Shown piece by piece: positions 1 through 32,545 of a stretch of DNA of 32,545 nucleotides. The position numbers were made by a program, and so were the translations under genes. A model generated the notes under the pieces. That model ran no database searches, was not told the origin of the DNA, and saw only the letters and a program-made list of their open reading frames with translations. This DNA comes from Acaryochloris sp. IP29b_bin.176 (GTDB taxonomy: Bacteria; Cyanobacteriota; Cyanobacteriia; Thermosynechococcales; Thermosynechococcaceae), in NCBI GenBank assembly GCA_028285315.1, contig JANQPU010000161.1, forward strand, positions 1-32,545, written 5' to 3'. Position 1 is the stretch's first letter; each line of letters starts with the position of its first letter.

Positions 1-201
1 GAAGGAATTGTTGGAGGAGTTCCATAACCAGACCTGGCAAGGGTTAGCTCTTCTATCCTCTACCTCTTATTCCGCATCACCAAAAGAGGACAAGAGCCCA
101 AAGTCTGGATGAAAGATGAATTCAATTGGCCTCGGTTCCAAGCCTTTTGTAAAAGTTATCTGCACTGGATTGGAGGGATTTGTCATAGGTCAAAAAAGTG
201 A
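1..201 (+). pseudogene. Decayed 3' end of an unidentified ORF, possibly a transposase
   Basis: An open frame with no start codon in its first part runs from about 28 to a TGA at 199-201. Its C-terminal residues include WPRFQAFCKSYLHWIGGIC. A stop at 25-27 lies in the same frame, and another frame (from position 2) gives KELLEEFHNQTWQG, which looks coding-like, so a frameshift between the two frames near 60-80 is plausible. The stretch is followed at once by a hairpin. I do not recognise the family. A degraded transposase tail is a guess based on its aromatic, basic C-terminus and its position next to hairpins. The upstream part lies outside the window. Confidence 0.3.
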
Positions 202-227
202 GTGACACTCCAAAAAGTGTCACTTTT
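201..227 (+). terminator. Hairpin followed by a short T run
   Basis: AGTGACACT (201-209) pairs perfectly with AGTGTCACT (216-224) around a 6-base loop, followed by TTT. It starts at the last base of the stop codon of the remnant ORF. It could be a weak factor-independent terminator or the end of a vanished mobile element. Confidence 0.45.
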
Positions 228-285
228 AAGCCAGTATGATGAATCGATCAAGATATTCTTAGACCAGTGAGGAGTGATTCAGATG

Positions 286-337
286 AAAAGCTCTTGAGGT
301 CGAAACACGGCAAGACTCTCAAGAGCTTTTTTATTTT
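286..337. terminator. Bidirectional terminator 3' of the response regulator
   Basis: AAAAGCTCTTGAG (286-298) pairs perfectly over 13 bases with CTCAAGAGCTTTT (318-330), with a 19-base loop. The flanking A and T tracts supply a U run in either direction. It lies about 35 bases past the stop codon of the minus-strand response regulator (stop at 368), so it most likely ends that transcript. It may also stop plus-strand readthrough from the left. Confidence 0.7.
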
Positions 338-367
338 TAAACGCTTGTTATGTGGTCACAACAAATA

Positions 368-1093
368 TTACGGCGCAGTTTCTACCGTAGCCCCAAACCA
401 ATATCCTTTGCCATAGATGGTGTGAATAAGCGGTGGAGAGTCTTTAGCCGCAATTTTTCGGCGCAGAAGCCGAATTTGGGCCGCTAAGACATTACTACTC
501 GGCTGCTCTCCACTAGGCCATAAGTGCTGGTAAATCTGGTCATGGGTTAGCAGTTGCTGAGGGTGTTGCATGAGGTAGGTGAGCAGCTGACTTTCCTTCT
601 CAGAAAGGGTGATGGCCTGACCATTACAATAAGCAATTTGGCTGTCTAAATCGAGTTCTAGCCCTTCTACCTGCAGTCGCTGTGTAGAAGACTCAGAGGA
701 CGTTTGGGAGAACTGATCACTTCGGCGGAGAAGGGCTCGGACTCTCGCTAGTAGCTCTCTCAATTCAAAGGGCTTCACCAAATAGTCATCCGCACCCGCA
801 TCCAAACCTTGGACCCGATCATCTAGAGTATCTTTGGCAGTTAGGAATAGAACAGGAGTGAGTTGCGATTGCGATCGCAACTCTTGACAGACTTCAATAC
901 CTGACAGTTTGGGCAGCATCCAATCCAGAATCAGTAAGTCATACAGTTGTCCCTGGTCGACTTGACGCTGCACGGCTAGTAAGGCAGCTTCACCATCGTT
1001 AGCCACATTAACGTCATACCCTTCCCGTTTGAGTAAACGACTCAGAGCATCAGTTAACTCAGCCTCATCATCAACTAGCAAGATCCGATTCAT
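368..1093 (-). CDS. OmpR/PhoB-family response regulator
   Basis: This is a two-domain response regulator of 241 residues, the usual length for the family. The receiver domain (about 1-120) has the acidic pair D8/D9, the phospho-acceptor D57 in LILDWMLP, T85 and K107 in VKPFE. The second domain (about 140-235) is a winged-helix DNA-binding domain ending in HTIYGKGYWF, as in OmpR/PhoB proteins. It is therefore a DNA-binding transcription factor controlled by phosphorylation. The LDWMLP form of the acceptor motif resembles cyanobacterial RppA-like regulators, but I cannot assign that name. No histidine kinase gene lies in the window, so its partner is unknown. Its 5' end faces the small gene at 1197 across about 100 bases, which probably holds divergent promoters. 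Confidence 0.92.
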   Translation of the reverse strand: MNRILLVDDEAELTDALSRLLKREGYDVNVANDGEAALLAVQRQVDQGQLYDLLILDWMLPKLSGIEVCQELRSQSQLTPVLFLTAKDTLDDRVQGLDAGADDYLVKPFELRELLARVRALLRRSDQFSQTSSESSTQRLQVEGLELDLDSQIAYCNGQAITLSEKESQLLTYLMQHPQQLLTHDQIYQHLWPSGEQPSSNVLAAQIRLLRRKIAAKDSPPLIHTIYGKGYWFGATVETAP

Positions 1094-1196
1094 CAGCAGT
1101 AAAAGCAGATATCAACACAGTGCTTACGGTACTGTTAAGGAAATAAGCTCCTTTAGAATGCGTTGGCCCTCCCTTTAGGCAGGATTAAACAGGATT

Positions 1197-1418
1197 ATGG
1201 CACAACCCGAAAAATCACAGCCTCAAAGTGGTAAGGCTAGTCTCATCTTTGTACTGAAAGTCTTTGGCCTCTCCACTATCCTATCGATTGTCATCAAAGT
1301 GCTAGGACCTCTGCTGCCCATTGCAGCTTCGAACCAGTTGGCATTAGGAGTAGTGCTCACCCCCTCACTTGTTTTAGGGCTGCTGCTACTGCTCCGCGGG
1401 CAACGCCAATCGGGATAA
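1197..1418 (+). CDS. Small two-span membrane protein, unknown function
   Basis: A 73-residue protein with a polar N-terminus, a hydrophobic segment at about 15-40 (rich in Leu/Ile/Val, ending KVLGPLLPIA) and a second at about 46-66 (LALGVVLTPSLVLGLLLLL), then a short basic tail. It is probably an integral membrane protein with both ends in the cytoplasm. I recognise no named domain. The ATG is preceded by CAGGATTA repeated twice (1180-1187 and 1190-1197); the first AGGA sits 12 bases before the start. The 3' end overlaps the 3' end of the convergent HAD gene by 33 bases. The composition is clearly that of a membrane protein and not of a random shadow frame. Confidence 0.65.
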   Translation: MAQPEKSQPQSGKASLIFVLKVFGLSTILSIVIKVLGPLLPIAASNQLALGVVLTPSLVLGLLLLLRGQRQSG

Positions 1419-2099
1419 ATCCGCAATTTCCGTTTGAATCGGTCCAGGAGAAGATTTTTCGTTTCGATTCAACCAAACCCCTCTTAGACCTGCCTGTTCG
1501 GCCCCCTGATAGTCATCCTGCCAGCTATCCCCAATATGCCAAGCCCCATCGGCGTCCACCTGGTGTTTTGCTAATGCGGTTGCAAAAACCTGGGAGTCCG
1601 GTTTCGCAGCTCCAACCTCCGTAGAAATTGTGACCGTTTCAAAATAGTCGCCCAGTGCTAGGGTCGCCAAAACGGCATGTAAGCGACTATCGAAATTAGA
1701 GATCACCCCTAGGGAAATGCCTTGCTGTTGCCAATATTTGAGAACTTGCGGAACTTCGGGGTAGATAAACCAAGGCTCTGGAGTGGCAAAGTGATCAAAC
1801 AACATTTGAAAAAAGGTGTCAAAATCGGCGAACTCTGAAAACGCACCAACTTGTTGAAATGCTTGTGCAGAAACAGCTTTCCACCAAAGTAACTCGTGTG
1901 CAGGCAAGTCTTGTGGGGCAACTCCTGGAAAGGCAGCTTTTGGGGCTGCAAAAAAGCTATCTATAAAAGCCTGATTCAAGGGTTGGGGGTCAACCTGCAC
2001 ACCAACCTGGGCAGCAAAGCGACTATAAATCTCCCCTACTGTTCCTCGCACCCCAAATAAGGTACCAACGGCATCTAGGAAAATGACAGAGGGCTTCAT
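1386..2099 (-). CDS. HAD-superfamily hydrolase, REG-2-like, lacking the second catalytic Asp
   Basis: A 237-residue haloacid dehalogenase-type hydrolase with a helical cap. Motif I is D9-A-V-G-T13, motif II is ISNFD with S134, motif III is K166 in GAAKPD, and motif IV is GDSWQDD (D191, D195/D196). In most HAD phosphatases the residue two after the nucleophile is a second Asp that acts as acid/base; here it is Val11. The DAVGTL form of motif I occurs in REG-2-like members of subfamily IA, so this looks like a family trait and not damage. Substrate is unknown. The 3' end overlaps the small membrane gene on the other strand by 33 bases. Confidence 0.85.
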   Translation of the reverse strand: MKPSVIFLDAVGTLFGVRGTVGEIYSRFAAQVGVQVDPQPLNQAFIDSFFAAPKAAFPGVAPQDLPAHELLWWKAVSAQAFQQVGAFSEFADFDTFFQMLFDHFATPEPWFIYPEVPQVLKYWQQQGISLGVISNFDSRLHAVLATLALGDYFETVTISTEVGAAKPDSQVFATALAKHQVDADGAWHIGDSWQDDYQGAEQAGLRGVWLNRNEKSSPGPIQTEIADLSRLALPAEQ

Positions 2100-2189
2100 A
2101 GGTTCGCTTGGGATAGGTTAGCTTGGGGTTGCAGTATCAAGGGCAGGTACAGCGTAGGCCATCGATCATGGTACCAGTACAAAACACAT

Positions 2190-3377
2190 ATGAATAATCC
2201 GTACAAAACGCTGATCAAAGCAGGACAGATTACGTTGGAACTACTGGTTAGCCTTATGCTGCTTGTTTTAGTCTTACATGGACTTCAGGTGGTCAATGCT
2301 TGGCAACTGCCGCTACAGCCAGTTCTGGCATTTCTAATCTGCGGGAGTATGGCCTGCTTCTTGATAGCAGGGGTGATCAAACGGCGGTATCAGTCTGTGA
2401 CAACTCATCCAGGGTCTCCAAAATATCTCTGGCGTCGGCGATTGCTCTTGATCAGTATTGTTCTATTGGCGAGCATTAACCTCAGCACTTACATGGCAGC
2501 CTATGCTTTGACCCATGTTCGGGAGCCAGGGCAGTGGGGAATTGGTTTTCCCAAACCCGTCAATCTCCGTACTCCAAAGGATCGGGGCTTATCCTACTCC
2601 ACCCATCACATTCCCGTGAATTCATCAAATTGGTTAGAAGCATGGCTTATTCCAGCAGCTGGGGCTTCATCTAAGGGAACAGTGGTGCTTTTTCCAGGTA
2701 ATCGCAGTACCAAAGGCAGACAACTGATCAGTCCCGCTCAATCGTTTTCCCAATTAGGCTATGACTCTCTCCTAGTCGATTATCAAGGGGTAGGAGGCTC
2801 AAGCGGCTACACTACTACTGTGGGCATGCGGGAAGCAGAAGATGTGGTGGTTGCGGTTGAGGCTTTGCCCTCACTGAAGCTGCAGCCCCCAGTCATTCTG
2901 TACGGGGTATCAATGGGAAGTGCAGCGATTCTGAGGGCGATGGCAGTTAGCGAAGTTCAGGCTCTGCCTGTAGGCCGATCGGAGGCCATCACAACCCAAA
3001 ACCTCCAACCCGATGCCGTTATCATTGAACTGCCGTTTGCCCGGTTTATCGATGCTGTGCGTAGTCGCCTAAGGCGTCACCATATTCCCCCGTTTCCCCT
3101 AGCGGAATTGCTTGTGTTTTGGGGAGGTGTACAGCATGGCGTCAATGGCTTTAGCCACAATCCTGTGGAGTATGCCCCAGCGGTTCCATGTCCGACCCTG
3201 GTGATGCATGGTCAAGACGATCCATGGACATCGGTCAAAGAGGTCAAATCTCTCTTTCAGCAATTACCCAACCCGAAACAACTGGTGATTGCACCAGACG
3301 GAGGACATCATCAACTCATTGGCGTTGACCAATCTCTGTGGGAGACCAGTCTTAGCCGATTCTTGAAGCAGCTGTAA
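2190..3377 (+). CDS. Membrane-anchored alpha/beta hydrolase
   Basis: A 395-residue protein. Three hydrophobic segments near the N-terminus (about 14-34, 43-63 and 84-106) should anchor it in the membrane. The rest is an alpha/beta hydrolase fold: an oxyanion-region strand VVLFPGN near 165-171, the nucleophile elbow GVSMGS with S241, an acid in HGQDDPW (D343 or D344) and a histidine in GGHHQL (H373 or H374). It should hydrolyse an ester, amide or similar bond, but the substrate cannot be told. It belongs to the serine-hydrolase group often annotated as lysophospholipase-like or BAAT-like. It converges with mnmE across only 38 bases and no clear terminator hairpin lies between them. Confidence 0.85.
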   Translation: MNNPYKTLIKAGQITLELLVSLMLLVLVLHGLQVVNAWQLPLQPVLAFLICGSMACFLIAGVIKRRYQSVTTHPGSPKYLWRRRLLLISIVLLASINLSTYMAAYALTHVREPGQWGIGFPKPVNLRTPKDRGLSYSTHHIPVNSSNWLEAWLIPAAGASSKGTVVLFPGNRSTKGRQLISPAQSFSQLGYDSLLVDYQGVGGSSGYTTTVGMREAEDVVVAVEALPSLKLQPPVILYGVSMGSAAILRAMAVSEVQALPVGRSEAITTQNLQPDAVIIELPFARFIDAVRSRLRRHHIPPFPLAELLVFWGGVQHGVNGFSHNPVEYAPAVPCPTLVMHGQDDPWTSVKEVKSLFQQLPNPKQLVIAPDGGHHQLIGVDQSLWETSLSRFLKQL

Positions 3378-3415
3378 AAGCAGGTGGGACAAATACAAGT
3401 AAAAGCATCTCCAAG

Positions 3416-4783
3416 CTATTTGCCAATGCAAAATCGACTAAAAATTCGGTCGAGAACGGATTCAGTAATGTCTTCTCCGGTAATTTCACCCAAGGCTTGA
3501 ATCGCTCCTCGCAAGTCTATCGTCCAGAAATCTAAGGGAAGCTGATCTGCGATCGCACCCTGAACATGCTCTAAAGCAGTTTGGGCTTTTTGCAATGCTG
3601 CGGCCTGTCGCTGATTAATCGCCCAATCTAAATTGGCAGCTTGCAGAGACTGGGTTTGCATCGTAGCCAAAATCGCCTCTTCAAGTTTGGTAATCCCCTT
3701 ATTTTGGGCAGCAATAGTCGGCACCACCTGAGTAATTGCATCTGGATAGATCACCTTCTCTTTGGGGACTAAATCCACCTTATTAATAATCAAAATCATC
3801 GGTAGATCTTGGAATGCTTGATAGAGATGCTGATCGTCAGAGGTCCATCCAGCCGAGGCGTCTATGGTGAGCAAGACTAAGTCAGCCGACTGGGCCGCTT
3901 GGTGCGATCGCGTTACGCCAATTTGCTCGACCTGATCTTCTGTTTCTCTAATTCCGGCGGTATCCAACACCTGAACGGGAATTCCCCCCACCACTAACTG
4001 GGACTCCACCACATCCCGCGTGGTACCGGGGAGGTCTGTAACGATGGCGCGATCGCATCGACACCAAGCATTTAACAGGCTCGACTTGCCCACATTCGGA
4101 CGACCAATAATTGCTACTTTTAGACCATTTCGCAGCAATTCCCCCTGATCTGCCGTGGCTAAGATCGCTTGCAGGGTTGCTTGAATTTCCTGCAATTCTG
4201 TTTGTACAGCGACTTCATCTAAGGGGGGTAAATCATCCTCAAAGTCGACTCTGGCCTCCACTTCCGCTAGCGTATCCAGACAGCGTTGTCGCAACTGCCG
4301 AATCGGTTCTGCCAGCTTGCCCTGGACACCCGCTAGAGCCGCCTGTGCTGCTTGCAGAGAACGAGCCCCCACTAGATCCGCCACCCCTTCTGCTTGAGTT
4401 AAATCCAAGCGACCGTTCAAGAAGGCTCTGAGAGTAAACTCCCCAGGCTGAGCTAGTTCTGCCCCTGACTGCAAACAAGCCTCTAGCACCTGTTGAACAG
4501 CAATCATTCCCCCGTGACAATGAAACTCGACCACATCCTCACGAGTATAAGAACGAGGTGCCAGCATCAACAGTAACAAAGCTTCATCAATCACCTGCTG
4601 CGTGACGGGATTGTGAATGTAACCATAAAGAACCCGATGACTCTTCCACGGCTGGTTACCCGGTGCCTGAAAGAGCTGCTTTGCAATCGATACTGCATTT
4701 GCACCAGACAGGCGAACGATACCAATACTGCCCTGTTGGGGAACAATAGCGGTTGCGATCGCCGCGATCGTAGTTTGCTTCAT
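3416..4783 (-). CDS. mnmE: tRNA modification GTPase MnmE
   Basis: MnmE works with MnmG to install the cmnm5 group on the wobble uridine of certain tRNAs, using methylene-tetrahydrofolate and GTP hydrolysis. At 455 residues it has normal length. The N-terminal folate-binding domain starts IAAIATA, the helical domain follows, and the inserted G domain carries the P-loop GRPNVGKS (227-234), DLPGTTRD (250-257), DTAG (274-277) and NKVD. The invariant C-terminal CIGK, with the catalytic-region Cys452, is present. The gene stands alone; rsmG is 6 kb away in a different unit and mnmG is not in the window. Its 5' end faces the gene at 5013, giving a divergent promoter region of about 230 bases. Confidence 0.97.
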
Positions 4784-4883
4784 AGGCTGTTGTCCGGGAA
4801 AGGTTCGTTTATTCGAGCAATGACAACCCGTTTATTGTGTGCCATTCAGCATCATCCCGCCCATTTCATCCTTCAATTTTGAA

Positions 4884-4960
4884 GCAGGTCCACGCATAGT
4901 CTTAACGTTCTCGTCAAATTGTTCGCATTCTAGCCAAGCTATACTGGCCTGCAGGTCCAC
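4884..4960. promoter_or_regulatory. Divergent promoter region with a repeated 10-mer
   Basis: Between mnmE and the gene at 5013, GCAGGTCCAC occurs twice in the same orientation (4884-4893 and 4951-4960). Between the copies lies a possible plus-strand promoter, TTGTTC (4919-4924), a 15-base spacer and TATACT (4940-4945). The -10 match is good; the -35 and spacing are only fair. The repeats flanking the -10 could be regulator sites, which is inference only. Confidence 0.35.
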
Positions 4961-5012
4961 CGTCGTTTATCACCTCGCCTGAATCTCTTATTGTTACCCG
5001 TCACCAACCCCC

Positions 5013-6005
5013 ATGCCCAGTCAAGTTGAATATAAAACAACACGCCGGTTCATGAATATTTGGGTCTACTTGGCCCTCGGCGCCGTGGGTATGATCATTT
5101 TGGCAGGTTTGAGTTCTATCTTTTTTGTCAAACCCTTAGCCTCCAAAACCTTGCAGGCCCGAGAAGGGGAACCCGCTCGATTACAGCCCATCAAAATTAA
5201 ACCCCAAGCGATCGGAGCGCTTAGAGTGGATGTCACCGCCAGAATTCCCACCAATCGCTGGCTCGCCTATGAAGTTCAAATCCGAGATCAGCAAGACAAA
5301 ATCTTGGCCGCAGGTCTCAAAAATGCCTGGAACGAATCAGGGATTTGGCGCGAAGACGGACAATCTGGAAGATGGCAAGAAGATGACTTAGATGCAGGAT
5401 TAGATATCAGTAGCACCAAGTCTGAACCGATTAATGTTGTGGTTGAGGTCCTAGAGTATGCCACCAAAAGCAACCAGCCCCTCACTGAGCCCGTATCCTT
5501 TCGTATTAGAGTCAACCAAGGCATTATTGACACTCGCTATTTATGGCCTGGTTTTTGGGGCGGATTATTGATGGCCGGTTTAACCTGCCTGTTTTCCAAG
5601 TCTGCTGGAGCGACCTTAAGCGATAAAAGCATTGGCGATAGCGATTTAGGAGACCGAGTCAATGCAGGCGGTGCCAACAAACTGATCAAAGTTGTCGTCA
5701 AAACCGTGGCTGATGAAACTTCACCTTCATCTCTCAACTGTCGACTCATGGTCAGAGATGGCAATGGCGATCAGCTTTTTAATGCCTCTGCAGTCATGCC
5801 CCTCAAATTCAAGCGTGATGAAGATGGCGATATTGACAGTACTCATGGTCAGGCCACGTTTTATCTCGTTTTGGAAAAACCCAGTTCTTACGGGTTCTAT
5901 GTAGAAGTCACTCCCGATGCTCCTGTAGATTCTACGCGGCTGATCATCAAACAAGGCGCAGTGACGTTAGGGGCCGTCAAGGTCGCGTATATTGGCGCAA
6001 CCTGA
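5013..6005 (+). CDS. Two-span membrane protein with an extracytoplasmic beta-rich domain
   Basis: A 330-residue protein without a domain name I can give. A hydrophobic segment at about 15-38 and a second at about 176-196 bracket a soluble, probably periplasmic region of about 135 residues. That region is rich in alternating strands and has a Trp/Asp/Gly cluster at 106-130 (including GIWREDGQSGRW). After the second span, a Gly/Ser/Asp linker leads to a C-terminal domain (about 223-330), also beta-rich, ending in VKVAYIGAT. It is the first gene of a four-gene plus-strand cluster with spacings of roughly 10 to 50 bases, so it probably acts with the synthase-like enzyme and the DUF4178 protein. 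Start ATG chosen as the only one before the first membrane span. Confidence 0.75.
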   Translation: MPSQVEYKTTRRFMNIWVYLALGAVGMIILAGLSSIFFVKPLASKTLQAREGEPARLQPIKIKPQAIGALRVDVTARIPTNRWLAYEVQIRDQQDKILAAGLKNAWNESGIWREDGQSGRWQEDDLDAGLDISSTKSEPINVVVEVLEYATKSNQPLTEPVSFRIRVNQGIIDTRYLWPGFWGGLLMAGLTCLFSKSAGATLSDKSIGDSDLGDRVNAGGANKLIKVVVKTVADETSPSSLNCRLMVRDGNGDQLFNASAVMPLKFKRDEDGDIDSTHGQATFYLVLEKPSSYGFYVEVTPDAPVDSTRLIIKQGAVTLGAVKVAYIGAT

Positions 6006-6052
6006 AGCCAGCCCTGCTCCCATAGGTGCAGCTCGATTTTTTCTCATTTAGG

Positions 6053-6307
6053 ATGACAGTAGCAACCTTTTTAACTATGCTGACAAAACTTTTCTCAGTT
6101 GCAACCATCGGCATTGTAGCCGCTTCCATTTTGGCTGCATATACCCAGCGTTCCGCTTTTCAACTCCGGCAAGAGCGCCAACCCAATTATTGGGCACGTC
6201 GAGGCACCCGGACCTCAGGACGCTATCGTGGCGGTGTTTGGGTCGTCTCCCCCGCCCGGTCATCCTATAGTGGATTCCGGGGCGGCAGTCTGGGTATGGG
6301 TAAGTAA
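6053..6307 (+). CDS. Small exported Arg/Gly/Ser-rich protein
   Basis: An 84-residue product from the ATG at 6053. The frame extends upstream to a GTG at 6026, and another ATG lies at 6077; none has a strong Shine-Dalgarno, and I chose 6053 because a short TTTAGG precedes it and it gives a good signal sequence. Residues about 8-29 are hydrophobic and end in ILAAYTQ, suggesting export or a membrane anchor. The mature part is basic and rich in Arg, Gly and Ser and ends SGFRGGSLGMGK. Short exported proteins with Gly-rich tails (DUF4247-like) are known beside spermidine synthase-like and DUF4178 genes; that this is one of them is inference. Only 8 bases separate it from the next gene. Confidence 0.6.
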   Translation: MTVATFLTMLTKLFSVATIGIVAASILAAYTQRSAFQLRQERQPNYWARRGTRTSGRYRGGVWVVSPARSSYSGFRGGSLGMGK

Positions 6308-6315
6308 ACCGTTAT

Positions 6316-7884
6316 ATGTCTGGGTCAGAGCCAACCTCTGCGGCATTCCAGAGATCTGAGCCTACTCCCCTCACCTCTCCTCAGCAACGCTGGTTATTAG
6401 CAGCGGCTGCGATCTCTTCTAGCGTTGGCTTAGCCGCAGAACTACTCTTAGGGACGCTGGCAAGCTACCTAGTGGGCAATACCGCTTTAGCGTATGGCGT
6501 AGCCGTGGGCGGCTTTCTAGCAGCAATGGGCTTGGGAGCCTACATTAGCCAGTTCATTGCCGTTGACAATCAACAACGCCAGCTCCTCAAAGTTTTTTTG
6601 CAAATTGAGCTGCTGATTGCCCCTTTAACGGCTGGCTTACCGATCGGGTTATTCGTTGTTTTTGTCGCAGATGGGCCAATTTGGCTGGGGCTCTTTTTGG
6701 TAACCCTAATTTTGGGCATTCTCTCGGGCCTCGAAGTTCCCATCTTGACGCGCATTATTGAACAAGATCACGACGTTAAATTCGCCCTGGCTGGTGTCTT
6801 GGCCTTAGATTATGTTGGCGCATTAATTGGATCTCTGGCGTTCCCCGTCCTGTTTCTACCCCTCCTGGGATTATTTCCCACCGCCGTACTGATCGGATCA
6901 TTGCCTGCCTTCGTGGTGTTCCGATTAGGACGTTTATTTCGGGGTATGCGGTCCTGGAGCTACTGGGGCCTCTGCATCGGCCTTGGATTATGTGTGTTTG
7001 CCCCGTTCGTGATTCCGTTTAGCGATCGCTTAGAAAATACCCTCTACAAAGCCCCCATTGTCACTCGCATTCAGTCCAATTACCAGCGCATTGTCCTCAC
7101 CCGCTCTGGCAATGACACAAGATTATTTCTCGATGGCGATCTCCAGCTTTCAACCGTCGATGAATACCGCTATCACGAAGCCCTAGTCCATCCAGCCCTA
7201 AGTACCAATTTCCAGCGACGCCATATTCTGGTGCTTGGAGCCGGTGATGGCATGGCCTTACGGGAAATTCTTAAATGGCCGGAAGTTGAAAAAGTTGTGC
7301 TGATTGAACTGGATCCTGCTGTCGTGAAATTAGCTCGTCAGTATCCTGTACTCGCTGAGAGCAATGCTCATGCCCTAGATGATCCACGAGTAGAAGTGAT
7401 CTTTGGAGATGCCTTTAAGCTAGCGCCCCAACTGCCAGACACGTTTGACGTGATCATCGCCGATTTTCCCGACCCCGATCGCCCTGCCCTCGCCAAGCTC
7501 TACTCCCAAGGGTTCTATCGACAACTTCTCTCTCGCCTCGTCCCCCAAGGCATCTTTGTCACCCAGGCTTCTAGTCCTTTCTTTGCCCCCAAGGTGATGG
7601 ATTGTATCGCTACCACCCTTACAGCGACGGACTTACAAGTCTATCCCTACACCGTAAACGTGCCGAGCTTTGGCCCCTGGGGATTTGTATTGGCCTCGCC
7701 AGAGCCCGTACAGTTGTCGCCCGAGAACTTAACGATTCCCACTCGGTTCCTGACGCCAGCTTTGCTCCCCGAACTCTTTCAACTTCCCGCAGATATTTCC
7801 ATTGGTAAAGCCAAGATCAATCGGCTCACCGATCCAGTTATAGTTCAGTACCAAGCCGATCCTCGTTGGTCGGCCTATTATTGA
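6316..7884 (+). CDS. Spermidine synthase-like enzyme with N-terminal membrane domain
   Basis: A 522-residue fusion. Residues 1-235 contain about seven hydrophobic spans. Residues about 240-500 form a polyamine aminopropyltransferase-type Rossmann domain: YQRIVL (256-261), FLDGDLQLS (271-279), DEYRYHE (282-288), the SAM-type loop LGAGDG (307-312), the acidic ELD (331-333) and IADFPDPDRP (381-390), where D383 occupies the place of the catalytic Asp. Classical spermidine synthases have DSTDP or DSSDP there; the DFPDP form marks the membrane-fused subgroup. It may transfer an aminopropyl group from decarboxylated SAM to an unknown amine, perhaps one delivered at the membrane. No SAM decarboxylase gene is in the window. 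It shares a cluster with the DUF4178 gene downstream. Confidence 0.88.
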   Translation: MSGSEPTSAAFQRSEPTPLTSPQQRWLLAAAAISSSVGLAAELLLGTLASYLVGNTALAYGVAVGGFLAAMGLGAYISQFIAVDNQQRQLLKVFLQIELLIAPLTAGLPIGLFVVFVADGPIWLGLFLVTLILGILSGLEVPILTRIIEQDHDVKFALAGVLALDYVGALIGSLAFPVLFLPLLGLFPTAVLIGSLPAFVVFRLGRLFRGMRSWSYWGLCIGLGLCVFAPFVIPFSDRLENTLYKAPIVTRIQSNYQRIVLTRSGNDTRLFLDGDLQLSTVDEYRYHEALVHPALSTNFQRRHILVLGAGDGMALREILKWPEVEKVVLIELDPAVVKLARQYPVLAESNAHALDDPRVEVIFGDAFKLAPQLPDTFDVIIADFPDPDRPALAKLYSQGFYRQLLSRLVPQGIFVTQASSPFFAPKVMDCIATTLTATDLQVYPYTVNVPSFGPWGFVLASPEPVQLSPENLTIPTRFLTPALLPELFQLPADISIGKAKINRLTDPVIVQYQADPRWSAYY

Positions 7885-7903
7885 AGCACTCTAGAGGCAG
7901 ACT

Positions 7904-8497
7904 ATGGCTTACCTTTGGTTATTCATCATTATCATGGGCGTTCTGGGGGTTTTCCTGTACATGAGACAGCAATCCGGTAAATCCCTCCCTTTTGCATCCC
8001 AGCCCCAAGCATTGCCATCCCTTGAACGTACCGTCTTTACCCTAGAAGTGGGCGATATTGTCCAATATATGGGGACAGACTGGGTGGTTGAAGGCAAACT
8101 GATATATGGCGACCAAGGCTACTCCTGGTTAGAGTATCTGCTTCAAGATGGCAACCGCCGTCAATGGCTGTCTGTGGAAGAGGATGATGTGGTTGAAGTG
8201 GCGCTTTTGGAAGTCACCACTGCTCTAGAAGTCGGCACCAATCCTCCCCCTGAACTGACCTTCGCCAATGAAACCTATCGTCATAAAGGATCGGGCATAG
8301 CGCAAATGACCCGCAAAGGGTCTACCCTTAATCGCAATGCTGAACGGTGCCAATATTTTGACTATCAGGGACCCGATAATAAAATCCTATCCATCGAAAA
8401 CTGGGATGGCGATATTGAAGTCACCATCGGCCAAAAAATTCATCCCTCAGTGCTAACGCTACTCCCTGGCGATGGTCGGCGCATTTATGGGACTTAA
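7904..8497 (+). CDS. DUF4178-domain protein with N-terminal anchor
   Basis: A 197-residue protein. Residues about 2-18 form one membrane span (LWLFIIIMGVLGVFLY). The rest is a beta-rich soluble domain that I read as DUF4178: LEVGDIVQYMGTDWVVEG (from about 48), then the SWLEYLLQDG and QWLSVEEDD elements, and a second half with FDYQGPDNKILSIENWDGD. The biochemical role of DUF4178 is unknown. It recurs beside spermidine synthase-like and small exported genes in other bacteria, matching this cluster. It starts 19 bases after the synthase gene and is the last member; an 87-base gap follows before bioB. Confidence 0.8.
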   Translation: MAYLWLFIIIMGVLGVFLYMRQQSGKSLPFASQPQALPSLERTVFTLEVGDIVQYMGTDWVVEGKLIYGDQGYSWLEYLLQDGNRRQWLSVEEDDVVEVALLEVTTALEVGTNPPPELTFANETYRHKGSGIAQMTRKGSTLNRNAERCQYFDYQGPDNKILSIENWDGDIEVTIGQKIHPSVLTLLPGDGRRIYGT

Positions 8498-8584
8498 TGT
8501 TGCGCAACGTTTGGGTCAGACTAGATCCGCAATAGGATATTCTGACTAAGTTACGCCGTTAGGGAAGTCAGTCAGAGGTCAAGT

Positions 8585-9661
8585 ATGGGCAGCGATTTTA
8601 ATGAGTGGGTCAAAATCGCCTTGTCAGACGAAACTTTCCCCCGCACCTTTGCCCTAGCCATATTAGCCGACCCCGACATCGATCTGCTGCCCTTGGTTAC
8701 AGCAGCCGGAGAAGTGCGGATGGCCTATTTTGGTCGGCAGGTCATGCTGCATCGCATCAATGATATCCAAAACGGGCTGTGTCCAGAAGATTGCGGCTAT
8801 TGCGCTCAGTCGAAGATTTCTGAAGCCCCGATCAAAAAATACCCCCTGAAAAGCGAAGAGGACATTATTCAAGAAGCCCACGCGGCCAAAGCTAAAGGAG
8901 TCTACCGATATTGCATGGTATCTAGCGGCAGAGGACCTACGGCAGAGCGAACTCAACACTTAGCTCACATCATTCGACGCATTAAAACTGAGGTGGGTAT
9001 TCAAACCTGTCTCTCCGCAGGCTTGATGGACCAAGAACAAGCCACCGTTCTCAAAGAAGCTGGACTCGATCGACTCAACCACAATCTCAACACTAGTGAG
9101 GCTCATACCCCTGATATTGTTACCACTCATACGTTTCAAGATCGGATCAACACCTTAAAAGCAGCTCGTTCAGCTGGTTTAGATTTATGCAGTGGCATGA
9201 TTGCAGGCATGGGGGAGACTGACCAAGATATTGTCGATGTTGCTTATCATCTGCACGAGTATCAAGTGCCGTCCATTCCCATCAACTTCCTCATTCCCAT
9301 TTCTGGAAACCCCATTTATGACTGCAACCAGCTCACCCCCCAGCGCTGTTTGCGCATTCTTTGCATGTTCCGATTTGTGAATCCCAAAGCTGAAATTCGG
9401 ATTGGGGGTGGACGAGAAGGTCATCTCAGGGGCCTACAAGCTTTAGCCCTCTATCCGACCAATTCCCTCTTTGTTGAAGGCTACTTAGCCACGAGGGGGC
9501 ATAGCCTCGATCAAGTCTACCAACTCATTCATGATGCCGGTTTCGAAGTCGCTGGGGATGTATCACTGAGCCGCGATCTCACTTCAACATCTCATTTCCA
9601 GTTGGATGACAATCCCGATATTCTAAACCCACAAACCACAATCAGTTCTCCCAGCCCATGA
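8585..9661 (+). CDS. bioB: Biotin synthase
   Basis: BioB is a radical-SAM enzyme that inserts sulfur into dethiobiotin, the last step of biotin synthesis. The 358-residue protein has the cluster motif CPEDCGYC (C66, C70, C73), with C110 near YRYCMVSSGRGP as a probable ligand of the sacrificial 2Fe-2S cluster, the GLDRLNHNLNTS element and IRIGGGRE. The C-terminal about 25 residues are a Thr/Ser/Asn-rich tail. Other bio genes are not in the window, as is common in cyanobacteria. A hairpin follows about 30 bases after the stop. Confidence 0.97.
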   Translation: MGSDFNEWVKIALSDETFPRTFALAILADPDIDLLPLVTAAGEVRMAYFGRQVMLHRINDIQNGLCPEDCGYCAQSKISEAPIKKYPLKSEEDIIQEAHAAKAKGVYRYCMVSSGRGPTAERTQHLAHIIRRIKTEVGIQTCLSAGLMDQEQATVLKEAGLDRLNHNLNTSEAHTPDIVTTHTFQDRINTLKAARSAGLDLCSGMIAGMGETDQDIVDVAYHLHEYQVPSIPINFLIPISGNPIYDCNQLTPQRCLRILCMFRFVNPKAEIRIGGGREGHLRGLQALALYPTNSLFVEGYLATRGHSLDQVYQLIHDAGFEVAGDVSLSRDLTSTSHFQLDDNPDILNPQTTISSPSP

Positions 9662-9690
9662 GAGTATCAGGGAAAATAACAAACTACAGA

Positions 9691-9721
9691 AATGCCTTGA
9701 AGATTTGCTCTCCAAGGCATT
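9691..9721 (+). terminator. Hairpin after bioB
   Basis: AATGCCTTG (9691-9699) pairs perfectly with CAAGGCATT (9713-9721) around a 13-base loop. It is 30 bases beyond the bioB stop. No T run follows, so it may be a transcript-end stabiliser and not a true factor-independent terminator. Confidence 0.4.
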
Positions 9722-9817
9722 CAAAGGATCGAATCACTATAACAGTCGTAACAAACCCGTCTCTTTGAGTAATGTCTATCTAGACAATAACCATTGGGAA
9801 AAACCAGCCAAATGGCT

Positions 9818-10384
9818 TTAGCGTGTGCGATTCATTTTTCGTCGAGCTAACACACCAGCAATTCCTAAGCTAGCAAATAGACCAGCGGTAGCTGCTTCAG
9901 CAGGTTCAGGAACGCTAGGGGGGGTGGTTGCTGGATCGTCATCGTCTCCAATAACGAAAGGAAGTGCCGCAGCTGCGGCACCTGCTGGAATCAATGCAGC
10001 AGCCAGAGGGAATCCAGCCGCCGCAGGAAGGCCACCTTCAGGGGCAATGCCACCGATTCCACAATCAAGCATTCCATCCTCGGCAATTAGAGTTTGAGAT
10101 AACAACAGCCCAGTTGATACATCGGAGGTAGAGGCATTAGCCATCAAATTGGGTCCCAGAGATTGGCTCAACGGACCAGATGGCTCCTGCAGAGCTTCTG
10201 GTGAAATAATAGGCTCTTCTTCACAAATATCACTTTGTGCTGTATCTGTGCTTAGATTCGAGTCCAACCCTACAGAATCTCCAAGGCCGAGCTGCGCAGC
10301 ATGGCTAAAGGGAGCACTGATAGCGTTATAGAGAGCTATCAGCGTTAAGGCAGTCAATGAGCCAGGAATTCTTAACAATTTCAT
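9818..10384 (-). CDS. Exported PEP-CTERM protein
   Basis: A 188-residue product. The frame opens further upstream, but the ATG at 10384 is preceded by AAGGAG twelve bases away and starts a clean signal peptide (MKLLRIPGSLTALTLIALY, cut near SHAA). The C-terminus has the PEP-CTERM sorting signal: SVPEPAE, a hydrophobic stretch GLFASLGIAGVLA, and a basic end RRKMNRTR. Such proteins are thought to be processed by an exosortase and moved to the cell surface or envelope; no exosortase gene lies here. The middle is low in complexity, with an Ala/Gly/Pro-rich stretch and a DDDD acidic run. Apart from the sorting signal no domain is visible. It is a lone gene facing away from the 600-base gap upstream. 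Confidence 0.85.
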   Translation of the reverse strand: MKLLRIPGSLTALTLIALYNAISAPFSHAAQLGLGDSVGLDSNLSTDTAQSDICEEEPIISPEALQEPSGPLSQSLGPNLMANASTSDVSTGLLLSQTLIAEDGMLDCGIGGIAPEGGLPAAAGFPLAAALIPAGAAAAALPFVIGDDDDPATTPPSVPEPAEAATAGLFASLGIAGVLARRKMNRTR

Positions 10385-10984
10385 AGTTGAAATTCGCTCC
10401 TTAGACGATTTGCCCCACGTAATATCGAATACGAAATTACCATAAACCCATAAAATGGGCTGTGTAAGCAACTACTTATAAAAATTTTCAGTTACTCGCT
10501 ACATTATGCCAAACAACACTGAAAAAGCAACCAGCGCGAATAAAAATAAGGTTTCAAATTATTTCATGGGGTAATTTATAGGGCGCAGGCTCACGGGCAT
10601 TGACAAAAATTTAGTAAACCTTAATCTCTCGGATCATAAGCCAAAGATTTTCTCTTTTTGAGCTTTGAGGCTAGTCGTTGTGCTGCATTGCCCAACCCAT
10701 AAGATCAAAAACTGTAGAATTTTAAGCACCTTCAAGTGAACGGCCATCTGGATTGTCATCCGTTCACTTAAACGCAGACAAAGCTAGTGTCAACGACAAT
10801 GCTATTGCTGAACAATTGGTCCATCAAGTCTCAAAGACTTGGCAGAAACCATCTACTTTGCAGAAAAGCGCTGCTCAGGCCATGCATAGGGCCAACCTGT
10901 ATTGCATCTCTTTCCGCTTACGGTTAATCCTTTCCCTTATCCCGAACTCAGGTTAGGTGTATGGGAATAAATAGGTCTAAGAGT
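10385..10984. other. Intergenic region of about 600 bases between PEP-CTERM gene and rsmG
   Basis: This gap holds the leader of the PEP-CTERM gene and the 3' flank of rsmG. A plus-strand promoter-like pair is TTGACA (10600-10605), a 16-base spacer and TAATCT (10622-10627). A perfect 10-base inverted repeat, AAGTGAACGG (10734-10743) and CCGTTCACTT (10760-10769), follows about 110 bases later. An open frame from a TTG at 10753 (67 codons) starts inside that hairpin and has no ribosome binding site, so I do not call it. The arrangement could encode a small RNA, but nothing proves it. Confidence 0.4.
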
Positions 10985-11773
10985 TTATAGGGGCTTCCGA
11001 GTCGGCACGCCTACTCGCCGAGGGAATTGGGGGGCTGTGGGTAGGATCTTGCGTAGATAGATACAGTGTCTGACGCCTTGCGATCGCGGCATATTCACAG
11101 GCATAACCGCAACCACCTCTCCCCCAAGCTGCGATACCGCCCCTGTCAAAGCTTTCTGTTCCTCAGTCTTCCACTGGCCTCGATAAAGAACGGCATAGCC
11201 CTTTAGAGCTAAAAGGGGCAATGCATATTCAGCGCAGACGGATGCTGGACCTACGGCTCGGATCAAAGCCAGATCAAACAACTCACGATAGGTAGAGTAT
11301 TGGCCCAGATTTTCAGCGCGATCGCAGCACATCACCACATTCTCCAATCCCAGCTCCGCTGTGACATGTGCCAAAAAGGTCAGCTTTTTTTGCGTGGAAT
11401 CGAGCAGGGTTATCTGCCAGGTCGGTTTGATGATTGCGATCGGTAATCCTGGAAAGCCGCCGCCAGTACCAATATCAATCACCCGTAAGGGTTGGCTACT
11501 GTCAAAGGGTAAATCAGACGATAGATCTTGCAACCCACTGGGCAGCGGGGGCTCATGCGGTAACCAAGGGCCAATACCCGCCACAGAATCCCACAAGTGT
11601 TTTTCCCAAAAGTCTTGGGGCTCTGTAATCCGCGTTAAATTGAGCTGCTGATTGGCCGCCAAGATATGCTGAAACAGCTCTACAAATTGATGCTGTTGTT
11701 CAGGGGTGGGCTGCCATCCTAAGGTTTGCAACCACACCTCGGAAAGACTGGGTAGCTGGGTGCGGCTACTCAT
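10985..11773 (-). CDS. rsmG: 16S rRNA (guanine-N7) methyltransferase RsmG
   Basis: RsmG methylates N7 of a guanosine in the 530 loop of 16S rRNA using SAM. The 262-residue protein has the N-terminal helix region with NQQLNLTRI, the [11 protein letters not shown] element and the SAM-binding loop [14 protein letters not shown], followed by [12 protein letters not shown]. It is slightly longer than the E. coli protein because of an insertion before the SAM loop (residues about 72-95, Pro/Ser/Leu-rich) and a basic C-terminal tail ending VGVPTRKPL. It lies 26 bases after the pterin carbinolamine dehydratase gene on the same strand and is probably co-transcribed with it. Confidence 0.95.
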
Positions 11774-11799
11774 GGGTTGTTTGTCCAGCAGGGTCAGCG

Positions 11800-12078
11800 C
11801 TACAAATTAGAGATGGTTTGGGCCATTTGGAAATCCATATCCGTCAGCCCCCCAGCATCATGGGTGGTTAGGGTAATGTCGACCTGGTTATAGCTGATGT
11901 AAATGTCGGGATGATGTCCTGCCGCTTCAGCAGGATCCACCAAGCTATTCACAAAAGCCATTGCAGCCAAAAAATCCTTGAACTTACGGGTAATCTTTAA
12001 TGACTGGCCGTCCGTCGTCCAATCGGGTAGAGACTGTGCCCGCTCGCGAATGGTCGCGTCATCCAACTTAGCAGCCAT
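11800..12078 (-). CDS. Pterin-4a-carbinolamine dehydratase
   Basis: A 92-residue protein of the PCD/DCoH family, which dehydrates 4a-hydroxytetrahydrobiopterin. The active-site histidines are visible: H55-H56 in [13 protein letters not shown] and H73 in [10 protein letters not shown]. Length is normal for the family. No aromatic amino-acid hydroxylase is nearby, so the pterin cycle it serves is not shown by context. PCD-like proteins also act as Rubisco assembly factors in some phototrophs, which is an alternative I cannot exclude. Probably the first gene of a two-gene unit with rsmG. Confidence 0.93.
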
Positions 12079-12137
12079 AGGAAACCTCCAATCCTGAGTT
12101 CATGGACCTGTTGTCTGTCACACTAGCGCGCTTCAGA

Positions 12138-13811
12138 CTACGATCCTGTTTTTAGTTTGACATGAATGTCGTAGCGCGTACTCCACTCATTGTTGATGGC
12201 CGTAGTCACGCCAATCGCTTCAATCCCCTTCATGAACTGCGTGGTCTCTGGTGTGAGTTTGGGCAATAGGGGATTGGTTTCTAGTAACCCCAACATCCGC
12301 GGCATATCCATATAGAAATGACCATTATTTGGATTCAAATCCGAATTGGTTACCCCTTGAAAGCTGGCCGATTGAGTCAAATTTTCCTTCGGAGGTTTCA
12401 GCAAGCGGTTGGCAATCGGAGCCCCAAGGGTCAAAAACGCCACATCATTGTCCAACCAGCCATGACTTGCAATAGGTAGTCCGGGCGGCACTTTCCAGGT
12501 GATCACGGTTTTGTTATCGATTTTGGATTCTGCGACCAGGAAGTCGAAGCGATCGCGCATGGCATTATCCAAGGCTCGAAAGGCTTGATTGGCAATTGTT
12601 CGGTCTTTCGCCTTAGCCAGTAAGACGATCCCGACACCTTTGTTGTCTTTGTCTTGAGCAGGCACGATCGCACCAGAAAACTCACCATCCATCCAGTTCA
12701 CAAACTGATTATTGAAGTCGATGCCAGTACGTTTACTGATGTCATCATTCCAGGCTTTGGGATTGAGGGGAAACACCAGCTTCGCTAAATTACCTTGGGC
12801 GTAGTCTCGCCATACCTGCTGAAAATTACCGCCAGATGTCATTATCAACGTATCTTGAGGTAAATGCTTGGCAATCTCTTTGGCATCATTTTTTACCTCT
12901 AGGGTTTCTTTGGCATCTGGCTTCCGCCAGGAGATCGCCTTAAACTGGATACCATCATTCACTAATCGGATTGTGGACCCAATGGCCTGAATGTCCTGAA
13001 TCCGCTCTTTGCTAGCTGGAGACAAGGGCACCTGACTGATCTGGGCTGCAGCAATGGGGACATTGATATAGATCTTTGCGATCGCATCTTCGCTTTCAAT
13101 CTCCTTCAGAGCCTCTTGATAGCGAGGAATATCTGCCAAAGCAGGTTTGCCTTTATAGGTATCGATGACTGCATTGATGGGTGCATCGGCTTCCGTAAAC
13201 ACCAACCAGCGATTGTCTAAAGTGGCAAAGCCGTAGCGTTTGCCATCGTCTGCGTCAAATTCGTGAACGGTGATCTGTTGATGGGTGCGTGTCTCAACCT
13301 CATTGACTGAGGTCAGCTTATTCTTAAATACCGTCTCAAATCGGCCTTGATCACGAATAGGGATGACCCAAATCGTAGCCTGTTGGCTCTGCACTTCTAC
13401 TGATTCGACGGTCGGAGGCAACAGAGCCATAGTTAGTTGATTGGCAGACCAGGGCCGGATATTGGCGGCATAGGAAAGGCCATTCGGCTCCAAAACTTGC
13501 GTTTCTAGCTCTTGCAACCTTTGGCGTAATGTTTTTTGAGTATCAATCGTGCCAAACTGGGCAATTCTTTGCCACTTATTGGTCTCAGTATTGAGCGTCA
13601 CACTTAACATCACATCTCTAGGCACAACTTTGGAGCCCAGAGGTAATGGCCCTGCTGGCTTATCACCGGGTAGCAGAAAAAAAGCGACAGCGCCTCCCAC
13701 GACTAGCAATGCAGCGCCACCCAATGTCAACATCAATGTTCGCGACTGTGTTTTTTTCGGTTTCCGTTTCGCCAGATTGGATTGAGTCGGTCGAGTGGGT
13801 CGTTCGCTCAT
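12138..13811 (-). CDS. DUF3352-domain membrane-anchored protein
   Basis: A 557-residue protein with a basic, Lys/Arg-rich cytoplasmic N-terminus (1-25), one membrane span (about 26-48, LGGAALLVVGGAVAFFLLPG) and a large extracytoplasmic region of about 500 residues. It matches the cyanobacterial DUF3352 family in size and in the opening of the soluble part (GSKVVPRDVMLSVTLNTET). Function is unknown. The gene starts the minus-strand side of a 435-base divergent region and ends 59 bases before the pterin dehydratase start, so readthrough is possible. Confidence 0.8.
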   Translation of the reverse strand: MSERPTRPTQSNLAKRKPKKTQSRTLMLTLGGAALLVVGGAVAFFLLPGDKPAGPLPLGSKVVPRDVMLSVTLNTETNKWQRIAQFGTIDTQKTLRQRLQELETQVLEPNGLSYAANIRPWSANQLTMALLPPTVESVEVQSQQATIWVIPIRDQGRFETVFKNKLTSVNEVETRTHQQITVHEFDADDGKRYGFATLDNRWLVFTEADAPINAVIDTYKGKPALADIPRYQEALKEIESEDAIAKIYINVPIAAAQISQVPLSPASKERIQDIQAIGSTIRLVNDGIQFKAISWRKPDAKETLEVKNDAKEIAKHLPQDTLIMTSGGNFQQVWRDYAQGNLAKLVFPLNPKAWNDDISKRTGIDFNNQFVNWMDGEFSGAIVPAQDKDNKGVGIVLLAKAKDRTIANQAFRALDNAMRDRFDFLVAESKIDNKTVITWKVPPGLPIASHGWLDNDVAFLTLGAPIANRLLKPPKENLTQSASFQGVTNSDLNPNNGHFYMDMPRMLGLLETNPLLPKLTPETTQFMKGIEAIGVTTAINNEWSTRYDIHVKLKTGS

Positions 13812-14246
13812 TGTTGGGTTAAATCCAAGATGTAGAGGTTAGTATGCACAACTTCACTAACTTTGGTAAAGTCTGCTATTGCCAATAGGGATAGATCCAG
13901 ATCCCGTTGTTTCCCCATAATATTGATTGGCTGTCATTAATCTATTCAGACTAAACTGCCAATAATATATCCATCGCATTTTAGAATAATTTCGTTTTAT
14001 TGCCTCCCCAAACAAGGATGAGTCGCTGATCGGGATATCTCGCAATAAACTGATCGCGAGATTAACTCTTCAATTTTATTTCTGAGTTAAACCCACTTCT
14101 TCTCTGCTGATGTGAGACTTGGCCGTCTTAAAAATTGAGAATAAAGGCAAAATTTTACCGACTAATACTATCTTGGCTCTTGCTGAAATAGGGGTTTCTT
14201 GCTACAAATTACAGGTAATTAAACCTAATAAAACAGAGATATTCGA
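13812..14246. other. Divergent intergenic region of 435 bases
   Basis: This AT-rich gap separates two genes transcribed outward. It contains a perfect 7-base hairpin, ATCTCGC (14037-14043) and GCGAGAT (14056-14062), and a plus-strand promoter candidate listed separately. A short minus-strand open frame at 13857-14045 lacks coding character. I see no RNA gene. Confidence 0.5.
14180..14208 (+). promoter_or_regulatory. Promoter candidate for the gene at 14247
   Basis: TTGCTG (14180-14185), a 17-base spacer and TACAAA (14203-14208) resemble a sigma-70 promoter. Transcription would start about 30 bases before the GTG start at 14247. Confidence 0.4.
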
Positions 14247-14531
14247 GTGACTTACGTTCATAATCCCCCTGATCAAAATCGAATTTCTGAGCCTGTGCAA
14301 TTGCCGTCTCCAGAAATGATGTTGGCATCGGCTCGTGAGACGTATCAAGCCTATTGCCAAATCCACATTGATGCACAACCACCGATTGGTGTGGCGATGG
14401 ACCGCAATACGGGTCGGGGGCAACTCATTTTCTCTGAGCAACCCATATTATTGCCCCACGAATGTTTTATTTCTGTGGATCAAATGCAAATTGAAGATGT
14501 TCCCCAATCCGAAGATGTAGAACCCAATTAG
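14247..14531 (+). CDS. Small hypothetical protein
   Basis: A 94-residue soluble protein from a GTG start (VTYVHNPPDQ, initiator read as Met). It has no signal peptide or membrane segment. The middle, SARETYQAYCQIHIDAQPP then GVAMDRNTGRG, looks like a compact fold, and the C-terminus is acidic (DVPQSEDVEPN). I do not recognise the family. Codon use and length of the frame support a real gene, and the overlapping frames are shorter or start inside. It stands 128 bases before pilD, with an inverted repeat between them. Confidence 0.6.
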   Translation: MTYVHNPPDQNRISEPVQLPSPEMMLASARETYQAYCQIHIDAQPPIGVAMDRNTGRGQLIFSEQPILLPHECFISVDQMQIEDVPQSEDVEPN

Positions 14532-14532
14532 A

Positions 14533-14594
14533 GATGGGTATCCTCCCTATAGGAGATAAACTTCTCAGGTAGAGGTTTCCTCCCCTCACCCATC
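14533..14594 (+). terminator. Structured inverted repeat after the small gene
   Basis: GATGGGT (14533-14539) pairs with ACCCATC (14588-14594), and inside it CTCC and GGAG form a further small stem. It begins one base after the stop codon of the upstream gene. There is no T run, so termination is uncertain. Confidence 0.35.
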
Positions 14595-14659
14595 AAGGAG
14601 AAGCACTAGACGGTATTAAAGGATCCGAAGGGTGAGCTTATACCTGAACGCGTAAAGAT

Positions 14660-15499
14660 ATGAGTTGGGCTGAAATCTTTATTTATGGGTTGGTGATTAG
14701 CCTAGGAGCTTCGGTGGGTAGCTTTTTGAATGTCGTGATTTATCGGCTACCAGAAGGATTATCTCTGCTTCATCCCCCCTCTCGTTGTCCTCAATGTCAT
14801 ACCCCTCTCAAGCCCTATGACAATGTTCCTGTGTTGGGGTGGTTGTGGCTCCAAGGTAAATGTCGATATTGCAAAACCGTTATTTCCAGTCGGTATCCCT
14901 TAGTTGAAGCAACCACGGCCTGCCTATTTCTGGGGATTTTTCTGCTGTTTGGTTATCAACTGCAAACCTTGGGCTATTGGCTCTTTGCCAGCGTGCTGAT
15001 TTCCCTGGCTTTGATTGATTTAGATGTAATGTTACTACCCAATCCCCTGACTCAGTTGGGGGTAATTTCAGGCGTCACGTTTCAAATCGTAGTCGGCTGG
15101 CATCAAAATGGTCTCACTGGTGCTGTCCAGGGATTTACCTTCGGTGCCTTAGGAGTCGCCGCTGGGATCTGGTTAATTGATGTGATTGGCTTCCTGGCTA
15201 CCCTGGCCTTCGGTCGCCCGGCTATGGGGGGCGGAGACAGCAAACTGATGGCCATGATTGGAGCTTGGTTGGGCTGGCGTTATATGCTACTCACCCTATT
15301 CCTAGCCTGTTTGGTGGGCTCAATCGTAGGGTTAGGCGGTCGATTATTTGGCAAAATCGGACAATTTCAGGTGATTCCCTTTGGTCCCTTTCTGGTAATG
15401 GGGGCATTACTGTGTATGATGGCTGGGGCTCATATATGGACAGGCTATCAGCAGGGAATTTTGTGGCTGTATCGCTGGATGGGGATTGAGTTAGGCTGA
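14660..15499 (+). CDS. pilD: Prepilin peptidase (type 4 leader peptidase)
   Basis: PilD cleaves the leader of type IV prepilins and methylates the new N-terminus; it is an integral-membrane aspartate protease. The 279-residue protein has the N-terminal GSFLNVVIYRLP motif, the zinc-type cysteines C43/C46 and C68/C71 in a cytoplasmic loop, the first catalytic-region Asp in ALIDLDVMLLP (D120/D122) and the second in GGGDSKL (D193). Seven to eight hydrophobic segments follow the usual pattern. In cyanobacteria this enzyme serves both type IV pili and pseudopilins used in competence. No pilin genes are adjacent. Confidence 0.95.
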   Translation: MSWAEIFIYGLVISLGASVGSFLNVVIYRLPEGLSLLHPPSRCPQCHTPLKPYDNVPVLGWLWLQGKCRYCKTVISSRYPLVEATTACLFLGIFLLFGYQLQTLGYWLFASVLISLALIDLDVMLLPNPLTQLGVISGVTFQIVVGWHQNGLTGAVQGFTFGALGVAAGIWLIDVIGFLATLAFGRPAMGGGDSKLMAMIGAWLGWRYMLLTLFLACLVGSIVGLGGRLFGKIGQFQVIPFGPFLVMGALLCMMAGAHIWTGYQQGILWLYRWMGIELG

Positions 15500-15565
15500 A
15501 GTGTGGCCCTCTTCCTCCCGTCCTATCCCTTTCTTAGATACTTCTCAGATACCATGAACCCCAAA

Positions 15566-15590
15566 CTCCGATGGAGAACCGGAGTATACT
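15566..15590 (+). promoter_or_regulatory. Inverted repeat abutting a -10 box upstream of the Rrf2 gene
   Basis: CTCCG (15566-15570) and CGGAG (15580-15584) form a dyad with a 9-base spacer, followed directly by TATACT (15585-15590), a good -10 match. No clear -35 is present. The dyad overlaps where the -35/spacer would be, so it could be an operator for autoregulation by the Rrf2 protein. This is inference from position and symmetry. Confidence 0.4.
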
Positions 15591-15628
15591 AGGTCAAAGG
15601 CTGTCGTTGCCTCAGTGGGGCTTGCCCT

Positions 15629-16066
15629 GTGGAATTGTCATGTAAATGCGAGTATGCGGTTTTGGCGTTGCTTTCGTTAGTGGATCACTATCCTCAAGGG
15701 GAGCCGCTACAAATCCGCCAAATTGCAGCTCAGCAGCATATTCCGGATCGATATTTAGAACAGCTCCTCGCCACCCTGCGTCGTTCAGGTCTAGTCTGTT
15801 CTCAGCGCGGTGCCCGAGGGGGATATTTGCTAGCCCGTGAACCCTGGAAGATCACGCTTTTAGAAATCATTAATTGTATTGAAGGGAGAGATGCTCAGCC
15901 AGGGACCATGCCCCAAGCCGATCTGACCGCAGAGAAGGCTGTCGTCCATGAAATTTGGCAAGAAGCGGATCAGGCTGCGAATACTGTACTCAAAAATTGT
16001 ACGTTGCAAGATTTATGCGATCGCAAAGATGCAAAACAGCAAATTGACTTAATGTATTACATCTAA
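15629..16066 (+). CDS. Rrf2-family transcriptional regulator
   Basis: A 145-residue winged-helix regulator. It begins at a GTG with the family-typical CKCEYAVLALLSL, followed by the recognition region IPDRYLEQLLATLRRSGLV and the wing RGARGGYLLAR. The Fe-S cysteine triad of IscR (C-x5-C-x5-C near residues 92-104) is not present; the cysteines here are C5, C7, C57, C83, C124 and C130. It is therefore more like the cysteine-metabolism regulator CymR or a general Rrf2. The gene sits 76 bases upstream of cysK in the same direction, which fits a CymR-like role. The GTG was chosen because the family start aligns with it. Confidence 0.9.
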   Translation: MELSCKCEYAVLALLSLVDHYPQGEPLQIRQIAAQQHIPDRYLEQLLATLRRSGLVCSQRGARGGYLLAREPWKITLLEIINCIEGRDAQPGTMPQADLTAEKAVVHEIWQEADQAANTVLKNCTLQDLCDRKDAKQQIDLMYYI

Positions 16067-16142
16067 GCTAAGAGAAGACCCTATGTATTGATTTACCAAC
16101 GTTCCCCGTCCTCGACTAAATCCATAAGCAGGGACTTTCACT

Positions 16143-17087
16143 ATGCGTATTGCCCACGATATTACTGAGCTGATTGGTAAAACGCCTCTCATTCAACTAA
16201 ATCGCATTCCTGAGGCAGAAGGATGCTTAGCCAAGATTGTGATCAAACTCGAAAGCCTCAACCCCTCGGCTTCGGTCAAAGATCGGATTGGCAGCAATAT
16301 GATTGCCATTGCTGAAAAACAGGGATTGATTCATCCTGGCATCACGGTTTTGGTAGAACCGACCTCTGGCAATACGGGCATTGCCTTAGCAATGGTGGCG
16401 GCTGCGAAAGGTTATCGGCTGATCTTAACGATGCCAGAAACCATGAGCGCAGAACGTCGAGCCATGTTGCGGGCCTACGGGGCGCAGTTGGAACTGACGC
16501 CAGGGACAGAAGGAATGCGGGGCTGTATTGAACGGGCACAAGAGTTAGTGGATACGCTACCCAATGCCTATATGCTGCAGCAGTTTCGCAATCCGGCAAA
16601 TCCCCAAATTCATCGGCAAACCACGGCGGAGGAGATTTGGGCAGATACCGATGGTCAGGTGGATTTTTTAATTGCAGGGGTAGGCACTGGCGGGACTCTG
16701 ACGGGAGTAGCAGAAGTGTTGAAGGCTCGCAAGGAATCGTTTCGTGCGATCGCAGTAGAACCAGAAGGTAGCCCTATTTTATCCGGCGGATCGCCAGGTC
16801 CCCACAAAATTCAAGGGATCGGGGCTGGATTTGTCCCACCTGTTTTAAACGTGGATCTGATAGATGAAGTGGTACTTGTGAAAGACGAAGATGCGATCGC
16901 CTATGGTCGGCGCTTAGCCCGAGAAGAGGGACTTCTCTCGGGGATCTCATCAGGCGCAGCCCTTTGTGCCGCCATCCAAGTGGCAAAACGACCTGAAAGC
17001 AAAGATAAACTCATTGTCATGATTCAGCCCAGTTTTGGCGAACGCTATTTAAGTACGCCCCTCTTCCAAGATTCTGACTCTCAATAG
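16143..17087 (+). CDS. cysK: Cysteine synthase (O-acetylserine sulfhydrylase)
   Basis: A PLP enzyme that makes cysteine from O-acetylserine and sulfide. The 314-residue protein has the PLP lysine K46 in [11 protein letters not shown], the substrate loop TSGNTG near residue 75, GTGGTLTGV, and the SGISSGAA segment that binds the cofactor phosphate region. Length is typical of CysK. It follows the Rrf2 gene, and its last base is the first base of a possible GTG for the next gene, although the true ftsW start is probably downstream. In Bacillus, CysK binds the Rrf2 protein CymR; whether this pair does so is inference. Confidence 0.96.
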
Positions 17088-17158
17088 TGTTCGCTTCCCT
17101 TCACTTCCCAGGTGGGTCTGCTATACTGGCCTCGACTTACCGCTGGGGCATACTGGTT

Positions 17159-18610
17159 GTGAAGATACGTCGCCTCATTCCTTCCCCCCTTTACTCGACA
17201 GCAGAATGGGCTGCCGAAGCTCGTTTCCTCCATTGGTTAACCCTATTCTGGTTAGGGATTGGCCTCGTGGTGCTGTTTTCGGCGTCCTATCATGCGGGGG
17301 CGATTGAATCAGGGGATGGCCTCTACTATTCCAAACGCCAGCTTTTGGGAGTTTGCTTGGGATTGATGGGGTTCTGCACCGCTATTCATATTCCGTTACA
17401 AAAGCTGATAAAAGTCTCCGCGTTCGGATTCTTTTTATTCTTAGGGTTAATTTTTGCCACAAAAATCCCTGGCGTAGGGATGACCATTAATGGTGCCACT
17501 CGATGGATTGATATTGGTCCCTTTCCGCTCCAACCGTCAGAACTGATCAAGCCTTTTCTGATTATGCAGAGTGCCTACATCTTCCATCGTTGGTCTCGCT
17601 TAACGCTAAGCAAACGACTATGGTGGCTATTTTTGTTTTCCCTGACCCTCTTGGGGATACTAGTACAGCCGAATCTCAGCACGACTGCTTTGTGTGGCAT
17701 GACCCTCTGGCTGATTGCCTTAGCAGCGGGCTTGCGGTATCAGTCTCTGCTGCTAACGGCACTTGTGGGGGTCGGTATAGCGGCTATCAGTATTCTGCAA
17801 AATCCCTACCAGCAAAGTCGGATCCTTTCTTTTTTGAATCCTTGGGCCGATTCTCTTGGGGATGGTTATCAGCTCTATCAGAGCTTATTGGCCGTTGGCT
17901 CAGGGGGCCTTCTTGGTACTGGCTTCGGTGAATCACAACTCAAGCTCTCCTATTTGCCGATTCAGCATACGGACTTTATCTTTGCCGTGTTTGCTGAAGA
18001 GTTTGGTTTGTTAGGGGGATTTTGCTTTTTACTATTACTGGGAACTTACAGTATTTTGGCCCTGCGGGTGGCGATGAAATCAACCCATCCTATTCAACGT
18101 TTGATCGCGATTGGAGCCATGATTTTTCTGGTCGGCCAGTCCTTAATTAATATTGGCGTTGTGACTGGCGTGTTGCCGACCACGGGACTCCCCCTTCCCC
18201 TATTTAGTTATGGGGGAAATTCCATGATTTCCAGCTTATTGATAGCGGGGCTATTGATTCGGGCTGCTCGTGAGAGTCAAAGTGCAGAAGTAGTGGCTAT
18301 CCCTCATCAAGCAGGCGCATCTCCCTCTTTAATTCGCCTAGTCGGCGATCACTCTTCCATTGCCACTGCTAGACATCGCTCCCCTGCGAATGGGCTGAAA
18401 GATTCCCCGGCTTATCGCCAGTCTAGAGAAGCAACGTCGCTCAAGTTAGTTCGCCAACGCAAAAGGTCATCTCTATGGCGTCGGATAATCAATAAGATGC
18501 ACTCATCTCGGTCTACAGCTCCTACCTTGTCTCAACAAAATGCTCCTAGAGCAAGACTGGCAGCCAAAAAACAGCGGTTAAAACAACGCCGACAAGACAG
18601 ACTTCGTTAA
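17159..18610 (+). CDS. ftsW: FtsW, SEDS-family cell division glycosyltransferase
   Basis: FtsW is the polytopic membrane peptidoglycan polymerase of the divisome. The frame is open from a GTG at 17087 overlapping the cysK stop, but the GTG at 17159 gives the cyanobacterial-type start VKIRRLIPSP, followed by EWAAEARFLHWLTLFWL and the first span, so I prefer it (483 residues; 507 if the upstream GTG is used). About ten spans follow, with SEDS hallmarks GATRWIDIGPFPLQPSEL, HTDFIFAVFAEEFG (Asp272 in the short form, the probable catalytic residue) and LPLFSYGGNSM. The last about 110 residues are a hydrophilic tail, strongly Arg/Lys/Gln-rich at the end (AAKKQRLKQRRQDRLR). A RodA role is less likely given the N-terminus. 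Confidence 0.92.
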   Translation: MKIRRLIPSPLYSTAEWAAEARFLHWLTLFWLGIGLVVLFSASYHAGAIESGDGLYYSKRQLLGVCLGLMGFCTAIHIPLQKLIKVSAFGFFLFLGLIFATKIPGVGMTINGATRWIDIGPFPLQPSELIKPFLIMQSAYIFHRWSRLTLSKRLWWLFLFSLTLLGILVQPNLSTTALCGMTLWLIALAAGLRYQSLLLTALVGVGIAAISILQNPYQQSRILSFLNPWADSLGDGYQLYQSLLAVGSGGLLGTGFGESQLKLSYLPIQHTDFIFAVFAEEFGLLGGFCFLLLLGTYSILALRVAMKSTHPIQRLIAIGAMIFLVGQSLINIGVVTGVLPTTGLPLPLFSYGGNSMISSLLIAGLLIRAARESQSAEVVAIPHQAGASPSLIRLVGDHSSIATARHRSPANGLKDSPAYRQSREATSLKLVRQRKRSSLWRRIINKMHSSRSTAPTLSQQNAPRARLAAKKQRLKQRRQDRLR

Positions 18611-18661
18611 GATCAATATACGAACACCTGATTGTAAGTTGCGTTGAAGTAGCTTCCTCCT

Positions 18662-19399
18662 ATGCTGGAAACGCTGGAAATTCAGCTCTATCACCTTGAA
18701 CAATTCGCGAATGCGATCGTCGCCACCCAACTTTCCCATCTCTCTGTTCTGAGCGTTGGCATTATCTTTGTGGCGGGACTGTTAACCAGTCTCACCCCCT
18801 GCACCTTGTCGATGTTGCCGATTACGGTGGGCTATATTGGCGGTTATGAAACGGAGAATCGATGGCAGGCAATGGCCCAATCGATTTGGTTTTGTTTAGG
18901 TTTGGCCCTAACCCTAGCAGGTTTGGGGATTGGTGCAGCGCTATTGGGTCGAATCTATGGCCAAATTGGCGTTGGTCTGGCCATTGGCGTCAGCTTGGTT
19001 GCAATCATCATGGGACTCAACTTGCTAGAGGCGCTCCCCCTGCAGCTGCCTAGTTTCTCCGGGGTTGACCTGATTTCTGAGCAACTGCCCAGAGGGATAC
19101 GGTCCTTTTTGTTGGGATTGACCTTTGGCTTGGTTGCTTCTCCCTGTAGCACCCCTGTTTTAGCAACCTTATTGGCCTGGATCTCAAGTACTCAGGATCC
19201 TATTCTGGGCGGTGGTCTGTTATTGTCGTACACGGCAGGCTATACTGCTCCGCTGATCATTGCAGGAACGTTTACGGCAGTGATCAAGCGATTCTTAGCT
19301 ATCCGTCAATGGTCAGCCTGGATTACTCCCACTAGTGGCGTTATCCTCGTTGCTTTTGGTGTATTTTCCTTGCTTAACCATGTTTTGCCTAGTGCATAA
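18662..19399 (+). CDS. ccdA: Cytochrome c biogenesis thiol:disulfide protein CcdA
   Basis: CcdA moves reducing power across the membrane to keep apocytochrome c heme-binding cysteines reduced. The 245-residue protein has six hydrophobic spans and the two active cysteines: C47 in LTSLTPCTLSMLP and C162 in VASPCSTPVLATL. It lies 33 bases before ccs1, and the pair forms the cyanobacterial/plastid system II for cytochrome c maturation. The N-terminal about 25 residues are hydrophilic with a Gln/His content. Confidence 0.95.
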   Translation: MLETLEIQLYHLEQFANAIVATQLSHLSVLSVGIIFVAGLLTSLTPCTLSMLPITVGYIGGYETENRWQAMAQSIWFCLGLALTLAGLGIGAALLGRIYGQIGVGLAIGVSLVAIIMGLNLLEALPLQLPSFSGVDLISEQLPRGIRSFLLGLTFGLVASPCSTPVLATLLAWISSTQDPILGGGLLLSYTAGYTAPLIIAGTFTAVIKRFLAIRQWSAWITPTSGVILVAFGVFSLLNHVLPSA

Positions 19400-19432
19400 T
19401 CCTGTTGCTTTCCCACTCCTTGATCCAATCCC

Positions 19433-20812
19433 ATGACCTCTAACCTTGGCCAACCTCAAGCCTTCTTCAAAAAAACGTTAGTGCCTGTTTTGGCGGATTT
19501 ACGACTGGCAATTGTCTTGCTACTTGCGATCGCACTCTTTAGCATTTCCGGCACCGTCATTGAACAGGGCCAGTCCCTAGAGTTTTATCAGGCCAATTAT
19601 CCTGAGGAGCCAGCTCTGTTTGGTTTTTTAACCTGGAAAGTGTTGGTGGCGATAGGGTTAGATCATGTGTATGCGACCTGGTGGTTCTTGTCGCTGCTGA
19701 TCCTGTTTGGTACCAGTCTAACGGCCTGTACCTTTATGCGTCAGTTGCCAGCCCTCAAAGCAGCGCAGAGCTGGAAATTCTATAAAAAACCCCGTCAGTT
19801 TGAAAAACTCGCTCTGAGTACGACCCTTGATCCGGCCCAGAGACCCTCTCTGATTGAGGCGTTACAAAAGAACCGCTACAAAATCTTTGAAGAAGACCAG
19901 AGTCTTTATGCCCGCAAAGGCATGGCCGGACGGATTGGTCCGATCATCGTCCATGCCAGTATGATCTTGATCTTGCTCGGTTCGATTTGGGGATCTCTCA
20001 CAGGCTTTATGGCCCAAGAAATGATTCCCAGCGGCACCACTGCCAAGGTTAGCAATATTGTTAAATCGGGACCTTGGTCTGGAGCCCAAATTCCCAAGGA
20101 CTGGGCCGTACAAGTGAATCGATTTTGGATAGATTACACTCCCGAAGGCCAGATCGACCAATTCTACTCTGACTTATCCATTGTGGATGAGGACAATAAC
20201 GAATTGGATCGGCAGACAATCCACGTGAATCAGCCCCTCAAACATCAGGGGGTAACCCTCTATCAGGCGGACTGGTCCATTGCGGCAGTGCGAGTCCAGC
20301 TCAATAACAGCCCCGTCTTGCAGTTACCCATGGCTCCCCTAAAAACCCCTGGCGGGGGCAGGATATGGGGAACATGGGTGCCAACAAAACCCGATCTCAG
20401 TGCAGGCGTAACCCTACTAACAACGGATTTGCAGGGCACTGTCGTGGTCTATGATGAATCCGGTCAGCTTGTCTCAACTGTGAGAACCGGCATGTCTACC
20501 GATGTCAATGACATTAGTCTAAAGGTAGTGGAACTGGTCGGTAGCACAGGGCTACAAATCAAGGCCGATCCAGGTATTCCTTGGATCTATGCCGGGTTTG
20601 GGTTGCTGATGATTGGCGTAATCATGAGCTATGTGTCCCATTCTCAAATCTGGCTATTAACGGCGGATGACCAACTCTATATTGGTGGGCGGACCAATCG
20701 GGCCCAATTGACCTTTGAGCGAGAACTGGTGGAAATGATTGAACAAGCTACCCCTCATTCTAATCTCGCTCCGCAAGCCGATCCACAACCTCAGGAAGTG
20801 GCTAAATTATAA
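19433..20812 (+). CDS. ccs1: Cytochrome c biogenesis protein Ccs1 (ResB type)
   Basis: Ccs1 pairs with CcsA to deliver and attach heme to c-type cytochromes on the lumenal/periplasmic side. The 459-residue protein has the family start [23 protein letters not shown], a second span after HVYATWWF, a third near 173-193 ([20 protein letters not shown]), a large extracytoplasmic domain, and a last span near 384-402 before the SHSQIWLL element. The His before the third span and in the second region are candidate heme contacts by analogy with the family. CcsA is not in the window. It is in tandem with ccdA, which strengthens the call. Confidence 0.95.
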
Positions 20813-20891
20813 GGCTTGCCGCCCTATTCAGGCGCAATGTCAGATGGCCCATCGCCGGGAAAACTCTAACAAAAACGATTGATGGTGATCC

Positions 20892-21170
20892 ATGTCCCAG
20901 CCCCCTGCACCCAAACCTTCCCGGTCTTCATTAAACCAGGAGCAACTTAAACAATTGCGTGCCGAGTTAAAGTCGCCTTACCGGGGTTTGAGGCGCTTCT
21001 TTTACGTTGCCTTTGCTGGCTCTGCCTTTGTGGGTGCGGTGGTGTTCTTCTTTCAGCTGCTAGCAGGGCAGACCGTCTCCACTACGCTCCCAAATTTGAT
21101 GCTGCAGGTTGGGATTTTGACTTTGATGTTGTGGTTGTTGTGGCTTGAGCGTTCCCGCAACAGTGCCTAA
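20892..21170 (+). CDS. DUF3493 (LPA3-like) small membrane protein
   Basis: A 92-residue protein with a polar N-terminus, the sequence LKSPYRGLRRFFYVAFAGSA leading into a first span (about 37-58), and a second span (about 67-85). This matches DUF3493, a family found in cyanobacteria and plastids; the plant member LPA3 takes part in photosystem II assembly. A similar role here is possible but not shown. It follows ccs1 by 79 bases and its last four bases overlap the end of the convergent response regulator gene. Confidence 0.8.
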   Translation: MSQPPAPKPSRSSLNQEQLKQLRAELKSPYRGLRRFFYVAFAGSAFVGAVVFFFQLLAGQTVSTTLPNLMLQVGILTLMLWLLWLERSRNSA

Positions 21171-21814
21171 ACCATCCGTTGTTCAATTGCCCAGCGAGCA
21201 AGTTCTGTACGGTTGTTTAAACCAGTCTTGCCTAACATGTTGCTGACGTGACTCTCTACCGTTCGCTGGCTCACGCTTAAGTCATCAGCAATCTCCCGAT
21301 TAGACATCCCTTTGGCCACCAGCTGAATAACCTTGGTTTCCGTAGGGGTTAAATCAACATCAAAGGGAACCTGAATCGATAGTTCCCCTTCAAGGGAATT
21401 GGATTGTTTCTGCATCATTCGTGAGGCTTGTTTCAATGATGCTTCAATTTGAGCCACCAACTCATCAGGCTCAAAAGGTTTAATCATATACACATCAGCC
21501 CCGGTATTTAAACCCGTCACTCGATCTTGAATTTGCCCCTTTGCTGACAGAAAGAGGACAGGGAGATAGCTGGTCTGAGGGTTGTCTCGAACGCGTTTAA
21601 CAAACGCATAGCCGTCCATCTCTGGCATCATCACATCGCAGATGATGAGATTCGGGATACTCTTCTCAAGAACGCGCAAAGCCTCCCGGCCATTCTTGGC
21701 CGTTGTCACTTCATACCCACGCAATTCTAAGTAATCCTTCACCAAAAGAATCAGATTTGGATCATCGTCAATGAGTAGCAGTTGATTTTGATCAGCCGTG
21801 ATAACGTCTTGCAT
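21167..21814 (-). CDS. NarL/FixJ-family response regulator
   Basis: A 215-residue regulator with a receiver domain (DDD near 16-18, phospho-acceptor D60 in IICDVMMPEMDGY, S in LFLSAKG, K in MIKPFE) and a LuxR-type helix-turn-helix (LTPTETKVIQLVAKGMSN, then SQRTVESHVSNML). The acceptor switch residue is Ser where many have Thr, a common variant. The C-terminal NNRTELARWAIEQ resembles cyanobacterial Rre1/Ycf29-type regulators, but I cannot place it there with confidence. No histidine kinase is beside it. A 31-base imperfect inverted repeat lies 59 to 89 bases upstream of the start codon. Confidence 0.92.
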   Translation of the reverse strand: MQDVITADQNQLLLIDDDPNLILLVKDYLELRGYEVTTAKNGREALRVLEKSIPNLIICDVMMPEMDGYAFVKRVRDNPQTSYLPVLFLSAKGQIQDRVTGLNTGADVYMIKPFEPDELVAQIEASLKQASRMMQKQSNSLEGELSIQVPFDVDLTPTETKVIQLVAKGMSNREIADDLSVSQRTVESHVSNMLGKTGLNNRTELARWAIEQRMV

Positions 21815-21872
21815 ACCCTAGAAGCCACCCGTGTCTTTATGCCTAGCGTTACTCAGAAATTCTGTAACCGAA

Positions 21873-21903
21873 GTTTACATTGCCGAGCTTCGCTAATGTA
21901 TAC
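21873..21903. promoter_or_regulatory. Imperfect dyad upstream of the NarL-type regulator
   Basis: GTTTACATT (21873-21881) and AATGTATAC (21895-21903) match as an inverted repeat in 8 of 9 positions with a 13-base spacer. It is between the regulator start (21814) and the obg stop, so it could be an operator or part of the promoter. NarL-family proteins often bind such dyads, so autoregulation is a reasonable guess. Confidence 0.4.
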
Positions 21904-21962
21904 CGTATTATTACTTAATCTTTCCCAAATTGAATGATAATTCAACTTCTTTCCAGCTAAAT

Positions 21963-23015
21963 TTACGTTTCTCTTAAGATGGGTGAGTCCAGAATAGACA
22001 GTGGGGAATCAGCTCTCTCGTCAGAGAGCTGATCCAGCATTCCCCAAACCTTTTGGAGTAAAACGTCTAAGCCTTGTTGCGCCACTGCAGAGATTAAGTA
22101 AACGGGACCTCCGCTAATCTGCTCTAGGTGGGCCTGCCTTTGATGGAGCTGATCGGAGTCCATTGCGTCTATTTTGTTCAGCACCACCAGTTGAGGGCGG
22201 TGTTGTAATCCCTGACCGTAGGCCGAGAGTTCTTGTTGAATGATCTGGTAGTCTTGCTCAGGATGATCCGTAGTGGCATCAACAAGATGCAACAACAGTC
22301 GGGTCCGCTCTACATGTCGGAGAAAATCATGGCCTAAACCAACGCCCGCATGAGCCCCTTCGATTAATCCAGGGATATCTGCAAAGACGGTGCCATCCCC
22401 GGTCGCACGAGGGACGACGCCCAAGTTGGGAATTAACGTTGTGAAGGGATAGTCGGCGATTTTGGGTCGAGCGGCAGACAACACTGAAATGAGGGTCGAT
22501 TTGCCAGCGTTGGGTAAGCCAATAATGCCAACTTCCGCCAATAATTTTAGCTCTAGACGGAGTCGATATTCTTCTCCGGGCAAGCCAGGCAAGGCATGTT
22601 CTGGTGCGCGATTGCGGTTGCTGAGAAAATGCTTGTTTCCCAGCCCCCCTTTACCTCCCTGGGCAACGGTCAGGGTTTGCTCATCGATCGTTAAATCTCC
22701 CAGCAGGTTCATGGTGTCAGCATCGTAAATGGCTGTGCCGCACGGAACTTCAATCAGACGATCTTGCCCAGAGGCACCCGTCAAATTTTTGGGGCCGCCA
22801 CGCTTCCCATCTTCCGCAATAAATTGATGATTGTATTTGAAGTCCAGGAGAGTTTGGAGATGGGTTGAAGCCTGAAGAATCACCGATCCGCCTCGACCCC
22901 CATTCCCACCAGCAGGTCCCCCCGCAGGCACGTATTTTTCGCGCCGAAACGCTACCATCCCGTCTCCCCCTTTACCGGCTTTGACAAATATTTCGGTTTG
23001 ATCAATGAAGCGCAT
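21963..23015 (-). CDS. obgE: Obg/CgtA ribosome-assembly GTPase
   Basis: Obg binds the 50S ribosomal subunit and links GTP level to ribosome assembly and growth. The frame is open upstream to a TTG at 23051, but the family starts [14 protein letters not shown], so I place the start at the ATG at 23015 (350 residues). The N-terminal glycine-rich Obg fold includes [13 protein letters not shown]; the G domain has [19 protein letters not shown] and NKID. The C-terminal OCT domain of some Obg proteins is missing; only a short tail follows the G domain, as in many cyanobacteria. It is downstream of the HPt gene by 124 bases. Confidence 0.95.
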
Positions 23016-23139
23016 AGGAACAATGTATTGAAGGGAATCATAGAGGGACAAGTTCTTTCCGCAATGCTCCTAATCGTTCATACAAGACCCAGGATATTGA
23101 CTTCAAGCAACCTGTTCGTTGATGTCCTGAATCTACAGC

Positions 23140-23517
23140 TTAACTGAGTATTGTCGGTTCCTGATCCCATTGCTTAGTCTGGGCAACGACATCTTGATAA
23201 GCTGTTTCCAATTGGCTCACCAAAGGAAGACTGAGAGGCGTGGTATTCTCCTTCATTTGGGCTTCGACTGCTGCTGCGATCGCAAACATTGTTACGGCAC
23301 CCACATGAGCGCTGGCTCCCTTAATATGGTGCACTTCTTGTCTGGCAATATCGAAGTTCTGGGTTGCGATCGCAGCCCTTAAGCTCACCAAATGTTGTTG
23401 AGTATCATCCACAAACAGATGCAGGAGTTCTTGCTCAAAGGCTGGGTCACCGTCGGAGCATTCTTGGAGGTAGCTCCGATCAATAGTGATGGGAGGAATA
23501 GGTTGCCATGATCCCAT
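23140..23517 (-). CDS. Histidine phosphotransfer (HPt) domain protein
   Basis: A 125-residue four-helix protein with the HPt motif HHIKGASAHVGA; the first His (residue 63) is the phospho-acceptor by the H-x-x-K-G pattern. I start at the ATG at 23517 because AAGGAG lies five bases before it; a GTG two codons upstream overlaps that site. HPt proteins relay phosphate from hybrid kinases to response regulators. No hybrid kinase is adjacent, though a NarL-type regulator is 1.3 kb downstream in the same direction beyond obg. A link between the two is only a guess. Confidence 0.9.
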   Translation of the reverse strand: MGSWQPIPPITIDRSYLQECSDGDPAFEQELLHLFVDDTQQHLVSLRAAIATQNFDIARQEVHHIKGASAHVGAVTMFAIAAAVEAQMKENTTPLSLPLVSQLETAYQDVVAQTKQWDQEPTILS

Positions 23518-23556
23518 GGACACTCCTTGAATTCCGTATTGCCAACATGATATTTG

Positions 23557-24954
23557 CTAATTGTCCAACGCTGTGGCAGGGTTTGCAACAGATTGATCCT
23601 GATTCCGAAACGTTTTGTAGGTAAGTTTAGAAATCTTACGAATCAGTTCTTGGGCACGGGGATCATTATGGGGTCGCTGCACCAGGATAGCGGCCACATA
23701 GTGCTGCCCATTGGGCATGTCGATCAGGCCAATATCTCCGACTACAGAACCAATATCGCCCGTCTTGTGCGCAATACTGGCATCTTTGTCGATGCCTTGA
23801 GGTAGTAGGGTATTGGTGACGGTCTGGCGCATAATATCTAACGCTTGCTCACGACTGGTAGCAGACAAGAGACTCTCATCACTGAGCTTTAGCATTAAGG
23901 CTGCCATATCTTGAGGACTGACGGTATTGGTTCCCTCTAAGTCTGGTAAAAGATTGCGAATAGCAGTGTGTTTTAGACCCCAGGATTTAAACCGCTGGTT
24001 CAGTTTCTCGGCTCCGCCTAAACGATCAATCAGCATATTAGTGGCAGTATTATCGCTAATTGCGATCATGTATTCCGCCGTTTCCAATGCTGAAAACTGG
24101 GTACCCACAGGCTGATATTGCATTGAGCCAGCTTCTGCGGCCACCAGATCCTGGCGCATCACCAAGGGTTCATTCAAGTCAATCGTCCCTGCATCCACTT
24201 CTTCAAAAAACGCGAGCAAAATAGGGATTTTGATGGTGCTTGCGGCTGACACGCTTTTTGCGCCGTTGATATCGAGATATTCTCCAGTATTGGGATTAAG
24301 GAAAAACATCACGGGCTTAAGTCCGGGTTGAGCCACAGACCATTTTTGAATCTGCTGTTTAATCGCCGATAGCTCTTGCCCTTCTCGAATGAGTCGCGTT
24401 AGCCGAGGCTCTTGAGACCATCGGTAGAACAGAGATTGTGGACGATCAAGCTGTGAGTTAAAGGTCTTAGGCTGAGTAGATTGTCCAGCATTGCTCGTCG
24501 TTACAAGGGAGTTTAGAGCATTGGGGGATAGATCAGAGGAAACAGAGGGAGGGGGAGAAGACACGACGTCCTGTTTGGGATCCATGATCGTCAATGCGGT
24601 GCCTGCGATCGCAGCGACCCCAGAGCCAACAATCATCAAACGAGTAAGATAGGCAAACCATCCCCAAAAATTTGATCGCGTTCTAGGGGAATGAGGGGTA
24701 GATTGGCGTGGATGTTTGGGATGTGCTGAGCGTCCTACAGTAACTGACTGTTGAGGGATCACTTTGGTCCTCTTCCCCTGAGAGGGGGAAGAGGCTACCT
24801 GGACATGGGCCGACTGAGGCTGACGTTGGGTTTGCTGCTGTAAGAGCTGTTGTTTGCGCATCGCTCGACGCGTTTGATGCATTCTCCGGCGCTGCTGCCA
24901 CAATTGGCGCTGCTGTCGTGAAGTCAAAGATTGCCTGGAGTGTTGAAGCACCAC
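23557..24954 (-). CDS. Membrane-anchored class A beta-lactamase-like serine hydrolase
   Basis: A 465-residue protein in three parts. Residues 1-95 are basic and unusually rich in Gln and Arg (for example RQQRQLWQQRRRMHQTRR). One membrane span lies at about 103-124. After a Ser/Pro-rich linker, a penicillin-recognising domain (about 185-450) has SxxK (S239-T-I-K242), SDN (300-302) and KTG (397-399) in the right order. E340 in DLEGTNT may take the place of the class A deacylating Glu. It could be a beta-lactamase or a cell-wall-related hydrolase; context does not decide. The GTG start is uncertain and a later ATG at 24882 is possible. Confidence 0.88.
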   Translation of the reverse strand: MVLQHSRQSLTSRQQRQLWQQRRRMHQTRRAMRKQQLLQQQTQRQPQSAHVQVASSPSQGKRTKVIPQQSVTVGRSAHPKHPRQSTPHSPRTRSNFWGWFAYLTRLMIVGSGVAAIAGTALTIMDPKQDVVSSPPPSVSSDLSPNALNSLVTTSNAGQSTQPKTFNSQLDRPQSLFYRWSQEPRLTRLIREGQELSAIKQQIQKWSVAQPGLKPVMFFLNPNTGEYLDINGAKSVSAASTIKIPILLAFFEEVDAGTIDLNEPLVMRQDLVAAEAGSMQYQPVGTQFSALETAEYMIAISDNTATNMLIDRLGGAEKLNQRFKSWGLKHTAIRNLLPDLEGTNTVSPQDMAALMLKLSDESLLSATSREQALDIMRQTVTNTLLPQGIDKDASIAHKTGDIGSVVGDIGLIDMPNGQHYVAAILVQRPHNDPRAQELIRKISKLTYKTFRNQDQSVANPATALDN

Positions 24955-25102
24955 CCTCTCCTGAACTAAGAAATTTGGCTATGGACGTGATGGAGCACAA
25001 TGATACAAAGGACAAAATCCTTCCTCAATCTTCCCGAACAGGCTCAAAGCTTAATGCAAACCTTAAAGCATGGCCGACTGCTGAAGATTATGAGTATTTT
25101 AA

Positions 25103-25855
25103 TCAATTTGCCTGAATTTTCCAGTGTACCTGACGAATCATACCCCTTAACATGGCGAGTTCCTGGGTAGAAAGCTGACTACGGTTAAAGAGCTGTCGTA
25201 GTTTCTGCATCCGTGCGGATGCTGTATGTGGATACAGATAGCCAATTTCCAATAAGGTCAGCTCTAAAGCTTGATAGAACGCTTCCATTTGTTGGAAGGG
25301 GGCCAATTCCGCTTGAGGGAGATTCGACACCGCAATTTTAGTCTCAGTAGGCGGGTTGTCAAGGGGGACGAGGGAACATTGACGCAACTCGTAACAGCAA
25401 ATCGTGACGGCCTGGGCTAAATTCAATGCCGCATAATCAGGACTCGTGGGAATTTGTAGAAAAGCTTGGGCATAGTAGAGCTCTTCGTTACTGAGTCCCC
25501 GATCCTCGGGACCAAAGATCAATGCGGCTGAATCAGTTAATAGCCAGGGCAGAATCTGTTTGGGGGGCTGCGTGACGACTTGTAATCTTCTTTGTCGGGC
25601 TGTCGTGGCAACGACTCGCTGACATCCTTCTAGAGCCTCTGGCAAGGTCTGTACCGTTCTAGCTTGGGATAAGACGTCAAAGGCATGAACGGCCATCTGC
25701 TGCGCTTCGGGTCCCAGGGGATCACAGTGGGGGTTGACCAGTACTAGCTGCCCCAAACCCATATTTTTCATGACTCTGGCTATGCCCCCAACATTGAGGG
25801 GGCCTGCAGGCTCAACTAAAACAATTTTGATGGATGCTAACGGAGGTTCGCTCAT
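25103..25855 (-). CDS. trmJ: TrmJ-type RNA 2'-O-methyltransferase (SPOUT)
   Basis: A 250-residue SPOUT methyltransferase. N-terminal IKIVLVEPAGPLNVGGIARVMK and LVNPHCD, the central LIFGPEDRGLSNEEL and the C-terminal knot segment YAALNLAQAVTICCYELR are the family motifs. E. coli TrmJ methylates position 32 of tRNAs; the cyanobacterial protein is placed with TrmJ by its full length and C-terminal extension (PHTASARMQKLRQLFNRSQL), although substrate is inferred. The ATG at 25855 is preferred; a GTG at 25867 adds four residues (VKSP). It is the first gene of the minus-strand block and lies back to back with the murC region. Confidence 0.88.
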   Translation of the reverse strand: MSEPPLASIKIVLVEPAGPLNVGGIARVMKNMGLGQLVLVNPHCDPLGPEAQQMAVHAFDVLSQARTVQTLPEALEGCQRVVATTARQRRLQVVTQPPKQILPWLLTDSAALIFGPEDRGLSNEELYYAQAFLQIPTSPDYAALNLAQAVTICCYELRQCSLVPLDNPPTETKIAVSNLPQAELAPFQQMEAFYQALELTLLEIGYLYPHTASARMQKLRQLFNRSQLSTQELAMLRGMIRQVHWKIQAN

Positions 25856-25867
25856 GGGTGACTTCAC

Positions 25868-26266
25868 TTGGGTGGATGTCTTGGAGGTGCGATCGCAAAC
25901 AATACCATGCCGACCATTACAAATGATTACATATTGGTATACCGTAGTCTCGGCGAGAAACTCACCGCTAAACAGATTGACATCATTAGTCGAAAGACAT
26001 TAAAAAGTTTACAGAAGAAAATTAAAGCAATATTGGCGGCCACCACAGGCTTTGCAAGAGTGAGAGTCAACAACTCACTAATCTGAAGCATGTTGCATCC
26101 TTGAATGACCAAGGGTCCAAAGATTGCCGACAGGGTGAGCAACATTAGGATCAAATAAATTTGATGAAGATTGACCGAAAGAAGGGAAAGGGACCGAATT
26201 TTTTAGAGTTCCTGCTATGATGTCGCGTGTAACTAGGTGTGGGCCGAGAAGGAGCGAAACACAGAA
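25868..26266. other. Intergenic region of about 400 bases upstream of murC
   Basis: The region carries a possible small ORF listed separately, and near the murC start a -10-like TATGAT (26216-26221) without a clear -35. AAGGAG (26250-26255 region) lies 11-12 bases before the murC ATG. No RNA gene is evident. Confidence 0.4.
25907..26086 (+). CDS. Possible 59-residue basic protein
   Basis: An ATG-started frame within the trmJ-murC gap. The product begins MPTITNDYILVYRSLGEKL, has a basic helical middle (SRKTLKSLQKKIKAI) and ends in RVNNSLI. The regular alternation of basic and hydrophobic residues resembles a real small protein more than a shadow frame. However, there is no ribosome binding site before the ATG and I know no homologue. 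The frame also opens upstream to 25868. Confidence 0.28.
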   Translation: MPTITNDYILVYRSLGEKLTAKQIDIISRKTLKSLQKKIKAILAATTGFARVRVNNSLI

Positions 26267-27736
26267 ATGCAAAGTGCAGTCGATTTAAGTGGCCGTCCCA
26301 TTCACTTCATTGGTATAGGCGGTATCGGCATGTCTGCACTGGCGCATATTCTGCTCAAACGGAGCTTACCCGTGTCTGGGTCGGATTCTCGGGCAAATCA
26401 CATCACCCAAAAATTAGAATCTGAGGGAGCCCGAATCTTCTCGCGGCAAGAGGCTGTTAATATCGAACAGCTTCGCCAAGGCCATTCCCCCGCTTCCCCA
26501 CCCCAGGTGATTTGCTCAACAGCCATTCATAAGGATAATCCTGAATATCAAGCTGCTTTGACAGCGGGATGCCCCATCTTTCATCGTTCTGACGTACTAG
26601 CAGCTCTCATTCAAGAGTTCCCTCAAAGCATCGCCATCGCTGGGACTCATGGCAAAACAACCACGAGTAGCTTGGTGGGCTATTTATTGTTACAGGCTGG
26701 TTTGGATCCAACCATCATTGTGGGTGGAGAAGTGGCTGCGTGGAGAGGGAATGCCCGCACTGGCGATAGCCCCTATTTAGTTGCTGAGGCAGATGAGTCA
26801 GATGGGTCACTCGTTAAGTTTTTAGCTCACATTGGCGTCATTACAAATATTGAACTCGATCACCCAGATCATTACACTTCTTTGGATCAAGTAGTCGACA
26901 TCTTTCAGCAGTTTGTGGATCATTGTCATATCCTGATTGTTTCAGTCGATTGCCCAACCATCACAGAGCGTTTTCTGACATCGGCAACCATTCGGCCCAT
27001 GATTACCTACAGTCTAAATGCCAAAAGATCAGCAGATTACACTGTCCAAAACATCGACTATTCAGGGCAAGGAACAACCGTACAGGTTTTGGAACGCGGT
27101 GATTGTCTAGGGCAGTTAGACCTGCCTCTATTAGGACAACATAATCTTAGCAATGCCCTAGCAGCAGTTGCGATTGGTCGTTACGTAGGATTAGAGTTTC
27201 CTACTATTGCAAATGCCCTGCGGACTTTTTCCGGTGCTAAGCGCCGCTTCGAGATTTATGGAGAAGCCCAAGGCATTTGTTTTGTAGATGATTATGCTCA
27301 TCATCCTAGTGAAATTCAGGTTACCTTGGCATCGGCTAAGCTCCAGGCACAATCGGCAGCGGCAACCTATTCTCAATCGCGTGTTGTGGCTGTCTTTCAA
27401 CCCCATCGCTATAGCCGCGCAGCTACCTTTTTAGAAGAGTTCAGCCGATCTTTCCAAGATGCAGATTTAGTCATTGTTACTGACATTTATAGTGCGGGGG
27501 AAGTTAATCCTGGCACAATTGACGGTCAAAAGATGGCAGAAGCAATCGCAACCAACCATTCTGCAGTGACTTGCCAACCTAAGCTGACCAATGCTATCGA
27601 TTTTTTGCAAGTACATTTGCAAGCTGGTGATATCGTTTTATTTCTAGGAGCAGGGGATTTGAATCGAATCATTCCAGACCTGCTTGCTTATTATCAGGTT
27701 TCCTCAAAGCCCTCACCTGAGGTTGTTTTACAATGA
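26267..27736 (+). CDS. murC: UDP-N-acetylmuramate--L-alanine ligase
   Basis: MurC adds the first amino acid of the peptidoglycan stem peptide. The frame is open upstream to a GTG at 26237, but the ATG at 26267 has AAGGAG about 12 bases before it and starts just ahead of the N-terminal Rossmann motif HFIGIGGIGMSALA, so I use it (489 residues). The ATP loop GTHGKTTTSS, the EADESDGS region and the DDYAHHPSEI motif in the C-terminal half are as expected. It overlaps murB by four bases (ATGA), so the two are translationally coupled. Confidence 0.97.
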   Translation: MQSAVDLSGRPIHFIGIGGIGMSALAHILLKRSLPVSGSDSRANHITQKLESEGARIFSRQEAVNIEQLRQGHSPASPPQVICSTAIHKDNPEYQAALTAGCPIFHRSDVLAALIQEFPQSIAIAGTHGKTTTSSLVGYLLLQAGLDPTIIVGGEVAAWRGNARTGDSPYLVAEADESDGSLVKFLAHIGVITNIELDHPDHYTSLDQVVDIFQQFVDHCHILIVSVDCPTITERFLTSATIRPMITYSLNAKRSADYTVQNIDYSGQGTTVQVLERGDCLGQLDLPLLGQHNLSNALAAVAIGRYVGLEFPTIANALRTFSGAKRRFEIYGEAQGICFVDDYAHHPSEIQVTLASAKLQAQSAAATYSQSRVVAVFQPHRYSRAATFLEEFSRSFQDADLVIVTDIYSAGEVNPGTIDGQKMAEAIATNHSAVTCQPKLTNAIDFLQVHLQAGDIVLFLGAGDLNRIIPDLLAYYQVSSKPSPEVVLQ

Positions 27737-28659
27737 CCCAGTCTTCACCCTCCATTTTCATTGACAATGGTAGCTGCGAAATTCAATCTCATGTGGGTTT
27801 GGCAGACATGACGACTTTCCGGGTGGGAGGAGCCGCTGAATGGTTTATTGCTCCCAATAGCCTGGAAGAATTACAAGCAAGCTATGCTTGGGCGAATGAG
27901 CAGAAGCTGCCCATAATCTTTTTGGGGGCGGGGTCAAACTTGCTGATTAGCGATCAGGGTTTACCTGGCTTAGTAATTTCAACTCGATATTTACGTCAAA
28001 GAAACTTCGTTACTGAAACTTGTCAGGTCATAGCCTATGCCGGTGAGCCGTTACCCAAACTCGCGTGGCAAGCTGCTAAACGAGGCTGGTCTGGTCTGGA
28101 ATGGGCTGTGGGTATTCCTGGGACTGTGGGAGGAGCGTTGGTTATGAATGCAGGGGCCCATGGTGGATGTACCGCTGATGTTTTAGTTGAGGCTCATGTC
28201 CTTGATATAGATGGGACTATTCGGGTGCTAGATCCTGAACAAATGGCTTTTCAATATCGGTCATCTATACTACAGCAATCCCCGCAACCCGTTGTGCTGG
28301 CAGTGTTTCAACTTCATGCCAACCAAACTGCCGAGCAAGTCAAGGCAACTACTCAATCTCACTTGGACCATCGCCTTAGTACACAGCCCTATGATTGGCC
28401 AAGTTGTGGCAGTGTATTTCGAAACCCTCTTCCTCGGACTGCCGGGTGGTTAATTGAACAATCAGGATTGAAAGGATATTCATTAGGAGGAGCGCAAGTT
28501 GCTCAAAAGCATGCTAATTTCATTCTCAACTCTGGCCACGCTACAGCGACTGATATCTTCAATCTGATTCATTATGTCCAGCAAAAAGTTGAGGAGAATT
28601 GGTCCTTATTACTCAAGCCAGAGGTCAAAATGCTAGGCGAATTTCCACAAATCACATAG
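27733..28659 (+). CDS. murB: UDP-N-acetylenolpyruvoylglucosamine reductase
   Basis: MurB is the FAD enzyme that reduces enolpyruvyl-UDP-GlcNAc to UDP-MurNAc. The 308-residue protein has the FAD-binding segments [10 protein letters not shown] (29-38), [11 protein letters not shown] (64-74) and [19 protein letters not shown] (127-145), Y175-R176, the catalytic Ser227 in SCGSVFRNP and Glu297 in [10 protein letters not shown]. The ATG lies in the murC stop overlap. MurB acts one step before MurC; pairing of the two genes is common in cyanobacteria. Confidence 0.97.
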
Positions 28660-28792
28660 AAAGTAGATTCCCTTTACGCCTCTTAGGGTAGACTCTCAGT
28701 ATCATAGTAAACAGTTCGATTTGAAGTTTCTTCAGGGACTAATCTGTAAATTATCGAACGGACCAAGCACATTAACTAACCATAAAAAAATC

Positions 28793-29149
28793 ATGCCACA
28801 AGGACAAGGACAGGGATTTGGCTTCGGCCTCGGCAAAATGAAAGAGCTAGCTGCGGCAATCCAAAAAGCGCAGCAAGTGCAAGAAGGTGCAAAGCAATTG
28901 CAAGAGGATCTCGAACAGATGGAGATCCAGGGCGAAGCTGGCGGTGGCTTAGTTAAGGTGGTCATGAGTGGGAACCAGGAACCTATACGGGCTGAAATTA
29001 CCCAAGAAGCTGTGGATAAAGGTTTGGAGGTACTATCTGAGCTAGTTGCTGAGGCGATGAAAGATGCATACCAGAAATCTACCGAAACAATGCGAGAGCG
29101 TATGGAAGACTTGACGGGTGATCTTAATTTGCCAGGATTAAGTGGATAA
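28793..29149 (+). CDS. YbaB/EbfC-family nucleoid-associated protein
   Basis: A 118-residue DNA-binding dimer of the YbaB family. The frame opens earlier (28721), but the cyanobacterial homologues begin with a Gly/Gln-rich stretch followed by [11 protein letters not shown], so I start at the ATG at 28793 ([15 protein letters not shown]). A long helix ([20 protein letters not shown]) and the sheet region ([18 protein letters not shown]) are visible, and it ends [10 protein letters not shown] 7-base inverted repeat (GTTCGAT 28714-28720, ATCGAAC 28753-28759) sits in its leader. It lies between murB and the ribosomal operon. Confidence 0.92.
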
Positions 29150-29150
29150 G

Positions 29151-29180
29151 TTGACACTTAGCCGTAAAGATCTATATAGT
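29151..29180 (+). promoter_or_regulatory. Strong promoter of the rpsL operon
   Basis: A perfect TTGACA (29151-29156) is followed after 18 bases by TATAGT (29175-29180), or after 16 bases by TATATA (29173-29178). The -35 begins just after the ybaB stop and the site is about 50 bases before rpsL. Confidence 0.7.
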
Positions 29181-29231
29181 TAGGATTTGGAAGAAATCAA
29201 AACCCTAACTCAACTTAACCACTGCCCATTT

Positions 29232-29606
29232 ATGCCCACAATTCAGCAGCTCATCCGTAGCGAGCGTTATAACACTAAGAAGAAAACTAAGTCTCCAGCT
29301 TTAAAAAGTTGTCCTCAGCGGCGTGGTGTTTGTACTCGCGTTTATACAACAACCCCTAAAAAGCCCAATTCTGCGTTGCGGAAAGTCGCTCGGGTGCGCT
29401 TAACTTCTGGATTTGAAGTTACAGCCTATATCCCCGGCATCGGTCATAACTTACAAGAGCATTCCGTTGTCATGATTCGGGGTGGTCGGGTTAAGGATTT
29501 ACCAGGTGTTCGCTATCATATTATCCGTGGCACTTTGGATACCGCTGGAGTTAAAGATAGACGTCAAGGTCGTTCGAAGTATGGGGCTAAGCGTCCCAAA
29601 GACTAG
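29232..29606 (+). CDS. rpsL: Ribosomal protein S12
   Basis: S12 is a decoding-centre protein of the 30S subunit. The frame extends upstream to 29187, but S12 begins [12 protein letters not shown], so the ATG at 29232 is used (124 residues, normal). The conserved [19 protein letters not shown] and [13 protein letters not shown] segments are present; the Lys in KKPNSA and the Lys in RVKDLPG are the sites where streptomycin-resistance changes occur in other bacteria and here show the sensitive residues. First gene of rpsL-rpsG-fusA-tuf. Confidence 0.98.
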
Positions 29607-29835
29607 TTAGTTATGCCACCAGCAGTCTCATATCGCTCAGTCTCATTTCCAGTTGAGAGCAGTTTCCTTGGCGTAGCTGGTGTTTTGGGCATAAAAAAAG
29701 AGCTTGTTGCCTCTCCCGTAGACCCAAAGCTTTAAGTTAGAGCAAGCAATCGAGCCACTTAATCTCACTACCTATTCCTCGGAACAACGAGGATCTGTCA
29801 GTCCTAAATTATTACTTTCTTGTGTAGGATTTCTA
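29607..29835 (+). promoter_or_regulatory. Structured rpsL-rpsG spacer
   Basis: This 229-base gap is long for a ribosomal operon. TATGC (29612-29616) plus CACCAGC (29617-29623) pair with GCTGGTG (29676-29682) and GCATA (29689-29693), with TTTTGG bulged; TCTCA (29641-29645) and TGAGA (29654-29658) form an inner stem. An A-rich tract follows. A second hairpin is TCCTCG (29776-29781) and CGAGGA (29788-29793). It may be a site for translational control of rpsG or an attenuator. Confidence 0.45.
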
Positions 29836-30306
29836 ATGTCTCGTCGTATTCGTGTCCAAAAACGCCCTGTTCCTCCCGACCCAGTTTATAATAGCCGTCT
29901 TATCAGCATGACCATTCGGCGTTTAATGACGAGCGGGAAGAAATCCCTAGCGTCTCGCATTCTTTATGATGCATTAAAGATTATTGAAGAACGGACCAAT
30001 CAAGACCCGTTAGAGGTCTTTGAAACGGCTATCCGCAATGTCACGCCGCTGGTGGAAGTGAAAGCCCGTCGGGTGGGTGGTGCGACTTACCAAGTCCCAA
30101 TGGAAGTCCGATCTGATCGAGGGATTGCTTTAGCTTTGAGATGGATTATTCGCTTTTCTCGTCAGCGCCCTGGGCGATCTATGGTGAGCAAACTTGCTAA
30201 TGAACTCATTGATGCTGCTAATGAAACAGGTGCTGCCATTCGCAAGCGTGAAGAGACCCATCGAATGGCAGAAGCTAACAAAGCTTTTGCTCACTATCGA
30301 TACTAA
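29836..30306 (+). CDS. rpsG: Ribosomal protein S7
   Basis: S7 nucleates assembly of the 30S head. The 156-residue protein has the family motifs [55 protein letters not shown] and the C-terminal [20 protein letters not shown]. In E. coli S7 represses translation of its own operon by binding the rpsL-rpsG spacer, and the spacer here is structured. The fusA gene follows after 97 bases. Confidence 0.98.
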
Positions 30307-30403
30307 GCTTTGTGAAGATTATCTTAGAAAAGTTATAGAATCATTACAGCAAGGAAGTTGTACAACCTCATGCGAATGACTTGCTAGGACGAAGGAGGTA
30401 GCT

Positions 30404-32479
30404 GTGGCACGTTCCGTCCCGCTAGAAAAAGTGCGCAATATTGGTATTGCGGCCCATATTGATGCGGGAAAAACGACGACAACTGAGCGCATTTTGTTCT
30501 ACTCCGGCGTAGTGCATAAAGTCGGAGAGGTTCATGATGGCAATACGGTTACTGACTGGATGGATCAGGAACGTGAACGTGGCATTACGATTACAGCTGC
30601 AGCCATTTCCACAACTTGGCAAAATCATCAAGTCAACATTATTGATACTCCTGGTCACGTTGATTTCACGATTGAAGTAGAACGCTCCATGCGGGTCTTA
30701 GATGGTGTGATTGCGGTTTTTTGCTCTGTTGGCGGAGTGCAACCTCAATCAGAAACAGTATGGCGGCAGGCTGACCGTTATCAGGTCCCCCGGATTGTAT
30801 TTGTGAATAAAATGGATCGGACGGGCGCAAATTTTTTTAGGGTCTATGACCAAATTCGTGATCGTCTCAAAGCCAATGCTGTTGCCATTCAGATCCCAAT
30901 TGGAAGCGAAGATCGCTTTGACGGTATTGTCGATTTAGTAAATATGAGAGCCTTTATCTATACCAACGATCAAGGCACTGATATTAAAGAGACAGCAATT
31001 CCAGACACTATTCAGACGCAGGCTCAGGAATATCGAACATTGCTGGTCGAGGCCGTTGCTGAGTCAGATGATGCCTTAATGGAAAAGTATCTTGAAGGTG
31101 AATCTCTAACAGAAACGGATATCAAAACAGCTTTGCGTCGTGGGACTATTGCAGGCACTATTGTGCCAATGCTATGCGGCTCTGCTTTCAAGAACAAAGG
31201 AGTACAGCTCCTGTTAGATGCTGTAATTGACTATATGCCAGCCCCAATTGACGTGCCTGCTATTCGAGGGACTTTGCTGGATGGCACTGAAGCTGAGCGT
31301 CCGGCTGATGATGAAGCGCCTTTGGCCGCTTTGGCATTTAAAGTGATGTCTGATCCCTATGGGCGGCTCACCTTTATCCGAGTGTATTCAGGGGTACTTA
31401 CTAAAGGAAGCTACGTTCTCAACCCCACCAAAAATAAGAAGGAGCGTGTTTCTAGACTGATCATTATGAAAGCGGATGATCGGATTGAGGTTGACGAATT
31501 ACGCGCAGGAGACTTAGGAGCTGCGCTGGGTCTTAAGGATACCTTTACGGGTGAAACATTGTGTAATGAAGCCAAGCCTATTGTCCTGGAATCGCTATTT
31601 ATTCCAGAACCAGTGATTTCGGTGGCCGTGGAGCCCAAGACTAAGCAGGACATGGATAAGCTCTCCAAAGCTTTGCAATCTCTATCCCAAGAAGATCCAA
31701 CCTTTCGTGTCAGTGTCGATCCTGAAACGAATCAAACGGTCATTGCTGGTATGGGAGAGTTGCACCTAGAGATTTTGATTGATCGGATGCTACGGGAATT
31801 CAAGGTAGAAGCTAATATTGGAGCTCCACAAGTCGCTTATCGAGAAACGATTCGCAAAGCAGTGACTGCCGAAGGTAAATTCGTTCGCCAGAGCGGGGGG
31901 AAAGGCCAATATGGTCATGTTGTCGTCGAGATAGAACCCACTGAAGAAGGAACGGGTTTTGAATTTATTTCGAAGATAGTGGGTGGAGCGGTCCCCAAAG
32001 AGTTTATTGGTCCAGCTGAGCAAGGAATGAAGGAAGCTTGCGAATCTGGTATCTTAGCTGGTTATCCCCTCATTGATGTCAAAGCGACATTAGTGGATGG
32101 GTCTTACCATGATGTTGATTCTTCTGAAATGGCCTTTAAAATTGCTGGTTCTATGGCAATAAAAGAGGGGGCAATGCAAGCCTCACCTGCTTTGCTGGAA
32201 CCCACGATGAAAGTTGAGGTTGAAGTGCCTGAAGACTTCTTAGGCCCTGTAATGGGCGACCTCATTTCTCGAAGAGGCCAAATCGAAGGTCAAGAAGTGG
32301 CCCAAGGGCTCGCTAAAGTGACGACTAAAGTCCCTTTGGCGACCATGTTTGGCTATGCCACAGATATCCGGTCTATGACTCAAGGTCGAGGTATCTTTAC
32401 AATGGAGTTTAGCAGCTATGAGGAAGTTCCTCGTAATGTGGCTGAACCCATCATCGAAAAAAACAAAGGGAACGCATAA
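30404..32479 (+). CDS. fusA: Elongation factor G
   Basis: EF-G drives ribosomal translocation with GTP. The start is a GTG preceded by a strong GGAGG seven bases upstream. The 691-residue protein has G1 [13 protein letters not shown], the switch region [20 protein letters not shown] and NKMDRTG, then domains II-V, including GMGELHLEI and [15 protein letters not shown]. Length is standard for bacterial EF-G. It lies between rpsG and tuf as in the classical str operon. Confidence 0.98.
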
Positions 32480-32504
32480 TTCATCGAAAAGGAATAGTTG
32501 ATAC

Positions 32505-32545
32505 ATGGCACGCGCAAAATTTGAACGAACAAAACCCCACGTCAA
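32505..32545 (+). CDS. tuf: Elongation factor Tu, 5' end only
   Basis: The ATG at 32505 begins MARAKFERTKPHV, the standard cyanobacterial EF-Tu N-terminus. AAGGAA lies about 11 bases upstream. The gene is cut by the window edge after 13 codons, 25 bases after the fusA stop, completing the rpsL-rpsG-fusA-tuf order. Confidence 0.93.
   Translation, partial: MARAKFERTKPHV

Follow-up and report, generated by a model that had tools for sequence, protein, structure and literature searches.

What does a bacterium do with a spermidine synthase-like enzyme that is fused to a membrane domain and encoded among other membrane and exported proteins? The question is raised by a gene cluster in a contig of Acaryochloris sp. 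IP29b_bin.176, analysed here as a single stretch of 32,545 nucleotides (the window). The ORF listing confirms four plus-strand genes at the positions first predicted, flanked by mnmE and bioB and separated by gaps of 71 (A-B), 8 (B-C) and 19 nt (C-D). Gene A (5013..6005, 330 aa) encodes a two-span protein; gene B (6077..6307, 76 aa) a protein with an N-terminal transmembrane (TM) segment or signal anchor and an Arg/Gly/Ser-rich tail ending ..SYSGFRGGSLGMGK; gene C (6316..7884, 522 aa) a 7-TM aminopropyltransferase (SpeE-7TM, PRK03612 type); and gene D (7904..8497, 197 aa) an N-terminally anchored DUF4178 protein whose domain is predicted to be cytoplasmic. ORF, profile and AlphaFold data bear out the original prediction for all four products, including the beta outer domain of A, the export of the Arg/Gly-rich B, the approximately seven spans of C and the anchor of D.

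The four genes form one conserved membrane system and are not chance neighbours, their conservation being far above chance. The linkage is kept across at least 11 phyla, in the order A>B>C>D in cyanobacteria and DUF4178 (or a DUF4178-A fusion)>B>DUF350>C in other phyla; DUF350, usual in other clusters, was not found in this genome (assembly 87% complete). D matches PF13785 (DUF4178) at 1.5e-41 and 142.2 bits, against a gathering cut-off of 25. C and DUF4178 tend to be present together across the cyanobacteria (Fisher 1.5e-17), with phylum-wide counts of 17 for both, 2 for C only, 6 for DUF4178 only and 169 for neither. DUF4178 had been said to recur near SpeE-like genes, and the tie is stronger than nearness, as it is present in 16/16 SpeE-7TM genomes that were first reached via C and then checked whole, whether adjacent to C or not. 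Neighbourhood comparison in related genomes, put forward originally as a check, likewise found the cluster genes co-occurring and did not refute the reading. A counter-example is the complete genome G121, which has C, with no DUF4178 or A match and no tail near C. Actinobacterial relatives are the DUF4247-type operons (Rv2599-2601).

The aminopropyltransferase domain of C occupies aa 248-522 (7057..7881, plus strand). C matches PF01564 in Pfam (7e-39) and NF002956 in NCBIfam (553.5 bits, curated cut-off 472), and belongs by sequence to this PRK03612 group of membrane polyamine aminopropyltransferases, the substrate implied by the name being a predicted one. Its AlphaFold model (pLDDT 92.2) matches Thermus SpeE (1uir; Z 35.8, rmsd 2.9 over 277 residues) and 6bq6 (Z 35.1, rmsd 1.7), the nearest folds being Thermus SpeE and plant thermospermine synthase. 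Residues D311, D365, D383, D386 and Y286 are kept in 50/50 homologues, and C possesses both the donor-site G-x-GDG and the D-x-x-D-P loop with its tyrosine (D311, D383, D386, Y286); judged from sequence, the catalytic site is intact. The original prediction drew attention to DFPDP in place of DSTDP at the catalytic loop (7462-7476), which is literally true but not peculiar, since D-[F/L]-P-D-P is the family norm in 50/50 homologues with both aspartates retained. A degenerate or unusual active site is ruled out on this account.

The remark that no SAM decarboxylase gene lies nearby is similarly true of the window but not peculiar, as a SpeD-SpeE fusion is encoded on contig C305 of the same genome, together with an agmatinase. 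This rules out a C without a donor source, and with DFPDP being the family norm both supposed oddities are therefore ordinary. SpeD lies at most 7 kb from C in approximately 27 of 80 related loci, shares an operon with C in Novosphingobium and Alteromonas, and was found in 27/31 genomes; it was not found in the Sulfurovum genome G303 (a metagenome-assembled genome, MAG), which has the cluster.

The N-terminal part of C (aa 21-241; 6376..7038, plus strand) is predicted by AlphaFold to form exactly seven TM helices, in which four buried acids (E42, E98, E140, D165) are conserved and no buried base is. A PDB fold search with C barely probed this domain, the matches being taken up by the catalytic domain. 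Lysine plus arginine averages 8.9 in loops 2, 4 and 6 compared to 1.0 in loops 1, 3 and 5, a difference of the same sign in 50/50 homologues. This positive-inside pattern, together with exactly seven helices, would therefore place the catalytic domain outside the membrane and on the same side as the tail of B, a topology in which our confidence is strong and which is new with respect to the literature that could be searched.

For gene B, homologues favour the ATG at 6077 as the start over 6026 or 6053. Its C-terminus, GGSLGMGK (6281..6304, plus strand; terminal Lys codon 6302-6304), ends in a lysine that is invariant among homologues, which occupy the same place in related clusters and are all Lys-ended. 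When ORFs in the B position were picked by position alone, 42/47 ended in lysine against a background of 4.7%, and the remaining five are wrong-frame picks at loci where the right-frame B also ends in lysine. The terminal codons are mixed (AAG 22, AAA 20) and are followed by all three stop codons, and therefore selection acts at the protein level. The tails, most of which end in Gly-Lys or His-Lys, hold 14 lysines compared to 152 arginines in their last 24 residues, internal lysine being rare. They are separate in 52 cases and fused in 20, with no locus having both kinds; where the small gene is absent, the tail is carried by the DUF4178 protein or by another exported protein, such as a 510-aa lipoprotein in Alteromonas (ending NRGPSSGK) or a 317-aa protein in Poribacteria (ending GGGFGK). 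Solitary copies of C have their tail elsewhere in the same genome, and a C-terminal Lys tail was found in all 77 testable genomes (of 80). The five variant cyanobacterial clusters have no Gly/Ser tail ending in lysine (5/5), and four of them show the motif as DFT[YCS]P, without its second aspartate; the variant SpeE ORFs of loci L044 and L045 end in lysine, but this residue comes after a second TM segment and belongs to no Gly/Ser tail. That C comes with a Lys-ended exported tail in every testable genome suggests, but does not prove, that C decorates that lysine with a polyamine-like group. Like the placement of the enzyme, the invariant C-terminal lysine of its exported partner is new in the searchable literature.

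Neither A nor B gave any match in Pfam or NCBIfam profile searches. The AlphaFold model of A (pLDDT 95.7) has helices at 16-37 and 174-195 and, between these two TM helices, strands forming an outer beta-sandwich (aa 40-171; nt 5130-5525, plus strand); the model has a further beta domain (aa 200-327), predicted on the cytoplasmic side, that was absent from the original description. More than 10 other proteins carry a homologue of the outer domain fused to DUF4178, ruling out A as an orphan. In a PDB fold search A resembles GOLD/p24-like folds (Z ~10.7), although other beta sandwiches are also returned (Z 8-12) and the likeness is too general for assignment of function.

We consider it quite possible, if a little short of probable, that the cluster is an extracytoplasmic aminopropyltransferase system modifying the terminal lysine of the B tail. 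In such a membrane-bound protein-modification system, SpeD elsewhere in the cell would make decarboxylated SAM (dcSAM), and the seven-helix domain of C, which has four conserved buried acids and no conserved buried base, would carry this dicationic donor up to the membrane or through it. B would be anchored in that membrane too, its flexible Gly/Arg/Ser tail lying outside, and the catalytic domain on the outer face would then transfer the aminopropyl group to the side-chain amine of the lysine at the end of this tail, to give a tail ending in a polyamine-like N-aminopropyl-lysine group. The tail may be held or read by the outer beta domain of A, and DUF4178 may report to the cytoplasmic side, its partners in other phyla being PspA or band-7 proteins. 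Our confidence is good that the donor would be dcSAM, moderate that the tail lysine would be the acceptor and weak that the physiological role may be envelope protection. The apparently short N-terminal hairpin of C (see below) would also count in favour of such an acceptor. More tentatively, this could be a widespread bacterial post-translational modification, in which an outside aminopropyltransferase uses a SAM derivative to add aminopropyl units to the C-terminal lysine of membrane-anchored or lipoprotein tails and its seven-helix domain passes dcSAM across the membrane. To our knowledge there is no experimental precedent for protein aminopropylation by a SpeE-like enzyme, and no bacterial precedent for donor export to an extracytoplasmic SAM-type enzyme. 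Of the readings available, the original suggestion that the set may build or attach a polyamine-like group at the envelope remains the best one; it is supported in part and is sharpened here by a candidate acceptor and a predicted side.

Lysine side chains extended by a polyamine-derived unit occur in eIF5A (deoxyhypusine) and in diatom silaffins; the proposed N-aminopropyl-lysine tail would be comparable in kind by analogy only, the enzymes and locations being different. The same analogy may extend to peptide-spermidine conjugates in E. coli, where Pederick et al. are said to have described in 2023 the YjfIJKLMC and YgiBC operons with peptide-spermidine ligases YjfC and YgiC. Both enzymes are annotated as such, and the likeness lies in DUF350 and PspA partners (beside YjfC), an exported partner with a Gly/Ser/Arg tail, and polyamine chemistry. 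However YjfC and YgiC are ATP-grasp ligases whereas C is an aminopropyltransferase, no ATP-grasp match being obtained for A, B, C or D (Pfam, NCBIfam), and the adjacent exported proteins YgiB and YjfM (..SSRSMGG and ..SSSARGHWGG) end in Gly-Gly where B ends in Gly-Lys. Two Vampirovibrionia-type loci (L043, L047) have the order PspA-DUF4178-DUF350-A-B-C, with PspA adjacent. An operon type with PspA/CesT, a 7TM spermidine-synthase-like protein, DUF350, a 'Ctha_1186' lipoprotein and DUF4178 is presented without assigned function in the accessible part of Ravi et al. 2024 (PMC11237479). It has the SpeE-7TM and DUF4178 families in common with this cluster, but the cyanobacterial operon differs in having no PspA, CesT or DUF350 and a larger A, and the terminal lysine tail and the membrane side of the catalytic domain are not mentioned in that portion of the paper.

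It is also conceivable, though unlikely, that the product of C is a free polyamine, such as spermidine or thermospermine, formed at the membrane and maybe released outside, with its sensing or regulation falling to the Lys tail, A and DUF4178. The complete fold and its nearest relatives would suit this, as would the NCBIfam name and the amine oxidase or PLP decarboxylase genes beside some clusters. Yet the genome already has the SpeD-SpeE fusion and agmatinase; the N-terminal hairpin, which closes the polyamine groove in known aminopropyltransferases, appears ~15 residues shorter in C than in MtTSPS as judged from alignment end points (241-254 vs 26-54); and an invariant lysine on a carrier-switching tail is hard to fit to a sensor.

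Braun's lipoprotein (Lpp) is an exported protein attached via a functional C-terminal lysine, and L,D-transpeptidases might similarly couple the B tail to peptidoglycan, so that the complex is held to the wall while C acts on something else. We regard this as improbable, since the strict tie to an aminopropyltransferase is left without a reason, the tails usually end in Gly-Lys or His-Lys where Lpp ends in Tyr-Arg-Lys, and B lacks a cysteine and a lipobox and gives no match to the Lpp family (Pfam search). YkuD enzymes, present in G000 and most cluster genomes, and a FemAB gene in the variant clusters are in its favour; YkuD was not found in G307, G310 and G313, which counts weakly against it because these are MAGs.

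Aminopropylation by C of a membrane lipid amine (phosphatidylethanolamine or an aminoacyl lipid), with the tail binding modified head groups, is more doubtful again, as cyanobacterial membranes are generally known to consist mostly of glyco- and phosphatidylglycerol lipids without amines and the invariant lysine is not predicted. Fusion of the enzyme to seven helices, a groove that may be open-ended, and the PspA and band-7 membrane-stress genes linked to the system in other phyla (in loci compared here and in the accessible part of PMC11237479) would accord with it. Finally, a plain soluble-type spermidine synthase whose neighbours are there by chance, named at the outset as one outcome that would undo the prediction, has the catalytic fold in common with C but is refuted by the seven helices, the linkage in at least 11 phyla and the genome-level co-occurrence, and we give it almost no credence.

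SpeE-7TM and DUF4178 are found in at least 11 phyla with no established function, while databases name the enzyme a polyamine synthase, and a carrier-switching terminal lysine tied to C provides a concrete and cheap handle on its role. If lysine modification by C is true, it would represent a new protein modification, carried out beyond the membrane by an enzyme that works with a SAM derivative, and would point to a theme common to the C system and the E. coli peptide-spermidine ligase operons.

The cluster at window positions 5013–8497 comprises four closely packed plus-strand genes, here termed A to D, flanked on one side by the divergent mnmE (3416–4783, minus strand) and on the other by bioB (8585–9661). 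C is a seven-span aminopropyltransferase (SpeE-7TM; 522 aa; PF01564 and NF002956, 'polyamine aminopropyltransferase', 553.5 bits, cut-off 472) and D a DUF4178 protein (197 aa; 142 bits, cut-off 25). Searches of Pfam and NCBIfam profiles returned no match for A, a two-span protein (330 aa), or for B, a small exported protein (76 aa, start placed at 6077 from homologues). In the structure model of A (pLDDT 95.7), the outer beta sandwich, a putative binding module, has GOLD/p24 domains (Z about 10.7) and the C-terminal domain of a subtilase (Z 11.8) among its structural matches. Elsewhere in the window, 9818–10471 (minus strand) encodes an exported protein with no Pfam match, whose C-terminus, VPEPAEAATAGLFASLGIAGVLARRKMNRTR, resembles a PEP-CTERM sorting signal.

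Of the 572 relatives that a genome scan confirmed, the best 80 were retrieved for comparison. Cyanobacterial clusters are ordered A>B>C>D, identically in the nearest relative found, Acaryochloris sp. CRU_2_0; in other phyla DUF4178 (or a DUF4178-A domain fusion) comes first, followed by B, DUF350 and C, and related clusters further include genes for PspA, band-7 proteins, amine oxidases and PLP decarboxylases. The association of C with DUF4178 proposed in the original prediction is borne out, with both present in 17 genomes of the cyanobacterial phylum, C only in 2, DUF4178 only in 6 and neither in 169 (p = 1.5e-17, uncorrected for phylogeny), and with DUF4178 present in all 16 SpeE-7TM genomes searched whole. 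In G121, a complete cyanobacterial genome, C is present and neither DUF4178 nor A gave a match. In the literature searched, DUF4178 is named only in a 2024 paper, which reports an operon type with DUF350 and DUF4178 as PspA-linked and suggests that it monitors polyamines or carries out 'aminopropylation of other substrates' (PMC11237479). Individual loci depart from the common arrangement: a transposase-like gene splits C in L031 (3865–6830, genome G066), ORFs of ~400 aa lie between C and D in three loci (L050, L053, L055), and three others (L036, L039, L040) have DUF4178, a Lys-tailed small protein, DUF350 and an 800-aa SppA-like protease in that order, with C elsewhere in the genome.

The last two residues of B and of its counterparts are Gly-Lys, His-Lys or Ala-Lys, and the typical ending is GGGPGSGK. 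When the ORF between A/DUF4178 and DUF350/C was picked blind, by position and hydrophobicity alone, Lys was the last residue in 42 of 47 cases, against a background of 4.7% among 898 long ORFs; the other five picks were in the wrong frame, and the correct-frame B there is also Lys-terminal. The mixture of Lys codons (AAG 22, AAA 20) and of all three stops (TAA 19, TAG 15, TGA 13) indicates that the end is conserved at the protein level. Lys is otherwise scarce in these tails (14 Lys versus 152 Arg over the last 24 residues). In 20 loci with no B gene, the tail is part of the DUF4178 protein itself, as a Gly/Ser stretch that follows a TM segment and finishes in HK or GK; no locus has both a separate B and a fused tail. 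Where C stands alone, the tail lies elsewhere in the genome, adjoining DUF4178 or A, although these look-ups targeted Lys ends and hence were not blind. In total a Lys-terminal tail was found for 77 of the 80 loci, the remaining three (L053, L073, L080) being truncated at that position by the end of a contig. Carriers include a 510-aa Alteromonas lipoprotein (NRGPSSGK) and a 317-aa Poribacteria protein (GGGFGK), and one alphaproteobacterial tail ends NRVK. The phyla with the tail are at least Cyanobacteriota, Pseudomonadota, Myxococcota, Campylobacterota, Chloroflexota, Armatimonadota, Planctomycetota, Bacteroidota, Bacillota, Gemmatimonadota and Poribacteria.

The AlphaFold model of C (pLDDT 92.2, 50 sequences) has exactly seven long helices ahead of the catalytic domain. 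Loops 2/4/6 carry a mean of 8.9 Lys+Arg versus 1.0 in loops 1/3/5, with the same sign in 50/50 sequences, which as homologues are non-independent samples. Under the positive-inside rule, the N-terminus would be inside and the catalytic domain, following TM7, is predicted to lie outside the membrane. B has a short basic N-terminus followed by a hydrophobic segment, the pattern of N-in/C-out anchors, although its near-neutral C-flank means that its own charges decide little on orientation. Together with this anchor pattern, the position of fused tails after a TM segment downstream of the presumably cytosolic DUF4178, and the lipobox of the Alteromonas carrier, the predicted topology of C suggests that tail and enzyme are both on the outer side. 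The membrane domain of C contains four buried acids (E42 in 47/50, E98 in 44/50, E140 and D165 in 50/50) and no buried base conserved among the 50 homologues, a pattern that would be compatible with a dication, for example decarboxylated SAM (dcSAM), passing through.

Two oddities raised in the original prediction proved to be ordinary. The DFPDP motif belongs to a D-[F/L]-P-D-P type that is unchanged, with both aspartates retained, across 50 homologues from many phyla, and the SAM decarboxylase (SpeD) noted as having no gene nearby is encoded on a different contig as a SpeD-SpeE fusion, alongside agmatinase, so that the genome provides for dcSAM as well as a conventional aminopropyltransferase. 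In about 27 of 80 related loci a SpeD gene is located no more than 7 kb from C; SpeD shares one operon with C in Novosphingobium and Alteromonas, and was found in 27 of 31 cluster genomes. No SpeD was found in the Campylobacterota genome G303, a Sulfurovum MAG, where a different donor may therefore be used. Among Campylobacterota clusters, C is adjoined by a PLP decarboxylase-family gene in L103 and by genes of similar size in L087, L088, L091 and L108. The Alteromonas operon also contains a gene for TelA-type toxic anion resistance (L163, 7467–8573), located between speD and DUF4178.

Five variant cyanobacterial clusters (L041, L042, L044, L045, L046) combine DUF4178 with a SpeE-like enzyme having no N-terminal TM segments, adjoined by a FemAB-like transferase and DUF350. 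Such a variant SpeE adjoins DUF4178 in 5 of the 6 cyanobacterial genomes with DUF4178 only. The enzyme has a DFT[YCS]P motif and two TM segments with a Ser/Gly loop between them; the second Asp is gone in all four clusters where the motif matched, and none of the five has a Lys-terminal Gly/Ser tail.

The catalytic domain of C matches Thermus SpeE with Z 35.8, and Medicago thermospermine synthase with Z 35.1 and rmsd 1.7. The residues responsible for dcSAM binding and acceptor deprotonation in known structures are invariant. In the plant enzymes an N-terminal hairpin closes the polyamine groove (PMC6514230). Judged from alignment end points, this hairpin is about 15 residues shorter in C, which may leave the groove accessible to a larger acceptor.

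E. coli YgiC and YjfC are annotated in RefSeq as peptide-spermidine ligases, an activity reportedly described by Pederick et al. in 2023. Adjoining them are the exported proteins YgiB (L169, 2745–3416) and YjfM (L170, 6388–7026), whose Gly/Ser/Arg tails terminate in SRSMGG and RGHWGG, and the YjfC operon contains PspA and DUF350. YgiB and YjfM are candidate substrates of these ligases, and an exported partner with polyamine chemistry at its C-terminus would then not be an isolated case.
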